The notes beneath the pieces were generated by a model that worked only from the letters and a program-made list of their open reading frames with translations, was not told the origin of the DNA and ran no database searches. Both the position numbers and the translations under genes were made by a program. 64,000 bases of DNA. Origin: an uncultured Eubacterium sp. Its GTDB lineage: Bacteria > Bacillota > Clostridia > Lachnospirales > Lachnospiraceae. The stretch is from contig CAMUHY010000003.1 of assembly GCA_947088865.1 (NCBI GenBank), forward strand, positions 124,001 to 188,000, in the 5' to 3' direction. The first letter of the stretch is position 1; each line of letters opens with the position of its first letter. Shown in pieces: positions 1 to 64,000 of the stretch.

Positions 1-666
1 TATCTTGCAGTTTTCACATAAACCAATATACATTATCTCTAAAAATCTGTAAATTCAAGCACTTTGTCATTCCTCTCAAGAGAACTTGCTCTGACGAAAA
101 TTATCTTATTCATTTCTGAAAAATACATACCCCATTGATTATAAAAAGACCAGTTCTAACCCCTTTTATAGCAATATCAAGAAAAAACTCAGCAATCTAT
201 ATGGATAAAAAAACAGAAGGCTCTCTATACTTTTAAAAGAACCTCATGTTTATATATAAAATATCTATTTTTTACTGTAAATATCCATTTCACCTGCTAT
301 CATATTGAATACCTTTACTTCTCATATTTTAAATCTTATCTCTTATTCAATCTTTCTACAATATTTCTTTATTAAAAATTATACATTCCCTAACACATAA
401 AATATTTTTCTTACTAGATAATTCAACAATGTATCCTGATATAAGGTAATTTTACCATTTTTTTTACTATTAAGTTTATTAATGTGTGTCTAAACACAAC
501 TATTCCCGTTATAGTGTGTATTTGTGTATACTATGGTGGTTTTAAGAAATCCTGGACTAAAAGGCTTTCTGAGATATCATATTTATTACGAAATAGATTG
601 CACTATACTACCTATTATTATCTATCTCTTTTGTATCTTTCCATTCCTTCAGCATAAAGGCAGAAT
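1..666. other. AT-rich non-coding stretch, no gene recognised
   Basis: I found no ORF with a plausible ribosome binding site or recognisable product on either strand. The stretch is very AT-rich and broken by stops. It holds one copy of the WTGGGGTAY motif (128-134 on the minus strand) and short TGTGT/ACACA inverted repeats near 483-530. It is most likely decayed accessory DNA downstream of the minus-strand genes. Confidence 0.4.
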
Positions 667-768
667 CTACTTACCCCTATAAAGCCTTTGCTTTGGCTTT
701 AAAAAACATTCCCAGACAAACACCAGCAATAAAAACAAGGCAAAATACGCCAATTTAAAAGCCATCAT
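667..768 (-). CDS. possible 33-aa single-pass membrane peptide
   Basis: A short ORF beginning with two consecutive ATGs encodes a strongly hydrophobic stretch (AYFALFLLLVFVW, about residues 7-19) followed by a basic tail ending KPKQRLYRGK. This is the usual layout of a small single-pass membrane peptide. No good Shine-Dalgarno sequence precedes the ATGs; the nearest purine run is about 20 nt away. It lies downstream of the DUF4314 gene on the same strand. It may equally be a remnant, so this is a weak call. Confidence 0.25.
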   Translation of the reverse strand: MMAFKLAYFALFLLLVFVWECFLKPKQRLYRGK

Positions 769-970
769 AATATACCAAAAAGTATAAGCCTTTTTTAGCC
801 CGTTTCACCCGCTTTTTGCAAGAGTGGCACTAGTACCAACAACACATTTTTAAGCCGAAAAATGGCACAATTAGGCAGATATATGAGGGGATTTATCCAC
901 AAGAAGAACAAAGCCGAAATCGTACCCCATTTTTAACCGACTTCTTGGATACTTTTACGACTTATTATTT

Positions 971-1021
971 AAAAAAATATACTCCCTTCTAAGCGGCAAG
1001 CTCTTATTATCTTGCCTGCTT
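971..1021 (-). terminator. probable intrinsic terminator after the DUF4314 gene
   Basis: On the minus strand an AAGC-A-GGCAAG arm pairs with CTTGCC-GCTT (10 bp with one bulged A) around a 10-nt loop. A T-run (971-977) follows after about 13 nt. It sits 27 nt past the stop at 1048, so it fits the end of the DUF262-DUF3846-DUF4314 unit. The gap before the T-run weakens the call. Confidence 0.45.
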
Positions 1022-1047
1022 AAAAGAGAGCATATATTAGGTCTTTT

Positions 1048-1275
1048 TTATTCAGTTATCACTTCAAACTTATCTTTTCCAATAATGACTGCTATAGAAC
1101 CGCCACTCGCCCATGAACCATGAATCTGACCAGCATCATCTATAAAATCCACTATAAAAATATCTCCTTCTTCTTTCGGTGTAAATTCATCCTCAATCGG
1201 CTCTGTAAGCCTTAGTTTTGTTCCATGTGGATACCTCATTCTATAATAAGTGGCTTTATTGATTATCGGACTCAA
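1048..1275 (-). CDS. DUF4314 family small protein
   Basis: 75 aa. The core YPHGTKLRLTEP, then DIFIVDFIDDAGQIHGSWAS and a C-terminal GKDKFEVI, follow the DUF4314 pattern: P-x-G-T near the N-terminus, V-D-D-x-G-x-I-H-x-W, G-x-D-x-F-E-V. The family is found mainly in phages and conjugative elements of Firmicutes and its function is unknown. The start is a TTG, chosen because GGAGG lies 9 nt upstream; the first in-frame ATG (residue 13) has no such site. The gene overlaps a tiny upstream ORF and is probably the last gene of its unit. Confidence 0.75.
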   Translation of the reverse strand: MSPIINKATYYRMRYPHGTKLRLTEPIEDEFTPKEEGDIFIVDFIDDAGQIHGSWASGGSIAVIIGKDKFEVITE

Positions 1276-1327
1276 TTTTCACCGCCTCCAGTCTTTTATA
1301 TAAATATTGAGCTTTTTCCCTCGCCAT
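1256..1327 (-). CDS. possible 23-aa leader ORF overlapping the DUF4314 start
   Basis: This ORF starts MAREKAQYLYKRLEAV and ends 20 nt inside the DUF4314 gene, running through that gene's GGAGG site. It is in the same frame as the end of the DUF3846 gene, so it could be a C-terminal extension lost to a stop codon or a coupled leader peptide. Only the reading frame supports it. Confidence 0.2.
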   Translation of the reverse strand: MAREKAQYLYKRLEAVKIESDNQ

Positions 1328-1354
1328 CTCATGAATACCCCATGAATCTTTAAA

Positions 1355-1756
1355 TTATTCATACTCTGGCAAATCCTCTTCATTCCTTACCAATACATTC
1401 CTACCAAGAACAGCCTTAACTGCAGGCAGTCTCTCAAGAATCACTGGAATATCGCTTTCAAGAATACTTGTAAAATCACCCTCATTGTCAAATCGACAGG
1501 CTAAAACATTTCCCACTAAAATATCAAGAATATTTCCATCTTTTCCTAACCATACACGATTGAGTGGCAAACTATCCAGCTTGCCCTCATCGTTTAAAAC
1601 AAGGTCAATCTCATCTGTAAGACCTACCACCTGTATATGTCCATCTACAAATGTTTGCTTTGCCTCAAGGGAATTTTCCATCTCCTCAATCCTGCCTTTA
1701 TAGACCTTTCCATCCTCACACCGCATGGCAAATATCTTTATTCTCTTTTCTTTCAT
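1355..1756 (-). CDS. DUF3846 family protein
   Basis: 133 aa. The segment SLEAKQTFVDGHIQVVGL, followed by VLNDEGKLDSLPLNRVWL and DILVGNVLACRFDNEGDFTS, matches the DUF3846 layout: L-x-x-x-Q-x-x-V-x-G-x-I-x-V-V, then N-E/D-x-G-K-L-x-x-L-x-x-N-R, then I-x-G-x-x-x. The family has no known activity and occurs in phages and integrative conjugative elements, where it commonly travels with DUF4314. The ATG at 1756 is chosen over an upstream TTG because GGAGG lies 6 nt before it. It lies 18 nt after the DUF262 gene, so the two are probably co-transcribed. Confidence 0.75.
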   Translation of the reverse strand: MKEKRIKIFAMRCEDGKVYKGRIEEMENSLEAKQTFVDGHIQVVGLTDEIDLVLNDEGKLDSLPLNRVWLGKDGNILDILVGNVLACRFDNEGDFTSILESDIPVILERLPAVKAVLGRNVLVRNEEDLPEYE

Positions 1757-1774
1757 CTGAAGCCTCCACAAACC

Positions 1775-3268
1775 TTAAACCAAGAAAATCTTACCATATT
1801 CCTTCTCGATTTCCTCTTTTGTCATGCCTTCCAGTATCTCCCATGAATAAGAAAACGGTTCTTCCTCAATCTCTTCTTCCTGCTCTGCTCCATACAAATG
1901 GGCGTTATCCTCCGCCAACTCATACCCCAAAGCATTTAAGTAATCCTCATCAATACTCTCGACTTCATATACATCATCTTGTTTCTCGCCAACATGGTTG
2001 GTTCTTAAATGGAAAAGGACATACCAGTATTTTTTATCCTTATTATCAATACTTTCATCTGAAATTATATCTTCATTATCAATGATTTCTTCTAAATCTT
2101 CAGTCTCATTATCAATACTTTCAACTGAATTTTCACACTTATCATTACTCTCCTCTTGGGATATTGATGCTTCTTCTTTTTCCTCAAGATTTTCAAAAGA
2201 ACTCTGTTTTTGCTGCTTAGAATTAACAAGTATACTTCCTTCCTCCTCAAAATATTGCCAAAGCTCAGACATCAGATATCCCAAAAGCTCTTTTAAACGA
2301 ATATGGATATTTACCAGCTTTACATTGCCAGAGCCGCTTGCCTCGTTATACGCTTCATTACAATTATTTTCAAAAAACTGAATAACCACACTGGCATACT
2401 CATCTGCTGGAACTTGATGTTCCACTGCAATCTTCGCATTATACATTACAATAGGAATATTATTTTTACGGAGAAACTTATAAGTATTGCCTTGAAACGC
2501 CAAATTCAAGTAAGATACAAGCTGTTCTATCGCACGCCTTTTTTCCTCTGGATAATTATTTTTTATATGCTCTGCAAACCGCACACACTCCGCTGCACTC
2601 GCCGAAGTCTTTATACGAAATCCATCTGAGTAACGTTCATCTAACAGCATCATACATGTCAACAGCATTAAAAAATCATCTTCCCTGCGAAGCTGTGCTA
2701 CTGTCAGATTAAATGCAGTCTGAAAGAAAGGAGTCTCCACTAACTTATTGCACCAGTCCGCAAGCTCCATACCCATTTTCGGTCTTGCCTGTTGTATCTT
2801 ACTTAATGGCGTGCCTGCGTTTAACCTCGCAAAGGTTTCCTCAATCTCTTCATCAGTACAATTCTCAAGCTGATAGGATGTAAATCGATACCCCATAATA
2901 GTGAACTGTATATCATTATCCAGCTCTGAGAACTTTTTAAGCGAAATATCATACTCCTCCCCGTCAAGCACTACCTTCGGCGTTTTGGCATGAGTCATCC
3001 ACTCATCATTAATAAATGAAAATACGGTTGACAATCTCTGTTTCCCATCAAGGACTGAAAGATAATTCCTGCCATCTTTCGACTCTTTGCGGAAATAAAG
3101 GTTTGGGATAATATAATCGCTTAAAATACTGTGAATCAGCATAGATGCCGCAAGGTTGTTCCATTGACCGCTTGCTCGCTGTATTGGGCAGTCCATATCT
3201 AAGGTCTTGCTTTCACTGTAATACTTATACAAAGTCTTAATCCCTACTGGCAAATTGCTCTTTTGCAT
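1775..3268 (-). CDS. DUF262 domain protein (ParB/GmrSD-like) without an HNH domain
   Basis: 497 aa. The N-terminal half carries the DUF262 signatures: CPIQRASGQW near residue 27 and VLDGKQRLSTVFSFINDEW near 75-95. In GmrSD-type proteins this domain binds or hydrolyses NTP. There is a helical middle (to ~340), a long acidic Glu/Asp/Ser-rich linker (~345-415), and a C-terminal part (~415-497) with WYVLFHLRTNHVGE and AEDNAHLYGAEQEEE. I see no His-Asn-His DUF1524 nuclease motif, so it is not a complete GmrSD enzyme. A strong AGGAGG site precedes the ATG. Genes of this type in mobile elements are often called ParB-like or defence-related; the actual role here is unknown. Confidence 0.7.
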   Translation of the reverse strand: MQKSNLPVGIKTLYKYYSESKTLDMDCPIQRASGQWNNLAASMLIHSILSDYIIPNLYFRKESKDGRNYLSVLDGKQRLSTVFSFINDEWMTHAKTPKVVLDGEEYDISLKKFSELDNDIQFTIMGYRFTSYQLENCTDEEIEETFARLNAGTPLSKIQQARPKMGMELADWCNKLVETPFFQTAFNLTVAQLRREDDFLMLLTCMMLLDERYSDGFRIKTSASAAECVRFAEHIKNNYPEEKRRAIEQLVSYLNLAFQGNTYKFLRKNNIPIVMYNAKIAVEHQVPADEYASVVIQFFENNCNEAYNEASGSGNVKLVNIHIRLKELLGYLMSELWQYFEEEGSILVNSKQQKQSSFENLEEKEEASISQEESNDKCENSVESIDNETEDLEEIIDNEDIISDESIDNKDKKYWYVLFHLRTNHVGEKQDDVYEVESIDEDYLNALGYELAEDNAHLYGAEQEEEIEEEPFSYSWEILEGMTKEEIEKEYGKIFLV

Positions 3269-3288
3269 AAAACCGCCTCCTTGCGTGG

Positions 3289-3783
3289 TTATTCCTCATC
3301 TTCGCAATCTTCATCTTCACAATCTTCATCCAGCCCCTCATCCTCATCATCCTCTATCTTAAAACTGCTATTGACTGGCGTTGGCATACCCCAAGCATTG
3401 TTAGGATAAGGGAATATCCCTTTATACACACATTCTTCATAAAAAGGTAACGACTTGCCTCCATCTATCACCAGCTTTTGCGGTTCTGACAAACTTATTT
3501 TCTGGTACTCCAAAACGGAGAAATCATAAAAACCTTTCTCAAGCAATGTCTTTTGAATCTCCCTTACTTTTTCAAAAGCTAGATTACCAATATACACATA
3601 TGGCATTGAAATGTCATTTCGGTCATATTCTGTATAACACCTTAATCCTGTTGGCTTTACGCTCATATCAACAGCAACCTCTCGGCTTGTAGAAACTCTC
3701 TTGTTAAACCTCTCCTGTTTCTCAGCCATGAACTCTACATTGCATACTTTACATATCTTTCCTGCTGGTGTAATAATTCTCAT
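3289..3783 (-). CDS. hypothetical protein with acidic tail
   Basis: 164 aa, not recognised. The N-terminus has a C-x2-C pair (KICKVCNVEF, residues 11-18), suggesting a half zinc-binding knuckle, but no second pair follows. The middle is mixed alpha/beta. The last ~25 residues are almost all Asp/Glu with two Cys (EDCEDEDCEDEE). GGAGG lies 7 nt before the ATG. It is 20 nt upstream of the DUF262 gene and probably forms one unit with it. Confidence 0.6.
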   Translation of the reverse strand: MRIITPAGKICKVCNVEFMAEKQERFNKRVSTSREVAVDMSVKPTGLRCYTEYDRNDISMPYVYIGNLAFEKVREIQKTLLEKGFYDFSVLEYQKISLSEPQKLVIDGGKSLPFYEECVYKGIFPYPNNAWGMPTPVNSSFKIEDDEDEGLDEDCEDEDCEDEE

Positions 3784-3829
3784 TCTGTATCCTCCTTCAA
3801 ATCTTTAAAAATAAACAGGGTTCCTTCGC

Positions 3830-3855
3830 CACCAAAGCCGCCTTTTTCTTTGGTG
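3830..3855. other. hairpin, 8-bp perfect stem
   Basis: CACCAAAG pairs with CTTTGGTG around a 10-nt loop. No T-run follows on either strand, so it is not a standard terminator. It lies just upstream of the 3783 gene on the minus strand and may be part of that gene's leader. The 300-base gap 3784-4083 otherwise holds only the terminator at 3929-3950 and two WTGGGGTAY-type sites. Confidence 0.4.
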
Positions 3856-3928
3856 GTACTATCTATCACTCTAAACAGAAAAAATTGCAAGTTCTTTTTG
3901 ATATTTTTTCAGAAATTTTCAAGTAAAG

Positions 3929-3950
3929 AAAAAAGCCGCCTTTTGGCGAC
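3929..3950 (-). terminator. intrinsic terminator after the retropepsin cluster
   Basis: On the minus strand GTCGCC-AAAA-GGCGGC forms a 6-bp GC-rich stem (one G-T pair) with a 4-nt loop, followed at once by six T. It separates the retropepsin cluster (4084-5506) from the DUF262 unit. Confidence 0.75.
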
Positions 3951-4083
3951 CTTTATCGTACCCCCAAAACAGTAAATCAATCATTTATCTAAAAAAATGA
4001 TATGACCTGTTTTATGAATACTATGATATACTTCCTTTAAAACTCATACACTGATTCATTTTCTTGAAAAAGTACCCCAAATA

Positions 4084-4398
4084 TCAATCCATGTCATAAT
4101 ACTGCCTGAAAATCATCGCATAATCCGATGGGCTTAAAAGTGGCTCTGTCTTGTACTCTTCCTTTGACATTATAATATGTACTGCTTCTTCTGGCTCTTC
4201 AAATGTTGGTATCAGGAATGTCTTTACTCCTACCATTCTAAATATTGTTTGATTGCTTAAAGCCTCTTGCTTGGTGTGACATACACTCATTACATTTGCC
4301 ATCTCTATTGCCCCAAAAGCATTACGCTTTACCGCTTGAGCCAATACAAAAGCATTTGGATACGCCCTTATAATACTGCTTACTTTCATCTGCTCCAT
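4084..4398 (-). CDS. small protein distantly resembling the flanking YPDQWVGL proteins
   Basis: 104 aa, no named family. The start at 4398 is chosen because a GGGTGGTGG purine run lies just upstream; the longer frame adds an unlikely N-terminus read through non-coding DNA. By eye it aligns with the two neighbours at 4552 and 5282: I-x-x-x-YPNAFVLA against I-x-E-K-YPDQWVGL, then GAIEMANVMSVCHTKQEAL against ATIESAVVKYVDKSKDEL. I infer a shared fold. It is the last gene before the terminator at 3929-3950. Confidence 0.55.
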   Translation of the reverse strand: MEQMKVSSIIRAYPNAFVLAQAVKRNAFGAIEMANVMSVCHTKQEALSNQTIFRMVGVKTFLIPTFEEPEEAVHIIMSKEEYKTEPLLSPSDYAMIFRQYYDMD

Positions 4399-4551
4399 TA
4401 TTTTACCACCACCCTTTATTGTTTGATGGTATGGTAGTATAACTCTAAAACAGAGTATTTTCAAGGTTATATCAGGAAAAAGATGAGAAATATCAAAGGG
4501 TAACGAGAGGCTTAAAATAAAAGGGAAAATCATACCCCATTTTATAAAGAG

Positions 4552-4794
4552 TTAGCCAAAATACCTCACTACTCCTAATTGAAATACATTATCTGGTGTT
4601 GTATACCTACCTAATATTTCTCCATTTGTTTGAATCTGCATTAATGTTAACTCATCTTTTGATTTATCTACATACTTTACAACTGCTGACTCTATTGTAG
4701 CATCGTTATCTGGCTTATATTTTACCTCAATTAATCCTACCCACTGGTCAGGATATTTTTCTTGAATCTCTTTCCATGTTAATCTCTCTGGCAT
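4552..4794 (-). CDS. YPDQWVGL small protein, copy 1
   Basis: 80 aa, beginning MPERLTWKEIQEKYPDQWVG and ending near YTTPDNVFQLGVVRYFG. It is a close paralogue of the protein at 5282-5506; the first ~20 residues differ at only one position. The start at 4794 has AAGGAG 8 nt upstream, whereas the longer frame's ATG lies before that site. It sits 33 nt downstream of the retropepsin gene. I have seen similar small proteins beside predicted retropepsins in other bacteria, but no function is established to my knowledge. Confidence 0.65.
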   Translation of the reverse strand: MPERLTWKEIQEKYPDQWVGLIEVKYKPDNDATIESAVVKYVDKSKDELTLMQIQTNGEILGRYTTPDNVFQLGVVRYFG

Positions 4795-4827
4795 ATAAAG
4801 AACTCCTTGCATACCCCAATTTATACT

Positions 4828-5280
4828 CTATTGATACAAAATATACAGTCTACCATTTGAATCTTCTATTCTTAAATTTCTAACAATACTTTCTCCATCT
4901 GGTACAGTCACATTTAACTTATGATTTTTGTTATCAATCTCATAAATTAGATTGTGGAACATCGTGGCACTTAATATAATATGGTAAGGAACATTCTTTA
5001 AATCATTGTATGAAATAATTGCCATCTCAGGAAAAATAAGTTTACCAATAGCTATACTTTGTAATCGGTATAAATTTCCATTTGTTTCTCCACCAAACCC
5101 ACTAAATTTAACATTTTCTTTTATCTTAGTTGCACCAATACTTATCAATGCTTCTTCTGGTGCTGTCCATATTGGGAATAATGCTCCTGTATCTAAAAGT
5201 GCATTTAATCCATGCCAATTATTTAAATATATAATTGGTCTTTGAAATTTCTCATTCAATATCATTGTAAACTGTTCCAT
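4828..5280 (-). CDS. retropepsin-like aspartic protease family protein
   Basis: 150 aa. The motif LLDTGALFPIW (about residues 30-40) is a D-T-G-A active-site loop with the hydrophobic flanks expected of a retropepsin half-barrel. FSGFGGETNG (~58-67) and FPEMAIISYND (~83-93) fit the following flap and strand regions. The size suits a single-domain protease that would act as a dimer, since one DTG loop is present. There is no signal peptide or membrane segment, so it is probably cytoplasmic. It starts one base after the stop of the 5282 gene (TAATATG), so the two are likely translationally coupled. Substrate and role are unknown. Confidence 0.7.
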   Translation of the reverse strand: MEQFTMILNEKFQRPIIYLNNWHGLNALLDTGALFPIWTAPEEALISIGATKIKENVKFSGFGGETNGNLYRLQSIAIGKLIFPEMAIISYNDLKNVPYHIILSATMFHNLIYEIDNKNHKLNVTVPDGESIVRNLRIEDSNGRLYILYQ

Positions 5281-5281
5281 A

Positions 5282-5506
5282 TTAGTACCACACTGTTCCT
5301 AACTGAAATACATTATCTGGAGTAGTGTAACAACTGAAAATTTCATCTTTTATCTGCATCATAAGCAGCTCATCTTTTGATTTATCTACATACTTAACAA
5401 TAGCAGACTCAATGTTAGAATCATTTTTCCATTTAATATCTACTAATCCTACCCACTGGTCAGGATACTTTTCTTGAATTTCATCCCATGTTAATCTCTC
5501 TGGCAT
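5282..5506 (-). CDS. YPDQWVGL small protein, copy 2
   Basis: 74 aa, beginning MPERLTWDEIQEKYPDQWVG and ending YTTPDNVFQLGTVWY. It is a paralogue of 4552-4794, with most differences in the middle where this copy is shorter. A strong AGGAGGTG site precedes the ATG and a good promoter lies at 5573-5601, so this is the first gene of the cluster. Two copies flanking a protease gene suggest a duplication of the partner gene. Confidence 0.65.
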   Translation of the reverse strand: MPERLTWDEIQEKYPDQWVGLVDIKWKNDSNIESAIVKYVDKSKDELLMMQIKDEIFSCYTTPDNVFQLGTVWY

Positions 5507-5572
5507 ATAAAAACACCTCCTCTGTCGATACCCTATTTATTGTAAATGCTATATCAAATTACCTTTAGTTAT

Positions 5573-5601
5573 ATTATACCTCTTGTTTTAATACTATACA
5601 A
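5573..5601 (-). promoter_or_regulatory. sigma-A type promoter for the retropepsin cluster
   Basis: On the minus strand TTGTAT and TATAAT are separated by exactly 17 nt, about 70 nt upstream of the 5506 start. Confidence 0.55.
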
Positions 5602-5610
5602 CTTCTATTT

Positions 5611-5766
5611 TTAATAAACAGGCTCATCTTCAATGGTAAAACCTATCTCATTACTATTTACTTCTGGAATATCATTTCCTGTTTCTACACGGTTATCTGT
5701 CCACCTTCTTACAAACTTATAAAAAATGTAAAACATATCGCCTATCTTGCTGCGAACATTCTCCAT
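5611..5766 (-). CDS. 51-aa fragment, unknown
   Basis: Starts MENVRSKIGDMFYIFYKFVR and ends GFTIEDEPVY. Not recognised. The frame stays open upstream to a TTG at 5793. A neighbouring frame carries a hydrophobic stretch (AILVVSVIFWGT) that ends exactly where this one opens, so a frameshifted membrane protein is possible. The lack of a clear ribosome binding site supports a remnant. Confidence 0.3.
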   Translation of the reverse strand: MENVRSKIGDMFYIFYKFVRRWTDNRVETGNDIPEVNSNEIGFTIEDEPVY

Positions 5767-6151
5767 TCTCGTTTGAAAGACTAAGTACCCCAAAATATCA
5801 CAGATACCACCAATATCGCCTTGCCAGCCATACTAAAAATCTTATCTATCTTTCTTCTCCTTGCCCTACACTTTCTATCTCTTGCAAAGTTGAGGCTGTC
5901 GAGATCATATGCGAAATTTCTTCTTTATCTTTAGATGTTTCTATTGTGTCTAATTGGAAAATAACATCTCTATCCTAATTCTTTATTGTTGATAAAGATA
6001 CTCCAATTCTTTACACTTTATTGAAGAAACACGCAAACTTTCGGTGGTCTGTTGGGGAAAAGCCTTTCCCCAAACTCATCCCCAAAATTTCCCCAAAACC
6101 AAAGAAAATCATAACAATTTATGGCATATTACGAACCTCTGAAATCCACAT
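5767..6151. other. gap between accessory DNA and tsf: decayed coding DNA
   Basis: No intact gene. It holds the remnant at 5846-5974, a perfect 9-bp hairpin (TTGGGGAAA with TTTCCCCAA, 6052-6073), and three CCCCAAA direct repeats (about 6067-6098) that make the minus strand rich in GGGG runs. Confidence 0.4.
5846..5974 (-). pseudogene. remnant ORF, 42 codons, no start
   Basis: A stop-bounded frame reads DRDVIFQLDTIETSKDKEE and continues to ESVGQGEER before its stop. It is hydrophilic and protein-like but has no start codon or ribosome binding site. I cannot assign a family. It is probably the 3' end of a gene whose front has decayed. Confidence 0.3.
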
Positions 6152-6193
6152 AAAAAATCCCCCAGAAAGCCCATTTCTTGGGATTTCTGAGGG
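6152..6193 (-). terminator. strong intrinsic terminator of rpsB-tsf
   Basis: On the minus strand CCCTCAGAAA-T-CCCA pairs with TGGG-C-TTTCTGGGGG: 14 pairs with one mismatch around a 5-nt loop, followed by ATTTTTT. It starts about 50 nt after the tsf stop. Confidence 0.9.
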
Positions 6194-6242
6194 ATTAAAC
6201 CATCTTCTTAAAAAGTTCGCATTATTTCATCTGTTATGCAAA

Positions 6243-7169
6243 TTATCCTAACTGTGCTGCTACTTCTGCTGCAAAATCTTCATTTTTCTTTTCCAAGCCT
6301 TCTCCGTTTTCAAAACGAGCAAAGCCCTTAATTGTAATATTTGCACCATTTTCTTTCGCAACTTGTGCAATATAATTTGCAACAGACTGCTTGCCATCCT
6401 CTGACTTTACATATATCTGGTCAAGAAGACAGATTTCTTTTAACTCTTTATTAACTCGTCCTTTAACCATACCTGCAATAATCTTGTCATCAGCATCTGG
6501 CTTCTCATTTTTAGCTGCTGCTGTAAGAATTTCAGTCTCTTTTTCAATAAAATCAGCGTCAACTTCATCTCTGCTTGTGTATAATGGCTTAAGTGCTGCT
6601 GCCTGCATAGCAACATTCTTTGCCATCTCTTCAATTGCAGGATTCACTACATCTGTCTCAACCTGAACAAGAACACCAATCTTTCCACCCATATGAATAT
6701 AAGAAGAAACAAATCCATTTTCTGCTTCCATCTTTACAAATCTTCTGATTTTAAGATTTTCACCGATAATAGCTATCTGGCTTGCCAACTCATCTGCAAC
6801 TGTCTTTGACTCGTCCTTGCTCCACTTTTCTGCAAGAAATTCATCAACATCTTTTGCATTGGTGCTAAGAACCTGCGCAACAACTGCATCAACATATGCG
6901 TTGAAATCTGCATTTTTTGCAACAAAATCGGTCTCGGAATTAACTTCAACCATCGCTGCTTTCTTTCCTTCTACCAATACTTTTACAATACCTTCTGCTG
7001 CAATTCTAGATGCTTTCTTAGCTGCCTTTGCTATTCCGTTCTCTCTAAGAAACTCTAGTGCTTTATCCATATCGCCTTCTGTTGCTGCAAGAGCCTTCTT
7101 GCAGTCCATCATACCAGCGCCTGTCATCTCTCTTAACTCTTTTACCATTGCCGCTGTAACTGCTGCCAT
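6243..7169 (-). CDS. tsf: translation elongation factor EF-Ts
   Basis: 308 aa. EF-Ts catalyses GDP/GTP exchange on EF-Tu in the cytoplasm. The N-terminal UBA-like module carries the signature VKELREMTGAGMMDCKKAL (residues ~9-27). The core subdomains contain the family motif VEVNSETDFVAKN (~72-84) and SYIHMGGKIGVLVQVE (~150-165). Length is normal. The start at 7169 (MAAVTAAMVK) has GAAGGG 9 nt upstream; a longer frame adds 13 residues with no site. It follows rpsB by 166 nt, the conserved order in most bacteria. Confidence 0.97.
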   Translation of the reverse strand: MAAVTAAMVKELREMTGAGMMDCKKALAATEGDMDKALEFLRENGIAKAAKKASRIAAEGIVKVLVEGKKAAMVEVNSETDFVAKNADFNAYVDAVVAQVLSTNAKDVDEFLAEKWSKDESKTVADELASQIAIIGENLKIRRFVKMEAENGFVSSYIHMGGKIGVLVQVETDVVNPAIEEMAKNVAMQAAALKPLYTSRDEVDADFIEKETEILTAAAKNEKPDADDKIIAGMVKGRVNKELKEICLLDQIYVKSEDGKQSVANYIAQVAKENGANITIKGFARFENGEGLEKKNEDFAAEVAAQLG

Positions 7170-7335
7170 TGTAATATACCCTTCTTTCCTAAATTTTTTA
7201 ACCCTCATTAAGATTATTTTATCTTATTTGTGTGCTGCTTTTACATAAATAACAAATGTTCTTACAGTTTGTGACAAACAACACACCGATACAAATCTTA
7301 TTTTCCCCTTACTAGGAACATTTCATTTTTTAATA

Positions 7336-8076
7336 TTATGCTTCTACCACATCTTCAACTTCTTCAAATGCCACATCAACAGGAGCGTTTTCTTCTCCCT
7401 GATTTGCTTCAATAACGGCATCTGCCATCTTTGCAACAATAAGCTTTACTGCTCTTATCGCATCATCATTACCTGGTATTACATAATCCAATTCATCTGG
7501 GTCACAGTTTGTATCTGCAATACCAATCAATGTAATGCCAAGTGCATGTGCTTCCTGTACACAAATTCTTTCCTTTTTAGGGTCTACTATAAAAATAGCA
7601 TCTGGAAGTCTCTTCATTTCTTTGATGCCGCCGAGATTCTTTGTCAATTTCTCGAGTTCTTTATTTAATCCAATTACTTCTTTCTTAGGAAGTACATCAA
7701 ATGTACCATCTTCCTTCATTGCTTCAATTTCTTTAAGACGTGTGATTCTGCTTTGAATAGTCTTAAAGTTTGTAAGCATACCGCCCAACCATCTCTCATT
7801 GACATAGTACATGCCACAACGTTGTGCTTCGTTTGCAATAGCATCCTGAGCCTGCTTCTTTGTTCCAACAAAAAGAATAGTACCGCCATCAGCAACGATA
7901 TCAGAAACTGCATTGTAAGCTTCATCTACTTTGCCAACAGACTTTTGCAAATCAATAATATGAATACCATTTCTTTCTGTATAGATGTACTCTGCCATCT
8001 TAGGGTTCCATCTTCTTGTCTGATGTCCAAAATGAACACCTGCTTCAAGTAATTGTTTCATTGAAATTACACTCAT
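7336..8076 (-). CDS. rpsB: 30S ribosomal protein S2
   Basis: 246 aa. It starts [20 protein letters not shown], the classic S2 N-terminus, and contains [30 protein letters not shown] and [13 protein letters not shown]2 bridges the head and body of the 30S subunit. The C-terminal tail is acidic. GGAGG lies 8 nt upstream of the ATG. It has its own promoter (8182-8210) and a structured leader, so it is transcribed separately from the flagellar genes upstream. Confidence 0.98.
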
Positions 8077-8101
8077 TTTAATACCTCCGGTTATAATCTT
8101 T

Positions 8102-8162
8102 TGCAGGTTTCAACTTTTATAGCAACCAAATCTTTTGGCACCCGCTACAAAATCTACCTGCA
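8102..8162 (-). promoter_or_regulatory. structured 5' leader of rpsB
   Basis: On the minus strand TGCAGGT closes against ACCTGCA, TAGC pairs with GCTA inside, and CCAAA-AGA-TTTGG forms the tip. The nested helix ends about 25 nt before the rpsB start. S2 is known to repress its own operon in some bacteria; a regulatory role here is inference. Confidence 0.5.
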
Positions 8163-8181
8163 TGTTTTTTACACGAAAATG

Positions 8182-8210
8182 ATTATAACAATACTTGCAC
8201 TATAAATCAA
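8182..8210 (-). promoter_or_regulatory. sigma-A promoter of rpsB-tsf
   Basis: TTGATT and TATAAT on the minus strand are spaced by exactly 17 nt. The predicted start near 8175 gives a leader of about 100 nt. Confidence 0.75.
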
Positions 8211-8276
8211 GCATTTTTTACGTAAAGTTAAGTATTACTTTGCGTTTCCTTCCACTATTTTTATATCTGCATATTA

Positions 8277-8723
8277 TTATGACCTTGTAATAATTTTAGC
8301 TAAATTTTCAAATGTATCACCTTTTGTAAATGTATAAGAACCTTCTCGAATAATTGTATCATAGCCATGTTCTTTCAGATAATCTGAAAATTCCTGTTTA
8401 TCTGTTATAACTCCTGCATCATACAATAAATCCGACACATCTGTTCCATAATAAACACCTTGAATATCAATTGTTATTTCTGTATTATCATCATCATTAT
8501 TTTCATTTTGCTGCGTTGTTGGCTCCTCAGGCTGTTTGGTGGTTTCTTCTTGGTCTTTAGTCTTGTCCTCTTTTGTATATGCAATAACGGAACCACTCGT
8601 TGTTTGAGGCTGTGTTTGTTCCTCATTTTCTTTAGGATTACTAATATGATGTGAAATTGTCAATATTAATGTTGTAATAACCAAGCCTATTCCTAGTCCT
8701 CTTAAATAATACTTAATATTCAT
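8277..8723 (-). CDS. membrane-anchored protein with a shortened YceG/MltG-like domain
   Basis: 148 aa. One N-terminal membrane segment (~9-26), a low-complexity Gln/Glu/Thr/Asn linker (~30-80), then ITIDIQGVYYGTDVSDLLYDAGVITDKQEFSDYL and SYTFTKGDTFENLAKII in two short blocks of the LysM-like region that opens YceG/MltG lytic transglycosylases. The catalytic domain that should follow is absent, so it cannot cleave glycan by that mechanism. It ends the flagellar/chemotaxis locus, 13 nt downstream of the DUF6115 gene, before the rpsB promoter. A wall-binding role near the flagellar base is a guess. Confidence 0.6.
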   Translation of the reverse strand: MNIKYYLRGLGIGLVITTLILTISHHISNPKENEEQTQPQTTSGSVIAYTKEDKTKDQEETTKQPEEPTTQQNENNDDDNTEITIDIQGVYYGTDVSDLLYDAGVITDKQEFSDYLKEHGYDTIIREGSYTFTKGDTFENLAKIITRS

Positions 8724-8736
8724 AATAAAACCCTTC

Positions 8737-9561
8737 CTACCTGAGACCTTTATAAAGGTCTACAACCAGTTTGACCTCTCCAACACCAAGCCCTAATGTT
8801 TTTGCAATATCTTTATTAGACATTCCAGTCTCATATAAAGATAAGATTTTATCATTTTTATTCTCATTTTTATCATATGAAGTATCTTGTGCTTCTTCAT
8901 CTTTTGAAATTGAATCTATATCATTAACATTGTTATCCTCATTATCTTGTGATACTCTTGTTTTTTCAGATTCCATAACATTGGCTAACATCTCGTCCAT
9001 CAATGCTTCCGTATTTGCACTATAAAAACCAGATGATGAAGCCTTTTGATTTTTTTGTTCTGTTATTGAACTATCTAAATCACCTTCATTTGGTTTTGAA
9101 TCCACCATATTATTTTTATTAAACCAATTTTTATCTAATGAATTTTCCATTCGTATAACTTGGTCTTTTGCAATATTGACGTCTTTAACTGTATTTTTTA
9201 CCTCTTTTGCCTTCTCATTAAGCATATCATAAAGAAAAACAGCCTCATTGTGATTTTTATTAATCTCCTTTATAACTGTTTCTGCATATTCATTTAATTC
9301 AAGTGTTTTTACATTGGATATCTTATCTAATTGCGCTTCGGTTTGTTCACAAATAGATTCAATATGTTCATCTATAATTTCATCAACCTGTGCTTTAACA
9401 AGGACATCGATTTGTGCTTTTATTCGTTCCCTATCCTGTTCACTCAATTCATGCGACAAGGTTACTCTCTCATTTTGTTCTTCCTTTTTATTCCCAACCA
9501 TAAAACTGGCTGCAAAAAACACAATTCCTGCAACCAGAAGGCAAATTTCTATACCTGTCAT
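8737..9561 (-). CDS. DUF6115-type protein with N-terminal anchor and C-terminal helix-turn-helix
   Basis: 274 aa. An N-terminal membrane segment (~4-22, ICLLVAGIVFFAASFMV) precedes a long charged coiled-coil region (~30-130), a Ser/Asn/Asp-rich linker, and a C-terminal motif ILSLYETGMSNKDIAKTLGL followed by GEVKLVVDLYKGL. That C-terminal motif resembles the helix-turn-helix of DUF6115 proteins, which occur at the end of flagellar operons in clostridia. The motif probably mediates protein contacts or DNA binding; its role is unknown. Confidence 0.55.
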   Translation of the reverse strand: MTGIEICLLVAGIVFFAASFMVGNKKEEQNERVTLSHELSEQDRERIKAQIDVLVKAQVDEIIDEHIESICEQTEAQLDKISNVKTLELNEYAETVIKEINKNHNEAVFLYDMLNEKAKEVKNTVKDVNIAKDQVIRMENSLDKNWFNKNNMVDSKPNEGDLDSSITEQKNQKASSSGFYSANTEALMDEMLANVMESEKTRVSQDNEDNNVNDIDSISKDEEAQDTSYDKNENKNDKILSLYETGMSNKDIAKTLGLGVGEVKLVVDLYKGLR

Positions 9562-9637
9562 TTTTAATCTCCATCCTTGTATTGTAGCTTCCTACAAAAT
9601 AAGTATAAAAGCAGATATTTACAATCTGCTTTACTTG

Positions 9638-9946
9638 CTACACTTTCATATCAAAATTCATATTCTTTTTCTTTACAACCACTGAACCATCATCATTGCC
9701 AGCTTTATTTTTCTTTTTCTTTCCATAATATTCATTGTTGCTCTTTTCTTTTGCATCATATTTTTGGTCTTTATAATCAACATTATCTTTTGTATTAACC
9801 TGTTCGGACTTTACTTCAATCTCTTTTTGATTTTGATTAAATATATTTGTCTGTTCTACTAATGGCTTTGAATTTTCACTCTGCTTAATATGCGAAACCT
9901 CATTCATCTGAGGAACCATAAGCATATCTATTGGTCTTACACTCAT
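9638..9946 (-). CDS. hypothetical protein in the flagellar locus
   Basis: 102 aa, starting MSVRPIDMLMVPQMNEVSHI, then Gln/Asn/Lys-rich and very polar, with GKKKKNKAG near residue 75 and hydrophobic residues only at the ends. It is probably disordered. The AAGGTTG purine run before the ATG supports translation. It lies between fapA and the DUF6115 gene and is probably in the same transcript. Family not recognised. Confidence 0.5.
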   Translation of the reverse strand: MSVRPIDMLMVPQMNEVSHIKQSENSKPLVEQTNIFNQNQKEIEVKSEQVNTKDNVDYKDQKYDAKEKSNNEYYGKKKKNKAGNDDGSVVVKKKNMNFDMKV

Positions 9947-10026
9947 TACAACACAACCTTTCTAGTGAACTTTACTATCGCTTTGCTTCTAATTTATAAA
10001 GTTTAAAAACACACAACATTATTTTG

Positions 10027-11637
10027 TTATAAAAGATAACTTTTTATCTCCCCTTTTTCTTTGACAAACTGACAATGTCCAATTCTGTCCTTAACAAAAT
10101 ATATTTGTTCACCAAATACTAATCTACATCCAAGATAGGCATTACCTGATACTTTTATTCTTGCATTGCCATCTTCCCGAAGTTGTGCTTTTAATTGCTC
10201 CAACTCATTTCTTTGCTCTGTCAATTCCTTTTCTATCATAATCACTTTACGCATTGTGCTTTGTTGCAATTCTTTCTTGTCAGGAGGTAATTCTCCCTCA
10301 CTCATATGTCTTTTGCGCAATACATCAAGCACTTGATTAAATTTCGCCTTTGACTCTGTCAATTCCTGTAAGTTGGTTTTTATATCATCAATACGCTTTT
10401 TGGTTGAAGGGTCAACACCAACACCAAGCACGGTCGTTGTTCCCATTTCATTGCCTAACGTCTTTGCTTGAATTAAGACAATCGAACGCACTTCACCACC
10501 GACAATAAGTCCTTTCTTTCCAGTAGCAATAATTGGTCCTTTGACATTGACTTTACTATGTAAAATAGAACCAGCTTCCAGCTTGCCGCCAATCTCAACA
10601 TGCTTTGCGCTCTCAATAAATTTAGAGACAACATCGCCGCCTGCTTTGATAATGGCTCTTGTCATACCTTGAACGCCCCTGTTAAATGTAATATTACCGC
10701 CTGCCTCAATCGTAGCTCCCTCAACAATGCCATTAATTGAAATATCGCCTGATGCTTTCACCGTAAATCCAGCTAAAACATTTCCTTTAATATAAACGTC
10801 ACCATTATAATTAATATCACCCGTAGACATATCTACATCAACAAGCTCTAACACATTGGACATAAATATTTTGTCGCCTTCCAAAATAACATGCCCATCC
10901 GTCTCTGCAAGCAAACGAAGCCCATCTCCAGATATTCGCATATTCTTTCCGGTTCTAAGCTTTGCATGTTTTACCTTTTTTGGCAGTACAACTCTGCCAA
11001 ATAAATCAGCGCCCGGCTCTCCCCTATCTTCAGGATGCAATACGGCAAGTACATCGCCCTTTCTTACATGGTTGACGTTTTCTAGCGTATGAAAATCAAC
11101 CGTACCATCTTCATTGACTTTTGGTACAGGCTTTAACTGCGTATTAAACTTATATTCAACAAAACCGTCTCTGCCTTGTCGAACTGTTGTCCCTTCCGCA
11201 ATAATCATTGGCTCAAAATAGTTTTTATTTTTTACAAATTGTTCAACCACATCCATCTTTATACCATTTTTTACGCCAATATGCTCTAAATCACTGACAA
11301 TCTCCTGCACAGAAAGTTCCTGTGCCCCCATAAATGGAGGATAAAATTCCGCCTCAACAAGCATACAATCATTACTCATTGTATAATCGCCAAATTCTTG
11401 ACTAGCAAAATGCTTATCATCGCAAATTTTAACTGTTGTCGGCTTTGTAGCTCCTTTTTTGAAGGCCTCATTCATCTCCACTGCATCATAATTCAAAATC
11501 TTTTTTTTGTTAAGGTAATAAACTGCTTTTTCAACATCCACAGCTTGCTCCTTATCTTTTGGAGGATAGACTGTCAAATATAAACCGTCCGGCCTTGCTT
11601 CAAATTGAAAATACCCTTTCTTACAATTATTAACCAT
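10027..11637 (-). CDS. fapA: FapA family protein (DUF342)
   Basis: 536 aa. The middle carries the beta-helix repeats typical of FapA/DUF342: GDINYNGDVYIKGNVLAGF, then DISINGIVEGATIEAGGNI, then VEIGGKLEAGS (about residues 275-360). A C-terminal coiled coil follows (~405-495). In Bacillus and Vibrio relatives FapA is linked to cell-surface or flagellar-pole functions; the biochemical role is not settled. It lies 41 nt downstream of sigD, as in many motile clostridia. Confidence 0.8.
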   Translation of the reverse strand: MVNNCKKGYFQFEARPDGLYLTVYPPKDKEQAVDVEKAVYYLNKKKILNYDAVEMNEAFKKGATKPTTVKICDDKHFASQEFGDYTMSNDCMLVEAEFYPPFMGAQELSVQEIVSDLEHIGVKNGIKMDVVEQFVKNKNYFEPMIIAEGTTVRQGRDGFVEYKFNTQLKPVPKVNEDGTVDFHTLENVNHVRKGDVLAVLHPEDRGEPGADLFGRVVLPKKVKHAKLRTGKNMRISGDGLRLLAETDGHVILEGDKIFMSNVLELVDVDMSTGDINYNGDVYIKGNVLAGFTVKASGDISINGIVEGATIEAGGNITFNRGVQGMTRAIIKAGGDVVSKFIESAKHVEIGGKLEAGSILHSKVNVKGPIIATGKKGLIVGGEVRSIVLIQAKTLGNEMGTTTVLGVGVDPSTKKRIDDIKTNLQELTESKAKFNQVLDVLRKRHMSEGELPPDKKELQQSTMRKVIMIEKELTEQRNELEQLKAQLREDGNARIKVSGNAYLGCRLVFGEQIYFVKDRIGHCQFVKEKGEIKSYLL

Positions 11638-11678
11638 AATTTAATCCCCCATTCTTGCATCTTTTTATCAAAGCAAAT

Positions 11679-12446
11679 CTATGCTAGTATTCCCATATAA
11701 TCTCCTAATTTTTTCCTCATCTTATTAAGAGCTTTTGTATGCAGCTGTGAAATTCTTGACTCGGAAACCTCCATAACAATGCTAATTTCTTTTAATGTCA
11801 TCTCCTCATAATAATAAAGAACAATTACTTCACGTTCTTTTTCTGTCAACAAATCAATGGCTTCTACTAATATTTTTTTTAATTCTTGCTTTTCAACGGC
11901 TTCTTCTGGACATTCAAACCGTGCATTTCCAACGGCTTCCATCTTACTGTTTTCTGTTCCTTCTTTGGTGTACTCATCCAAAGAAATCAGATTTGTCATT
12001 TTTGTCTGTCCCTGCCAATTATTAAACTCTTCTAACGATATACCTAATTCTGCTGCTAACTCCTCATCCGTCGCCGCACGTCCTGTCTCGGACTCAATCT
12101 TTGACATAGCAGTGGTAATCTTTCTTTGTTTTTGACGCAATGACCTTGGAATCCAATCCATTTTACGAATCTGGTCTAAAATAGCGCCTCGAATCCTTAA
12201 ACTTGCATAGGTTTCAAACTTAACATTTTTGCCATAATCAAATTTATCTATCGCATCAATTAACCCAAACACACCATATCCTACAAGGTCATCATATTCA
12301 ACATTATAACCCAAGTACATACTCATTCTTCCAGCAACTAGTTTGACCAACTGTGCATACTCTAAGATAAGCTGATCACGCAAATCAGCATTATGTGTTT
12401 TTGAATAATTCTGCCATAGCTTATCTTTACTTGCTTCATCCATCAT
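11679..12446 (-). CDS. sigD: flagellar/motility sigma factor (sigma-28 family, SigD/FliA)
   Basis: 255 aa. Region 2 is seen as NVEYDDLVGYGVFGLIDAID with KFETYASLRIRGAILDQIRK and MDWIPRSLRQKQRKI; region 4 is LTEKEREVIVLYYYEEMTLK then EISIVMEVSESRISQLHTKA. The R-G-A-I-x-D-x-x-R motif and the W-x-P-R-x-L linker mark the sigma-28 group. It directs RNA polymerase to late flagellar and chemotaxis promoters. The ATG at 12446 is chosen because GAGGG lies 5 nt upstream; the longer GTG start overlaps that site. As in B. subtilis it sits at the distal end of the fla/che operon. Confidence 0.95.
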   Translation of the reverse strand: MMDEASKDKLWQNYSKTHNADLRDQLILEYAQLVKLVAGRMSMYLGYNVEYDDLVGYGVFGLIDAIDKFDYGKNVKFETYASLRIRGAILDQIRKMDWIPRSLRQKQRKITTAMSKIESETGRAATDEELAAELGISLEEFNNWQGQTKMTNLISLDEYTKEGTENSKMEAVGNARFECPEEAVEKQELKKILVEAIDLLTEKEREVIVLYYYEEMTLKEISIVMEVSESRISQLHTKALNKMRKKLGDYMGILA

Positions 12447-12469
12447 AGTTGCCCTCACTGTCTATTTTT

Positions 12470-12763
12470 TTATTGCACGCCATCTTCCATTATGTTGCCT
12501 ACTTGAGTTTCACCTTCTTTTGTGTCACTTGTTTCTATATCAGGATTATCACTTTCTTCTTTATTTTCTTCCTTATCTTGAAACACCATATTTAATACTA
12601 TACGCATGATTAAGCCAAATATGCAAAACCCAATCATTACTAATACCAGTACCCACATAAATTTTATCAACGAATATTGATTGATAATCATAAAAACACT
12701 GGTTATAAACCCTGCCAAAAGAGTAACAATTGCAGGAACATTCCGAAATTTCTTTAACTTCAT
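12470..12763 (-). CDS. small membrane protein between cheD and sigD
   Basis: 97 aa. Two hydrophobic segments (~10-27 and ~33-57, the latter FMWVLVLVMIGFCIFGLIMR) and an acidic cytoplasmic-type tail (KEENKEESDNPDIETSDTKE). B. subtilis has swrB (ylxL), a membrane activator of flagellar assembly, next to sigD; this gene is in a comparable position but I see no sequence similarity that would justify that name. Probably co-transcribed with cheD and sigD. Confidence 0.55.
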   Translation of the reverse strand: MKLKKFRNVPAIVTLLAGFITSVFMIINQYSLIKFMWVLVLVMIGFCIFGLIMRIVLNMVFQDKEENKEESDNPDIETSDTKEGETQVGNIMEDGVQ

Positions 12764-12795
12764 TATTGAAATCCTCGTAAAAATAAATCCTTCTT

Positions 12796-13296
12796 TTAAA
12801 TTGTTTTAATCGGTTTTCCTACCGCTTTTATAACGTAATCTCCAGTTTCTGAATAAAACTCAACTGTTCTTCCGTAATTCAAGCCACAATCCTCAGCTAA
12901 AAGTCTTATATGATGTTCTTGTAATTTCTTTTTAGCAGCTATGGCATTCCTCTCTCCAACCTTTAAAGAATCGTTATTAACATTAATTGCAAACATCTGA
13001 GCTCCACCAGCAATTTTTGCTACAAGCCTTGACTTATTACATCCTAACGCTACCATTTGCCTTATTAACTCGTCAATTCCTGTATCAGCAAATTTGGCAA
13101 TATTAGAATTGTTTTTAATTAGTGTACTGTCTGGAAGCATACAATGAAGCAGACCACTCACTTTAGTAACTGGATCATATAAAGCAACACCTACACAGGA
13201 ACCTAAACCAAGGGTCGTCAAAGCATCTGGACATTTACACACCTTTAAATCGGCCATTCCAACTTTTATCATATTACCCATTTTCAATTGTCCCAT
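12796..13296 (-). CDS. cheD: chemoreceptor glutamine deamidase CheD
   Basis: 166 aa. It contains TLGLGSCVGVALYDP (~28-42) with the catalytic Cys, and GLLHCMLPDS (~48-57) with the catalytic His, the two hallmarks of CheD. It deamidates receptor glutamines and, with CheC, adjusts adaptation. An inner ATG (13281, with GGGA upstream) may be the true start. It lies 28 nt downstream of cheC. Confidence 0.93.
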   Translation of the reverse strand: MGQLKMGNMIKVGMADLKVCKCPDALTTLGLGSCVGVALYDPVTKVSGLLHCMLPDSTLIKNNSNIAKFADTGIDELIRQMVALGCNKSRLVAKIAGGAQMFAINVNNDSLKVGERNAIAAKKKLQEHHIRLLAEDCGLNYGRTVEFYSETGDYVIKAVGKPIKTI

Positions 13297-13324
13297 CTAT
13301 ACATTATTTTTTCAAGCTTCAAAA

Positions 13325-13954
13325 CTACATGCCAAGTGATGACAAAATTTTGTCATACGAATCTAACTCTGGAATAAGCAAAAAATAACCTGTCACAAAA
13401 TCCAACTCGCCAAACTGTGATTGAATCATTAAAAGCTTATCACCATACTTTCCAAATTCAGTCGCTGGAACACTCAACAAAGCTCCAACCATATCAACTG
13501 TCAGACTTGGTACACTACTTACTGCTTTTAAACCCGTAAGCCCAGAAAGTGCAGATAAATAGGAACCTGCAACAATATTTCCAATTTCATTTAACGCAGA
13601 CATATCCATTTCTGCTAACGTTGTTAAGTCTGCATCTTCATTTGTATGTATATCTCTCATCATAAGTGAGTTGACAAGATGATGTGCTGATTTTGTGTCA
13701 AATATAAACATCATCATTCCATTTATATCACCCTCAAGGCCGAGAAGAATACCGACAACGGTATCTTCCTCTGACCCGACAACAGAGCCAATTTCGCTAA
13801 AAGGTAATAATGCCACATTTGGCACTGACATATCCACTTTAATATTTAACATTGTGGACAATGCTGTTGTTGCATTACCAGCACCAATATTTCCAATTTC
13901 TTTTAAGACATCAAACTGCATGTCATTAAGTTCTTCAAGATCTATTTTTGCCAT
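13325..13954 (-). CDS. cheC: CheY-P phosphatase CheC
   Basis: 209 aa. Two copies of the E-x3-N phosphatase motif are visible: KEIGNIGAGNATTALS (~14-29) and LNEIGNIVAGSYLSALS (~117-133). CheC hydrolyses CheY phosphate and is stimulated by CheD. The start at 13954 has GGGG 6 nt upstream; the longer frame's ATG lies within that site. It precedes cheD as in Bacillus and Thermotoga. Confidence 0.94.
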   Translation of the reverse strand: MAKIDLEELNDMQFDVLKEIGNIGAGNATTALSTMLNIKVDMSVPNVALLPFSEIGSVVGSEEDTVVGILLGLEGDINGMMMFIFDTKSAHHLVNSLMMRDIHTNEDADLTTLAEMDMSALNEIGNIVAGSYLSALSGLTGLKAVSSVPSLTVDMVGALLSVPATEFGKYGDKLLMIQSQFGELDFVTGYFLLIPELDSYDKILSSLGM

Positions 13955-14015
13955 ATTTATCCCCATTCTGCCAAAACTGGCATATCAACATCTATCTAAT
14001 TTATTTTATTAAAAT

Positions 14016-14486
14016 TTAGCCTTCCTCAATAAGTGACACAATATCAAGCAATGAAATCAATTCATCTTTGCTCTTGCCTATGCCGCTTATATATCCAGAA
14101 GCTGCCTCGTCAAGCGTCGTCTTATTTGCTTTTTCAACGTCTTTATTCTCCAAAGTGACAACCTCTTTAACTTGGTCTACAATAACACCTATGGTTGCTG
14201 TATCAACCTTTAAAATAATAATTCTAGTTTTATCTGTATAGTCATCATCTTCCAATCCTAACTTTAATCGAATACTCATTACAGGTACAATTTCTCCTCG
14301 AAGATTAATGACACCTTTATAATAATGCTGTGATTTAGGAACTCTTGTAATTCTTTGATTCCTTACAATATTATCAATATATTGTATATTAATGCCATAT
14401 TGTTCATTGCCGATTTTTACAACAATATACTGCACTGCAATAGCATTATTTTCTTCATTCTTATCTAATGCTTTTACTTCTTCCAT
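14016..14486 (-). CDS. cheW: chemotaxis adaptor CheW
   Basis: 156 aa. A single CheW domain: QYIVVKIGNEQYGINIQYID (~19-38), RITRVPKSQHYYKGVINLRG (~49-68), then IGVIVDQVKEVVTL (~103-116). It couples CheA to membrane receptors. It lies between cheA and cheC and ends with a short acidic tail. Confidence 0.95.
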   Translation of the reverse strand: MEEVKALDKNEENNAIAVQYIVVKIGNEQYGINIQYIDNIVRNQRITRVPKSQHYYKGVINLRGEIVPVMSIRLKLGLEDDDYTDKTRIIILKVDTATIGVIVDQVKEVVTLENKDVEKANKTTLDEAASGYISGIGKSKDELISLLDIVSLIEEG

Positions 14487-14530
14487 TAATAGTCACCAAA
14501 ACCTTTCTGAAATACAACTCTTTTAAGCTG

Positions 14531-16621
14531 TTAAACAAGTGTATTTGCATCAATTATCAATGCGACTGAACCATCACCAAGAATTGTAGCCCCACTAATC
14601 ATTTTATTAATATTGATATACTTACCTAAAGACTTAATAACAATTTCCATCTGACCAATCAGACTATCGACCACAAGACCTGCCAGCTTATCTCCTTTGC
14701 TTACAATAACAACGGTTATATTTTCTTGCTCTAATGGCTCACCAGGCACATCTAAAAGGTCTCTTAATCTTATTAATGGAATAACACTTCCTCTTAAATG
14801 AATAACCTCTTTCGCATGAACATATTTAATTTCATTGACATTAATATCTTCTATCGTTTGAATAGAACCTAATGAAATCGCAAACTTTTCATCGCCTACT
14901 TTCACCATCAATGCCTGAATAATAGCAAGAGTGAGAGGCAATCGAATAATAAATGTGCTTCCCTCTCCATATGTAGTCTTAACCTCAATATCGCCTCCAA
15001 GTGTTTCAATCTTTGATTTTACTACATCAAGACCTACACCTCTTCCAGATACATCGGTAATCTTTTCAGCCGTAGAAAAACTTGGCTTAAACAACAAATC
15101 TACGATATCCTTATCGGACATGGATGCTGCCTGTTCTTCTGTAATCGTTCCTTTTTCAATAGCCTTGTTGCGCACTCTCTCAACATCAATACCATTTCCA
15201 TCATCACGAACTTCAATAGCAACATTATTGCCATCTTGATAAGCATCAAGAAAGATAGAACCCACCTCATGTTTTCCTCGTTCTTTTCTCACCTCAGCAC
15301 TCTCTAAACCATGGTCAGCAGAATTTCTAAGCAAGTGCATAAGTGGGTCTCCAATTTCATCAATAACGGTTCTGTCAAGCTCTGTATCCTCACCAGACAT
15401 GTAAAGTTCCATCTTTTTATTAAGCTTTTTGCTTAAATCTCGAATCATTCGAGGAAATTTACTTACAACGCTCTCAATTGGCATCATACGAACTTTCATA
15501 ACCGATTCATGCAGATTGGTTGTCACCCTCTCAAGATACTCAATCTGTTCATTAAATGTCTGATTAACTGGTGCATCGCCATTTTCTGAAGAACTTGCAG
15601 AAACCAATCCGTTCTTTGCAATAATAAGCTCGCTGACAAGATTCATCAGAACATCTAATTTTTCAATATCCACACGAACGGTATGTCCCACTGGTTTTGT
15701 TTTGCCCTGAGCGACTGCCTGCTTTGAAGATGGTGCTGGTGCTGGCTTTTTATCAGACACAGCCACTTCTTTGTTGTCCTTATCAACTTTCTTTTCGTCT
15801 TTAACCTCTTCGTGATGTTCTGCGTGTGCCTCTTCCTCAAATGGCGTTTTAATCTCTTCGCCAACAGCATCTTTTATCTCAGAAACCGACTTAATAATCT
15901 TTGTAATCTCGCTAAAACTTTCAGAGGAAATCACTACAAGACTAAAATCAAAATCAAACTTTTCATCTTCAATATCTTGAACAGATGGTTCTGATTTAAT
16001 AACATCACAATGTCCTTCAAGATTTTTAAATACCAAAAATGCTCTTGCAGCCTTTAAAATACAATTTTCTTCAACGGTTACACGAATCTTATATGTATGC
16101 AGATTCTTTTTGAGAGCTTCATTAACCGCATTTTTTTCAAAATCTGCTAAAACAATACCATTATAATCAATATCTAGGGTTGCTGATTCCGAATCTGACG
16201 AAGATTCTGCCTGACCCGATGATTGCTGCGCTTTTCCTTCCGACGCTATAAACGCATTGAGCGCCTTAATAATAGGTTCATTGTCATCGGTTCCTTCATC
16301 TTGGTTTTGCTGTATATTAGAAACATATGTTTCTAGTGCATCCAAACATTGAAATAAGACATCCACAAGCTCTGAATTAACACTCATATTGCCATTTCTC
16401 ACTTCAGAGAAAACATTTTCCATATCGTGCGTTAAATTCTGCATTCTCTTGTAGCCCATTGTTCCAGCCATACCCTTTAAAGAATGGGCTGCACGGAAAA
16501 TCTCATTAATCGTATCACTGTTATCTGGCTCTTTTTCAAGTACCATCAACTGGTCACTAAGATTTTGCAAATGCTCATTCGACTCATCTATAAAAATCTC
16601 TAAATACTGGCTTACGTCCAT
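14531..16621 (-). CDS. cheA: chemotaxis histidine kinase CheA
   Basis: 696 aa. Domains in order: HPt with FRAAHSLKGMAGTMGYK (phospho-His ~46), a CheY-binding P2 region (~170-250), an acidic linker, the P3 dimerisation domain (~310-390, with VRMMPIESVVSKFPRMIRDL), the HATPase with LMHLLRNSADHGLE (N box), VRDDGNGID (G1) and GRGVGLDVVKSKI (G2), and a C-terminal CheW-like domain. It phosphorylates CheY and CheB in response to receptors. It is followed by cheW and preceded one base away by cheB. Confidence 0.97.
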   Translation of the reverse strand: MDVSQYLEIFIDESNEHLQNLSDQLMVLEKEPDNSDTINEIFRAAHSLKGMAGTMGYKRMQNLTHDMENVFSEVRNGNMSVNSELVDVLFQCLDALETYVSNIQQNQDEGTDDNEPIIKALNAFIASEGKAQQSSGQAESSSDSESATLDIDYNGIVLADFEKNAVNEALKKNLHTYKIRVTVEENCILKAARAFLVFKNLEGHCDVIKSEPSVQDIEDEKFDFDFSLVVISSESFSEITKIIKSVSEIKDAVGEEIKTPFEEEAHAEHHEEVKDEKKVDKDNKEVAVSDKKPAPAPSSKQAVAQGKTKPVGHTVRVDIEKLDVLMNLVSELIIAKNGLVSASSSENGDAPVNQTFNEQIEYLERVTTNLHESVMKVRMMPIESVVSKFPRMIRDLSKKLNKKMELYMSGEDTELDRTVIDEIGDPLMHLLRNSADHGLESAEVRKERGKHEVGSIFLDAYQDGNNVAIEVRDDGNGIDVERVRNKAIEKGTITEEQAASMSDKDIVDLLFKPSFSTAEKITDVSGRGVGLDVVKSKIETLGGDIEVKTTYGEGSTFIIRLPLTLAIIQALMVKVGDEKFAISLGSIQTIEDINVNEIKYVHAKEVIHLRGSVIPLIRLRDLLDVPGEPLEQENITVVIVSKGDKLAGLVVDSLIGQMEIVIKSLGKYININKMISGATILGDGSVALIIDANTLV

Positions 16622-16622
16622 A

Positions 16623-17798
16623 TTACAATACCCCCACGTTCTTCGTTATTTTTTCAGCGACCTGACTTAAAGAAACCACCTCATCAACAAGTCCTGTTTG
16701 TGCGATTGCCTTTGGCATACCATAAACCACACATGACTCTTCATCTTGTGCTATCACATGAATTTTTTTACGATTTGCAGCCAGTCCTTTAATACCATTT
16801 GTACCATCAGACCCCATACCAGTTAAAACAACACATACAATCTCATCAAAACCACACTGTTGTAAAGAATCATACATAATATTGGCACATGGTCTTAAAC
16901 CATCTACTGCTGGTTCATTGCTTAATTTTACTACATATCCCTGCGTTCCCTTTACTATACGTAAATGCTGCCCGCCTGGCGCAATATAAACCCATCCATT
17001 CTTTAAAACATCTCCATCTGCCGCTTCCTTAACTGAAATATCACCCATCTCATCAAGCCTTGCAGCCAGTGAAGCTGTAAATCCAGCAGGCATATGCTGA
17101 ACCAATACCACTGGTGCATCCAAATTCTTTGGAAGCAATGGAATAACTTGTTGTAATGATTTTGGACCACCCGTAGAACAAGCCATTGCAACAATCTTTT
17201 TTTTGCCAGTCTTTACTCCTGAGAATATAGAGGAATCAAATTTTTTTGCTGGTTTACTCAATTCTTGTGTCTTTCTTCTAAATTCCATAGCTCTTGCATT
17301 ATTTTGCTGCATTATCGTCTCAACATTTCTTGCTGCAGCTTTAACAGACTCACTTCTTGATGTCAAAAGTGATTTTGATGATACATTTGTCTTTCCTTCC
17401 GTAGCAACATCAAGCATAGCATGTATTTTGCTCTTAAAATCATAGCCTTTGGTTTCTAAGTAATTTTCTGGCTTCGTCACAAAATCAAACGCACCCAGTT
17501 CAAGCGCCCTAATCGTTTCCTTCGCTCCCTGTTTTGCAACGGTACTTACAATAATGACTGTCTGCTCGATTCTATTTTTTTGTAATTTTTCCAACAACTC
17601 CAAACCATTCATTTTTGGCATATTGATATCAAGAATTACTACACTATAATAATTGGGATTAGAGACAATTAAATCAAACCCTTCTACACCATCTTTAGCA
17701 ATAGCTGCAACTTCATAGTCATCGCCTGAGTTTATTATATCAGATATAACCCTTCTCATGAGTGCAGAGTCATCAATTATAAGTATTTTCTTTGCCAT
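16623..17798 (-). CDS. cheB: chemotaxis response regulator methylesterase CheB
   Basis: 391 aa. An N-terminal receiver domain (KILIIDDSALMRRVI; phospho-acceptor in VVILDINMPKMNGLE; KPENYL) is joined by a ~60-residue linker to the esterase domain with catalytic Ser in ACSTGGPKSLQQV, His in VLVQHMPAGFTASLA and Asp in LTGMGSDGTNGIK. It removes methyl groups from receptors when phosphorylated by CheA. The start at 17798 has GGAG 9 nt upstream; the alternative ATG at 17807 abuts that site. Confidence 0.96.
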   Translation of the reverse strand: MAKKILIIDDSALMRRVISDIINSGDDYEVAAIAKDGVEGFDLIVSNPNYYSVVILDINMPKMNGLELLEKLQKNRIEQTVIIVSTVAKQGAKETIRALELGAFDFVTKPENYLETKGYDFKSKIHAMLDVATEGKTNVSSKSLLTSRSESVKAAARNVETIMQQNNARAMEFRRKTQELSKPAKKFDSSIFSGVKTGKKKIVAMACSTGGPKSLQQVIPLLPKNLDAPVVLVQHMPAGFTASLAARLDEMGDISVKEAADGDVLKNGWVYIAPGGQHLRIVKGTQGYVVKLSNEPAVDGLRPCANIMYDSLQQCGFDEIVCVVLTGMGSDGTNGIKGLAANRKKIHVIAQDEESCVVYGMPKAIAQTGLVDEVVSLSQVAEKITKNVGVL

Positions 17799-17803
17799 AA
17801 TTA

Positions 17804-18526
17804 TCATCTCCTCTCTCTGCGTTGTATTTTGCGCTGCTGTTCATATATATATTTTACTATTGTATCTCTTAATTCTATGTCTATTTCCTTAAACTGAATA
17901 CGGTTATCATAATAATTATTTCTATTAGGTGACTCTATGGAATCAACCACTTTTCCCAACACTTCAATTGTTATATCACCAATATTCATTTTAATTGGAA
18001 ACGTCATAAAAATACAACTGTCTATATCCAATTTTGTCTCCGTCAAAATACGGACACCGCCGCCGCTAATATCGACAATCATTCCAATATCAGCCTGTTC
18101 ACTGCTAACTTTTGGCGGTAAATGATTCCTCAAATATGTATCAACCTGTTCATCATTCAACATTCTTATAATTGCCTCAATATTACATGGAAGCCTATAA
18201 AACTGTCTGCGCTGAAACTTTTTCATCTCTGAGATTAATTTCAACTGCATGATATATATTTCGTTTTCTTTTCCTCGACTTAAAACCTTGCATTTCGCCT
18301 TAAAAATACCTTTTTCTGAATAAAAATATACATTTAGCTCTTGGTCAACGGACAATGGAACAATATGTCCTTCAAAAATTGGCATAGAAGCGGTCAATTC
18401 CCCATTATTTTCATTCAATTCCAATATTTGACTGACATATACATCAGACCTTACATTATTTTCTTTTATCTTGCTAATCTTGTCGATTTCAATTTTATTG
18501 CCAACTTTTAATATATCATCAGCCAT
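17804..18526 (-). CDS. PilZ-domain flagellar brake-type protein (YcgR-like)
   Basis: 240 aa. An N-terminal YcgR-like beta domain (~10-100) precedes a PilZ domain with the c-di-GMP arginines in KFQRRQFYRLPCN (~103-115) and the D-I-S-G-G-G motif in MIVDISGGGVRIL (~150-162). Proteins of this type bind c-di-GMP and slow or stop the motor. Its place between flhG and cheB supports a motility role. Its stop overlaps the region before cheB. Confidence 0.85.
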   Translation of the reverse strand: MADDILKVGNKIEIDKISKIKENNVRSDVYVSQILELNENNGELTASMPIFEGHIVPLSVDQELNVYFYSEKGIFKAKCKVLSRGKENEIYIMQLKLISEMKKFQRRQFYRLPCNIEAIIRMLNDEQVDTYLRNHLPPKVSSEQADIGMIVDISGGGVRILTETKLDIDSCIFMTFPIKMNIGDITIEVLGKVVDSIESPNRNNYYDNRIQFKEIDIELRDTIVKYIYEQQRKIQRRERR

Positions 18527-18537
18527 TCATTACACCC

Positions 18538-19416
18538 CTATTCTTTCATTTTCTTTGAAAATACCGACTTGAAAAACTTTTTAATACCCACATTATTTGC
18601 TGTTCTTTTTGAACTTTCCATAACATCAACAATACTTTCAAAGCTCTTTGCGGCAATTGAAGAAGGGAACATAATAGATACTGGTTTTTGTCTCATAACC
18701 GCTTTGCTAAAATTAACATCATAAGGAACCATACCTAAATATTCAATATCAATCTTTAAAAACTTAGATACAACTGCACTGAGCTTTTCATATAAATTCT
18801 TGCCTTCACTCCTGCTATGCACCCTGTTTGCTACCAGCATAATTTTATTATTATTTGCATGAAATTCACTGTTTCTGCTTAATGCCTTTAACAAAGCATA
18901 GGAGTCTGCTATGGATGTTGGTTCTGGAGTCGTCACTAAAATTACTTCTGGACTAGCCAAGAGAAACTCCATAACAGCCGAAGATATACCTGCACCTGTA
19001 TCAATAATAATAACATCCGCCATACCATCAAGCTCTGATAACTTTCCAACCAATCGCTTAATCTGATTATCATCTAAGTTGACAAGCTGAGCTATACCAG
19101 AACCACCAGATATAAATCCAACCCCTTCTGGTCCTTGTGTAATAATATCTTTTACTTCTTTTCCTTTAAATAATAAATCGCCTAAATTATGTTTTGGTAT
19201 GACACCAAACATCACTTCAATATTTGCCAAGCCAAAATCCGCATCCAAAATGATAACCCGTTTTCCTCTGCGGCGATATTGCAGGGCGATATTAATTGAT
19301 ATATTTGATTTTCCAACGCCTCCTTTTCCACTAGTCACAGCAATCACTCTGGCGTTGGAAACGGCTTTTTGATTTTGTAATTTAATTATATTTCTCAGAT
19401 TCTGTGCTTGGTCCAT
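18538..19416 (-). CDS. flhG: flagellar number regulator FlhG (MinD-like ATPase)
   Basis: 292 aa. The deviant Walker A is VTSGKGGVGKSNISINIAL (~28-46), with DADFGLANIEVMFG and IIIDTGAGISS further on, and a C-terminal region where a membrane-targeting helix is expected. FlhG limits flagella number and partners with FlhF. It overlaps flhF by TAATG, the usual coupling. Confidence 0.93.
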   Translation of the reverse strand: MDQAQNLRNIIKLQNQKAVSNARVIAVTSGKGGVGKSNISINIALQYRRRGKRVIILDADFGLANIEVMFGVIPKHNLGDLLFKGKEVKDIITQGPEGVGFISGGSGIAQLVNLDDNQIKRLVGKLSELDGMADVIIIDTGAGISSAVMEFLLASPEVILVTTPEPTSIADSYALLKALSRNSEFHANNNKIMLVANRVHSRSEGKNLYEKLSAVVSKFLKIDIEYLGMVPYDVNFSKAVMRQKPVSIMFPSSIAAKSFESIVDVMESSKRTANNVGIKKFFKSVFSKKMKE

Positions 19417-20720
19417 TATTCATTTCCTCCCAACAATTGCCTAGCCAGTGCCTGTTCGTCAACCAATTCTATATCATCTGGTACATTTTGTCCTGATGTT
19501 GTATAGGACAATGGTGCTCCTGTAAGTAACCTGATATTCAAAATATTGCCAAGTGAACATGTCTCATCTAATTTTGTAAATAATATTGCCCAATCTTCTA
19601 TATCTTTGTATCGTTGCGTGATATCTACTAAATCTTTATATTTTGTAGTAATACTTAACACTAGATAAATTTGTATATCAAAATCCTCTTTCATGTCTTT
19701 TACTTTATCTAACATAACCGTAAGGTCATCCATCTGTTCATTGCACTTATGAGAACGACCTGCTGTATCCACCATAATCAAGTCATAATCTTTATATTCA
19801 ATCATGCACTTTTCTAATTCATCTGCTGAATATACAACACTCACAGGACTATCTAATATCCCCGCATATGTGTTTAATTGTTCAATAGCTGCAATTCTAT
19901 AAGTATCAGAAGTTATAAAAGCAACTTTGGAGTTCATCTCAAATATATATCTTGAGGCAACCTTTGCAATCGTTGTTGTTTTTCCTACCCCCGTAGGTCC
20001 TATAAAAAACACTACTTTAGGACGATTGCCTAACACAATATCTCTTGGCTCACCTAATTTTAATATAATTTTTTGATACACTGCGGCAAGAATACTGTCT
20101 ATATTGGATTCCTTTTTAAGAGAGCTTTCGATATCCTTCATAATAAGGTCTGCATACTCTTCACTCACTTCATTATCAATCAATTTTCCATAAATCAACT
20201 TGATAAATTTCATATTGGTATTTTCGCGTTCTTGTATCACCTTATTGCTTGTATCGCGAACACCATCGTTATTAGCAGCATCTGTGGTCTTATTACTATT
20301 ATCATTATTATTTATGTTACCTGAATTAATCTGTTTTTGTAACAGATTGTGCAAATAATCAAGCTTTTCTTCTATTGCGCTTGTCTCAACCGTTGTAGAT
20401 AACCTATCGTCTGCAACCAAGTCAATACTGCTCTTTCTTGCCCCTGTAATCGGTTGACTAGAACTATTTGTATTGGTACCTAAAGTTGAATGAAAACTTT
20501 TGTTAAGTGCTTGACTATTATTACTAACACTTTCTACATTCTGATATCCTTCTTCTTCCACTGCTGCTGTTATCTCAATTAAATTCTTTTTAAACAGCTT
20601 AAATATCCCTCTTTGTTTCATTGTTTTAACATTTAAAACAATGGCTTTATTTCCTAATTCTTCCTGCGCTTTCTTGATTGCTTCGGTCTCTGTCTGCCCC
20701 TGATACTTTTTAACTATCAT
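19416..20720 (-). CDS. flhF: flagellar SRP-like GTPase FlhF
   Basis: 434 aa. An N-terminal basic domain (~1-60), a long Asn/Ser-rich linker, then the NG domain with FFIGPTGVGKTTTIAKVAS (G1), DTYRIAAIEQLNTYA (G2), VDTAGRSHK (G3) and TKLDETCSLG (G4). FlhF places new flagella and is stimulated by FlhG. Start and stop overlap flhA and flhG (TAATG). The linker is Asn-rich (NNNDNSNKTTDAANNDG). Confidence 0.94.
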   Translation of the reverse strand: MIVKKYQGQTETEAIKKAQEELGNKAIVLNVKTMKQRGIFKLFKKNLIEITAAVEEEGYQNVESVSNNSQALNKSFHSTLGTNTNSSSQPITGARKSSIDLVADDRLSTTVETSAIEEKLDYLHNLLQKQINSGNINNNDNSNKTTDAANNDGVRDTSNKVIQERENTNMKFIKLIYGKLIDNEVSEEYADLIMKDIESSLKKESNIDSILAAVYQKIILKLGEPRDIVLGNRPKVVFFIGPTGVGKTTTIAKVASRYIFEMNSKVAFITSDTYRIAAIEQLNTYAGILDSPVSVVYSADELEKCMIEYKDYDLIMVDTAGRSHKCNEQMDDLTVMLDKVKDMKEDFDIQIYLVLSITTKYKDLVDITQRYKDIEDWAILFTKLDETCSLGNILNIRLLTGAPLSYTTSGQNVPDDIELVDEQALARQLLGGNE

Positions 20721-22759
20721 TATGCTGTCACCATCCCAACTGATTGTAATTCTATATTCGATTCTACCTCATTGTAGGAAATTACGATTATATCCTTAAA
20801 ATATTCAGAAGCCAGCTTCTTAAAATAAAGTCGAACAATTGGAGATGTTATAACAATTGGATTTCTTCCCATATCCTCCAGTTTTCTAAGACCTTCTGTC
20901 AGACTTTCAATAATCTTATTAATTCGTTCAGGGTCTAGTGCCAAATATGAGCCTTGTTCTGTATTTTTAACTGCTCCCATAATTTCCTGTTCAATCTTTG
21001 GATCGAGTGTAATAACATTGGTAATCTCATTTGGAGGGAAATATTTTCCGGATATTGCCCTCTTAATGCTCTGTCTTACATACTCTGTAAGAATATCGGT
21101 ATCTCTTGTCACAGAAGCATGGTCAGCCAACGTTTCAAATATTGTAACCAAATCTCTTATAGAAATTCCTTCCTCTAAAAGATTTTGCAATACTTTTTGA
21201 ATTTCACCAATTCCCATCAGTTTAGGAACAAGTTCATCAACCAATGCGGCATTATTATCTTTAATATTATTAATAAGATTAGAAACATCTTGTCTTGTAA
21301 GCAACTCTGCAATATGTTGTCTTATAATCTCTGTAAGATGTGTTGCAATAATAGAAGGCGGGTCAACAACCGTATAGCCTAACGACTCCGCTCGTTCTCT
21401 TTGTCCTTCTGTAATCCAGATAGCTGGAAGGTGGAATGACGGTTCAAATGTAGGAATACCTGTAATTTCTTCCTCAATATAACCTGGATTCATCGCCATA
21501 TAATGGTCAAATAAAATTTCACCTTCACTAACTTGTATACCTTTTATCTTAATAACATATTGATTTGGATTTAACTGAATATTATCTCTTAATCGAATAA
21601 TAGGAACAACCGCACCTAATTCCAGTGCAACTTGTCTTCTTATCATAACAACTCGGTCAAGCAAATCGCCGCCCTGATTAACGTCAGCCAACGGAATAAT
21701 ACCATAACCAAATTCAAGTTCAATTGGGTCTACATTAAGGAGGCTGACAACATTTTCTGGTTTTCTAATCTCTTGAGCTTCGTTTTCTTCTCGCTCAACT
21801 TCCTCCTCAATCATGGTCTCGCCTTGTTTTGAGGCAACTTTTCTGCTGACAAATATCAACAGTATACCAAATGGTACAAATATGTATATTGGCAACGGCG
21901 TTAACAAACCTAATAAAGCAAGTGCTGAGCCTACCATCAGAAGCACTTTATCAATCGAAAAGAGCTGTCCAACAATCTCCTCGCCAAGCTCGCCCTCGCT
22001 TGAGGCTTTTGTGACAAGTATACCAGTCGCCAGAGAAATCAATAATGAAGGAATCTGACTACACAAGCCATCACCAATGGTAAGAATGGTATACTTTGTC
22101 AACGCTTCATTGATAGTAAGACCACCATAAAGCATACCCATTATAATACCACCAACAATATTGACACCTGTTATAATAAGACCTGCTGTTGCATCACCTT
22201 TTACATATTTTGTGGCACCATCCATTGAACCAAAAAAGCTGTTCTCCAACTGCAATTTTTGTCTGCGCACGGCAGCTTCTTGGTCAGTGATAGCTCCTGT
22301 GTTCAGGTCTGAGTCAATTGCCATCTGCTTACCAGCCATCGCATCCAGTGTAAATCTCGCTGTTACCTCTGCAACTCTTTCTGAACCTTTATTAATAACA
22401 ATAAACTGTATTAATACAAGTATTATAAATATGATAATACCAATTACTAAATTACCGCCTCCAACAAACTGACCAAACACATTTACCACTTGTCCGGCAT
22501 CACCTTTTGTAAGAATCAGCTTGGTAGAAGAAACATTTAAAGAAATTCTAAACAACGTTGTAAACAACAGTATTGTTGGAAATGAAGCCATATCCAACAC
22601 TTCTTTGGCATATATCGAATTAAATAATACAATTAATGCAACGGCTATATTAAAGGCCAAAAGGAAATCTAACAGCCATGAAGGTATTGAAATGATAAAG
22701 AAAATAACTGCCGCTAATATATATGCTCCTATAAACAAGTCGTTCTTCTTCATCTTCAT
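20720..22759 (-). CDS. flhA: flagellar export gate protein FlhA
   Basis: 679 aa. Eight hydrophobic segments in the first ~315 residues include the conserved FHIPEP-type loop around VARFTLDAMAGKQMAIDSDL (~132-152, read in the protein as TARFTLDAMAGKQMA). The C-terminal cytoplasmic half binds substrates and chaperones. AGGAGG lies 11 nt before the ATG. It lies between flhB and flhF as expected. Confidence 0.97.
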   Translation of the reverse strand: MKMKKNDLFIGAYILAAVIFFIISIPSWLLDFLLAFNIAVALIVLFNSIYAKEVLDMASFPTILLFTTLFRISLNVSSTKLILTKGDAGQVVNVFGQFVGGGNLVIGIIIFIILVLIQFIVINKGSERVAEVTARFTLDAMAGKQMAIDSDLNTGAITDQEAAVRRQKLQLENSFFGSMDGATKYVKGDATAGLIITGVNIVGGIIMGMLYGGLTINEALTKYTILTIGDGLCSQIPSLLISLATGILVTKASSEGELGEEIVGQLFSIDKVLLMVGSALALLGLLTPLPIYIFVPFGILLIFVSRKVASKQGETMIEEEVEREENEAQEIRKPENVVSLLNVDPIELEFGYGIIPLADVNQGGDLLDRVVMIRRQVALELGAVVPIIRLRDNIQLNPNQYVIKIKGIQVSEGEILFDHYMAMNPGYIEEEITGIPTFEPSFHLPAIWITEGQRERAESLGYTVVDPPSIIATHLTEIIRQHIAELLTRQDVSNLINNIKDNNAALVDELVPKLMGIGEIQKVLQNLLEEGISIRDLVTIFETLADHASVTRDTDILTEYVRQSIKRAISGKYFPPNEITNVITLDPKIEQEIMGAVKNTEQGSYLALDPERINKIIESLTEGLRKLEDMGRNPIVITSPIVRLYFKKLASEYFKDIIVISYNEVESNIELQSVGMVTA

Positions 22760-22846
22760 AGCCTCTTAATCCTCCTTTCATATGTAATGTGATACAGCAT
22801 CACTTTTTATAATAACATTTTTTAATCATTTATTCAACATGGTTCT

Positions 22847-24022
22847 TTATTCTGCTTTATAAATCGGTCTTAAAATATTTGCCAGTATCTCTGCCACTGC
22901 TTGATATAATTCTGGAGGAATCTCCATTCCAATATCGACATTGTGATATAAAATCCTTGCAAGAGGCTTATTTTCAACAATAGCTATATTACATTCCTTT
23001 GCTCTATCTTTAATCTGAAATGCAAGATGATCTGCTCCTTTAGCAATAACAACGGGCGCCATTCCACTATCTGGTTCATATTTTAATGCAACCGCAAAAT
23101 GTGTAGGGTTTGTGATAACAACATCGGCCTCCGGCAGTTGCTGCATCATTCTTCGCCTAGACACTTCCATCATTCTTCGTCTCACTTGACTTTTTACTTG
23201 AGGGTCACCTTCTGCATTTTTATATTCGTCTTTTACTTCCTGCTTTGTCATCTTTGTATCTTCTTTAAATTTATGTTTTTGATACATTAAATCAAGAAAT
23301 CCAATGATAAGAAATATCATACTTATTTTAATGCCAAGGTCAATAATAATTTCGCCAATAGCGCCTAAAGCTGCATATAATGTAATATCATAAAATGACA
23401 GCAGCAGCCCAACTTTATCCATAATCGTCGTATATACAACAATTCCGATAATGGTCATCATCGCAATTGATTTCAACAATTCCAGCAGTTGTCGCACTGA
23501 AAATATCCTCTTAAAACCACTGAGCGGACTTATCTTGTTTAGTTTTGGTTTCATCGGTTTTGCTGTCACTTTCCAGCTTTGCTGAAGCATATTTCCCAAA
23601 ACAGAAATAACAACTGCAATTAAAAGGATAGGAACAACAATATTTAATATGCTCATAAACATGTTTCCAATGGTTGAACATGCTAAACCAACTGGATAAC
23701 CTTTGCTGCTATCGGAAACAATCATATCAAAGCTATTATAAAAATCTTTAAAGGTGCTTATCAATTTTTGTCCCATATTGCCAACATATATTTTGATAAT
23801 AATAAATAATGCCAACAACGAAATAGCCATTATAAGCTCTTTACTTTTTGCAACCTGACCATTCTCTCTCGTTTCATTTAACTTTTTGGGCGTGGCAGGC
23901 TCGGTTTTTTCTCCGCCAGGTCCATCTTTAGCAAAAAACTGAAGATTATATGCCACCACTGGATTAATCAAACCAGACGAATATGGTCTTACTTGTTCTT
24001 TTATATCCTGATTTTTCATCAT
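22847..24022 (-). CDS. flhB: flagellar export switch protein FlhB
   Basis: 391 aa. Four membrane segments (~65-85, ~120-150, ~175-200, ~215-245) and a cytoplasmic domain with the autocleavage site in DVVITNPTHFAVALKY (cut between Asn and Pro), which switches export from hook to filament. An N-terminal extension of about 35 residues precedes LQFFAKDGPGGEKTEPATPK, longer than in Bacillus. It overlaps the fliR stop by ATGA. Confidence 0.96.
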   Translation of the reverse strand: MMKNQDIKEQVRPYSSGLINPVVAYNLQFFAKDGPGGEKTEPATPKKLNETRENGQVAKSKELIMAISLLALFIIIKIYVGNMGQKLISTFKDFYNSFDMIVSDSSKGYPVGLACSTIGNMFMSILNIVVPILLIAVVISVLGNMLQQSWKVTAKPMKPKLNKISPLSGFKRIFSVRQLLELLKSIAMMTIIGIVVYTTIMDKVGLLLSFYDITLYAALGAIGEIIIDLGIKISMIFLIIGFLDLMYQKHKFKEDTKMTKQEVKDEYKNAEGDPQVKSQVRRRMMEVSRRRMMQQLPEADVVITNPTHFAVALKYEPDSGMAPVVIAKGADHLAFQIKDRAKECNIAIVENKPLARILYHNVDIGMEIPPELYQAVAEILANILRPIYKAE

Positions 24023-24798
24023 GGACTCATTCCCCTTACTAACGATGCCATTAATGTTCTTATAATATTTTCAATCATTGTTGAAACAGATGGCAGCATC
24101 ACAATTGTAAAAAATATAACAAATATACCTGTAAATATTTTTAACTGCATACCAACAACAAACATATTCATCTGTGGTGCTACTCTCGCCAAAATTGCCA
24201 ATACCACATTGACAAGAAGCGTTGTTGCAAAAACGGGAAGGGCAATTCTAAATCCGTATACAAAATAATCAGACATAAACGAAATAATATCCGTATGAAT
24301 CGATGCTGAAAATACTGCTCCTCCCACTGGAATAACTTTGTACGTTTCCACAATTGCAGCAACTAAATATCGATGCAAACCTGAAATCATTAAAAGCAAC
24401 AAAATTAAATAATAATAAAAATTTGTAAAAATACCTATCTGCATTCTTGTTGTTGGGTCCATAATCTGCGCCATCGCAAGACCTGTATCCATATCTATAA
24501 TTTTACCTGCAAACATAATTATCTGAACACAAAATGAGGCAGTTGCTCCTAATATTAATCCCACTATCGTTTCTTTAACAATCAATGCTATATACTCTAT
24601 AACTCCCTCATAATGAACTTCAATTCCTATATTGGAAGTATACACCAAAACTGTCATAAAAAAAGCTAATCCCACCTTGACACGTCGAGGTGTATTAGCT
24701 GTGTTAAAAAATGGTGCAACATATACAAAAGAAGCCATCCTTATCAGAATCAGCACAAATATCTCAAACTGATTCAAAGCAACTTCGTAATTAATCAT
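24019..24798 (-). CDS. fliR: flagellar export gate protein FliR
   Basis: 259 aa, hydrophobic almost throughout (six likely membrane segments), starting NQFEIFVLILIRMASFVYVAP after the first 8 residues, with the family motif DMDTGLAMAQIMDP (~99-112) and GLHRYLVAAI (~142-151). It builds the export gate with FliP and FliQ. It lies between fliQ and flhB with a 4-nt overlap at its end. Confidence 0.95.
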   Translation of the reverse strand: MINYEVALNQFEIFVLILIRMASFVYVAPFFNTANTPRRVKVGLAFFMTVLVYTSNIGIEVHYEGVIEYIALIVKETIVGLILGATASFCVQIIMFAGKIIDMDTGLAMAQIMDPTTRMQIGIFTNFYYYLILLLLMISGLHRYLVAAIVETYKVIPVGGAVFSASIHTDIISFMSDYFVYGFRIALPVFATTLLVNVVLAILARVAPQMNMFVVGMQLKIFTGIFVIFFTIVMLPSVSTMIENIIRTLMASLVRGMSP

Positions 24799-24819
24799 CT
24801 TTATGTTTCTCCATGAAAA

Positions 24820-25089
24820 CTATGTTATATACTGTGAGAAATTTCCCCACAAAGTACCCATAAACTCTACAATCTCATTAAGTATCCAAGAACCCATCAC
24901 CATAAGAGCAATCAAAATAGCTAACAATTTTGGAACAAAAGTTAACGTCTGTTCTTGAATGGATGTCAATGTTTGAAACAAACTAATAATAAGACCAACA
25001 ATCATAGATACCAATAGTACAGGAACTGCTGTCTTAACAATAATCCATACAGTCTCTCTTGCTATACTGATAACATCTCCACTAGTCAT
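24820..25089 (-). CDS. fliQ: flagellar export gate protein FliQ
   Basis: 89 aa with two membrane segments, starting MTSGDVISIARETVWIIVKT and containing VSMIVGLIISLFQTLTSIQE then QTLTFVPKLLAI. The start at 25089 gives the family's usual length of about 89; AGGAG lies 11 nt upstream. A longer frame overlaps the end of fliP. Confidence 0.95.
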   Translation of the reverse strand: MTSGDVISIARETVWIIVKTAVPVLLVSMIVGLIISLFQTLTSIQEQTLTFVPKLLAILIALMVMGSWILNEIVEFMGTLWGNFSQYIT

Positions 25090-25109
25090 ATTAATCTTCA
25101 CTCCTGCTA

Positions 25110-25901
25110 TCATTTAAAAGTATTCATCAGATTACCAATAATCAAATTCCAACCATCTGCCATTACAAATAATAAAATCTTAAATGGTGTAGAAATTGTT
25201 GTAGGCGGCAACATCATCATACCCATTGACATCAGTGTAGATGACACTACCATATCAATAACAATAAAAGGTAAATATATCAAAAATCCAATAATAAATG
25301 CTGTTCTAAGTTCACTTATAATAAAGCTTGGAATCAACACCCTTAAAGGGATATCGTCTTCTGATGTTATTGAACCTTCTTCATACTCAGCAATTCTTAA
25401 AAAAGTATCTAAATCCTTTGTAGAGACTTCCTTTAACATAAATTGCCTTAACGGCTTTACTCCTATATCAAATGCCTCTTCTGCTGTGACTTCACTTTTT
25501 GTAAGCGGTTCTATCGCACTTTGATAAACTTCATTAAAGGTCGGAGCCATAATAAAAAATGTCAAAAATAAAGACAAACCAACTATAACTTGATTCGGCG
25601 GAACCGTCTGTGTACCAAGTGCTGCTCTTGTAAAATGCATTACAATCACAATTCTTGTAAATGAAGTTACCAGCATTAAAATAGATGGTGCCAATGAAAT
25701 CACAGTGAGAACTAAAAGCATCTGTAACACGCTGGCAAGGTCTGAACCATCTCCTGCTGAGATACCTATACTTATTAAATTATTATCATCTTCAGCCGCC
25801 ATCGCTCTTACTGTAAGTATAGAAAACAAAGCAAATACGGCTGAAATACATAAAGATATAACAATAATCTTTCTTCTGTGTTTCTTTAAAAAATGCAACA
25901 T
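25110..25901 (-). CDS. fliP: flagellar export gate protein FliP
   Basis: 263 aa. An N-terminal signal-like segment (~14-33, VISLCISAVFALFSILTVRA) and four further membrane segments, with the FliP signatures TSFTRIVIVMHFTRAALGTQ, then VPPNQVIVGLSLFLTFFIMA and MVSSTLMSMGMMMLPP. FliP forms the core of the export gate. It is followed by fliQ. Confidence 0.96.
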   Translation of the reverse strand: MLHFLKKHRRKIIVISLCISAVFALFSILTVRAMAAEDDNNLISIGISAGDGSDLASVLQMLLVLTVISLAPSILMLVTSFTRIVIVMHFTRAALGTQTVPPNQVIVGLSLFLTFFIMAPTFNEVYQSAIEPLTKSEVTAEEAFDIGVKPLRQFMLKEVSTKDLDTFLRIAEYEEGSITSEDDIPLRVLIPSFIISELRTAFIIGFLIYLPFIVIDMVVSSTLMSMGMMMLPPTTISTPFKILLFVMADGWNLIIGNLMNTFK

Positions 25902-25916
25902 ATATATTAATCTCGC

Positions 25917-26285
25917 CTAACTTTTCGGCTTGTCTTTCTTAAACTTATCTAAAACTGCTTTGAAGTTTTCAGACTTAACTTGAGTTGATACTTCCGTAAA
26001 TTCCAAATCGCTCTCCTGCAACTCACATAACACTGTCACAGAATCTTTGCATATAGCAATTGCAAGAAATTTACTGCCCATCTTTATTATCTGAATATAT
26101 TTACTATTAGATAACCGAAATGTCTCTAAAACTGAAATATTGCTTCCAGCCATCTTCTCTTTTTTGTAATTGCCCACAAATCTTGTAGCAAAATACGTCA
26201 TAGCCAATACAAGTGCAAATATAATTACCAGTGTAATTAATTGTACAAATGCCTCTATGCGGCTAGAAGATACAGACAGTAACAT
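25917..26285 (-). CDS. fliO: flagellar biosynthesis protein FliO/FliZ
   Basis: 122 aa. One membrane segment (~14-33, LITLVIIFALVLAMTYFATR) and a small cytoplasmic domain with VLETFRLSNSKYIQIIKMGS, typical of FliO, which helps FliP assemble. Its ATG overlaps the cheY stop (TAATG). Divergent as FliO usually is; position before fliP strengthens the call. Confidence 0.88.
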   Translation of the reverse strand: MLLSVSSSRIEAFVQLITLVIIFALVLAMTYFATRFVGNYKKEKMAGSNISVLETFRLSNSKYIQIIKMGSKFLAIAICKDSVTVLCELQESDLEFTEVSTQVKSENFKAVLDKFKKDKPKS

Positions 26286-26647
26286 TATCCAACAACCTTC
26301 TGAACAGCCTCAATTACTCTATCAGCCTGGAATGGCTTAACGATAAAATCTTTAGCTCCTGACTGAATTGACTCAATAACCATAGCTTGCTGACCCATAG
26401 CAGAGCACATAATAACAGAAGCATTCGCATCGGATGCTTTAATCTTCTTAAGAGCCTCAATTCCGTCCATTTCAGGCATAGTTATATCCATAAGAACTAA
26501 ATCTGGCTTAAGTTCTGCATATTTTTCAACAGCTTTTGCACCATTCTCAGCCTCACCTGCAATATTGTAACCGTTTTTGGTGAGAATATCCTTAATCATC
26601 ATTCTCATAAACGCTGCATCATCGCATACTAAAATATTCTTTGCCAT
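26285..26647 (-). CDS. cheY: chemotaxis response regulator CheY
   Basis: 120 aa, a single receiver domain: ILVCDDAAFMRMMIKDIL (acidic pair ~9-10), phospho-acceptor Asp in PDLVLMDITMPEMDG (~55), CSAMGQQ (Thr position replaced by Ser) and the Lys in DFIVKPFQADRV (~103). Phospho-CheY binds the FliM/FliY switch. A TATAAT sits in the 94-nt gap before it without a clear -35, so an extra promoter is possible. Placed between fliY and fliO as in B. subtilis. Confidence 0.95.
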   Translation of the reverse strand: MAKNILVCDDAAFMRMMIKDILTKNGYNIAGEAENGAKAVEKYAELKPDLVLMDITMPEMDGIEALKKIKASDANASVIMCSAMGQQAMVIESIQSGAKDFIVKPFQADRVIEAVQKVVG

Positions 26648-26741
26648 ATCATATATCTCCTATCTTTTATTGTTCACAGTATCAACTTAAAAGTATTATA
26701 CTACATCAAAAACAATTTTCCTACTGTTTTTTTTCAATTTA

Positions 26742-28028
26742 TTAATCCTTAATAATTTCTGTTATTCTAACGCCAAAACTTTCCTCAATGACTACAACTT
26801 CACCTTTTGCAACATACTTACCATTGACAAGCACATCAATTGCTTCACCAGCAATTTTATTTAACTCAACAATCGTACCTGGTGCAAATTCAAGAATATC
26901 TTTAATAGATTTGCTTGTTCTTCCAAGTTCCACAGTTACCTCTAATGGTACATCCATAATCAAATCAATATTTTCTCTCTTTGACATACCACCCACATCA
27001 CCAACAAATGGCTGAAAAGAGGCTTGAGAAACATTGATATCTTGTTGTGGCGGATAACCATATGGCATACCTTGCATTGGCATTCCCTGTTGCGGATAGC
27101 CGTATGGCATACCCTGACCTGCTGGCATTCCCTGTTGTGGATAGCCGTATGGCATACCTTGCATTGGCATTCCCTGTTGTGGATAACCGTATGGCATACC
27201 TTGCCCTGCTGACATATCCATTCCTGGCATACCCTGACCTGCTGGCATTCCCTGCATTGGAGGTGTAGCTGGAGCTGGCTCCGGAGCTGGTGTAGGACTT
27301 GATGCTGGTTCTGGAGCGCTTTCTGGCTCTGATGAATCGATTGTAAACAACTGCAACAACTCTTTTGCAAACTCAATCGGATATAACTGCATAATCTCAC
27401 TATTGATTAGCTCTCCTATCTCCATCTTAAAAGCAACCATTACAAATTGCCCTAAAAGAAATTCTGGAAGATTATCCAATTCTGTACTATATGTATCTAT
27501 AATATTTGCTATTGGAGGACTGATATCAATCTTTCGATTAAACATAGATGACATTGACGTTGCAGCGGAACCCATCATTTGATTCATCGCCTCACCAATG
27601 GCACTAAGATGCAGCTCTGTCAAATCTTCATCGTCTTCAACTTGCCCAGAACCTCCCATCATAAGGTCTGTAATGATTCGTACATCATGTTCTTTAAGAA
27701 TCAATACATTATTGCCATCAATTCCTTCTCTATATGAAATTTGCATCATAACACAAGGTCTGTCATACTTTGTTGATAAATCATCCCAAGTAGCAACACT
27801 AACAGATGGTGTCGTTATATTTACTTTTTGGTTAAGCAATGAACTTAAAGTAGTAGCTGCCGTTCCCATACTTATATTGGATATTTCACCAACAGCATCC
27901 TTTTCAAATTCTTCTAACACAAAGCCTGTATTGTCACCTTCTGACGATGTCATATCTGAATCTTCTCCACCTGTATCTACCCCATTAAGCAATGCATTTA
28001 TTTCATCTTGTGACAACATGCCATCCAT
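26742..28028 (-). CDS. fliY: flagellar switch protein FliY (CheC-like plus FliN domain)
   Basis: 428 aa. It begins MDGMLSQDEINALLNG, a CheY-P binding motif. A CheC/FliM-like middle follows with two E-x3-N type phosphatase sites, FEKDAVGEISNISMGTAATT (~37-56) and LSAIGEAMNQMMGSAA (~143-158). A repetitive linker of G-M-P-Y-G-Y-P-Q-Q units (~255-330) comes next, then a FliN domain (DVPLEVTVELGRTSKSIKDI and PGTIVELNKIAGEAIDVLVN). It is part of the C-ring and removes phosphate from CheY. AGGAG lies about 11 nt before the chosen ATG. Confidence 0.94.
   Translation of the reverse strand: MDGMLSQDEINALLNGVDTGGEDSDMTSSEGDNTGFVLEEFEKDAVGEISNISMGTAATTLSSLLNQKVNITTPSVSVATWDDLSTKYDRPCVMMQISYREGIDGNNVLILKEHDVRIITDLMMGGSGQVEDDEDLTELHLSAIGEAMNQMMGSAATSMSSMFNRKIDISPPIANIIDTYSTELDNLPEFLLGQFVMVAFKMEIGELINSEIMQLYPIEFAKELLQLFTIDSSEPESAPEPASSPTPAPEPAPATPPMQGMPAGQGMPGMDMSAGQGMPYGYPQQGMPMQGMPYGYPQQGMPAGQGMPYGYPQQGMPMQGMPYGYPPQQDINVSQASFQPFVGDVGGMSKRENIDLIMDVPLEVTVELGRTSKSIKDILEFAPGTIVELNKIAGEAIDVLVNGKYVAKGEVVVIEESFGVRITEIIKD
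27045..27265 (-). repeat. repetitive linker coding region in fliY
   Basis: Tandem imperfect DNA repeats encode four GMPYGYP units with QQGMPMQ or QQGMPAGQ between them, plus related GMPAGQGMPGMDM units. Copies are nearly identical at DNA level, so copy number may vary between strains. Confidence 0.8.
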
Positions 28029-28030
28029 CA

Positions 28031-29011
28031 CTAATCACTCTCCTCTCTAATTACTTCAGTAATTCTTACTGCATATTTGTCGTCGTAATATCCAGGCAAT
28101 GCCATAAATTTCTTAATATTGCCTACATATACTTCTAATTCCTCATCCACATTCCTATTGATTCTAATAACATCTCCAACTTGAAGATTTCCAAAATCAG
28201 CAACGCTTATCGTACTTGTACCTAAAACTGTTTTAACAGGAATCTTTGCCCTGCTAATAATTGTCTCAATAGTATCTTCGTATGAGGTTCCATCTTTTTC
28301 TTTCATACTTGAGAACCAATATTTTGTATTTAATTTATCAATAATTGGCTCTAATGTATCAAAAGGAAGACAAATATTCATAAGTCCCTCAACATCTCCA
28401 ATTTTAATGTTAAGAGTGATAATTGCAATTGTTTCACTTGGTGATATAATCTGTGCAAACTGGGAATTTGTCTCAATTCGTTCAATTCTTGGAGATATCT
28501 TAATAACGCTCTCCCAAGGCTCTTGAAGCAAATTGACACATATTGCAAAGATTCGTTCTAATATTGTCAACTCAATCTCAGAATACTCTCTTTGCTTATC
28601 CATTGAAGCACCTGGACCCCCAAGTAATCTGTCAATAATAGAATATCCAAGGTTGGATGCCATCTCCATTATACAATTGCCCACTAATGGATTCATACTG
28701 ATAACGCCCAACAACACAGGATTTGATAACGCATTAGAAAACTCTGAATAAATAACAACCTCTGAGTTTACAACATCAACACTTACTGATTTACGTAAAT
28801 ATGCTGGGAGATTTGTCGCAAGTAAACGTGCAAAATGTTCAAAAATTATCTCTAGTGTTCTTAAATGTTCTTTGGAAAATTTAGCTGGTCTGGCAAAGTC
28901 ATAATTTTTAACCTGCTTTTCATCTGATTTTGCTTCATCAATATCCAATTCACCTGTACTCAATGCTTTAAGCAGATTATCAATCTCGCTTTGCGACAAA
29001 ACATCGCTCAT
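28031..29011 (-). CDS. fliM: flagellar motor switch protein FliM
   Basis: 326 aa. The N-terminal CheY-P binding motif is VLSQSEIDNLLKALSTGEL. The middle CheC-like domain carries KNYDFARPAKFSKEHLRTLE and GGPGASMDKQREYSEIELTI. The C-terminal FliN-like domain includes VGDVIRINRNVDEELEVYVG. It forms most of the C-ring with FliG and FliY. The start at 29011 has GGAGG 8 nt upstream. Confidence 0.96.
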   Translation of the reverse strand: MSDVLSQSEIDNLLKALSTGELDIDEAKSDEKQVKNYDFARPAKFSKEHLRTLEIIFEHFARLLATNLPAYLRKSVSVDVVNSEVVIYSEFSNALSNPVLLGVISMNPLVGNCIMEMASNLGYSIIDRLLGGPGASMDKQREYSEIELTILERIFAICVNLLQEPWESVIKISPRIERIETNSQFAQIISPSETIAIITLNIKIGDVEGLMNICLPFDTLEPIIDKLNTKYWFSSMKEKDGTSYEDTIETIISRAKIPVKTVLGTSTISVADFGNLQVGDVIRINRNVDEELEVYVGNIKKFMALPGYYDDKYAVRITEVIREESD

Positions 29012-29071
29012 CTTCCTCACCTCCTCGTAGTTCTAATGTTACATCAAAATGATAATCAAAATATGTTGTTA

Positions 29072-29599
29072 TCATCCCATTGTGATTTCTGATACGATAA
29101 CAGAACATATTGCCTCTGTCTCAAATTGATCCTGAAGAGCTATAAGAAGATTTTGCTCTATCTGTGTTTTGTTCGCTGAAATTGATTCATAGCTGTATTT
29201 GAGAGCTTCCGTTGTAATCTGGCTTACTATAAGCTTCATACCATTATTAATACTAGCAGATTTTGTTTCATAATCCTTCGCTTTTTTGTTGAGTCCCAAT
29301 GTTACTTTTAATATAACATGACGTGCTTTCCCTCCGTCTGAATATGAAACAATAATACTATTAGAATCTCCACTCATCGCATCAATATATTGTATATCAT
29401 CAACAGCAATGCTGTCTGAACCTTGTACGTTAGATGATAATACACCACCTGCATCCAAATCAATAATCTGTGCTACTTTTGATATAAGATTATTTGTTTT
29501 TGTGTTTGTAGATACCAATGAAAATGTCAGTACAACCGTTAAAACCAAATTAATTAACACAAGTGCTAATGTTATAATATTCAACATACTCTTCTTCAT
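29072..29599 (-). CDS. fliL: flagellar basal body-associated protein FliL
   Basis: 175 aa. One membrane segment (~6-27, NIITLALVLINLVLTVVLTF) and an extracytoplasmic domain, with the conserved late region IVSQITTEALKYSYESISAN. FliL sits around the stator and supports torque. The start at 29599 has GGAG 11 nt upstream. Divergent in the middle, but the position between motB and fliM fits. Confidence 0.87.
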   Translation of the reverse strand: MKKSMLNIITLALVLINLVLTVVLTFSLVSTNTKTNNLISKVAQIIDLDAGGVLSSNVQGSDSIAVDDIQYIDAMSGDSNSIIVSYSDGGKARHVILKVTLGLNKKAKDYETKSASINNGMKLIVSQITTEALKYSYESISANKTQIEQNLLIALQDQFETEAICSVIVSEITMG

Positions 29600-29616
29600 G
29601 ACTTTTCCCACTCCTA

Positions 29617-30432
29617 TTATTTATTATTCTGGCTGTATAATGAATTATATATCTTTATCTCTACTCGTCTATTCTGCGCTCTTCCCTCTGGCGTATCATT
29701 AGTAGCAACAGGGACCGCTTCGCCTCTTCCTGACGATGATATTGTGGACTTATCAAAACCCTTTGTACTAACAAAATAATCAAAAACATTATATGCTCTA
29801 TGTAAAGACAACATCATGTTATTGGGATATAATGGCGTATTAATCGGAACATTATCGGTATGGCCTTCGATTAAAATTGTATTTCTTTCATACTGCCAAA
29901 TAGAATCAGCCACTCTATCCAATATTGAAATTGCTTCGTCTTTTACTTCTGCCTTTCCAGAATCAAAAAGAACGCCTCCGTTTAGATTTAAAAGAACATA
30001 CTCACTTGTAACGGTAAGTTCAACTTTATCAGCTATATTTTTATCATTTAACTGCTGTTCAATCTGTTCTCCCATCTTTTCTGATTCAGCAAGACCTTCC
30101 TTTTTTAAAGTCTCATAAGCATCATCAATTTCCTCTGAAGTATCACCATGTGTATTTAATCCAACATTATTATAATATTCACTAAGAGCATTTAGTTGAC
30201 TTGCACCGCTGCTAATTAATACCCCTTGGTCTATCAATGCTGAACCGCCTTGTGGCATAACACTGAATGTAGAAGCCAATGAAGCAGCTATCTGTTGAAA
30301 TTTCTCAGCATCAACCGTTGACATAGAGAATAATAAAACGAAGAAACACAATAACAAATTCATCAAATCACTAAAAGTTGCCATCCAGGCTGGCGACCCA
30401 GCCGGCGCATCCTCTTGCCTTTTCTTTGCCAT
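29617..30432 (-). CDS. motB: stator protein MotB
   Basis: 271 aa. The single membrane segment contains the ion-binding Asp in WMATFSDLMNLLLCFFVLLF (~16-35). The C-terminal OmpA-like peptidoglycan-binding domain carries ILIEGHTDNVPINTPLYPNN and SSGRGEAVPVATNDTPEGRA then QNRRVEI. It anchors the stator to the wall. It overlaps the motA stop. Confidence 0.96.
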   Translation of the reverse strand: MAKKRQEDAPAGSPAWMATFSDLMNLLLCFFVLLFSMSTVDAEKFQQIAASLASTFSVMPQGGSALIDQGVLISSGASQLNALSEYYNNVGLNTHGDTSEEIDDAYETLKKEGLAESEKMGEQIEQQLNDKNIADKVELTVTSEYVLLNLNGGVLFDSGKAEVKDEAISILDRVADSIWQYERNTILIEGHTDNVPINTPLYPNNMMLSLHRAYNVFDYFVSTKGFDKSTISSSGRGEAVPVATNDTPEGRAQNRRVEIKIYNSLYSQNNK

Positions 30433-31223
30433 CAGCCTTCACCTTCTTCCGTTGAAACCGCCTGTCGAACAGTAGGAGATAAGAACGATTTTAATTTTTC
30501 CTCAATTACTCGTGGGTTTTCACCAGCTTGAATTGAAAGAAGTCCCTCAATTACGATTTCTTTCATCTGATATTCTTTGCCATTAATATTTTTCATCTTA
30601 TTTGAGATAGGTGTTGCCAGCCAGTTCGCAATCAACGAACCATACAATGTAGTAAGCAAGGCAACCGCCATATTCGGTCCAATGGTAGCCACATCATCCA
30701 GCTTTTTCAACATATTAACAAGACCTACCAGCGTACCAATCATACCCCACGCAGGACCAAATGCTGCCCATGTATCAAAAAATCCTGCACTGCTTTTATG
30801 ACGCTCATCCATATTGACAAGTTCTGTCTCAAGAATACCTCTTACAAGCTCTGGTTCTGTACCATCGACAATAAGAAGAATACCTTTTTTCATAAATTCA
30901 TCTTCAAGATTACTTGCAACCTCTTCCAAAGCAAGCAAACCTTCTTTACGAGCCACATTAGATAAATCGATTATCTGTTTAATTACAGCTCCATGGTCTA
31001 ATTTAGGGTCTTTAAACGCAATCCCCATACTCTTGAATCCACCAATAAATTCTGCCATCGTATAAGATGTCATCAAACTTGCGAGCGAACCACCAATCGT
31101 AATAATAATTGAGGGATAATCAATAAAGCTCCCTGTTATGGCAGATACACCACCACTGGAAATAATACCAAAAATAACCATTGCAAATCCGACAACTATA
31201 CCTATGAGTGTAGCAATATCCAC
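30432..31223 (-). CDS. motA: stator protein MotA
   Basis: 263 aa with four membrane segments: ~5-25, ~32-52, ~150-172 and ~180-202. The conserved loop WAAFGPAWGMIGTLVGLVNM and PNMAVALLTTLYGSLIANWL mark the MotA family. The cytoplasmic loop between the second and third segments contacts FliG. With motB it forms the proton or sodium channel. Confidence 0.96.
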   Translation of the reverse strand: MDIATLIGIVVGFAMVIFGIISSGGVSAITGSFIDYPSIIITIGGSLASLMTSYTMAEFIGGFKSMGIAFKDPKLDHGAVIKQIIDLSNVARKEGLLALEEVASNLEDEFMKKGILLIVDGTEPELVRGILETELVNMDERHKSSAGFFDTWAAFGPAWGMIGTLVGLVNMLKKLDDVATIGPNMAVALLTTLYGSLIANWLATPISNKMKNINGKEYQMKEIVIEGLLSIQAGENPRVIEEKLKSFLSPTVRQAVSTEEGEG

Positions 31224-31225
31224 TT

Positions 31226-31438
31226 TTAAACACCTTCCGTTTCCTTATATATCGTTCCTGAAAAGACCCTATGTTTATAATCCACAACCTTATCAATAAT
31301 TTCATCGGAAGACTCTTTTACTATGTACTTTGAACCTGTCGTAAGGGTAATAACCGTATCCGGAGTTTCCTCAATAGTTTGAATTATATCAGCATTAACC
31401 ACTAACATTGAGCCATTAAGCCTTGTAACATTAATCAT
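31226..31438 (-). CDS. flbD: flagellar FlbD family protein
   Basis: 70 aa, MINVTRLNGSMLVVNADIIQ, then TIEETPDTVITLTTGSKYIV and KESSDEIIDKVVDYK. The pattern of a conserved R-L-N-G start, P-D-T-x-I-x-L and K-Y-x-V is typical of the short FlbD proteins found before motA in Firmicutes. The start at 31438 has GGAG 6 nt upstream; a 24-residue upstream extension has no site. It is the first gene after the terminator at 31544-31595; a TATAAT lies about 16 nt before its start. Confidence 0.9.
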   Translation of the reverse strand: MINVTRLNGSMLVVNADIIQTIEETPDTVITLTTGSKYIVKESSDEIIDKVVDYKHRVFSGTIYKETEGV

Positions 31439-31543
31439 AATTATCTCCATACCATTATACTGTAAAATAAATAATAAAAAGTGTATTAAAACTTTATTAA
31501 AAATCATTTAACAATATCAATGAATCCAAACACAAACAATTAC

Positions 31544-31595
31544 AAAAAACTACAAGAGCACGGAACATAAGTTTTACCATATCCATGCCCTTGTA
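31544..31595 (-). terminator. intrinsic terminator inside the flagellar locus
   Basis: On the minus strand a 14-pair stem (TACAAGGGCATGGA with TTCCGTGCTCTTGTA, two G-T pairs) is followed by G and six T. It starts about 40 nt after the flgE stop, dividing flgB-flgE from flbD and later genes. Confidence 0.8.
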
Positions 31596-31637
31596 CTATT
31601 TTACACCATTCAATCTAACTAATCAAGAAAAATATCA

Positions 31638-32972
31638 TCAACGTTTCAAATTTATAAGTTCTTCTAATAACGAATCTGATACTGTGATAATTCTTGAGTT
31701 TGCCTGGTATCCTCTCTGTGTTGTAATCATCGTAGTAAACTGGTCTGCCAAATCTACATTTGACATTTCAAGATATCCAGAAACTACCTTTCCACCGGTC
31801 TCTGATATGTCTTTACCAATACCATCAAAAGAGCCTGAGTTCAATGTTGCTGCGTATAAGTTTTCACCCACCTTTTCAAGACCTGTTGGGTTTGCAAATG
31901 TTGTAACAGCAATCTGACCAATAATTTTTGTATCGCCATTACTATAACTTGCAACGACTTCACCAGCTTCATCAATACCAACCGCCGTCATGGTTCCTAC
32001 TGCTTTACCTGCACCGACAACATTACCTGTCAATTCGTCAACTCGACCCTTGCTATACTTAATGTCAGTAGCACTTGCATACATAGTAACACCTGATGCA
32101 TCCAGACTGACAATTGAAGACTGAGCGCCTCCTGTACCAATATTTTCCAAGTCACCCGTAGAATCTCCATCATAGATAAATGATAAATCCAAATTGGCAT
32201 TACTCATAGCAGAAGCACCCGAATTTTTATCAAATAATAAACGTGGTGATGCTGCTGTATCTAATATAATATTGGTACTCTCACCATTCTTTGTAACCGT
32301 TCCTTCTGATATAGAATATTCTACATTTTGACCATTAACTCCCTCATATTTCAATGTAAGAGAAGCTTGATACTCATTACCCAATGAATCAAAAAAGTTT
32401 ACTGTAAATACACTGCTTTCTGTTGTTCTTGCATCAACATTACCTGTTATTGTGACATCTGTTGTCTTTGCAGGAGGCGTAAACATATATTCTGGACTCA
32501 TTACATACAATGGCTGAACCTTATCTTTTACAATATTGCCATTCTCGTCTGCTTTCCAGCCCATTACATTGGCACCGCCCTGTGTAACAAGCGCACCACT
32601 CAAATCGGGCTTAAAATCACCAGACCTTGTAAAGTATGTATTACCAGCGCTGCTTACTACAAAAAATGCATCACCAGATATACATAAATCCCAAGGATTA
32701 TCTGTACGCTCATTAGAGCCTTGTGTCATTGCTGTTGAGATTGCTCCCACAGAAGAACCAAGACCTATCTGTTTAGGGTTTACACCACCTTTGCCGCTCT
32801 CGGCATTTGGTCCTGTTGCTGTTTGTGTTGTTTGATAGTATACATCCTTAAATGTTACTGCTTGAGACTTATAAGCTACTGTGTTAACATTGGCAATATT
32901 ATTACCAATTACATCCATTCTCGTCTGATGTGTCTTAATTCCTGACACAGCAGAGAACAATGCTCTCATCAT
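31638..32972 (-). CDS. flgE: flagellar hook protein FlgE
   Basis: 444 aa. N-terminus MMRALFSAVSGIKTHQTRMD and IGNNIANVNTVAYKSQAVTF; C-terminus SNVDLADQFTTMITTQRGYQ and ANSRIITVSDSLLEELINLK. Both ends are the coiled-coil regions shared by rod/hook proteins; the ~300-residue middle forms the outer hook domains. GGAGG lies 9 nt before the ATG pair. It follows flgD and the TIGR02530 gene. Confidence 0.95.
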   Translation of the reverse strand: MMRALFSAVSGIKTHQTRMDVIGNNIANVNTVAYKSQAVTFKDVYYQTTQTATGPNAESGKGGVNPKQIGLGSSVGAISTAMTQGSNERTDNPWDLCISGDAFFVVSSAGNTYFTRSGDFKPDLSGALVTQGGANVMGWKADENGNIVKDKVQPLYVMSPEYMFTPPAKTTDVTITGNVDARTTESSVFTVNFFDSLGNEYQASLTLKYEGVNGQNVEYSISEGTVTKNGESTNIILDTAASPRLLFDKNSGASAMSNANLDLSFIYDGDSTGDLENIGTGGAQSSIVSLDASGVTMYASATDIKYSKGRVDELTGNVVGAGKAVGTMTAVGIDEAGEVVASYSNGDTKIIGQIAVTTFANPTGLEKVGENLYAATLNSGSFDGIGKDISETGGKVVSGYLEMSNVDLADQFTTMITTQRGYQANSRIITVSDSLLEELINLKR

Positions 32973-33069
32973 AATATTGTTCCTCCTTAATAATAAATAA
33001 ATGATGATATGATGAGTGCTGTCTTATCCCGTCAGGCATTCAGGGATAATTAACCTCCATAAGGTCCGG

Positions 33070-33495
33070 TTAAATAATAACAGCCCCATCAATATTCGTA
33101 TAAATATTTTCATCGTTAGCTGCCTGACTCATCGCTGTAACAACAATTTTATTTTCTGTATTTACAATAAATGCCAAGTCATCTAACAATACCAGTGATT
33201 CCTTAATTCCTTTTAAGCTGGCTTTTTGCGCTCCTTCATTTAGTCGAGAAATCTGTTCATCAGTAAGTTGAATATCCCTTTGCCTTAGCCTTGTGTCAGC
33301 ATGTTTTGAAAACTTTACTAATGCCTGTGCTTCTCTTTCACCTACTGCTTCAGTAATACTTTTTTTCTGTTGAAATATCTCTTGAAATGAAGCATTAGAA
33401 ATATTCTTATTTTTACCTGCTGCATTGCCTTTTTTAATTGAACTCGTTGCCTGCTGTATAGAAGTAAAACCACCTGTTACGATATGATTCATCAT
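33070..33495 (-). CDS. TIGR02530 family flagellar operon protein
   Basis: 141 aa. The conserved part reads LVKFSKHADTRLRQRDIQLT, then RLNEGAQKASLKGIKESLVL and FIVNTENKIVVTAMSQAA. This small protein is found between flgD and flgE in many Firmicutes; its function is unknown and a role in hook assembly is inferred from position. An AGGAGG-like site precedes the ATG. Confidence 0.85.
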   Translation of the reverse strand: MMNHIVTGGFTSIQQATSSIKKGNAAGKNKNISNASFQEIFQQKKSITEAVGEREAQALVKFSKHADTRLRQRDIQLTDEQISRLNEGAQKASLKGIKESLVLLDDLAFIVNTENKIVVTAMSQAANDENIYTNIDGAVII

Positions 33496-33573
33496 AACCT
33501 CCTATTCCTATGCCATAAGTATTACATAAAGCATACATATATATCTAAAATATTAGCACACTATAAAAATCAA

Positions 33574-34083
33574 TTACTTCTCAGGCTCTTTAGAATCTTC
33601 TGGCTTCTCAGGTTCTTCCGGTTTTCCTGGTTTTGTAGGGTCTTTTGAAATAGATTCAAAATAGTCTGTGTCAAGCACTGTATCCAAATCAGCAATATCA
33701 TAAAGCTTTTTATTGATTCCAAGATAAATCTTACCTTCAATATTTTCCCAATAATCAACTTTTCCTGATATCATATTTTCACCATTAACATCCGTTTTCA
33801 TAATAACAGTCTTTCCAATAAGCTCAGATGCCATCTGCTGCTCTGTTTTATTAAGCATACTCTTTGTTGCCTCAACCTGCGAAAATGTAGCCATCTGCGC
33901 AATATACTGTGTATTATCTGTTGGTTCCAATGGGTCTTGATACTGCATCTGTGCAACCATAAGTGCAAGGAAATCATTAATATCTAATGTATTTTTTCCC
34001 TTTTCCTCTTTCTTTGTTGAACTTATGCCTGAGTTTGTGTTATCTGTATCAAATTTTCCATTTATAATATTTTGATAAACCAT
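33574..34083 (-). CDS. flgD: hook assembly scaffold protein FlgD
   Basis: 169 aa. The N-terminal core LDINDFLALMVAQMQYQDPL and EPTDNTQYIAQMATFSQVEA is the FlgD hallmark. The C-terminal domain is short, and the last ~20 residues are a repetitive Lys/Pro/Glu tail (GKPEEPEKPEDSKEPEK). FlgD caps the growing hook and is then lost. It lies between fliK and the TIGR02530 gene. Confidence 0.94.
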   Translation of the reverse strand: MVYQNIINGKFDTDNTNSGISSTKKEEKGKNTLDINDFLALMVAQMQYQDPLEPTDNTQYIAQMATFSQVEATKSMLNKTEQQMASELIGKTVIMKTDVNGENMISGKVDYWENIEGKIYLGINKKLYDIADLDTVLDTDYFESISKDPTKPGKPEEPEKPEDSKEPEK

Positions 34084-34110
34084 ATAAACTCCTTTCTGCG
34101 TCTTAATTTC

Positions 34111-35571
34111 CTATGCTGAAAATTCCACGCTGCTATTTTCACTTATTGTTGTTGTTTCTTTTTGAACTTCTGTCACTTCCTCATCATCTGAGAAATTTAA
34201 AGAAACATGTTGTTTCTTTGTGCCATTCGTCTGTTGCTGCGGATTATTTCCATTGAAATTATCCTGATTATGAAAAGCATTATTTTGCACAGTAACTTCT
34301 ACTGCCTCAACTTTAAGCCCTTGATTGGACATATTTTCCTTTAAAACATTTAACTGTCCCTCTAAGGCTTTTTTAACCTGCTCATTTTCAGCTACCAGCT
34401 TTGCAGTGACAACACCTTCACGAACTGAAACAAGAAGATTTACTTTTCCTAAATTCTCAGGATTCAATGCAATTTCCATGCTCTTAAGCTGACCTGTGAC
34501 ATTAAGCTTAATTGAATCCACTACCTGTCTTACAATATCAACAGGCTTAACATCAAATTCATTTGCAAATGCTGCCTCAAATGTCTTGGCAAGCTGAGAT
34601 GCCACATTGATATTTGAAGTCATATCTGGATTTATTTCGGTATTATTTCTGCCATTCTCAAATATATCCTGTTTACTATTGCCATTAGAATCATCTGCAA
34701 ACGCATTATTGTTCTTATTATTTAAAGAAGATGTTGTAACCTTCTCAGAAATAACTTGCTCTAAACTAGAACCATCCTTTGCTACATACTCTTCAGACTG
34801 CATTGGCGCTTCTTCTTGTAAACCAGACTGCTCCACATTCTTATGCAGCTCCCCTGCATGTTCTGCAACAACTTGATTTTGTGCAACAACATTATCTGTA
34901 TATGTTTGTGCAATACTCTTAAACTGCTCTTGACTAATACCATACTGTGAATCTGCTTCTGACATCACATCAGCAACAACTTGAATAATATCTTTTAACT
35001 TTAAAGACAACTCTGAATCTGTAATGACAGACATTGCATCTTGTTTACCTGATACTTGTGCAATCAAATTTGTTATATTATTAGGTTCAAGTAAATCTAC
35101 CGATGTCAATCCTAATTCAGACATTGCTTTTTGATATTCTTCATCGGATATGCCCAATATCTTCTTAATTGTCTCAACAACTTCAGACATCATCTTTTTA
35201 ACAGTTTCTTCATCGTCAATATCTTCCTCGTTATCACAAACTTCAGAATTTTCTTTATATTGAGTTGTTTCCTTTACTTGATTACTTTCTGATAAAGTAT
35301 CTGTTTTTGTTTTTTTATCCAAATTATCTGCACTTGATATTTTGTTAGAACTATCTTTCACATCATTTTTCACAAGCACATTGTCTATGGATGTCTTATT
35401 GCCCTTTATTGGTACAACACCCTTTATACCATTTGAAATTGGCAATAAATTGCTCATAGACTTTGCCATAATATCAGCAAACGCATTAGACTTATCGGTC
35501 TTTTTTGTGTCGGATACAGATTGAGTATTTGCATTTCGTCCAAACATCCCAGTAATCGCTGTATCTACCAT
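34111..35571 (-). CDS. fliK: flagellar hook-length control protein FliK
   Basis: 486 aa. The long N-terminal ~330 residues are polar and low-complexity (Ser/Asn/Asp/Lys-rich), as expected for the secreted ruler. The C-terminal Flg_hook domain is clear: LKSMEIALNPENLGKVNLLV, SVREGVVTAKLVAENEQVKK and VLKENMSNQGLKVEAVEVTV. It ends hook growth by contacting FlhB. AGGAGG precedes the ATG. Confidence 0.92.
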   Translation of the reverse strand: MVDTAITGMFGRNANTQSVSDTKKTDKSNAFADIMAKSMSNLLPISNGIKGVVPIKGNKTSIDNVLVKNDVKDSSNKISSADNLDKKTKTDTLSESNQVKETTQYKENSEVCDNEEDIDDEETVKKMMSEVVETIKKILGISDEEYQKAMSELGLTSVDLLEPNNITNLIAQVSGKQDAMSVITDSELSLKLKDIIQVVADVMSEADSQYGISQEQFKSIAQTYTDNVVAQNQVVAEHAGELHKNVEQSGLQEEAPMQSEEYVAKDGSSLEQVISEKVTTSSLNNKNNNAFADDSNGNSKQDIFENGRNNTEINPDMTSNINVASQLAKTFEAAFANEFDVKPVDIVRQVVDSIKLNVTGQLKSMEIALNPENLGKVNLLVSVREGVVTAKLVAENEQVKKALEGQLNVLKENMSNQGLKVEAVEVTVQNNAFHNQDNFNGNNPQQQTNGTKKQHVSLNFSDDEEVTEVQKETTTISENSSVEFSA

Positions 35572-35683
35572 ATCATACCTCCTTTCCTTATCACATAAGC
35601 ACCCTTACGTTAAAAATATTTATAATACATACTATTCTGCAAAATGTAAAAATTGTACAAGCAATTCTATAATATAACAAAAA

Positions 35684-35695
35684 TAGTATATACTA
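35684..35695. promoter_or_regulatory. perfect 12-bp palindrome upstream of fliK
   Basis: TAGTATATACTA lies in the 194-nt gap between the MotE-like gene and fliK. It could be a repressor or activator half-site pair, or an AT-rich coincidence. No bound factor is known. Confidence 0.25.
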
Positions 35696-35765
35696 CTCTA
35701 GTATTATTCGGAATAAATGCCTTATTTCTTTAGAGAAAAACCAAAAAATTTCAAACACTTTTCCT

Positions 35766-36539
35766 TTATGATGGAAACATAATTGCTGTCAACTTTGCAG
35801 CATATACAGGGTCCATCTCTGCCATGACAGCTGCCCTTTGTTTTGGTGTCATACACAAAAGTATTCTTGTAACAACATAGGCATCTCCTGTCATCTCTTC
35901 CATAATTGCAGCGGCTGCCGCTGGGTCCATTGAAGCATATGTAGTCGCCCAATCCTGAATTTTCTTAGAAAATTGTATTCTTTCAACAACCTGTTCATAA
36001 AGGGATGCTGCATTATCTGGATTGATTGCTTCATACCACTTTTTATACTCTTCAATATCAGGCGCATTTTCATTAAATACAACCTGTTCGTCAAATTCTT
36101 TCTTTAACTGTTCAAAGTACTCTTGATTTTCCTCATATACTTTTAAACGTGAAATTTCTGCCTGCAATTGAGCAATTTGCTCATCATTATTGCTTCCGTT
36201 TGCTTTGTATTGCTCCACTTCTTTCTCAAGTTCTTTAATTCGCTCAATCGCCTCCGCAAGCGTCTTGTACTTATTGCCATTTTCCTCAATGATTTCAGCA
36301 TCGCTGGCCTCTGGCAAAATTTTATTGATAACTGGAACATTTTTTAGAGCAGGTCTTAACATTGTGCCAATACCGCCAACATCCATCTTAATCAAAAGAG
36401 CAAATATGACAATCCATATCAATATAATAAGCAAAGCTAATAAAAAGCCAACAATGCCGCCGCTTTTCTCTTCTGCTTCGTCGCCATCTTTTCTATCTAA
36501 GTCTAAATCGTCATTAGATTTCTTTTTTTTCTTAGCCAT
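35766..36539 (-). CDS. MotE-like flagellar protein with MgtE N-terminal domain
   Basis: 257 aa. A basic N-terminus, one membrane segment (~29-50, IVGFLLALLIILIWIVIFAL), a coiled coil (~90-150), and a C-terminal MgtE-N-like domain: TYASMDPAAAAAIMEEMTGD, ILLCMTPKQRAAVMAEMDPV, then YAAKLTAIM. Proteins with this layout next to fliJ act on stator or export function (MotE); exact role here is inferred. It starts 2 nt after fliJ. Confidence 0.8.
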   Translation of the reverse strand: MAKKKKKSNDDLDLDRKDGDEAEEKSGGIVGFLLALLIILIWIVIFALLIKMDVGGIGTMLRPALKNVPVINKILPEASDAEIIEENGNKYKTLAEAIERIKELEKEVEQYKANGSNNDEQIAQLQAEISRLKVYEENQEYFEQLKKEFDEQVVFNENAPDIEEYKKWYEAINPDNAASLYEQVVERIQFSKKIQDWATTYASMDPAAAAAIMEEMTGDAYVVTRILLCMTPKQRAAVMAEMDPVYAAKLTAIMFPS

Positions 36540-36541
36540 TG

Positions 36542-36997
36542 TTAATCCTCTCTCCCACTCTTATCATTGTATGTAAAACTTACAAGTTGGTCAATTTCTT
36601 TTTTTTCTTCAACATTTAACTCAAGTTTAAATTCCTCAAATGCTTTTTCTTTTAATTTTTCATGTATTTTTCTATCTTGAACCGCCTCATTAAGCTTTTC
36701 TCTACATTTCTCAAGATTCTTTTGAGCTATACGAAGAACCACTGCTTGTTGGTTCATAAATTCTTCCATCGTTTTTATATATTCATTACATCGTCTTACC
36801 AAAGCTACATTCAATCTGCCTGATGATAGACGCCTCACATCTTCTATGTACGTATTCCTGCGCTCAATAAGCGCTCTCAATTTTTCTTCCTCGATTGAAA
36901 CACGATTCATGGCTTCTGCAAATTCTGTTTTTGCTTGCGTTTCCAGCCGCTCCTTAATATTTAAGACATTTTGCAGCTTATAAATAAACTTAGCCAT
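36542..36997 (-). CDS. fliJ: flagellar export chaperone FliJ
   Basis: 151 aa, one long helical coiled coil starting FIYKLQNVLNIKERLETQAK and continuing with charged heptads. FliJ is the central stalk of the FliI ATPase complex. Sequence is weakly conserved; position right after fliI supports it. Confidence 0.88.
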   Translation of the reverse strand: MAKFIYKLQNVLNIKERLETQAKTEFAEAMNRVSIEEEKLRALIERRNTYIEDVRRLSSGRLNVALVRRCNEYIKTMEEFMNQQAVVLRIAQKNLEKCREKLNEAVQDRKIHEKLKEKAFEEFKLELNVEEKKEIDQLVSFTYNDKSGRED

Positions 36998-37047
36998 ATA
37001 TTTCTCACTCCTGTGATAATTCTATATGTAAAAACTTTTAATGAATT

Positions 37048-38367
37048 TTATTCTTCATAATCATTAAAAATGGATTCCAATATGGAAAGCTCTTCTTCAA
37101 ATGAAAACTTTTCGTCTGTCTGCTGCATCAAAAAACTGTTAACAGCATCGATTTTAGAAATGGCATAATCAATATTTTTATTACTACCTTTTTTATATGC
37201 TCCTATATTAATTAAATCTTCGGCTTCATTGTAGGTTGCCATAACATTCTTTAGACGACCAGCAATCTTTTTATGTTCCTTTGTCGAAATTTGACTCATA
37301 CATCTTGAGATGCTCTGTAAGATATCAATTGCTGGATAATGATTCTTATGCCCCAATTTTCTTGATAAGATAATATGCCCGTCAAGAATACTTCTGGCAG
37401 TATCCGTAATTGGCTCATTAAAATCATCACCGTCAACCAAGACTGTATATAATCCTGTAATGGAACCTTTCCTTGCCATTCCTGCCCGCTCAAGAAGTTT
37501 TGGCATCTCCGAATAAACGCTTGGCGGATATCCCCTTGTCACAGGAGGCTCGCCTGATGCAAGCCCAATCTCTCTTTGTGCCATCGAAAAACGCGTAAGC
37601 GAATCCATCATCAAAAGGACATCTTCTCCTTGGTCTCGAAAATACTCTGCAATCGCTGTTGCTGTCTTTGCCGCTTTATTACGAATCAGCGCCGGTTTAT
37701 CAGAAGTCGCCACAACTAAAACACTTCTGCGCATACCCTCTTCACCTAAATCTCGCTCGACAAATTCTCGTACTTCTCTTCCTCGCTCGCCTATAAGCGC
37801 AATAACATTGATATCTGCTCTTGTATTTCTTGCAAACATACCTAAAAGTGTACTTTTTCCAACACCACTACCGGCAAATATACCAATTCTTTGACCTTTT
37901 CCAACCGTTAAAAGCCCATCCACAGCCTTTACGCCGAGTGGCAATACTTGACTTATAATCTCCCTTGACATTGGGTCTGGAGGCGTTGCCTCAACAGGAT
38001 ATTCCTCTATCAGCCCTAATTCTTCTCCATTGATAGGGTTTCCCAAGCCATCTAATGTATGACCTAAAACTTCATATCCAACTTTAACCCCTAATGGTTT
38101 CTCTGTATTTTTAACGATACATCCTGGTCCGACACCATCTACTTTATCAAATGGCATCAATAAAACTCTGCTGTCCTTAAATCCAACCACCTCTGCATAC
38201 ACAGGCATCGAATTGTCAGGAACATAAATTTCACACAAATCATTCAGCTTGGCATCGGGTCCAATGGACTCTATGGTTAATCCAACAATCTTTGCAACCT
38301 TCCCAAGCTTGTCATAAAAGGATTCTTGCATCAAATGTTCATATTTTAGTTGGTTAATTACTGACAT
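37048..38367 (-). CDS. fliI: flagellum-specific ATPase FliI
   Basis: 439 aa, a F1-beta-like ATPase: P-loop in GIFAGSGVGKSTLLGMFARN (~163-182), IALIGERGREVREFVERDLG, and Walker B in VLLMMDSLTRFSMAQREIGL. It energises export with FliH and FliJ. It lies between fliH and fliJ; length is typical. Confidence 0.97.
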   Translation of the reverse strand: MSVINQLKYEHLMQESFYDKLGKVAKIVGLTIESIGPDAKLNDLCEIYVPDNSMPVYAEVVGFKDSRVLLMPFDKVDGVGPGCIVKNTEKPLGVKVGYEVLGHTLDGLGNPINGEELGLIEEYPVEATPPDPMSREIISQVLPLGVKAVDGLLTVGKGQRIGIFAGSGVGKSTLLGMFARNTRADINVIALIGERGREVREFVERDLGEEGMRRSVLVVATSDKPALIRNKAAKTATAIAEYFRDQGEDVLLMMDSLTRFSMAQREIGLASGEPPVTRGYPPSVYSEMPKLLERAGMARKGSITGLYTVLVDGDDFNEPITDTARSILDGHIILSRKLGHKNHYPAIDILQSISRCMSQISTKEHKKIAGRLKNVMATYNEAEDLINIGAYKKGSNKNIDYAISKIDAVNSFLMQQTDEKFSFEEELSILESIFNDYEE

Positions 38368-38399
38368 TTAAGCACTTCCTCCAAATCGCTCATTGTTTC

Positions 38400-39248
38400 T
38401 TATTCCAGACAGCTTAATAATTTAATCTTCTTCGTTAAATTACTTAATTCCGTATCAAGACTGCAATCAAAAATGCCGCTGTCTGTCTCTATAATACATT
38501 GATTGGCCTCCATCGTGGAATCCTCAATAATATTTAAGGATAACTCTTTTGTACTTGCACAAAAGATTTTCCCTTGATTCGCTGATACAAAAGGATAATC
38601 CTCACAAGACACCTTAACTAAAATCTCATCACTTTTATAGGAATTGGCAAGCACTCCATTTATCAAGTGCATAAGAATATCTTTGTTATCCTGTGCCAAA
38701 ACAAGAGTAAACGACTGAAAAACCTCTAAGAGTGCTTCAACCAACTCCGGCTCCATCTGCTTGCGCCTCTGTTCATATTCTGCTTCAAGCTCACTGCGCC
38801 TATCTTGTATTTCATTTTCTAATTGTTCTTGTTTTAATTCTAACTCTCTAGTTGCCTTTGTAATTCCTTCTTGATACCCTTGCTCTTTTGCTTGGCTCAT
38901 CGATTCTTGTATCTGTCCTTGAGCATCTTCTATCATCTTTTGTGCCTGCAAATTTGCATCTTCTATTATCTGAGCAGACTCTTGATTTGCCTCCTCAATC
39001 TTTCTTGCAATATCTTCTGGTGAAAATGCTTCCTCTGCATTCTCCCCTTCACCTAAAATCGTATTTTCATCTGTTAACCGTTCCACAACATCTGCTGTAA
39101 GACCATTGACAAACCCATCTGGGTCTGCTGCGCCATTATAATCTTCTGATTCAATAAGCGTTTTTAATTTTGCTCGAATCAACTCATTATAATCAATAAT
39201 ACGCTCTTCTTTGGTGACCATTGAACTTCTTTTTAATAAATTAGACAA
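38400..39248 (-). CDS. fliH: flagellar export regulator FliH
   Basis: 282 aa. A helical N-terminal part with Glu/Gln/Ala-rich coiled coil (~75-165), then a C-terminal domain including ALLEVFQSFTLVLAQDNKDI. It is the peripheral stator of the FliI ATPase. It overlaps the fliG stop by 8 nt. Confidence 0.9.
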   Translation of the reverse strand: MSNLLKRSSMVTKEERIIDYNELIRAKLKTLIESEDYNGAADPDGFVNGLTADVVERLTDENTILGEGENAEEAFSPEDIARKIEEANQESAQIIEDANLQAQKMIEDAQGQIQESMSQAKEQGYQEGITKATRELELKQEQLENEIQDRRSELEAEYEQRRKQMEPELVEALLEVFQSFTLVLAQDNKDILMHLINGVLANSYKSDEILVKVSCEDYPFVSANQGKIFCASTKELSLNIIEDSTMEANQCIIETDSGIFDCSLDTELSNLTKKIKLLSCLE

Positions 39249-40263
39249 TTATCTCGTCACCTCCGCCTCTTGCAATAACAATCTCAGCAGAATCTTCAAG
39301 TTTTCTAATAACATTAACAATCTTTTGCTGTGCCTCTTCAACATCTTTCATACGAACAGGTCCCATATATTCCATATCCTCTCTAATCATAACAGCAAGA
39401 CGTTTAGAAAGGTTATTAAGAATAACATTTTGAACTTCCTCATTTGCACCCTTAAGCGCCAATGCAAGGTCTCCATTATCAACATCACGAAGAACTCTCT
39501 GAATTGCTCTGTCATCAAGAGTAAGAATATCCTCAAATACAAACATCTTCTTCCTGATTTCATCTGCTAATTCTGGCTCTTCAACCTCTAAGGTCTCCAT
39601 AATATGTTTTTCTGTTCCTCTGTCAACCGAATTTAAAATGCTAACGATAGCATCAACACCACCGACCATTGTGTAATCCTGATTAACAAGAGAAGACAGT
39701 TTTCTTTCAAGTATCTTTTCAACCTGCTTGATAACATCTGGCGATGTTCTGTCCATCTGCGCAATTCTCTTTGCAACATCCGCCTGCTTCTCAGGCGTCA
39801 ATGCTGAGACAACAAGAGACGCTTGTGCTGGTGGTAAATAGGATAAAATTAATGCAATTGTCTGTGGATGTTCATCTTGAATAAAGTTCAGCAACTGACT
39901 TGGGTCTGCTTTTCTAACAAATTCAAATGGTCGTACCTGAAGGCTCGCTGTAAGCTTGCCAATAACATCTCTTGCCTTTTCTTCACCAAGCGCCTTCTCT
40001 AAAAGCTCCTTGGCATAATTAATACCACCCTCAGCAATATATTGCTGTGCAAGACAAACTTCGTAAAACTCATTGAGTACAATTTCTTTCGTCTTTGGCG
40101 AAACACTGCTTGTATTTGCAATCTCAAGAGTCAATTGTTCTATCTCATCTTCCTTTAAATGTTTAAATATCTGTGCAGATTTCTCTGGACCAAGTGCTAT
40201 CAACAATGTAGCCGCTTTTTCAATCCCATCCATTTCCTTTTCTGCACTGGATGATTTAGCCAT
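39241..40263 (-). CDS. fliG: flagellar motor switch protein FliG
   Basis: 340 aa. The middle domain holds the EHPQ motif in LLNFIQDEHPQTIALILSYL, and the C-terminal torque domain the charged residues around KMFVFEDILTLDDRAIQRVL and RDVDNGDLALALKGANEEVQ. The C-terminus EIVIARGGGDEIIV is typical. The start at 40263 has GAGGTG 8 nt upstream. It links the MS ring to the C-ring. Confidence 0.97.
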   Translation of the reverse strand: MAKSSSAEKEMDGIEKAATLLIALGPEKSAQIFKHLKEDEIEQLTLEIANTSSVSPKTKEIVLNEFYEVCLAQQYIAEGGINYAKELLEKALGEEKARDVIGKLTASLQVRPFEFVRKADPSQLLNFIQDEHPQTIALILSYLPPAQASLVVSALTPEKQADVAKRIAQMDRTSPDVIKQVEKILERKLSSLVNQDYTMVGGVDAIVSILNSVDRGTEKHIMETLEVEEPELADEIRKKMFVFEDILTLDDRAIQRVLRDVDNGDLALALKGANEEVQNVILNNLSKRLAVMIREDMEYMGPVRMKDVEEAQQKIVNVIRKLEDSAEIVIARGGGDEIIV

Positions 40264-40296
40264 ATCAAAACACCTCACTTATGTAACGGGCACAAT

Positions 40297-41910
40297 TTAT
40301 TCCCAACCCTCATTTAACCAGTTGCGCAGTAACAATGCCACCGCTTCTGGATTTTCATCAACAAATTTCTCAATAGCCTTCCTTGTCTCAGATTTCTCAT
40401 TTTCAATGATTTCTTCAACACTAGGCTGATTTTCTCTCGCTGTTGCCAACATTTCCTCCACAGACAACTCTGGTTCTGTCTCTTCCACAGTAAGAGGTCT
40501 TGCGCTCCTGATAACAACAAATGCAAGCAATCCAAGAATAATTGCTGCAAGTGCAATCTGCAACCAAAATGTAACTGTGCCAGCCACATTGCTTGGAGGT
40601 GCATCCTCAAAAAATGGAACTTCATAGGCAATAACAGAAATATTATTTCTAGGAACACCTGTTCCTGCTGACAAGAAATCCAACCAAGTATCATCTACCT
40701 GCTGTGCGATTGATGCAGCATTGTCAATCTTAAACTGTTCCCAAGTTGTTCCTTCCAACAAACCGAGTGCTTCAACTTCATTTTCGTTATATATTCTATT
40801 CCTTATAAACGATACTGCTAATGTTGAATTTTCTTTAACAATACTACCAGGTTCTGTTGTGGTAGTTGTCACTAAGGAATTTGGTAAATATTTATATTTC
40901 TTAACGGAATATGTAGATGTGCTTCCATTACCTGTATCAATATCATATGTCGTATCATCATCGTTGGACACGGTACCTGGCGCGCCGCTAGCCCCTGATG
41001 TTCCTTGCGATTCCTCCTCATAAGACTCCTCAAAAATTGCTTGGTCATCACCTTGTGTTGTATACTCAGTAGCAATTTTATTAACGGCATCCCAGTCAAG
41101 GTCAAAGTCCAATGCCAAATATACCTCATTATACAATCCTGTTGCCAAAAGACCTCTTCTTAATTTGTTGGTAGTAGTCTCCTCAATTTGAGCCTTATGC
41201 TTTAATTTGCCTGCATAACTGATACCAGAATTAGAAGATGCATTGCTTGGACCTGAATACAATGTATTTCCTTTATTATCAATAATTGTTATATTATTTG
41301 TCGTACTATTTCCAACCGCAGTGGCAATAAAATTTGCCATTCCCTCTGACACTTCATCGGATATTCCTTTTGACGTATCCAGACAAACTGCAACCGATGT
41401 TTCTGCTGCAACTGCATAAAAAGAATTGGAAGCTTCTGGTATAGAAACTGTTACAGTAGCACTTTTCACACCATCTATCAACGACAAATCACTTGCAAAT
41501 TTTGATTCAAGATAGTGTTGATACATTTTTGTCTTATCGGACTCTGTTGTGGTAAAACTGCTTTCCATCGCATCTTGAAACGTATAACCATCTGGCTGTA
41601 CATCCTCTGATGCAATAAGCATCTTTGCATTTGTAAGATTATTTTTATCTACTTTAACGACTAACGTATTGTCTTCAACTACATTCTGAATATTATTTTC
41701 ATTGAGAAGTGAAATAACACTGTTTAATTCTGAATAATCCTTACATGTGGTTAACACCTGATAATTCGGTCTTGTCACAGCAAATACAATAATACCAATT
41801 GCTATGGCAACTGCGGCAATTGCACTGAGCAATACAGTCTTTTGTTTTTTTGTCCAGCTTTTCCAGGTCTCAACGATTTGGTTAGTTATACCTTTAAACC
41901 TCTCAGCCAT
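40297..41910 (-). CDS. fliF: flagellar MS-ring protein FliF
   Basis: 537 aa. First membrane segment ~25-45 (VLLSAIAAVAIAIGIIVFAV), a periplasmic-type ring-building region with YQVLTTCKDYSELNSVISLL and QHYLESKFASDLSLIDGVKS, a Gly/Ser/Thr-rich loop (~295-335), second membrane segment ~443-463 (FWLQIALAAIILGLLAFVVI), and a C-terminal FliG-binding tail. It is the base of the motor. Confidence 0.96.
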   Translation of the reverse strand: MAERFKGITNQIVETWKSWTKKQKTVLLSAIAAVAIAIGIIVFAVTRPNYQVLTTCKDYSELNSVISLLNENNIQNVVEDNTLVVKVDKNNLTNAKMLIASEDVQPDGYTFQDAMESSFTTTESDKTKMYQHYLESKFASDLSLIDGVKSATVTVSIPEASNSFYAVAAETSVAVCLDTSKGISDEVSEGMANFIATAVGNSTTNNITIIDNKGNTLYSGPSNASSNSGISYAGKLKHKAQIEETTTNKLRRGLLATGLYNEVYLALDFDLDWDAVNKIATEYTTQGDDQAIFEESYEEESQGTSGASGAPGTVSNDDDTTYDIDTGNGSTSTYSVKKYKYLPNSLVTTTTTEPGSIVKENSTLAVSFIRNRIYNENEVEALGLLEGTTWEQFKIDNAASIAQQVDDTWLDFLSAGTGVPRNNISVIAYEVPFFEDAPPSNVAGTVTFWLQIALAAIILGLLAFVVIRSARPLTVEETEPELSVEEMLATARENQPSVEEIIENEKSETRKAIEKFVDENPEAVALLLRNWLNEGWE

Positions 41911-41925
41911 TTATCTTAACGCTCC

Positions 41926-42264
41926 TTAAATCTGCATGTTCATTAGCTCTTTATAAGCTTCTATCGCTTTGTCTCTCACTGCAACAGTAAACTGTAATGC
42001 AATGTTAGCCTGTTGCTGATATGCACCTAATTCATGGGGATTCGTAAGCTTTCCTATCGCCCAATCTACTTGCGCCTGCTGTGCTTGTTGAATATATGTA
42101 TTGGTACTCTCCACCAGTCCTGCTGCCGCATTAAAGATACTATCAAATGTGCCATCTGATGACTTACCAGAATTAATTGTTGCAGACTGCTTCATTGCAT
42201 TGGTAACTTTATTTACATAGTCTGTCCCCAGACCATTAATTGCCTGTGTTATATTCATTGTCAT
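41926..42264 (-). CDS. fliE: flagellar MS ring-rod junction protein FliE
   Basis: 112 aa. The C-terminal helix pair with AQVDWAIGKLTNPHELGAYQ and QQANIALQFTVAVRDKAIEA then YKELMNMQI is the FliE signature. It joins the rod to the MS ring. It lies 97 nt after flgC. Confidence 0.94.
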   Translation of the reverse strand: MTMNITQAINGLGTDYVNKVTNAMKQSATINSGKSSDGTFDSIFNAAAGLVESTNTYIQQAQQAQVDWAIGKLTNPHELGAYQQQANIALQFTVAVRDKAIEAYKELMNMQI

Positions 42265-42278
42265 TCTACTGCTAAAAA

Positions 42279-42298
42279 CATATACAAAAATGTATATG
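42279..42298 (-). other. AT-rich hairpin with T-run, possible weak attenuator
   Basis: CATATACA pairs with TGTATATG around a TTTT loop, followed on the minus strand by TTTTTAG. The stem is AT-rich, so termination would be weak. It lies between flgC and fliE. Confidence 0.3.
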
Positions 42299-42360
42299 AT
42301 AGCTTTTCCTTTCCCAGATTTTAATATTATTTGCTCTGTGCTTTCAAGTCTTAACCATCA

Positions 42361-42843
42361 TTATACCTGACCGATACTTAATCCTTTGCTAGCCATCGCC
42401 TTGCTTGCATTAAATGCAGATATATTTGCCTCATAAGAACGTGAAGCATCAATTAAATCCGTCATTTCCTGAACAACATTTACATTTGGATATGTAACAT
42501 AACCATTATCGTCTGCATCTGGGTGAGAAGGGTCATACACCATATTCATATCCGTCGATGTATCTTCATATACCGATGTGACTTTCACACCATCACCCAA
42601 TCTTCCTCCACACGCATTTTTTAGTACACTGGCAAATGATGAACCATTTGCATTTGCTCCCTGAATTGCTGTTGCTGCCGATAGCGTCTTTTCTGTAAAT
42701 ACTACCGATTTTCTCACATAAGGCGTGCCTTTTGATGTCCTAGTCGTATGGGAATTTGCTATATTTTCAGAAATAACATCGGTTCTTAACTGCTGTGCAG
42801 TCATTCCTGATGCGCTTATATTAAAAGCTGTAAACATGGACAT
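42361..42843 (-). CDS. flgC: flagellar rod protein FlgC
   Basis: 160 aa. N-terminus FTAFNISASGMTAQQLRTDV then ISENIANSHTTRTSKGTPYV; the P-Y-V-R-K motif and the C-terminal DLIDASRSYEANISAFNASK are typical. Proximal rod component, downstream of flgB by 15 nt. Confidence 0.96.
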   Translation of the reverse strand: MSMFTAFNISASGMTAQQLRTDVISENIANSHTTRTSKGTPYVRKSVVFTEKTLSAATAIQGANANGSSFASVLKNACGGRLGDGVKVTSVYEDTSTDMNMVYDPSHPDADDNGYVTYPNVNVVQEMTDLIDASRSYEANISAFNASKAMASKGLSIGQV

Positions 42844-42858
42844 AATCTTTTCCTCCCA

Positions 42859-43251
42859 TTATTTTAATACCATCTTAAATCTGCTAAACTCATTGTTCAT
42901 GCTATCAATAAGTGCATTATAATTAATCTGTTCTGCTGCTAATTCAGCATTTTCTGTTGATATATCTACATTATTGCCATCTAAGCGATATGATAATGTA
43001 GCATTATCTGTATATGTCCTATAAGTGACCATTGACGTATCTACATGATTCACTCTCTGCGTAAGCGTCGTATATGGTCGTCCAGCCTGTTCTATGGCTG
43101 AATTAAGATACGACTTAAACTCAACATCTTTTCTTTTATATCCTGGTGTACTCCCATTAGCAATGTTATTTACGAGCACTTCTTCCCTAGCCCAGCTTGC
43201 ATTTGCTGCTGCATTAAGGACATCTACATATCCAAAAATATTAGCGTTCAT
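42859..43251 (-). CDS. flgB: flagellar rod protein FlgB
   Basis: 130 aa. The motif WAREEVLVNNIANGSTPGYK followed by RKDVEFKSYL, and the C-terminal LAAEQINYNALIDSMNNEFS mark FlgB. It is the first gene of the flagellar locus. A GGGGTG site precedes the ATG. Confidence 0.96.
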   Translation of the reverse strand: MNANIFGYVDVLNAAANASWAREEVLVNNIANGSTPGYKRKDVEFKSYLNSAIEQAGRPYTTLTQRVNHVDTSMVTYRTYTDNATLSYRLDGNNVDISTENAELAAEQINYNALIDSMNNEFSRFKMVLK

Positions 43252-43266
43252 ATTGACACCCCTTTC

Positions 43267-43297
43267 ATACTAACTCAATATTATAAAATATTGTCAA
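43267..43297 (-). promoter_or_regulatory. possible flgB promoter
   Basis: A perfect TTGACA (43292-43297) lies 41 nt before the flgB start on the minus strand, but the only -10-like hexamer at usable distance is TAGTAT at 19-nt spacing. A TATAAT also occurs, too close to the TTGACA to pair with it. I found no sigma-28 element here. Confidence 0.3.
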
Positions 43298-43380
43298 GCA
43301 AAAATAAAGCCTTTTTTCAGATTACTTTAAGATTTCCATATAAAACCAATTTTTATTGTTTGCGGAAATGGAAATAAATC

Positions 43381-43427
43381 AAGGATGCAACCGACACTGA
43401 GCAATGCCCAATTACAGTATCATCCTT
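43381..43427 (-). terminator. inverted repeat after codY, possible terminator
   Basis: AAGGATG pairs with CATCCTT, with an inner TACTG/CAGTG pairing. On the minus strand only a loose T-rich stretch follows, so termination may be partial and flagellar genes may also be read from codY. Confidence 0.4.
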
Positions 43428-43477
43428 AAACATAACCCATTCCATTTTTTAAAAACTAAATCATGTAGATAACGCAG

Positions 43478-44251
43478 TTACTTTTCATCATACTTTTCCA
43501 GTTCTTGCAAAACAACATCATTGACAACTTTTATGTACGTTCCCTTCATACCAGATGATTTTGATTCAATCACCCCTGCACTTTCAAACTTTCTAAGCGC
43601 ATTGACAATCACAGACCTTGTGATACCAACTTTATCGGCTATTCTACTGGCAACTAATATTCCTTCCATGCCATCTAATTCTTTAAATATATGTTTAATA
43701 GCTTCCAATTCTGATGTTGATAACGTCTTAATTGCAGATTTAACAATCTGCTTTTTTCGGACAAACGCTGCATTTTCTTCATTAACAGAACGCAGCATCT
43801 CCAACCCAACAACGGTCGTCCCATATTCACACAGTATAATATCATCAATCTCATACTGTGTATCTTTCTTATACATCAATAATGTTCCTAATCGCTCTCC
43901 TGCCATCTCAATGGGTGTCAAAAGAGCTTGGAATTTCTTTATATTTTCATCAGCAAATCCCAAAGTTGAAAGATTGACATTTTCTTTTGTAGATAATACA
44001 CTGAGCAATCGTTCATTAAGTATATTGTCAATAAATGTCCCTACCTTACTTAAAACAAGTTCACTTATAATATCTATACCCTTATAAAATCCTGTACCTA
44101 AAACTTTTCCTTTTTTGCTGACTACTAGTATGTTGGACTCTAAAATACTGCTTAAAACAACGCATATATCAATAAATTCTATTCTGTTAGAATTATTATT
44201 GTGCAGTAATCGATTAATTTTTCTAGTCTTATCAAGTAATTGTACACTCAT
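43478..44251 (-). CDS. codY: GTP/branched-chain amino acid sensing repressor CodY
   Basis: 257 aa. N-terminus MSVQLLDKTRKINRLLHNNN is canonical; the GAF-like ligand domain spans ~1-155, and the C-terminal winged helix is VASRIADKVGITRSVIVNAL then RKFESAGVIESKSSGMKGTY. CodY represses nutrient-limitation genes in low-GC Gram-positives and in several species controls motility. The start at 44251 has GGAGG 11 nt upstream. It has its own promoter and lies directly upstream of flgB. Confidence 0.97.
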   Translation of the reverse strand: MSVQLLDKTRKINRLLHNNNSNRIEFIDICVVLSSILESNILVVSKKGKVLGTGFYKGIDIISELVLSKVGTFIDNILNERLLSVLSTKENVNLSTLGFADENIKKFQALLTPIEMAGERLGTLLMYKKDTQYEIDDIILCEYGTTVVGLEMLRSVNEENAAFVRKKQIVKSAIKTLSTSELEAIKHIFKELDGMEGILVASRIADKVGITRSVIVNALRKFESAGVIESKSSGMKGTYIKVVNDVVLQELEKYDEK

Positions 44252-44295
44252 TTGTATATCTACCTCCACCTGTGTGCCATTACCCTTATTTTTTT

Positions 44296-44324
44296 ACTTT
44301 AGCACATTTGTGTAAAAATTTCAA
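44296..44324 (-). promoter_or_regulatory. sigma-A promoter of codY
   Basis: TTGAAA and TAAAGT on the minus strand are spaced by 17 nt, 45 nt upstream of the codY ATG. A short CACAAATGTG inverted repeat lies in the spacer and could be an operator. Confidence 0.6.
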
Positions 44325-44388
44325 CATTATGCACATTCTTTTCTGATTTTTTATAATTTTATATACAATTTCCTTTAAATGCTTGTTC

Positions 44389-46470
44389 TTAGTTTTCATC
44401 ATGTTCACTGCTTTTAATCTCAACATAACCACAATTATTATCTGAACATGCCAGCTTATTTCCTTTTTCCACCATATAATTGCCACACTGAGGACATTTC
44501 TTATTTACAGGCTTTTGCCATGTCATAAAACTACATTCTGGATTATTTTCACACCCAAAATATCGTCTTCCTTTTTTTGTCTTTCTAAGGACAACTTCCT
44601 TGCCGCATAAAGGACATGAAACACCTATTTTTTCAAGATAAGGTTTGGTGTTTCGACAATCTGGAAAATTTGGACAGCCAAGAAATTTGCCATGTGGTCC
44701 ATATTTAACAACCATGTTGCTTCCACACAATTCACATACAACATCACTGACTTCATCTTCAATCTTAACATTCTCTAACTCTTTCTCTGCATTGATAACA
44801 GCCTCGTCTAAGTCTGGATAAAAATTTCTTATAACTTCTTTCCATTTTACTTTGCCTTCCTCAACACTGTCTAAAAGCGTCTCCATATTCGCTGTAAAAT
44901 TCACATCGACAATTGAGGTAAATGCTTTTTTCATAATATTATTAACAGCTTCGCCAAGCTCTGTCACATATAAATTTTTATTTTCTTTTGCAACATAATG
45001 TCTGGAAATAATTGTTGTTATGGTAGGTGCATACGTACTTGGTCTGCCTATCCCCAACTCTTCAAGCTGCTTTACTAATGAAGCTTCCGTATAATGTGCA
45101 GGTGGTTGTGTAAAATGCTGCTCACCTTGAATATCAATCAACTTTAACTCAGAATTTTCATCAAGCCCTTTTGCCAATAAACGATTTTCCTCTTGTTCAT
45201 CAGGCTCTTTATATACAGACATAAACCCATCAAACTTTATTTTTGAAGAAGAAACACTAAAACGATACAATCCTGCGGCTATTTTTACAGTCATTGTCTC
45301 ATAGACAGCACAACTCATCTGACTGGCAACAAATCGCTTCCATATTAATTGATATAGTCTTAACTGTTCACGTGATAACGACTCTTTAATCATAGCAGGC
45401 GACAAAGAAATATCTGTTGGTCTTATCGCTTCATGGGCATCCTGAATTTTTTTTGTTGTTTTTACACTTTTCTTTACATCGGCAAGATATTGTTCACCAT
45501 GATTTTCTTTGATATACTCAGCTGCTAAGCGCACCGCCTCATCTGAAACTCTTGTTGAATCGGTACGAAGATATGTTATAACACCAATCGTTCCATGTCC
45601 TTTAATATCAATTCCTTCATAAAGCTGCTGCGCAATTCTCATCGTTTTTTGTGTAGAAAAATTCAATTGTTTGGATGCTTCTTGCTGTAATGTACTTGTA
45701 GTAAATGGCAATGGCGCCTTTTTTACTCTCTCGCCTCGCTTTATATTTTCTATCACAAACTCACAATCTCTTACAGCATCAACAATGGTCTGCATCTGTT
45801 CCTTATTCTTTACATCCATTTTTCCTTTTTCATCACCATAAAATTTAGCTATCAACGGCTTTTTTTCACCTTTTACTTTAAGGTTTGCATGGATAGTCCA
45901 ATATTCATCTGGTATAAAAGAGTTAATTTCTTCCTCTCGGTCACATATAATCCGAAGCGCAACAGACTGTACTCGTCCAGCGCTTAACCCTCTCTTTACT
46001 TTCACCCATAAAAGAGGACTTATCTTATAGCCAACCATACGGTCTAACACACGTCTTGACTGTTGTGCATCGACAAGATTCATATCAATTTTTTTGGCAT
46101 CTTTTAATGAGGCTTTCACTGCATTTTTTGTTATCTCATTAAAAGTTATTCTATAAATATCTTTATCTTCTAATTTCAACGCCTTTGCCAAATGCCATGA
46201 AATCGCTTCACCTTCTCGGTCTGGGTCTGTTGCAAGATAGACTTTATCTGCCTTTTTTGCATGTTTTCTCAATGTTGCAAGAATATCCCCCTTGCCTCTT
46301 ATTGTTATATACTTTGGTTCAAAATCATTTTCTATATCAACACCCATCTGACTTTTTGGCAAATCACGTACATGCCCTTGAGAAGCCATCACTTCATAAT
46401 TAGTTCCAAGAAATTTTTTAATTGTTTTAACTTTTGCTGGAGACTCTACAATCACCAAATACTTTGCCAT
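44389..46470 (-). CDS. topA: DNA topoisomerase I
   Basis: 693 aa. The TOPRIM start LVIVESPAKVKTIKKFLG, LATDPDREGEAISWHLAKAL, the active-site Tyr in GTIGVITYLRTDSTRVSDEA (~300), and three C-terminal zinc ribbons starting CELCGSNMVVKYGPHGKFLG, CPLCGKEVVLRKTKKGRRYF and CPQCGNYMVEKGNKLAC. It relaxes negative supercoils. It is 24 nt downstream of dprA, a conserved pairing. Confidence 0.97.
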   Translation of the reverse strand: MAKYLVIVESPAKVKTIKKFLGTNYEVMASQGHVRDLPKSQMGVDIENDFEPKYITIRGKGDILATLRKHAKKADKVYLATDPDREGEAISWHLAKALKLEDKDIYRITFNEITKNAVKASLKDAKKIDMNLVDAQQSRRVLDRMVGYKISPLLWVKVKRGLSAGRVQSVALRIICDREEEINSFIPDEYWTIHANLKVKGEKKPLIAKFYGDEKGKMDVKNKEQMQTIVDAVRDCEFVIENIKRGERVKKAPLPFTTSTLQQEASKQLNFSTQKTMRIAQQLYEGIDIKGHGTIGVITYLRTDSTRVSDEAVRLAAEYIKENHGEQYLADVKKSVKTTKKIQDAHEAIRPTDISLSPAMIKESLSREQLRLYQLIWKRFVASQMSCAVYETMTVKIAAGLYRFSVSSSKIKFDGFMSVYKEPDEQEENRLLAKGLDENSELKLIDIQGEQHFTQPPAHYTEASLVKQLEELGIGRPSTYAPTITTIISRHYVAKENKNLYVTELGEAVNNIMKKAFTSIVDVNFTANMETLLDSVEEGKVKWKEVIRNFYPDLDEAVINAEKELENVKIEDEVSDVVCELCGSNMVVKYGPHGKFLGCPNFPDCRNTKPYLEKIGVSCPLCGKEVVLRKTKKGRRYFGCENNPECSFMTWQKPVNKKCPQCGNYMVEKGNKLACSDNNCGYVEIKSSEHDEN

Positions 46471-46494
46471 CTTTGTTTTTTCCTTCCGCCAAGT

Positions 46495-47625
46495 TTACAA
46501 CCTGTTTCTTATATAACGATTATGTCCAACTTCTTTAATATATCCATCTAACTGCAATTCAAGCAGAATTTCTATTGTGCTTTGAATGTCAAGCCCCGAC
46601 TGTCTAACAATTTCTTCAAGGCTTATCGGACACAAGCCGAGTAAACTATACAACATATTTTTTTCACTTGCAAGAACATTTCGTTTTTCACACTCATTTT
46701 TTGCAGAATATTTTAAATCGATTTTATCTATTTCACTGTCTTTTATCCACTTTGTCACAAAACTGCTCAGTCTGATATCTTCTGGATTGGTGATAACCAT
46801 AGCTCCCTGTTTGATAAGCTCATTACAGCCTTCACTTAAAATATCTCCTATTCTTCCAGGAACTGCCATTACCTCTTTATTTTGTTCTAATGCTAAATCA
46901 ACCGTTATCAAAGAACCGCTTTTCTTTTTTGCCTCCACCACAATCACTACATCAGCCAGCCCACTGATAATCCTATTTCTTACAGGAAAATTGGCAGGTA
47001 TGGGTCTTGTACCTGGTGGATATTCCGAAACAACACCACCATTTTGTATTATATTGGAAAACAATTCAATATTTTGGCTTGGATAACAAATATCCACTCC
47101 GCATCCCAATACAGCGCAGGTATATCCATCTCCTGCAAGACATCCCTTATGTCCTGCCGCATCAATTCCCGCTGCCATTCCACTGATAACCTGTATACCC
47201 ATATGTGCAAAATGTTCACCCAGCATTGCTGCTACACTTTTCCCATATTCTGTACAATTTCTAGCCCCAATAATTGCAACAGACACTTTTGTTTCACTTG
47301 GCAATTTGCCTCGCACATACAAACAAGCAGGAGAATCATATAACTGCTTTAATTTTGATGGATATGTATCTTTTTTTATATGCACAAACTGTATATTCGT
47401 ATGACGCATTTTTGTAAACGCATTATATATACAAACATCATCTTTACTTTTTACAATTTTATCAACATCACCATGATGTAATCCTTTGATATGATAGAAC
47501 ACCGATTCACTGGCATTATATGCTGTCTTTGCATCATTTAAACTACCAATAATTGCTTTTATTTTCATACAACCAATACCTGAAATATTACAAAGCCAAA
47601 ACCAATAAAAATCATCTTCCATCAC
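46495..47625 (-). CDS. dprA: DNA processing protein DprA
   Basis: 376 aa. The Rossmann core reads SVAIIGARNCTEYGKSVAAM, LGEHFAHMGIQVISGMAAGI and DAAGHKGCLAGDGYTCAVLG. A C-terminal winged helix (~315-376) is present. DprA loads RecA on incoming single-stranded DNA in transformation. Its ATG overlaps the comM stop by 4 nt. Confidence 0.95.
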   Translation of the reverse strand: MMEDDFYWFWLCNISGIGCMKIKAIIGSLNDAKTAYNASESVFYHIKGLHHGDVDKIVKSKDDVCIYNAFTKMRHTNIQFVHIKKDTYPSKLKQLYDSPACLYVRGKLPSETKVSVAIIGARNCTEYGKSVAAMLGEHFAHMGIQVISGMAAGIDAAGHKGCLAGDGYTCAVLGCGVDICYPSQNIELFSNIIQNGGVVSEYPPGTRPIPANFPVRNRIISGLADVVIVVEAKKKSGSLITVDLALEQNKEVMAVPGRIGDILSEGCNELIKQGAMVITNPEDIRLSSFVTKWIKDSEIDKIDLKYSAKNECEKRNVLASEKNMLYSLLGLCPISLEEIVRQSGLDIQSTIEILLELQLDGYIKEVGHNRYIRNRL

Positions 47626-49169
47626 ATCACCCCTAAACTATTCCTATATGAAATCGCCTCACTGATATGACTTGTTTGAATTTCACTGCTATCGGCAATG
47701 TCGGCAATCGTTCTTGCTACTTTGAGTATCTTATTATAACCTCTAGCCGTCAAATAAAACTTATTATATGCTTTTTCCAATAATTGTTTTTCCTTTGCTT
47801 TCAATACGCAATATTTTTTAATGTCCACACTATCCATTTGAGAATTAAAATAAATGGAAGATTCTTTAAATCGTCTTTGTTGTATCGCATGTACTCGTTC
47901 TACAATGTCTCTCATACATTGTGTTGTATACATTGTTTCTTTAGAAATCGATTTCTCCTCACTTAAATCTTTAAAATCAACTGTTTCAAAATGAATATTC
48001 ATATCAAACCGGTCCCATATCGGCTGACTAATACGCCCTAAAAATCTTGCTATATCATGTTCTGAACAGTTACACCTTTTTCGGTCAGGATAATAGCCAC
48101 AGCGACATGGATTCATAGCCGCCACAAGCATAAAATCGGATGGATATATATATTCCCTTGAAAGTCTTACAAGCCGTATTGCTTTATCTTCTAACGGCTG
48201 TCGTAACGACTCCAAAATATAAGCTGGAAACTCTGTCAATTCATCTAAAAACAATACGCCTGATGAAGCAAGTGTTATCTCACCTGGCTTTGGAACTACG
48301 CCACCGCCCAAAAACGCTGTTTTAGTAATACTATGGTGAGGACTCCTAAAAGGTCTTTTTTTGATAAAAGAATTTCTTGAAAGACAACCTGCTATACTAT
48401 AAATTTTTGTAATCTGCAATGCTTCTTCATATGTCAATTCAGGAAGTATACCAGAAATTCGCTTTGCAAACATTGTTTTTCCACTGCCTGGCGCGCCAAT
48501 ATAAAGCAAATTGTGCATACCGGCAGCAGCTACTAATGTAGCCCGCTTTGCCACCATCTGCCCCCTGATATCCTTAAAATCCAAATATGTATCATCAACC
48601 ATGTCATAAATGGAAGAATGTTGTCTTTCCACTACATTATTAACCGTATCTGGAAATATGCCATTATTTAAAAAAGAAATCAATTCTTTTAAATTTTTTA
48701 CGCCATAGGTCGATATTCCCCTTATCAATTTCGCTTCATATAAATTATCCACAGGAACAATACATATGGAATATCCTTTTTCTTTTGCGGCAATTACGCT
48801 AGAAAGCACACCGCTGACAGGATTGACTGTACCATTTAAGCTTAGCTCTCCAACAATAACGATATCTTTTAATTTATCACTATGAATATATCCATTTGCT
48901 GCAAGAATGCCTACTGCAATTGGCAAATCAAATCCTGTACCTGCTTTTTTCACATCAGCAGGCGAAATATTGACAAGGATGCGCTGTGGTCTTAAATCAT
49001 ATCCACTGTTCTTAATAGAGACACGAACACGCTCTTTTGCTTCTCTGACCTGTGCTGCCAGATAACCGCTCATCTCAAAAAGCGGCAGACCATCTCCTGC
49101 ATCAATTTCTACATGCACCACTAACGCATCTAAACCAAAAATCGTTGTGCTAAAAACTTCACTATACAT
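47622..49169 (-). CDS. comM: YifB/ComM family Mg-chelatase-like AAA ATPase
   Basis: 515 aa. An N-terminal Lon-like fold (~1-170), P-loop in LLYIGAPGSGKTMFAKRISG (~218-237), Walker B in SSGVLFLDELTEFPAYILES, and the zinc-like NPCRCGYYPDRKRCNCSE. ComM is a helicase aiding branch migration of incoming DNA in transformation. It is upstream of dprA and topA. Confidence 0.94.
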   Translation of the reverse strand: MYSEVFSTTIFGLDALVVHVEIDAGDGLPLFEMSGYLAAQVREAKERVRVSIKNSGYDLRPQRILVNISPADVKKAGTGFDLPIAVGILAANGYIHSDKLKDIVIVGELSLNGTVNPVSGVLSSVIAAKEKGYSICIVPVDNLYEAKLIRGISTYGVKNLKELISFLNNGIFPDTVNNVVERQHSSIYDMVDDTYLDFKDIRGQMVAKRATLVAAAGMHNLLYIGAPGSGKTMFAKRISGILPELTYEEALQITKIYSIAGCLSRNSFIKKRPFRSPHHSITKTAFLGGGVVPKPGEITLASSGVLFLDELTEFPAYILESLRQPLEDKAIRLVRLSREYIYPSDFMLVAAMNPCRCGYYPDRKRCNCSEHDIARFLGRISQPIWDRFDMNIHFETVDFKDLSEEKSISKETMYTTQCMRDIVERVHAIQQRRFKESSIYFNSQMDSVDIKKYCVLKAKEKQLLEKAYNKFYLTARGYNKILKVARTIADIADSSEIQTSHISEAISYRNSLGVM

Positions 49170-49290
49170 TTTCCTCCATTCTAGGAAAACAATCAGATAA
49201 ACAGAATATTACTTTTTTTATATATTTTATTTTATAAATATATTATCATAACGATTATTATATTTCAATAAAAAATTTTTTTTCATAACT

Positions 49291-49326
49291 AAAAAGTCCA
49301 ATTGAGGGTGGAATTTTCCCACCCTC
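49291..49326 (-). terminator. hairpin after the 49335 gene, probable terminator
   Basis: GAGGGTGG pairs with CCACCCTC (8 bp) around a 7-nt loop. On the minus strand TTTTT follows after about 8 nt. It lies 8 nt past the stop at 49335 and separates that unit from comM. Confidence 0.55.
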
Positions 49327-49334
49327 ATAAAAAA

Positions 49335-50438
49335 CTAACAATCCTTTATATTATACATATCACTTTTACTTTCAACACATCTTTTATACATATCCTCATA
49401 CTGTGTTGAACAGATATAATCTTTTTTATAATTATCTGTAACAATGTGAACTTCACCGTCAAAAGTTTTATACAATTGTGTAAATTCAAAACCAAAATAT
49501 ACTTTATTGTGCTCCTCCTCATTAACAATATCTGCCTCGCACAAAATATATAGAAAGTTATTATTTAACCCCTCTGCTGCATTTTTGCGGCTAAGAAAGT
49601 AGCCCCCTGTAACCGATACATTTTCAGCATATTCATTGTTAGGCTTATAAAGATAATCGGTGTTTCCCGTTGCCTTGTACATCATACGAAATGTTGTATC
49701 TTTTGTCATATCAACAATTGCTTCTTTGCACATGGTTTTCAATAAATCCAGTTTATTTTTATCAATATCTGAACCATCTGTCACATATGTGCTTAGCTTG
49801 TCCGCCTTATATTTTTGCTCGGTCTTATCCGTAATAAATCCATGCTTTCCCAACGTTTCAATATCTGCATCACAATGAACTGTAATGACATCATCTTTTG
49901 CGATATTTGTTGATTTGTCGACAGAAAAGGATAATGTAGACAAATAAGCATCCTGCCAATTATTTTGAACGACGGCATAAGCCTGAGGACTGACACCAGC
50001 AAAGGTGACTTCTATCATAGAAAAGATATCAATATTTTGACCTTCGTTAATTCCTTTTGCTTTGACGGAAAACTCCTTCTTTCCCAATTTTACTTTCGCG
50101 TTTTTTATCAGTTCTTCTGAATATTCTAATTGAACAACGACCTTGTCCCCATTGGACAGCATATTCGGATTATCAATATGTGCTTCTATACTTTGTGATA
50201 TGTCTTTATATAATTTTAGCTGTTCTAAATCCTTTTCATCGCCAGCCATATCCAAGTACAATTGCTCGCGATTAATCTGGCAATTTGCTGTTGCATATCC
50301 ATTCGCTCCCATATATTGAATGGTTATATAATCTTTCATATCAATATTGCTTTTTCCTGCTATCCAAAAAACAATTATCAATAAAACACTAACACATACT
50401 GCTCCTAAACCTATCCACTTTATTGTTTTGTTTTTCAT
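49335..50438 (-). CDS. membrane-anchored extracytoplasmic protein, unknown
   Basis: 367 aa. It starts MKNKTIKWIGLGAVCVSVLL, one membrane segment (~7-27), then a surface or periplasmic-type region beginning MKDYITIQYMGANGYATANC, a pattern seen in secreted proteins of Lachnospiraceae that often carry a zinc ribbon in front (absent here). Two repeat-like beta domains are probable (~30-110 and ~115-195). The C-terminal ~150 residues (VTGGYFLSRKNAAEGLNNNF) resemble no family I know. The start at 50438 has GAGG 6 nt upstream; the longer frame has none. It is likely a single-gene unit with a TATAAT near 50486. Confidence 0.55.
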   Translation of the reverse strand: MKNKTIKWIGLGAVCVSVLLIIVFWIAGKSNIDMKDYITIQYMGANGYATANCQINREQLYLDMAGDEKDLEQLKLYKDISQSIEAHIDNPNMLSNGDKVVVQLEYSEELIKNAKVKLGKKEFSVKAKGINEGQNIDIFSMIEVTFAGVSPQAYAVVQNNWQDAYLSTLSFSVDKSTNIAKDDVITVHCDADIETLGKHGFITDKTEQKYKADKLSTYVTDGSDIDKNKLDLLKTMCKEAIVDMTKDTTFRMMYKATGNTDYLYKPNNEYAENVSVTGGYFLSRKNAAEGLNNNFLYILCEADIVNEEEHNKVYFGFEFTQLYKTFDGEVHIVTDNYKKDYICSTQYEDMYKRCVESKSDMYNIKDC

Positions 50439-50497
50439 ATATGACCTCTTGAACTCTATTTTTTCCTGCAAATATATCTATTATATCCATTTACAGG

Positions 50498-50526
50498 AAG
50501 CTGCCGATATAATAAAACGACAGCTT
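50498..50526 (-). other. hairpin after sigK, 9-bp stem
   Basis: AAGCTGTCG pairs with CGGCAGCTT (one G-T) around an 11-nt loop, 40 nt past the sigK stop on the minus strand. No T-run follows. It may end sigK transcription weakly or belong to the leader of the next gene. Confidence 0.35.
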
Positions 50527-50565
50527 TTTGCAGTCAAGCAGATAGCTGCTATCCACTTCACCGCT

Positions 50566-51219
50566 TTAGAGATTATTATTATCTAGTAAATGTTTTAACT
50601 TTTCTAACGCACGCTTTTCAATTCTACTGACATAACTTCGGCTAATTCCCATATCTTTGGCTATCTCATTTTGTGTTTTTTCATTACAATTAAAAAGTCC
50701 ATATCGGTTTATTATGATATGATATTCACGATATGTTAAAACATTTTGGATATATTTCTTAATTATTTTTATTCGTTCTAAATTAATATAATCCTCTACT
50801 ATATCAGGTTCTTCATCACTAATAATCTCAATAATACTAATTTCATTTCCCTCTTTATCGGTTCCTATTGGCTCATAAAGAGACACTTCCCTCGATTTCT
50901 TCTTCTCGGTACGCAAAAGCATAAGAAGTTCATTATCAATACATTTTGCTGCATATGTCGCTAAACGTATTCCCTTTTCCGGTTTATAAGAATTAATTGC
51001 TTTTATCAATCCAATAGTGCCTACGGATATTAAATCTTGTATATCACGTTCTGGTGAAGCATATTTTTTTGTCATATGTGCTACCAGTCTCATATTCTTC
51101 TCAATAAGCAAATTCCTTGCCTGCAAGTCTCCTCTCCGGCATTTTTTCAGCATTATCTCCTCTTCTTGTGCAGACAATGGTTTTTCAAAACTTTTCAAAG
51201 AAAGGCACTCCAGACACAT
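50566..51219 (-). CDS. sigK: sporulation mother-cell sigma factor SigK
   Basis: 217 aa. Region 2 reads LQARNLLIEKNMRLVAHMTK, DLISVGTIGLIKAINSYKPE and KGIRLATYAAKCIDNELLML; region 4 is EIAKDMGISRSYVSRIEKRA. The R-N-L-L-I-E and EVSLYEPIGTDKEGNEIS segments fit SigK rather than SigE/F/G. It drives late mother-cell genes. The N-terminus (MCLECLSLKSFEKPLSAQEE) lacks a clear hydrophobic pro-sequence. The first ATG has no good site; a TTG at 51198 has GGAG 8 nt upstream and may be the real start. TTGTCT-17-AATAAT lies about 60 nt upstream. The gene is intact, with no skin-type insertion. Confidence 0.88.
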   Translation of the reverse strand: MCLECLSLKSFEKPLSAQEEEIMLKKCRRGDLQARNLLIEKNMRLVAHMTKKYASPERDIQDLISVGTIGLIKAINSYKPEKGIRLATYAAKCIDNELLMLLRTEKKKSREVSLYEPIGTDKEGNEISIIEIISDEEPDIVEDYINLERIKIIKKYIQNVLTYREYHIIINRYGLFNCNEKTQNEIAKDMGISRSYVSRIEKRALEKLKHLLDNNNL

Positions 51220-51250
51220 ATTTATATATATTATGTATCCTAGTGCCTTT
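51201..51250 (-). promoter_or_regulatory. long hairpin over the sigK start region
   Basis: AAAGGCACT pairs with AGTGCCTTT (9 bp), and further in ATACATA pairs with TATGTGT (7 bp). The first ATG of sigK lies inside the inner arm and the GGAG before the TTG in the outer arm. It could modulate translation, or end transcription from the U32 gene. Confidence 0.45.
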
Positions 51251-51306
51251 TATTGCCTTTCCAAAATTATTTATTTGTGCGTATAATAAGACAAATTGAA
51301 CTGCTT

Positions 51307-52566
51307 TTAAACATCCTCTTCTTTTCTTCGGAGTATATCATAATCATTGAGCTGCATTCCAACATCAATATAAAGCTGCTGTTTTGGATGTGGTGCGCTC
51401 TCCATAGCAACGCCTTTTTCATCAACAATTTGCTTTACTGTCACTGTATAATTTTCACCGTTTGTTCTCATCACTTCGATTTCTTCACCAACACTAAATT
51501 TATTGCGCTGTTCGATATGATACAAACCTTCGCTGTTTTTGCCATCAACAAGTCCTAAATAAGTATACTCTTTAATATACGTATTGGTATCATATATCTG
51601 TGTATTTTCATTGGGTTTTCCAAAAAAGAACCCCGTTGTATATTGTCTATATGTACATTTTCTAATCTCAGACTTATAAAATTCAAGATTACTCCTATAT
51701 AAATCTTCACTTTTAAGGAAGTCTTCTATTGCCATCTTATATGTTCTAGCAACCGTAGCCACATAGAGCGCTGTTTTCATTCGTCCTTCAATTTTAAAGC
51801 TGTCAATTCCAGCCTTTATCAATTCAGGGATATGCTCTATCATACATAAATCTTTAGAGTTAAAAATATACGTGCCTCTCTCATTTTCATAAACTGGCAT
51901 ATATTCACCAGGTCTTTGCTCCTCGACAACGGCATATTTCCATCTACAAGGATGCGTACACGCCCCCCTGTTGGCATCTTGACCTGCCATAAAACTGCTT
52001 AACAGACATCTTCCAGAATACGATATACACATTGCTCCATGTATAAATGTCTCTATCTCCATCTTTTCATCAATATGTTCTCGAATTTGCCTAATCTCTG
52101 CCAAAGAAAGCTCTCTTGCTGTTACAACTCTCCTTGCACCTTGCTCCCACCAAAATTGATACGTCATATAATTGGTGTTATTTGCCTGCGTACTGATATG
52201 AATATCCACTTCCGGCCATACTTCTTTTGCAATTTTAAACATGCCAGGGTCTGAAATAATTAAGGCATCTGGTGCTGCCTTTTTTAATTCTTCAAAATAA
52301 ACACGAGCTCCTTCCAAATCATAATTATGCGCAAGTATATTTGCAGTAACATACACTCTGCATTGATATTGATGGGCAAATTGTACCCCTTCACATATCT
52401 CGCTCAATGTGAAATTTTTTGCTTTTGCCCGCAATCCAAATGCCTCACCGCCAATATATATCGCATCAGCGCCATACATTACAGCAACTTTTAGCACTTC
52501 CAAATTGCTTGCTGGAACCAATAACTCAATTTTTCTGCCATTATACACATGTTCTGTTCTATTCAT
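51307..52566 (-). CDS. trhP: U32 family peptidase-like tRNA hydroxylation protein (TrhP type)
   Basis: 419 aa. KIELLVPASNLEVLKVAVMY, GADAIYIGGEAFGLRAKAKN and the metal/cluster Cys region IHGAMCISYSGRCLLSSFMA followed by NRGACTHPCRWKY (~165-220) mark the U32 family. Members beside a TrmR-type methyltransferase (YrrN/YrrO in B. subtilis) hydroxylate wobble U34 of tRNA. Only one copy is present here where Bacillus has two. An upstream TTG frame (52644) is possible but has no site; the ATG at 52566 also has a weak one. Confidence 0.85.
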   Translation of the reverse strand: MNRTEHVYNGRKIELLVPASNLEVLKVAVMYGADAIYIGGEAFGLRAKAKNFTLSEICEGVQFAHQYQCRVYVTANILAHNYDLEGARVYFEELKKAAPDALIISDPGMFKIAKEVWPEVDIHISTQANNTNYMTYQFWWEQGARRVVTARELSLAEIRQIREHIDEKMEIETFIHGAMCISYSGRCLLSSFMAGQDANRGACTHPCRWKYAVVEEQRPGEYMPVYENERGTYIFNSKDLCMIEHIPELIKAGIDSFKIEGRMKTALYVATVARTYKMAIEDFLKSEDLYRSNLEFYKSEIRKCTYRQYTTGFFFGKPNENTQIYDTNTYIKEYTYLGLVDGKNSEGLYHIEQRNKFSVGEEIEVMRTNGENYTVTVKQIVDEKGVAMESAPHPKQQLYIDVGMQLNDYDILRRKEEDV

Positions 52567-52660
52567 ACGCTTCAATAACAAGCACAAAATACTGCCTTTT
52601 ACAGCAAACGTGCTATACCTTTCTTGATTTATAGTAAAGTCCAATCAATTATTATGAAAC

Positions 52661-53302
52661 TTATTGTTTCACACTCAATGTAATACCATCGCCTATTGGA
52701 ACAATTGATGTTACAACATCTTCTGAATGTGTAAGCACATATAAATATTCTCTCATTCGCTCATGGATAGTTCTATTTCTTCTGGTAATACTGTATTTTG
52801 ACTGTACAATTTCGCCTTCTTGTAGCACATTATCTGAAATTAACAAACCGCCTTTGGGCATCTTTTTTATAATTTCTGTAAAATAAGAAAAATATTGTCC
52901 CTTTGCTGCATCCATAAAAACAAAATCAAATTCTCCATCTAATGTTTTAAGAACATCCATTGCATCGCCTGCAATCAGCGTGATAACATCTTCTTTACCT
53001 GCTCTTTTAAAATTATTTCTAGCAATAGGTATTCTTTTATCATAATTTTCAATGGTAGTAATAGTGCAATACTTTGGCATATTTTCACTCATAAGAATAG
53101 ATGAGTAACCTACGGCTGTTCCAATTTCAAGTATGTTTGAAGGCTGTTTCAACGCCAAAAGGACTTTGAGCAGATTCCCCATCTCTTTTCTAATAATAGG
53201 CACATTATCAGCTAATGCCTCTTTCTCAATCAAATTACATATATCTGAATTGCCCATGTCTAGCGAATTGATATAAGACACAATTCTTGGTTCAACTATC
53301 AT
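52661..53302 (-). CDS. trmR: tRNA 5-hydroxyuridine methyltransferase (TrmR-like O-methyltransferase)
   Basis: 213 aa, SAM-dependent: ILEIGTAVGYSSILMSENMP (SAM site ~57-76), TTIENYDKRI, and FDFVFMDAAKGQYFSYFTEI (metal Asp) with LLISDNVLQEG. In B. subtilis the homologue TrmR (YrrM) methylates ho5U34 to mo5U34. Direct neighbour of the U32 gene, the same order as B. subtilis, so the specificity is likely. Confidence 0.85.
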   Translation of the reverse strand: MIVEPRIVSYINSLDMGNSDICNLIEKEALADNVPIIRKEMGNLLKVLLALKQPSNILEIGTAVGYSSILMSENMPKYCTITTIENYDKRIPIARNNFKRAGKEDVITLIAGDAMDVLKTLDGEFDFVFMDAAKGQYFSYFTEIIKKMPKGGLLISDNVLQEGEIVQSKYSITRRNRTIHERMREYLYVLTHSEDVVTSIVPIGDGITLSVKQ

Positions 53303-53317
53303 ATCTTATCATTCCTA

Positions 53318-53698
53318 TTATTCATTTTCTTCGGAAACTTCCGGACACATCGTTTGAAACATCTCAGAAGGCTTCATTCCGGTGTTTAACTGATATGTCC
53401 CACCCACAAATTTATCTTTATAATCAGACAGTATAATCTGAAAATACATAATTTGTTCATCTTCTGTAAGTCCTAAACTATAAAGCTGCTTTGCAAGCTC
53501 CTTTGGTGCTACTTTATCCTCAATTGTAATCTCAACCTCTCTGGCATCTTCTGATGTGCTTACGGCTTTTTCGTCAAATATATTACGACCAAAAGAATAG
53601 CCTGTTGTTCCAACAGAAAATATAATCCATATCCCCAACACAATAATAACTGCATTGAGTGATATTGACACAATCATTCTTACACTCTTGTTATTCAT
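53318..53698 (-). CDS. shortened MltG/YceG-like membrane protein
   Basis: 126 aa. One membrane segment (~8-27, IVSISLNAVIIVLGIWIIFS) and VEITIEDKVAPKELAKQLYS, then GGTYQLNTGMKPSEMFQTM, the LysM-like opening block of MltG. The lytic transglycosylase domain with its catalytic Glu is missing. In B. subtilis the full-length homologue YrrL sits at the same place before yrrM, so this is probably a reduced orthologue rather than a random fragment. Confidence 0.65.
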   Translation of the reverse strand: MNNKSVRMIVSISLNAVIIVLGIWIIFSVGTTGYSFGRNIFDEKAVSTSEDAREVEITIEDKVAPKELAKQLYSLGLTEDEQIMYFQIILSDYKDKFVGGTYQLNTGMKPSEMFQTMCPEVSEENE

Positions 53699-53721
53699 AA
53701 CTTTTTATTTCCTTCTGTCCA

Positions 53722-54066
53722 TCAATCCTTTAGAAAGTCCATATTAAAATCAAGGCATCCAAAAAGCGTTATACAAATCTCTTGCATCATACGACACAAA
53801 CACATTTCAGCAGACAAATAACGGTCTACTTGAGGCTGTCTGCGAACATCTTCAAACCGCTCGTTAAGACTTAATGTCTCATTGATAACATCACCTGTCT
53901 CGTCCGAATACTGATACATAAAATTCAACTTTCTAAATTCATCCACAGCTCTCTTTAAATCGGGCTGTCTTTTCATATAATCTTCAAGGGACTTATATTC
54001 TTTATATTCTGGACTTTCTAATATAGCAATTTTTAATTGTTCTGTAAGTTCCTCTACTCTGTTCAT
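53722..54066 (-). CDS. YlbF family protein
   Basis: 114 aa, mostly helical: LTEQLKIAILESPEYKEYKS (~7-26) and LKRAVDEFRKLNFMYQYSDE. It matches the YlbF/YmcA group, which in B. subtilis forms the Y-complex that steers RNase Y and competence/sporulation signalling. Here the neighbour is RNase J rather than RNase Y. A good site precedes the ATG (GGAATG). Confidence 0.75.
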   Translation of the reverse strand: MNRVEELTEQLKIAILESPEYKEYKSLEDYMKRQPDLKRAVDEFRKLNFMYQYSDETGDVINETLSLNERFEDVRRQPQVDRYLSAEMCLCRMMQEICITLFGCLDFNMDFLKD

Positions 54067-54115
54067 AACATTCCTTTCATTTATGAATATTCATCAACAC
54101 ATTATAAATTACGGA

Positions 54116-55786
54116 TTATAGCTGTGCCTCCATAATAATTGGAAGAATAACTGGATTTCGCTTCATCTTCTTCCATAAATATTCACTTAAATCATCTCGA
54201 ATTGTATTTTTAATTTTGCTCCAATCGCTAATATTTTTATCCATACATAGCTGTACAGAATCCTCCACAATAGCCTTTGCCTCATCAAGCAGTTCTTCCG
54301 CTTCTCTTACATAGACAAAGCCTCTTGTCACAATATCTGGTCCTGCAACGAGCTGTCCGCTATACTTTTCCAACGTTAAAACAACAATAATAATTCCATT
54401 TTCAGCAAGATTTTGTCTGTCTCTTAAAACAATATTCCCCACATCGCCAACGCCAAGTCCATCGACAAGAATAGAACCCGTAGGAACTTTATCTGTAATT
54501 TCGCCCTTATCTTGTGATAATTGTATCACATCTCCTGATTTGGCGATAATAACATTTTCTTTATCATATCCCAAAGACATCACAATTTCTTTTTGCGCCA
54601 CTAAATGACGATATTCGCCATGCACTGGTATTGCATATTTTGGTTTGGTAAGCGCATAGACCAGTTTAATCTCCTCCTGGCAAGCATGTCCTGAAACATG
54701 GGTGTCCTGAAAAATTACTTTCGCACCTTTCATACCAAGTTCATTAATTACTTTGGCAACGGATTTTTCATTGCCTGGTATTGGTGTAGACGAAAATACA
54801 ACGGTATCGCCTGGCATAATAGATACTTTTCGATGCAGATTTGCCGCCATTCTTGAAAGAGCAGCCATTGATTCACCTTGACTGCCCGTTGTAATAAGAA
54901 CAATCTGTTCTGGCGTATAATCCTTCATCGCCTCTGTATCTATCAGCACTCCTTCTGGAATCTTAAGATATTCCAAATTTTCAGCCACCTCAATCACATT
55001 TACCATACTGCGTCCTTCAACGCATACTTTTCTTCCATATGCCACCGCTGAATTAATAATCTGCTGAACCCTATCTACATTGGAAGCAAATGTTGCAATA
55101 ATCAATCGACTATTTTTATTATCTGAAAAAATCTTATCAAATGTTGCACCTACTGTTCTTTCAGACATTGTAAAACCAGCTCTCAACGCATTCGTACTAT
55201 CACACATCAATGCAAGAACACCTTTTTTGCCCAGCTCGCCAAACCGCTGCAAGTCTATTGGCTCTCCATATACTGGCGTATAATCCACCTTAAAATCACC
55301 CGTGTGCATAACAATACCTGCGGGTGTAAATATTGCCAATGCAGCAGCATCGGCAATACTGTGGTTTGTTCTTATAAATTCTACACGCATCTGTCCTAAG
55401 TTAATCGATTGTCCATACTTTACAACTTTACGCTTTACAGTCTTTAACATACCATGTTCTTTTAACTTAGACTCAATTAGTCCCATTGTCAGCTTTGTAG
55501 CATAAATAGGTACATTAATATCTTTAAACACATATGGAATTGCTCCGATATGGTCTTCATGACCATGTGTTATTACAAATCCTTTTACTTTTTCTATATT
55601 TTCTTTCAGAAAAGTAACATCCGGAATAACAAGGTCTATTCCTAACATCTCCTCCTCTGGGAATGATAAACCGCAATCAATAACAACAATATTATCATCG
55701 TACTGAACTGCCGTAATATTCATTCCAATTTGTTCAAGACCTCCCAATGGAATAATCTTAACACAATCGTTATTGTTATTCTTCAT
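54116..55786 (-). CDS. rnj: ribonuclease J
   Basis: 556 aa. A metallo-beta-lactamase core with the metal motif VITHGHEDHIGAIPYVFKDI (~73-92), TNHSIADAAALAIFTPAGIV and HTGDFKVDYTP; the beta-CASP region includes LMCDSTNALRAGFTMSERTV and HVSGHACQEE; and a C-terminal domain. It performs 5'-3' exo- and endonucleolytic RNA decay. The start at 55786 has AAAGG about 6-7 nt upstream; another ATG 6 nt earlier abuts that site. Confidence 0.96.
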   Translation of the reverse strand: MKNNNNDCVKIIPLGGLEQIGMNITAVQYDDNIVVIDCGLSFPEEEMLGIDLVIPDVTFLKENIEKVKGFVITHGHEDHIGAIPYVFKDINVPIYATKLTMGLIESKLKEHGMLKTVKRKVVKYGQSINLGQMRVEFIRTNHSIADAAALAIFTPAGIVMHTGDFKVDYTPVYGEPIDLQRFGELGKKGVLALMCDSTNALRAGFTMSERTVGATFDKIFSDNKNSRLIIATFASNVDRVQQIINSAVAYGRKVCVEGRSMVNVIEVAENLEYLKIPEGVLIDTEAMKDYTPEQIVLITTGSQGESMAALSRMAANLHRKVSIMPGDTVVFSSTPIPGNEKSVAKVINELGMKGAKVIFQDTHVSGHACQEEIKLVYALTKPKYAIPVHGEYRHLVAQKEIVMSLGYDKENVIIAKSGDVIQLSQDKGEITDKVPTGSILVDGLGVGDVGNIVLRDRQNLAENGIIIVVLTLEKYSGQLVAGPDIVTRGFVYVREAEELLDEAKAIVEDSVQLCMDKNISDWSKIKNTIRDDLSEYLWKKMKRNPVILPIIMEAQL

Positions 55787-55887
55787 ACCCATCCTTTCAT
55801 GTCATAAGCAACGTCACAACCGCTTATTTTTTATTTTATATTATAAATACATCGCACGAAAATACTCTGTTTATTTTACTAAAATTT

Positions 55888-56139
55888 TCACTCCTGCGAA
55901 TCTTCTAATAACTCTTCAAATATTTTCCCTATGCTTTCTAATTCTTCATCACTCTCAACAAACTCATAAACCGCTTCTTTGTCTTCTTCCTTTGATAAAT
56001 CTTTTAATATATAACACTCCGCCTCATCATCTTCTGATTCTGCCACCAACAGATAATGAACGCCATTAATTTTTGTTTCCTCTAATACAAAAAACGCAAG
56101 TATCTCCCCATCGTCCGAAGTAAATTCTAAACTTTTCAT
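55888..56139 (-). CDS. DUF1292 family protein (YrzB-like)
   Basis: 83 aa, strongly acidic: FTSDDGEILAFFVLEETKIN, GVHYLLVAESEDDEAECYIL, then KDLSKEEDKEAVYEFVESDE. The E-x-x-x-F-x-V-L-E-x-T pattern marks DUF1292, found beside ruvX in low-GC Gram-positives. Function unknown. It starts 2 nt after ruvX. Confidence 0.85.
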   Translation of the reverse strand: MKSLEFTSDDGEILAFFVLEETKINGVHYLLVAESEDDEAECYILKDLSKEEDKEAVYEFVESDEELESIGKIFEELLEDSQE

Positions 56140-56141
56140 AA

Positions 56142-56579
56142 TTAATCCTCTTTACTCTGATTTGCCAAATAATCCAAATATCCTTGCAGAATAAAAACAG
56201 CCGCAATCTTATCGATTACCGCCTTCCTTTGTTCTCTCCTCACACCACTTTCTATCAGTACATTGTTTGCAGAAACTGTGCTTAATCGTTCATCCCACAT
56301 AACAACTTCAATGCCTGTCCTTCGTTCAAGCTTTTCGGCAAACTCCTTACAAGCGTTGCCCCTCTCTCCTACTGTATTATTCATATTTTTAGGAAGCCCG
56401 ACAACAATCTTTGTAACGTCATACTCTCCAATAAGCTCCTCAATTCGAGCCAACGTCCTCCTTAGCTTGTTTTCTTCCTTCCTTGTTATTGTCTCTAATC
56501 CCTGCGCAGTTATTCCAAGCGCATCACTAACTGCAACACCAACCGTCTTTGTGCCATAATCCAATCCAATAATTCTCAT
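56142..56579 (-). CDS. ruvX: Holliday junction resolvase-like RuvX (YqgF)
   Basis: 145 aa, RNase H-like: [20 protein letters not shown] (~3-22), [20 protein letters not shown], and [20 protein letters not shown] (acidic active site). It acts in 16S pre-rRNA 5' maturation and possibly recombination. It starts right after the ireB stop. Confidence 0.95.
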
Positions 56580-56837
56580 CTACAAACCTTTTCCTTCAAT
56601 AAAGTACTTTAAGACTTCCTCTACCAGCTCGTCTCTCTCAACTTTCATAATAAGGCTTCTGGCATTATTATGACTGGTGATATAGGTTGGGTCACCAGAC
56701 ATAATATAGCCAACTATTTGATTAACTGGATTGTATCCTTTTTCTTTCAATGCAAGGTACACCTGTTCTAAAATCTTTTCAACAGATATCACCTTCTCTG
56801 GCTGTGTCTTAAAAAATTGTGTATTATTATCTGCCAT
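56580..56837 (-). CDS. ireB: IreB family regulatory phosphoprotein (DUF965, YrzL)
   Basis: 85 aa, [20 protein letters not shown], then [20 protein letters not shown] and [20 protein letters not shown]. The two Thr near the N-terminus (NTQFFKT) match those phosphorylated by IreK-type kinases in Enterococcus, where IreB tunes cephalosporin tolerance. The start at 56837 has GGGG just upstream; the GTG nine bases earlier overlaps that site. Confidence 0.93.
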
Positions 56838-56867
56838 AATCCCCACGTCCTTTTTGTATATGGTATC

Positions 56868-56896
56868 ATATTACATTAATTTTTTCAATAAGACAA
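56868..56896 (-). promoter_or_regulatory. likely promoter of ireB-ruvX-DUF1292
   Basis: TTGTCT and TAATAT on the minus strand are spaced by 17 nt, about 30 nt before the ireB ATG. A second reading (TTGAAA-17-TACCAT) overlaps it. Confidence 0.5.
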
Positions 56897-56944
56897 GTCT
56901 TTTATCATAATAAATATTAATAAATCTTTATAAAATTTCGATTT

Positions 56945-57634
56945 TTAATTTAAAATACTGGAATCTACTTCTGCAATCCCAAGTATAATATTAAAATTTC
57001 CATTTCTCATTCTCAATTCATCCATAAAGGCTTTTTCATCTGCATCTTTTTTCATATACACTTGATATGTAAGTTCATACATTGTCCCCATATTAGTGGT
57101 TTTTACTTTTATCAACTGTGCTTTTGTTGTATATTTTTCAAGCAAATCATCAAATACATGATTAAAATTTAAGTTTTCAGGAACGGTTATCTTTAGCTGT
57201 CTATTTTCTGATGAATGGTCTGCAAAATGAATGAAATTTAACAATACTAATAAAAGCAGCAATACAACCACAAACACGGCTGCAAATAAAACATAGCCAA
57301 GACCACATGCAAGACCGCTAGCCATTGCAAAAAATACAATTGCTATATCTTTGGCATTACCTGGCGCGCTTCTAAAACGTACTAGTGCAAACGCTCCTGC
57401 CATTGAAAATGCACGCGCTACATTGCTTCCAATCAACAAAATAACAACGGATACAATCGCAGGCAATATCACAAGCCCTATAATAAAATTTTTCCCATAG
57501 CCTTCTTTTTTGCATAAATACATATATACAATTCCAATAATAAGCCCCAATATTATTGCCGTTCCAACACTTAACATTGCGGAACCGATATGGATTGTAT
57601 TATCTGTTGTAGTGGTAAAAATGGATTCAAACAT
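56945..57634 (-). CDS. DUF4956 membrane protein
   Basis: 229 aa. Four membrane segments in the first ~140 residues (~17-38, ~48-65, ~70-82, ~102-133), with the conserved cytoplasmic motif AGAFALVRFRSAPGNAKDIA (~77-96) and a C-terminal soluble domain. DUF4956 proteins are usually paired with VTC-domain proteins, as here. Its first 64 nt overlap the end of the VTC gene in another frame; AAAGGA lies 9 nt before its ATG. Confidence 0.8.
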   Translation of the reverse strand: MFESIFTTTTDNTIHIGSAMLSVGTAIILGLIIGIVYMYLCKKEGYGKNFIIGLVILPAIVSVVILLIGSNVARAFSMAGAFALVRFRSAPGNAKDIAIVFFAMASGLACGLGYVLFAAVFVVVLLLLLVLLNFIHFADHSSENRQLKITVPENLNFNHVFDDLLEKYTTKAQLIKVKTTNMGTMYELTYQVYMKKDADEKAFMDELRMRNGNFNIILGIAEVDSSILN

Positions 57635-58416
57635 ATTTTTTCTTCCTTTCGACTTTTATTAAAAGAATCTTGATATTTCATGATATATTTTTTATATTCC
57701 GTTCCATATTTTGAAAAAGAAACGGGATAAATCTTTAAATCGGACATTATTTTGACAAACCATAAGGGAACAGCTCTATTGATTTTAATTTCCATAAGAT
57801 ACATATTTTCAGGCAGCAGCAACTCTCCAAAACTTCCGTATTCAAGCCTAATATCTTCTCTTCTGGTTGTTATATTGGTATCAAAAGTAATTCTAAAATC
57901 ACCGTCATTTTTTTCAAAATATGCCAATCTATCATAGGATAAATATACTTTTGGAACAACTTTATAAAAATTTTTATAATAATCAATTTCACCCAATAAT
58001 TGATTGTTAATATTAGAATTATTTTGAATAATATAACTTGCCGATATATCTCCTCTCAAATATTGATACGCATCTTTTAACTGCATTTGTGTTCTTCTCT
58101 TGTAGACAATTCCATTGTATTTTTTCTTAATTTCTACAAAAACATTATCTTCAACAGAAGGAACGCCATAACTTCTAATTCGCAGTTTTTCCTTATATAT
58201 GGGCTTATCAATACAAGTCCGAATGATATCATTATTGATGGTATCATAGTAAATATTGCTTATCTTATAAAATTGATTATTTTTATTATAGGTATCCATC
58301 ACCATATAATCGCTTATGTTCTCAAGCATAGCTACATATTGTTGTTGATTTAATAAGTACTTTTTTTCACACCTGTTAAATACTTCAATTGCCATAATTC
58401 TCCTTTCCTTTACCAA
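57571..58416 (-). CDS. VTC domain protein (polyphosphate polymerase type)
   Basis: 281 aa. It starts with EVFNRCEKKYLLNQQQYVAM, and the basic strands KPIYKEKLRIRSYGVP, VFVEIKKKYNGIVYKRRTQM and YLMEIKINRAVPLWF make the tunnel of the VTC/CYTH fold. The Arg/Lys-rich positions and E-x-K motifs expected for catalysis are present. In yeast Vtc4 makes polyphosphate; bacterial members are inferred to do the same or to act in surface-polymer control. It precedes DUF4956 with a 64-nt overlap. Confidence 0.8.
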   Translation of the reverse strand: MVKERRIMAIEVFNRCEKKYLLNQQQYVAMLENISDYMVMDTYNKNNQFYKISNIYYDTINNDIIRTCIDKPIYKEKLRIRSYGVPSVEDNVFVEIKKKYNGIVYKRRTQMQLKDAYQYLRGDISASYIIQNNSNINNQLLGEIDYYKNFYKVVPKVYLSYDRLAYFEKNDGDFRITFDTNITTRREDIRLEYGSFGELLLPENMYLMEIKINRAVPLWFVKIMSDLKIYPVSFSKYGTEYKKYIMKYQDSFNKSRKEEKICLNPFLPLQQIIQSISVPQC

Positions 58417-58541
58417 TATTTTCCATTCTTTGTTTTTTTACATATTTAGCAGGCATGCAACTGCTATCTATATATTTTTTTCTTGCAGACTTAGAATACC
58501 GATAAAATGTGTTTAAATTATGTATAAAATGCGTAAAAAAA

Positions 58542-58574
58542 GTGACCAATTATTTCCATTGGTCACTTTTTTTT
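58542..58574 (-). terminator. bidirectional intrinsic terminator after the MscS gene
   Basis: GTGACCAAT pairs perfectly with ATTGGTCAC around a 7-nt loop, with an A-run on one side and a T-run on the other, so it works on both strands. It lies just past the MscS stop. Confidence 0.9.
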
Positions 58575-58578
58575 ATCT

Positions 58579-59478
58579 TTATTTTGCTTCTGATTTCATA
58601 TATACATCAATTTGATGAAATGGAATTTCAATACCATTCTTGTCCAGCTCTATTTTATATTTTTCTAAGAATAAAAATCTTGTATCCCAGTAATCCTCAT
58701 ATTTCACCCAGCATCTTGTCTCTAACGTCACACAGTTATCGTCAAGCGATTTTACAATGACTTGAATATCTTTTTCTTTGTCCACTGCCGGATAACATTT
58801 CATAATGGATTCCAGGATTTGTTTGGATTTTGATATATCACTGCCATAAGCAATGCCGATTTCTATATCCAATCTTCTTATACCTGCTGCCCCAACATTG
58901 GTAATATTAGAATTTGCCAACGAGCCATTTGGCATCATAATAATTTTATTGTCTGGTGTCTTTAATTTGGTATAGAGCATATCAATAGAAACAACGGTTC
59001 CCTCACAACCATTGGACAATACATAATCACCAATTGTAAATGGTTTAAAAAGCATAATTAAAATACCGCCTGCAAGGTTTGACAGACTCCCCTGCAACGA
59101 CATGCTAAGCGCAAGCGCTGCCGAACCAAAAACAGCAATAATAGAAGCTGTCTGTATACCAAGTATATCAAGTATTGCTGTAAGAATAATTGCATAAGCT
59201 ACCATTCTTAAAATAGAGGATATAAACTTGATGACCCCTATATCAAAATCACCTTTGCTCAATGCTTTATCACATATCTTTAATAGTAATTTAACAAGAT
59301 ATTTTCCTATTTTCCACACCAACAAAGACAAGACCAATTTGAAAATAATATTTAGTCCCCAATTTGCAATATCACCAATCAATTTATTGATATTTCCAGA
59401 AGAAAATAGAGAGCTTGTCTCTTCCACTGTATTCATTACACTTTCAATTGTTGACTCCAGCAATACTTTTTGAACCAT
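58579..59478 (-). CDS. small-conductance mechanosensitive channel (MscS family)
   Basis: 299 aa. Three N-terminal membrane segments (~38-60, ~80-105, ~108-130) and the pore helix GSAALALSMSLQGSLSNLAG (~117-136), then the beta domain FKPFTIGDYVLSNGCEGTVV, DNKIIMMPNGSLANSNITNV. It opens under membrane tension to relieve osmotic shock. It follows the branching-enzyme-like gene by 12 nt. Confidence 0.92.
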   Translation of the reverse strand: MVQKVLLESTIESVMNTVEETSSLFSSGNINKLIGDIANWGLNIIFKLVLSLLVWKIGKYLVKLLLKICDKALSKGDFDIGVIKFISSILRMVAYAIILTAILDILGIQTASIIAVFGSAALALSMSLQGSLSNLAGGILIMLFKPFTIGDYVLSNGCEGTVVSIDMLYTKLKTPDNKIIMMPNGSLANSNITNVGAAGIRRLDIEIGIAYGSDISKSKQILESIMKCYPAVDKEKDIQVIVKSLDDNCVTLETRCWVKYEDYWDTRFLFLEKYKIELDKNGIEIPFHQIDVYMKSEAK

Positions 59479-59490
59479 ACTCTACTCCAC

Positions 59491-61779
59491 TTATTTATCC
59501 GCAAGCTTTGACAGTTTTATATCCGATTCTTTTTTTATCTTATCATATAATTCTTTGGCTGTTTTTAAACTTTTTTCAGCTTCAGCACATTCTTTAGCGG
59601 TTTCTTTAGCTATTTTTATTGCCTCTTTTTCCGCTTTCGCAGCAGTTTCTGCAAGACCTTTAGCATGTTCAAAAACCCTTTCTTTTTCTTTAATATCATC
59701 AAGCGCCTTACTTAATGCAATATTGGTATCAGATATAATTTTGATGCGTTTCTTTTCCGATTCTGAAAATTCCACATAATCATATAAAGCAGCTTCTAAT
59801 GGCTTCAGGTCGACAAGCAATGAATGTTCCTGCCCATTATATGGTTCATTCGTCGTCCATAACGCTTCTTTTTTATCTAAGATATTACTGTACTTTCCTG
59901 GTTTTGATATACCTAATCGAAAAGCTTTTCTCTCCACTGGTGTAAAATTAATAACAACTAATATCTGCTTTCCACTGCTGTCAAACCTTGTATATGCAAC
60001 AATCGTTTCTTCCGATGATGTTGTATCTACCCACTGAAATCCTTGTGCTTCTTGGTCTAATTCATATAGTGCTTTATTGTTTTTATATATGGTATTTAAT
60101 TGAACAATACGTTCCTCACAACCCTTGCACTGTGAAATATCAATACATTTTTTGCCAGGGTGCGTATATAAAAATGTCAATGCTGTCATTATATGTTTTT
60201 GTACCATATCTTCTAACTGCGATTGTTCCTCAATCGATAAAACAGGAGCTGCCGCTCTTAAATTAAGCGCTTTTGCATCAAACATTAATATATAATTTTC
60301 TGTGTAATGATAGAGCATACTTAAAAATAAATTTTTATATTCACCTTTTCTAAACAGTGGGTCTTTACAATAAAAGCTTGCAAAATCTTTTTGAAAATTC
60401 AAATTCACTTTATAATCAAAGCCAAGACCTTCCTCGCTGACATTGGCTGTCACTTTAGACCATAAACTATTTTCCTCAGCAATAAATAATACTTTTTCTG
60501 TTAATTTTTTAATTTTGCTGCTTACATTTTTAATAAATTCTATCGCTTCAAGATTTTCATTGCCGCCATATATATTTGGCCTCCACTGTCCTGCTTCACA
60601 ACCGTAATCTCTATAAAGCATAACCGATACATCTTTAAGCTTAATGCCATCAACATGAAACTGCTTTATCATATACATAATGCTTGATAAAAGATAACTG
60701 ACAACTTGTGGCTTATTGTAATCATATATTGCCGCCTTGCCATTTGACGCCGAATCAATCACCGCTTCCCTTATATCATACAGATGGGTACCATCATAAT
60801 ATTCAAAACTGCCATATCCTTGTTCCATATATGCACAGTTGCACCCTGCGATAACGCCTATCCCTCTGCAATGACAGTCATCAATAAAACTCTTTAATCT
60901 ATCACTTCCAACATGCTGGTTAATGCAAAAATTTCCAGCATACAGCGCATTTTTTGCATCGATAGTTGACGTTATTTTACCAATCTCAACATAGTTAAAA
61001 CCTAGCTCTTCTATCTTTTTTGCATCGACATCAGCAGCAATATCTTCTATATCAATTTTACATATTGCCATTGGCGATGTCACATCTATATTGTGCTGCC
61101 AATTATTTTCCGACCATATAAACTCATATAAATCGTTATTATCGGCCATATTATATGGGTCTGCCTTCTTAAAGGTAGAGTTATCCCGCAATTTTACTTC
61201 ATAACAATACTTATCTTCCTTTACATTGTTTGGAATAAATAATGTAAAGATACCACTTTCTTTATCCTTTATCATCGGATGCAGTCTGCCGTCATAATTG
61301 TTAAAAGAACCCACAACGCTTACGCGTCTGGCATTTGGCGCCCATACAGCATAGGATACGCCGTCAACACCATTTATCTGCGTTTCATGGCTTCCCATAA
61401 ACTGATAAGCATTGTCACATGTTCCACTGATAAACTTTTTTACGTCCGCCGCCTTTAGTGCCACTTGAAATGCGTAAGGGTCGGATATTGTCGAAACAAC
61501 ACCTTTTACATTTTCAATAGACAAGGTATAGGACAATTTTTTCTTTGATGGAATAAGCACAGCAAAATATCCAGATTCATCAACTTTTTCCATGATATAT
61601 GTCTTTTTCATTGTTGCTACATTCACTTTAATTTCAACGGCATCTGGTCTAAAGACTTGAATTAAAAATCCTTCTTTTAATAAATGTCCACCCAACAATT
61701 CGTTTGGCTCGTCGCTCTCTGCATAAACAATTCCTTCAATTTCAGGCCAGTTCATTAAATTATAAAGTTTATTCCCCAT
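59491..61779 (-). CDS. GH13 glycogen branching enzyme homologue with degraded active site
   Basis: 762 aa. The overall layout is GlgB-like: an N-terminal part, a CBM48-type beta domain (SYAVWAPNARRVSVVGSFNN, ~142-161), a (beta/alpha)8 region and a beta C-domain, then a coiled-coil tail (~675-762, Lys/Glu/Ala-rich). Key positions are changed. Region I, normally D-W-V-P-x-H-F, reads AGCNCAY (~311-317). The nucleophile motif R-V-D-A-V reads KLKDV (Lys382 where Asp is expected). S-H-D-E reads MFDA (~499-502). Only the acid region FIAEENSLW is kept. I conclude it is a pseudoenzyme, perhaps a glycogen-binding or scaffold protein. It starts with GGGG upstream of the ATG. Confidence 0.75.
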   Translation of the reverse strand: MGNKLYNLMNWPEIEGIVYAESDEPNELLGGHLLKEGFLIQVFRPDAVEIKVNVATMKKTYIMEKVDESGYFAVLIPSKKKLSYTLSIENVKGVVSTISDPYAFQVALKAADVKKFISGTCDNAYQFMGSHETQINGVDGVSYAVWAPNARRVSVVGSFNNYDGRLHPMIKDKESGIFTLFIPNNVKEDKYCYEVKLRDNSTFKKADPYNMADNNDLYEFIWSENNWQHNIDVTSPMAICKIDIEDIAADVDAKKIEELGFNYVEIGKITSTIDAKNALYAGNFCINQHVGSDRLKSFIDDCHCRGIGVIAGCNCAYMEQGYGSFEYYDGTHLYDIREAVIDSASNGKAAIYDYNKPQVVSYLLSSIMYMIKQFHVDGIKLKDVSVMLYRDYGCEAGQWRPNIYGGNENLEAIEFIKNVSSKIKKLTEKVLFIAEENSLWSKVTANVSEEGLGFDYKVNLNFQKDFASFYCKDPLFRKGEYKNLFLSMLYHYTENYILMFDAKALNLRAAAPVLSIEEQSQLEDMVQKHIMTALTFLYTHPGKKCIDISQCKGCEERIVQLNTIYKNNKALYELDQEAQGFQWVDTTSSEETIVAYTRFDSSGKQILVVINFTPVERKAFRLGISKPGKYSNILDKKEALWTTNEPYNGQEHSLLVDLKPLEAALYDYVEFSESEKKRIKIISDTNIALSKALDDIKEKERVFEHAKGLAETAAKAEKEAIKIAKETAKECAEAEKSLKTAKELYDKIKKESDIKLSKLADK

Positions 61780-61837
61780 TAAAAATCCCCTTTCTTGTTT
61801 AACTTACAAGTTTGGAAACAGACACAAACTCAAAAAA

Positions 61838-62695
61838 TTAGATAAAAGTAAGATTGTTTAGCCAAGTATTAAAAAGACTTGTCCACACACTCACTTCCGG
61901 ACAGTAATGTTTACAATCCTTTGTATCGGTCTCTTTTGTTCCAAGACCTAAACCATGCGCTCCCGAAGGGAAAATATGCAGTTCAAAATTAACGTTTGCT
62001 TCTCTATAAGCATTTGCTAACATCAATGAATTTTCAACGGGTACTGAATTGTCTGTAAATGTATGCCATATAAAAGCTGGCGGTGTGTCTGGCGTAACAT
62101 TGCGTTCAACAGAAACTAACTTTAATATATCTGTATCTGTTATCTTATCCTGCAATAATCTCTCAAAAGATAACAGATGTGCCTTATCGCCAGAAGTGAT
62201 AACAGGATACCCTAACATCAAACCATTTGGTTTAATATCATCACTATTTAACTGCATTAATTTCAAGAAATCATCCATAATTGGATTATTATATAATGTG
62301 CCAAGACAACCTGCCACATGTCCTCCTGCTGAAAATCCTGCCATAATAATTCTGCCTGGATTGACATCCCACTGGGCTGCATGTTTTCTTACATAATCCA
62401 TTGCATAAGCAGCTTCATATACTTGACATGGAAATACATTTGGCATCAGGCTATATCTTAAAATTGCTACATTGTATCCCATATCCAACATTTTAATTGC
62501 AATTGCTTCTGCCTCTCTTGGAGAATGATGCTCATATCCACCACCCGGACAAATAATAACAAATGGTCTGTAAAATTTGTTTTGATAATCTGGAAATATA
62601 TCTTTAACATAAGTGGTAATCGTTGCTTTGCTGCCATTGTGATTGATTCCAAGTTTGCTATAATCTATATCAATTTCTATCACTTCATGTATCAT
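61838..62695 (-). CDS. alpha/beta hydrolase, carbohydrate-esterase-like
   Basis: 285 aa. Oxyanion loop in FVIICPGGGYEHHSPREAEA (~43-62), nucleophile Ser in RIIMAGFSAGGHVAGCLG (~115-132), Asp in WHTFTDNSVPVENSLMLANA and His in FPSGAHGLGLGT. The B-D-FAE-like pattern suggests an acetyl-xylan or similar esterase. There is no signal peptide, so it is intracellular. Substrate not known. Confidence 0.8.
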   Translation of the reverse strand: MIHEVIEIDIDYSKLGINHNGSKATITTYVKDIFPDYQNKFYRPFVIICPGGGYEHHSPREAEAIAIKMLDMGYNVAILRYSLMPNVFPCQVYEAAYAMDYVRKHAAQWDVNPGRIIMAGFSAGGHVAGCLGTLYNNPIMDDFLKLMQLNSDDIKPNGLMLGYPVITSGDKAHLLSFERLLQDKITDTDILKLVSVERNVTPDTPPAFIWHTFTDNSVPVENSLMLANAYREANVNFELHIFPSGAHGLGLGTKETDTKDCKHYCPEVSVWTSLFNTWLNNLTFI

Positions 62696-62789
62696 AATGC
62701 CATATCCTTTCTTTTATTTATAATCAAATGAGGGCTTCCTTGATGAGCGTTAAGCAGATATTCGCAATCCGCTACGCTGCTTGATGAGA

Positions 62790-64000
62790 TTAAATTTTAT
62801 GTATAAATATACCGCTTCTAAGTTTTGGTTCAAACCAAGTTGATTTAGGAGGCATCAAAAGATTTGCATCGGAAACTGCAAATAATTCACCAATCGACGT
62901 TGCATACATTGAAAATGCTAAAACACAATCTTTGCTGCATCGTCTTTCAAGCTCTCCTAATCCGCGTATACCACCAACAAAATCAATGCGCTTATCCGTT
63001 TTAGGGTCTTTGATACCAAACAATGGCGTTAATATATACTGTTGTAAAATTGCTACATCTAACCCATCAACAGGATGTGAATTTTGAATATCTTTATGTG
63101 CTGTAAGTTTGTACCATTTTCCCTCAAGATACATGCCAAATTCACCTTTATTTTCAGGATTGACCTGCTCATTGGACAATGCGACATCAAAATATTGGGA
63201 AATCTGTTCAAGCAATGCAGCAGGCTCATATCCATTTAAGTCTTTGATAACACGATTATATGGAAGTATCATTAATTCTTCATCTGGAAATAATACCGAA
63301 AGAAAATAGTTAAATTCTTCATTTCCTGTATATCCCGGATTGGCATCACGTCTTTTTTGCCCCACCTTTACAGCTGATGCAGCCCTATGATGTCCATCGG
63401 CAATATATATAGAATCAATGGTTTCAAACGCATGTTGAATTTTATCAATACTTACGTTATCATCTATCTTCCAAACCTGATGTCGTATCGCATCATTGGA
63501 TACAAAATCATAAAGCGGTTCATTATTTTTTGCTTTAGCCACTTCTGCCCTTATTGTATCATTCGCTCTATAAGCAAGAAAAATAGGACCTGTCTGTGCG
63601 CTTAATGTATCAACATGCGTGATTCGGTCAACTTCTTTTTCAGCACGCGTATTTTCATGCTTTTTGATAACATTATTTTGATAGTCATCAATTGATGCAC
63701 AGGCGACAATTCCTGTCTGTGTTCTTCCATTCATTGTAAGTGCATAGATATAATATGCTTTGTCTTTGTCAGTTATATATGTGCCGTCGGCAATTGCTTC
63801 TTCTAACAATTCCTTTGCTTTTGCATATACTTCTGGTGCATAGGTATCGACCGAATCATCAAATTGTGTCTCCGCTCTGTCAATTTTCAAAAATGACTTT
63901 GGCTCTCTTTTTACCTCTGCAACAGCCTCTTCCCTATTGTATACATCATAGGGAAGCGCCGCAACACGGTCAACACATGCAGCATCTGGTCTTATACACT
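62790..64000 (-). CDS. DUF1015 family protein, N-terminus beyond window
   Basis: At least 403 codons; the frame runs off the right edge. The DUF1015 signatures are clear: ALPYDVYNREEAVAEVKREP (from DNA beyond 63890), YIADGHHRAASAVKVGQ and FVGGIRGLGELERRCS. An inner ATG at 63890 is not the true start. Members are often near serine/phosphoserine genes but no reaction is proven; a kinase role has been proposed for some relatives. The gene ends LRSGIFIHKI. Confidence 0.9.
   Translation of the reverse strand, partial: CIRPDAACVDRVAALPYDVYNREEAVAEVKREPKSFLKIDRAETQFDDSVDTYAPEVYAKAKELLEEAIADGTYITDKDKAYYIYALTMNGRTQTGIVACASIDDYQNNVIKKHENTRAEKEVDRITHVDTLSAQTGPIFLAYRANDTIRAEVAKAKNNEPLYDFVSNDAIRHQVWKIDDNVSIDKIQHAFETIDSIYIADGHHRAASAVKVGQKRRDANPGYTGNEEFNYFLSVLFPDEELMILPYNRVIKDLNGYEPAALLEQISQYFDVALSNEQVNPENKGEFGMYLEGKWYKLTAHKDIQNSHPVDGLDVAILQQYILTPLFGIKDPKTDKRIDFVGGIRGLGELERRCSKDCVLAFSMYATSIGELFAVSDANLLMPPKSTWFEPKLRSGIFIHKI

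What the first reader, a model, noticed from the sequence alone, without database searches (positions are those of the whole stretch)
4084..5506. Retropepsin-like protease nested among three related small proteins: candidate uncharacterised system
Seen: a DTGA-motif protein (4828-5280) lies between two near-identical ~80-aa proteins (MPERLTW...YPDQWVGL), and the next gene (4084-4398) aligns with them by eye at YPNAFVLA and at IEMANVMSVCHTKQEAL. The set has its own promoter (5573-5601), coupled start/stop at 5280-5282, and a terminator (3929-3950). Inference: a partner gene was duplicated and diverged around a protease, as in toxin/antitoxin, processing or immunity modules. Known: retropepsins are dimeric aspartic proteases; no role for this pairing is established to my knowledge.
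Basis: partly seen in the sequence, partly recalled or inferred. Interest (0 to 1): 0.75.

Follow-up and report, generated by a model that had tools for sequence, protein, structure and literature searches.

The report
Small-protein–retropepsin pair, PDC-M08-like
A bacterium carries a tightly coupled pair of genes, a tiny protein and an HIV-protease-like enzyme, and the same partnership recurs in related bacteria, which makes it a good but still untested candidate for a defence or toxin-antitoxin-like switch.

Summary
RP (4828-5280) is a single-lobed retropepsin: AlphaFold pLDDT 89, best PDB match the Rickettsia retropepsin APRc, E 9.1e-6. U1 (5282-5506), just upstream, belongs to a small-protein family with a W..I...YPDQWVGL motif and no fold match in the PDB. 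In 397 genomes of the window's family, all 11 intact RP genes have a U-like neighbour (four judged on motif and position), while 10 loci keep U with RP broken or absent. U is remotely homologous to PADLOC's PDC-M08A, and PDC-M08B is a retropepsin: the same architecture is already listed as a phage-defence candidate, for which I found no validation. The window RP matches no PDC-M08B model, so this is a divergent sister branch, not a filed member. Most retropepsins I surveyed outside the family were PDC-M08 itself. The window copy lies in a ~22 kb island beside tsf that also encodes a SIR2-like protein. Best reading: an effector protease held by its cognate small partner; that mechanism is inferred. 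The third protein, D, is only a possible relative.

The parts
5282..5506 (-). U1: 74-aa small partner protein (MPERLTWDEIQEKYPDQWVGL...)
   Evidence: family of 40 aligned members; AlphaFold model pLDDT 83; PADLOC PDC-M08A E 0.0004
4828..5280 (-). RP: 150-aa single-domain retropepsin-like aspartic protease, DTGA at residues 30-33
   Evidence: Pfam PF13650 E 7.8e-5, 23.7 bits against a cut-off of 24.3; AlphaFold pLDDT 89; Foldseek to APRc 5c9f E 9.1e-6
4552..4794 (-). U2: 80-aa paralogue of U1 without an RP of its own; perhaps the remnant of a second U-RP unit (inference)
   Evidence: 73% identity to U1; tandem U-RP units elsewhere
4084..4398 (-). D: 104-aa protein with YPNAFVLA, possible distant orphan relative of U; membership in the module not shown
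   Evidence: PADLOC PDC-M08A E 0.0015; hhalign 55.6% to PDC-M08A, 2.7% to U; found only in the window genome among 200 genomes
5573..5601 (-). promoter-like site TTGTAT-17-TATAAT upstream of U1
   Evidence: lies within a 61-bp stretch repeated at 84% identity beside deoB (the name deoB is recalled)
5516..5521 (-). AGGAGG ribosome-binding-like sequence of U1
   Evidence: sequence read
3931..3954 (-). terminator-like hairpin with T-rich tail downstream of D
   Evidence: the number of such sites is not above that in shuffles

Best explanation
The window holds a two-gene module, U1 then RP, plus an extra U copy (U2). It is a divergent branch of a wider set of small-protein/retropepsin pairs that includes the PADLOC candidate PDC-M08. 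Shown: gene order, start/stop coupling, recurrent pairing, conserved catalytic motif, purifying selection on both genes, correlated divergence of U and RP, and a place in a genomic island here. Inferred: U binds the RP dimer and keeps it inactive (or lets it fold only as a held complex); an event such as phage infection frees or activates RP, which cleaves a host or phage protein and stops growth or the infection. U would thus be the antitoxin or immunity side and RP the effector. U made first, in a coupled operon, would ensure that RP meets its partner at birth.
For: Pairing: of 397 genomes U is in 14 and RP in 10; all 10 RP genomes are among the 14 (hypergeometric 4e-17). My tally by hand: 11 loci with both genes intact, 10 with U intact and RP broken or absent (U2 of the window among them), 0 with RP intact and no U-like neighbour, 2 with U broken and RP broken or absent. 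PDC-M08 in 299 genomes: 14 pairs, 6 A alone or with broken B, 2 B without A. In the 42 loci (anchored on U; three of them, L024, L027 and L049, are the same DNA as loci) 45 of 48 U frames have 70 aa or more: 26 are followed by an intact RP, 9 by a damaged one, 9 by none, 1 is at a contig end; 26 of the 37 U with an RP-like frame next to them overlap it by 4 nt. U and RP distances correlate, Mantel r 0.88, 0 of 5000 permutations, 30 pairs. Median dN/dS 0.10 for U (22 comparisons) and RP (14). D30, T31 and G32 are invariant in the 29 full-length RP that I aligned. Island with a SIR2-like and an integrase-like protein, absent beside tsf in two same-genus relatives. Same architecture in a curated defence-candidate library.
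Against: No toxicity, binding, cleavage or defence was tested. The U-first asymmetry is modest once gene length is allowed for: 2 of 18 combined, one-sided P 0.03 if the longer gene is twice as likely to be hit; 0.0013 under equal odds. Two PDC-M08B copies stand without A (L116, L117), and 8 of 24 genomes with a PDC-M08B match have no PDC-M08A match, six of these at weak E-values. One intact RP (L103) has DSG, not DTG. No Pfam DNA-binding domain in U, unlike many antitoxins. dN/dS near 0.1 is low for an arms-race gene and also fits a plain regulatory role. Defence-library names among 138 neighbours were mixed, with no control on random genes. No match to U1 or RP in the phage collection, none to RP in plasmids, no relative in viral contigs by a pattern-limited scan.
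Confidence: 0.4

Rival explanations
1. U is an obligate activator or substrate adaptor: RP is inert until U completes or steers it, and the pair is an accessory regulatory protease cutting a defined host protein, comparable in logic to the retropepsin RimB in the rimABK operon.
For: Near-obligate pairing, correlated divergence and strong purifying selection. [quoted passage not shown]
Against: U is kept as an intact gene where RP is broken or gone in 10 of 21 loci that have an intact U (tally), which an activator with no other job would not explain unless the losses are recent.
Confidence: 0.3
2. U is the substrate: RP processes U (or a U-like protein) into an active form, a maturation module.
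For: Adjacent, co-diverging genes; extra U copies next to one RP (L021, L032, window) could be several substrates of one enzyme.
Against: U is a compact, confidently predicted domain to about residue 60 with only a short floppy C-terminal tail; I saw no cleavage-like linker, which is a judgement by eye.
Confidence: 0.12
3. A selfish or addictive two-gene cassette carried by islands, with no benefit to the host beyond its own maintenance.
For: Patchy spread (14 of 397 genomes), tandem copies, decay of RP, and loci where the module or its island is bracketed by copies of a host gene's 3' end: prfA in L054 (36 bp), L028 (108 bp) and L027 (74 bp), tRNA-Arg in L055 (282 bp), a regulator-like gene in L060 (71 bp).
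Against: A matched control weakens the bracket argument: 4 of 39 modules against 4 of 80 random stretches, two of the latter being the same L027 repeat. prfA lies upstream in 8 of 42 loci from different records, which looks like long residence at one place.
Confidence: 0.15
4. The adjacency is chance and the small proteins are unrelated hitch-hikers.
For: None found for U and RP; D's kinship and role are unproven.
Against: Pairing statistics and U to PDC-M08A homology over 65 columns.
Confidence: 0.03

Closest known systems
PDC-M08 (PADLOC-DB 2.0.0, models PDLC04400 for A and PDLC04401-PDLC04405 for B)
   Same: Small W.E...YPxx[WF]V protein directly upstream of a DTG retropepsin, often overlapping; U to PDC-M08A profile match 95.3%, E 2.3e-8 over 65 columns.
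   Different: The window RP matches no PDC-M08B model at E up to 1; RP is 150 aa against 125-137 in the intact paired PDC-M08B seen, with ILSATMF where PDC-M08B has GLLGLD; U lacks the C-terminal G.R of PDC-M08A (by eye).
DUF5678 (PF18929) next to a clan-AA protease
   Same: In G571 a DUF5678 protein is followed at once by a DTG protein (L138:4938-5213 and 4575-4934), which matches PF13650 only at E 0.0055.
   Different: U members match DUF5678 only weakly (2 of 40, best E 0.034). DUF5678 was found in 1 of 199 genomes of the phylum, so the link rests on one locus.
APRc of Rickettsia conorii (PDB 5c9f, 5c9d)
   Same: Best structural match of RP, a bacterial retropepsin-like protease.
   Different: 19% identity; whether APRc has a small upstream partner was not searched.
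RimB in the rimABK operon
   Same: Operon-encoded bacterial retropepsin in an accessory module (PMC11957791, passages).
   Different: Its partners are the phosphodiesterase RimA and RimK, which polymerises glutamate, not a U-like protein.
Type II toxin-antitoxin modules
   Same: Small gene first, coupled to a second gene; partner kept without effector more often than the reverse.
   Different: Toxicity and neutralisation untested; no Pfam DNA-binding domain in U.

Membership tests
PDC-M08 (PADLOC) | Small component matches PDC-M08A | tested here: met
   U1 E 0.0004, U2 E 3.5e-5; 35 of 40 U members match at E up to 1, best 1.4e-6; hhalign 95.3%. Remote; PADLOC's own cut-offs were not available.
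PDC-M08 (PADLOC) | Protease matches a PDC-M08B model | tested here: not met
   Window RP: 0 families at E up to 1. In the reverse direction my RP profile reaches 9 proteases beside PDC-M08A at E 2.4e-4 to 0.05 with filters off.
PDC-M08 (PADLOC) | A directly upstream of B, same strand | tested here: met
   Window U1-RP and relatives.
PDC-M08 (PADLOC) | Anti-phage activity | not testable with these tools
   No paper in the library holds the term PDC-M08.
Retropepsin-like aspartic proteases (clan AA, family A2-like) | Single lobe of about 100-150 aa with D-T/S-G | tested here: met
   150 aa, DTG in the 29 aligned RP; DSG in L103.
Retropepsin-like aspartic proteases (clan AA, family A2-like) | Retropepsin fold | tested here: met
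   pLDDT 89; Foldseek E 9.1e-6, probability 1.00 to APRc.
Retropepsin-like aspartic proteases (clan AA, family A2-like) | Hydrophobic-hydrophobic-Gly element after the flap | tested here: inconclusive
   RP has I-L-S-A-T-M-F, Ser in place of Gly; the motif itself is recalled knowledge.
Retropepsin-like aspartic proteases (clan AA, family A2-like) | Active homodimer | not testable with these tools
   No complex prediction available.
Type II toxin-antitoxin | Coupled operon, antitoxin first | tested here: met
   in L105 the U-like gene comes second
Type II toxin-antitoxin | Effector lethal alone, neutralised by partner | not testable with these tools
   Needs the bench.
Type II toxin-antitoxin | Effector rarely found without partner | tested here: inconclusive
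   0 of 11 intact RP without a U-like neighbour, but 2 PDC-M08B without A; combined P 0.03 with length weighting.

The most novel reading that the evidence does not exclude
Single-domain retropepsins of Bacillota that lack a signal peptide, and perhaps those of prokaryotes at large, work mostly as pairs with a small YPxxW/YxGxW-type protein, several sequence families deep (U-RP, PDC-M08, and single loci of a YDGQW type, a YAGEW type and DUF5678 with its DTG protein). Together they form one large, uncharacterised class of protease-plus-inhibitor immune or toxin-antitoxin switches, in which an HIV-protease-like enzyme is the effector.
Probability: 0.3. Interest if true: 0.85.

Novelty: new variant of a known kind. 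Interest (0 to 1): 0.6.

Why it matters
Bacterial retropepsins have few known roles (recalled). None of the titles listed by my literature searches reports a defence or toxin-antitoxin system with a retropepsin effector (open-access library without a bioRxiv collection, lists capped at 8 to 20 titles, abstracts seen only in part). If the pair is an inhibitor-held protease it would be a new effector class in bacterial immunity. The small size of both genes, about 0.7 kb together, makes the question directly testable in laboratory strains. It also gives the PADLOC candidate PDC-M08 a concrete, falsifiable mechanism and points to a family that its protease models miss.

Tried and rejected

Counts judged by hand or with rows dropped. 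In the 397-genome tally the partners of L098, L102, L103 and L105 were accepted on motif and position (U profile E 0.047 to 3e-11); in L105 the U-like gene is downstream of RP. In the 45 full-length U three shorter frames were left out (two in L024, one in L059), one counted frame (L029:828-1064) is visibly degenerate, and L034 is a U fused to an RP tail, counted as without RP. In the PDC-M08 tally contig-end cases L066, L068, L080 and L086 and fragments were left out. Of the PF13650 hits, 15 of 19 have a small partner directly upstream, one (L163) cut by the contig end; L158 and L160 were counted because the script passed them over; partner motifs were judged by eye, whereas the 133 control genes were scored with a fixed, looser pattern. 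Fourteen of these 15 lie at PDC-M08 loci already met (13 of its 14 pairs' kind plus the contig-end case L163/L086), so this is not independent evidence; only L153 is new. The neighbour scan used 138 genes of 90-900 aa, up to two per side, from 41 of 42 loci.

Full report
What is in the sequence. On the minus strand lie U1 (5282-5506, 74 aa), RP (4828-5280, 150 aa), U2 (4552-4794, 80 aa) and D (4084-4398, 104 aa). U1 ends TAC TAA and RP starts ATG after one base; U1 has an AGGAGG site. The promoter-like site at 5573-5601 is exact for TTGTAT-17-TATAAT. U1 and U2 are 73% identical; no further copy of U was found in the window's genome. RP matches PF13650 just under its cut-off, E 7.8e-5. D is at best a distant relative of U: 24 of 2000 shuffles reach its score with U1, 340 of 2000 with U2; PADLOC PDC-M08A E 0.0015; hhalign 55.6% to PDC-M08A and 2.7% to U. 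Of 200 genomes only the window's own has D.

The pair recurs. A scan of genome contigs with U1 gave 42 loci; 23 record titles name Lachnospiraceae, most others name Eubacterium, Lachnoclostridium or similar, a few name unrelated families. Scripts found RP-like frames next to U in many of them. Of 45 U frames of 70 aa or more, 26 are followed by an intact RP, 9 by a damaged RP, 9 by none, and 1 is at a contig end; 26 of the 37 U frames with an RP-like neighbour overlap it by 4 nt. In the window there is a 1-nt gap instead. This set is anchored on U and so is biased towards intact U. In one set of 397 genomes of the window's family, U is found in 14 and RP in 10; all RP genomes are U genomes, hypergeometric 4e-17. 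Each of the 11 intact RP genes has a U-like neighbour; for L098, L102, L103 and L105 it is divergent and was accepted on motif and position. My tally of loci is 11 with both intact, 10 with U intact and RP broken or absent, 0 with RP intact alone, 2 with U broken and RP broken or absent. Loci L024, L027 and L049 of the contig scan are the same DNA as loci of this set, so the two sets overlap.

Both genes look like real proteins under constraint. Median dN/dS is 0.10 for U (22 comparisons) and 0.10 for RP (14), over the pairs of loci whose synonymous change was still measurable. U and RP distance matrices correlate at r 0.88 over 30 pairs, 0 of 5000 permutations as high. RP keeps R14, P15, D30, T31, G32, P36, W38, G61, F62, Y71, A105, F108 and Y113 in the 29 full-length sequences that I chose for the alignment; among four more divergent intact RP, three have DTG and L103 has DSG. 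Orphan or RP-damaged U copies compared with their nearest paired U give 0.07 to 0.24 in 7 of 14 cases; in the other 7 synonymous change was saturated, and such a comparison includes the paired lineage, so it does not prove selection after RP loss.

Structures. The RP model (pLDDT 89, pTM 0.83) matches the retropepsin APRc of Rickettsia best, E 9.1e-6, probability 1.00; most of the next rows are pepsin-like enzymes. The U model (pLDDT 83, pTM 0.69) is strand-helix-strand-strand-helix-strand with a floppy tail from residue 67 and has no significant match in the PDB or viral libraries.

Link to a known candidate system. U1, U2 and D hit PADLOC PDC-M08A, and 35 of 40 U members do so at E up to 1, best 1.4e-6. 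PDC-M08A is in 19 of 299 genomes of the phylum and PDC-M08B (model PDLC04402) in 24; 16 genomes have both, hypergeometric 5e-18. Eight genomes have B without A, six of them with weak matches only. At the level of loci there are 14 pairs, 6 A alone or with broken B, and 2 B without A. All 7 of the neighbouring proteases that I scanned match PDC-M08B models, best E between 2e-41 and 2.8e-52. So PDC-M08 is the same arrangement. U and PDC-M08A profiles align over 65 columns, 95.3%, E 2.3e-8. The window RP itself hits no PADLOC model, so I do not file the pair as PDC-M08; it is a sister branch. [quoted passage not shown] No library paper contains the term PDC-M08.

A broader class, with a caveat. 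In 199 genomes of the phylum, PF13650 gives 19 hits in 17 genomes at E up to 1e-5. Fifteen have a small gene directly upstream with a YPxxW/F- or YxGxW-type motif, against 5 of 133 control genes scored with a looser fixed pattern (Fisher P 3e-13). But 14 of the 15 lie at PDC-M08 loci already met, so this mainly restates PDC-M08; the one addition is L153 (YAGEW type). The four without are L156 (intact, no partner seen), L162 (start not conserved), L168 (unusual frame) and L171 (signal-peptide-like start, by eye). Single loci of further pair types were seen: YDGQWIFAIN with a retropepsin (L144) and DUF5678 with a DTG protein (L138).

Setting. In the window genome the module lies between tsf and a gene group that ends with pyrH, in an insertion of about 22 kb that is missing from the same place in two same-genus genomes (gene names recalled from sequence). 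The island encodes a SIR2-like protein (PADLOC E 9.6e-20, Pfam SIR2_2 E 1e-5), an integrase-like protein, a RelA/SpoT-like protein and a second DTG protein with a weak PDC-M08B match, E 0.0041. Elsewhere a prfA-like gene lies upstream in 8 of 42 loci, within 0.4 kb in 5 and 0.8 to 3.2 kb away in 3; one U-like/RP pair sits inside a trp-like operon. Copies of a host gene's 3' end bracket the module or its island in L027, L028, L054, L055 and L060, but a control on random stretches shows that such brackets are not clearly enriched. Among 138 neighbouring genes the commonest Pfam families were Resolvase (6), RF-1 (5), and seven families with 4 each, among them Recombinase, PrmC_N and HTH_3. PADLOC matched 189 families, of which 25 were shown; mad2 led with 5 genes, and single genes matched restriction-enzyme, methyltransferase, reverse-transcriptase and Cas1 models. 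Many such models also catch general enzymes (recalled), and I ran no control. PDC-M08B also occurs in 4 plasmid records; in the two that I read the gene upstream is an unannotated protein of the PDC-M08A type, by eye YPNSFV and FPDQWV.

How it probably works. The facts favour a physical partnership of U and RP with RP as an active protease. The order of genes, the coupling and the persistence of U without RP favour U as the restraining partner. The asymmetry is suggestive only: combined 16 to 2, P 0.0013 with equal odds and 0.03 if the longer gene is hit twice as often. An activator role for U, as in regulated accessory proteases such as RimB (PMC11957791, passages), is the main rival. The trigger and the substrate are unknown. 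A defence role rests on the PADLOC listing, the island and the patchy spread, all indirect.

Verdict. The new part is a divergent branch that the library's protease models miss, the near-obligate pairing in numbers, and a testable effector-inhibitor hypothesis.

Noticed in passing
window 1775-3268: 497-aa GmrSD_N (DUF262) protein matching PADLOC NsnA at E 5.3e-26 and phrog_2598 at E 2e-35; another possible defence gene in the same island.
   Followed up: no
L139:5754-8537 (own contig, 11,463-14,246 bases before the window start): 927-aa SIR2-like protein, PADLOC SIR2/pAgo-associated models, best E 9.6e-20.
   Followed up: partly
L139:13588-14196 and 14159-14428: A second DTG-containing protein (202 aa, weak PDC-M08B match) overlapped upstream by an 89-aa gene without a YPxxW motif; perhaps another pair of the same kind.
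   Followed up: partly
window 5551-5610 and about L139:2550-2610: A 61-bp stretch holding the U1 promoter-like site recurs at 84% identity upstream of a deoB-like gene about 23 kb away.
   Followed up: partly
L021, L027, L028, L031, L032, about 330 bp after RP: Conserved non-coding stretch with short degenerate repeats, ending in a copy of the prfA 3' end, in L021, L031 and L032 without an intact prfA seen in the locus.
   Followed up: partly
L142:3189-3926: A U-like/RP pair sits inside a trp-like operon between trpG-like and trpD-like genes with almost no spacing (gene names recalled from sequence).
   Followed up: no
L106:176-646 and 986-1456: 156-aa U proteins that seem to hold two YPxxW-like motifs each (by eye), in tandem beside truncated RP frames.
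   Followed up: no
window 1048-1275 and 1355-1771: DUF4314 and DUF3846 genes in the same region.
   Followed up: no
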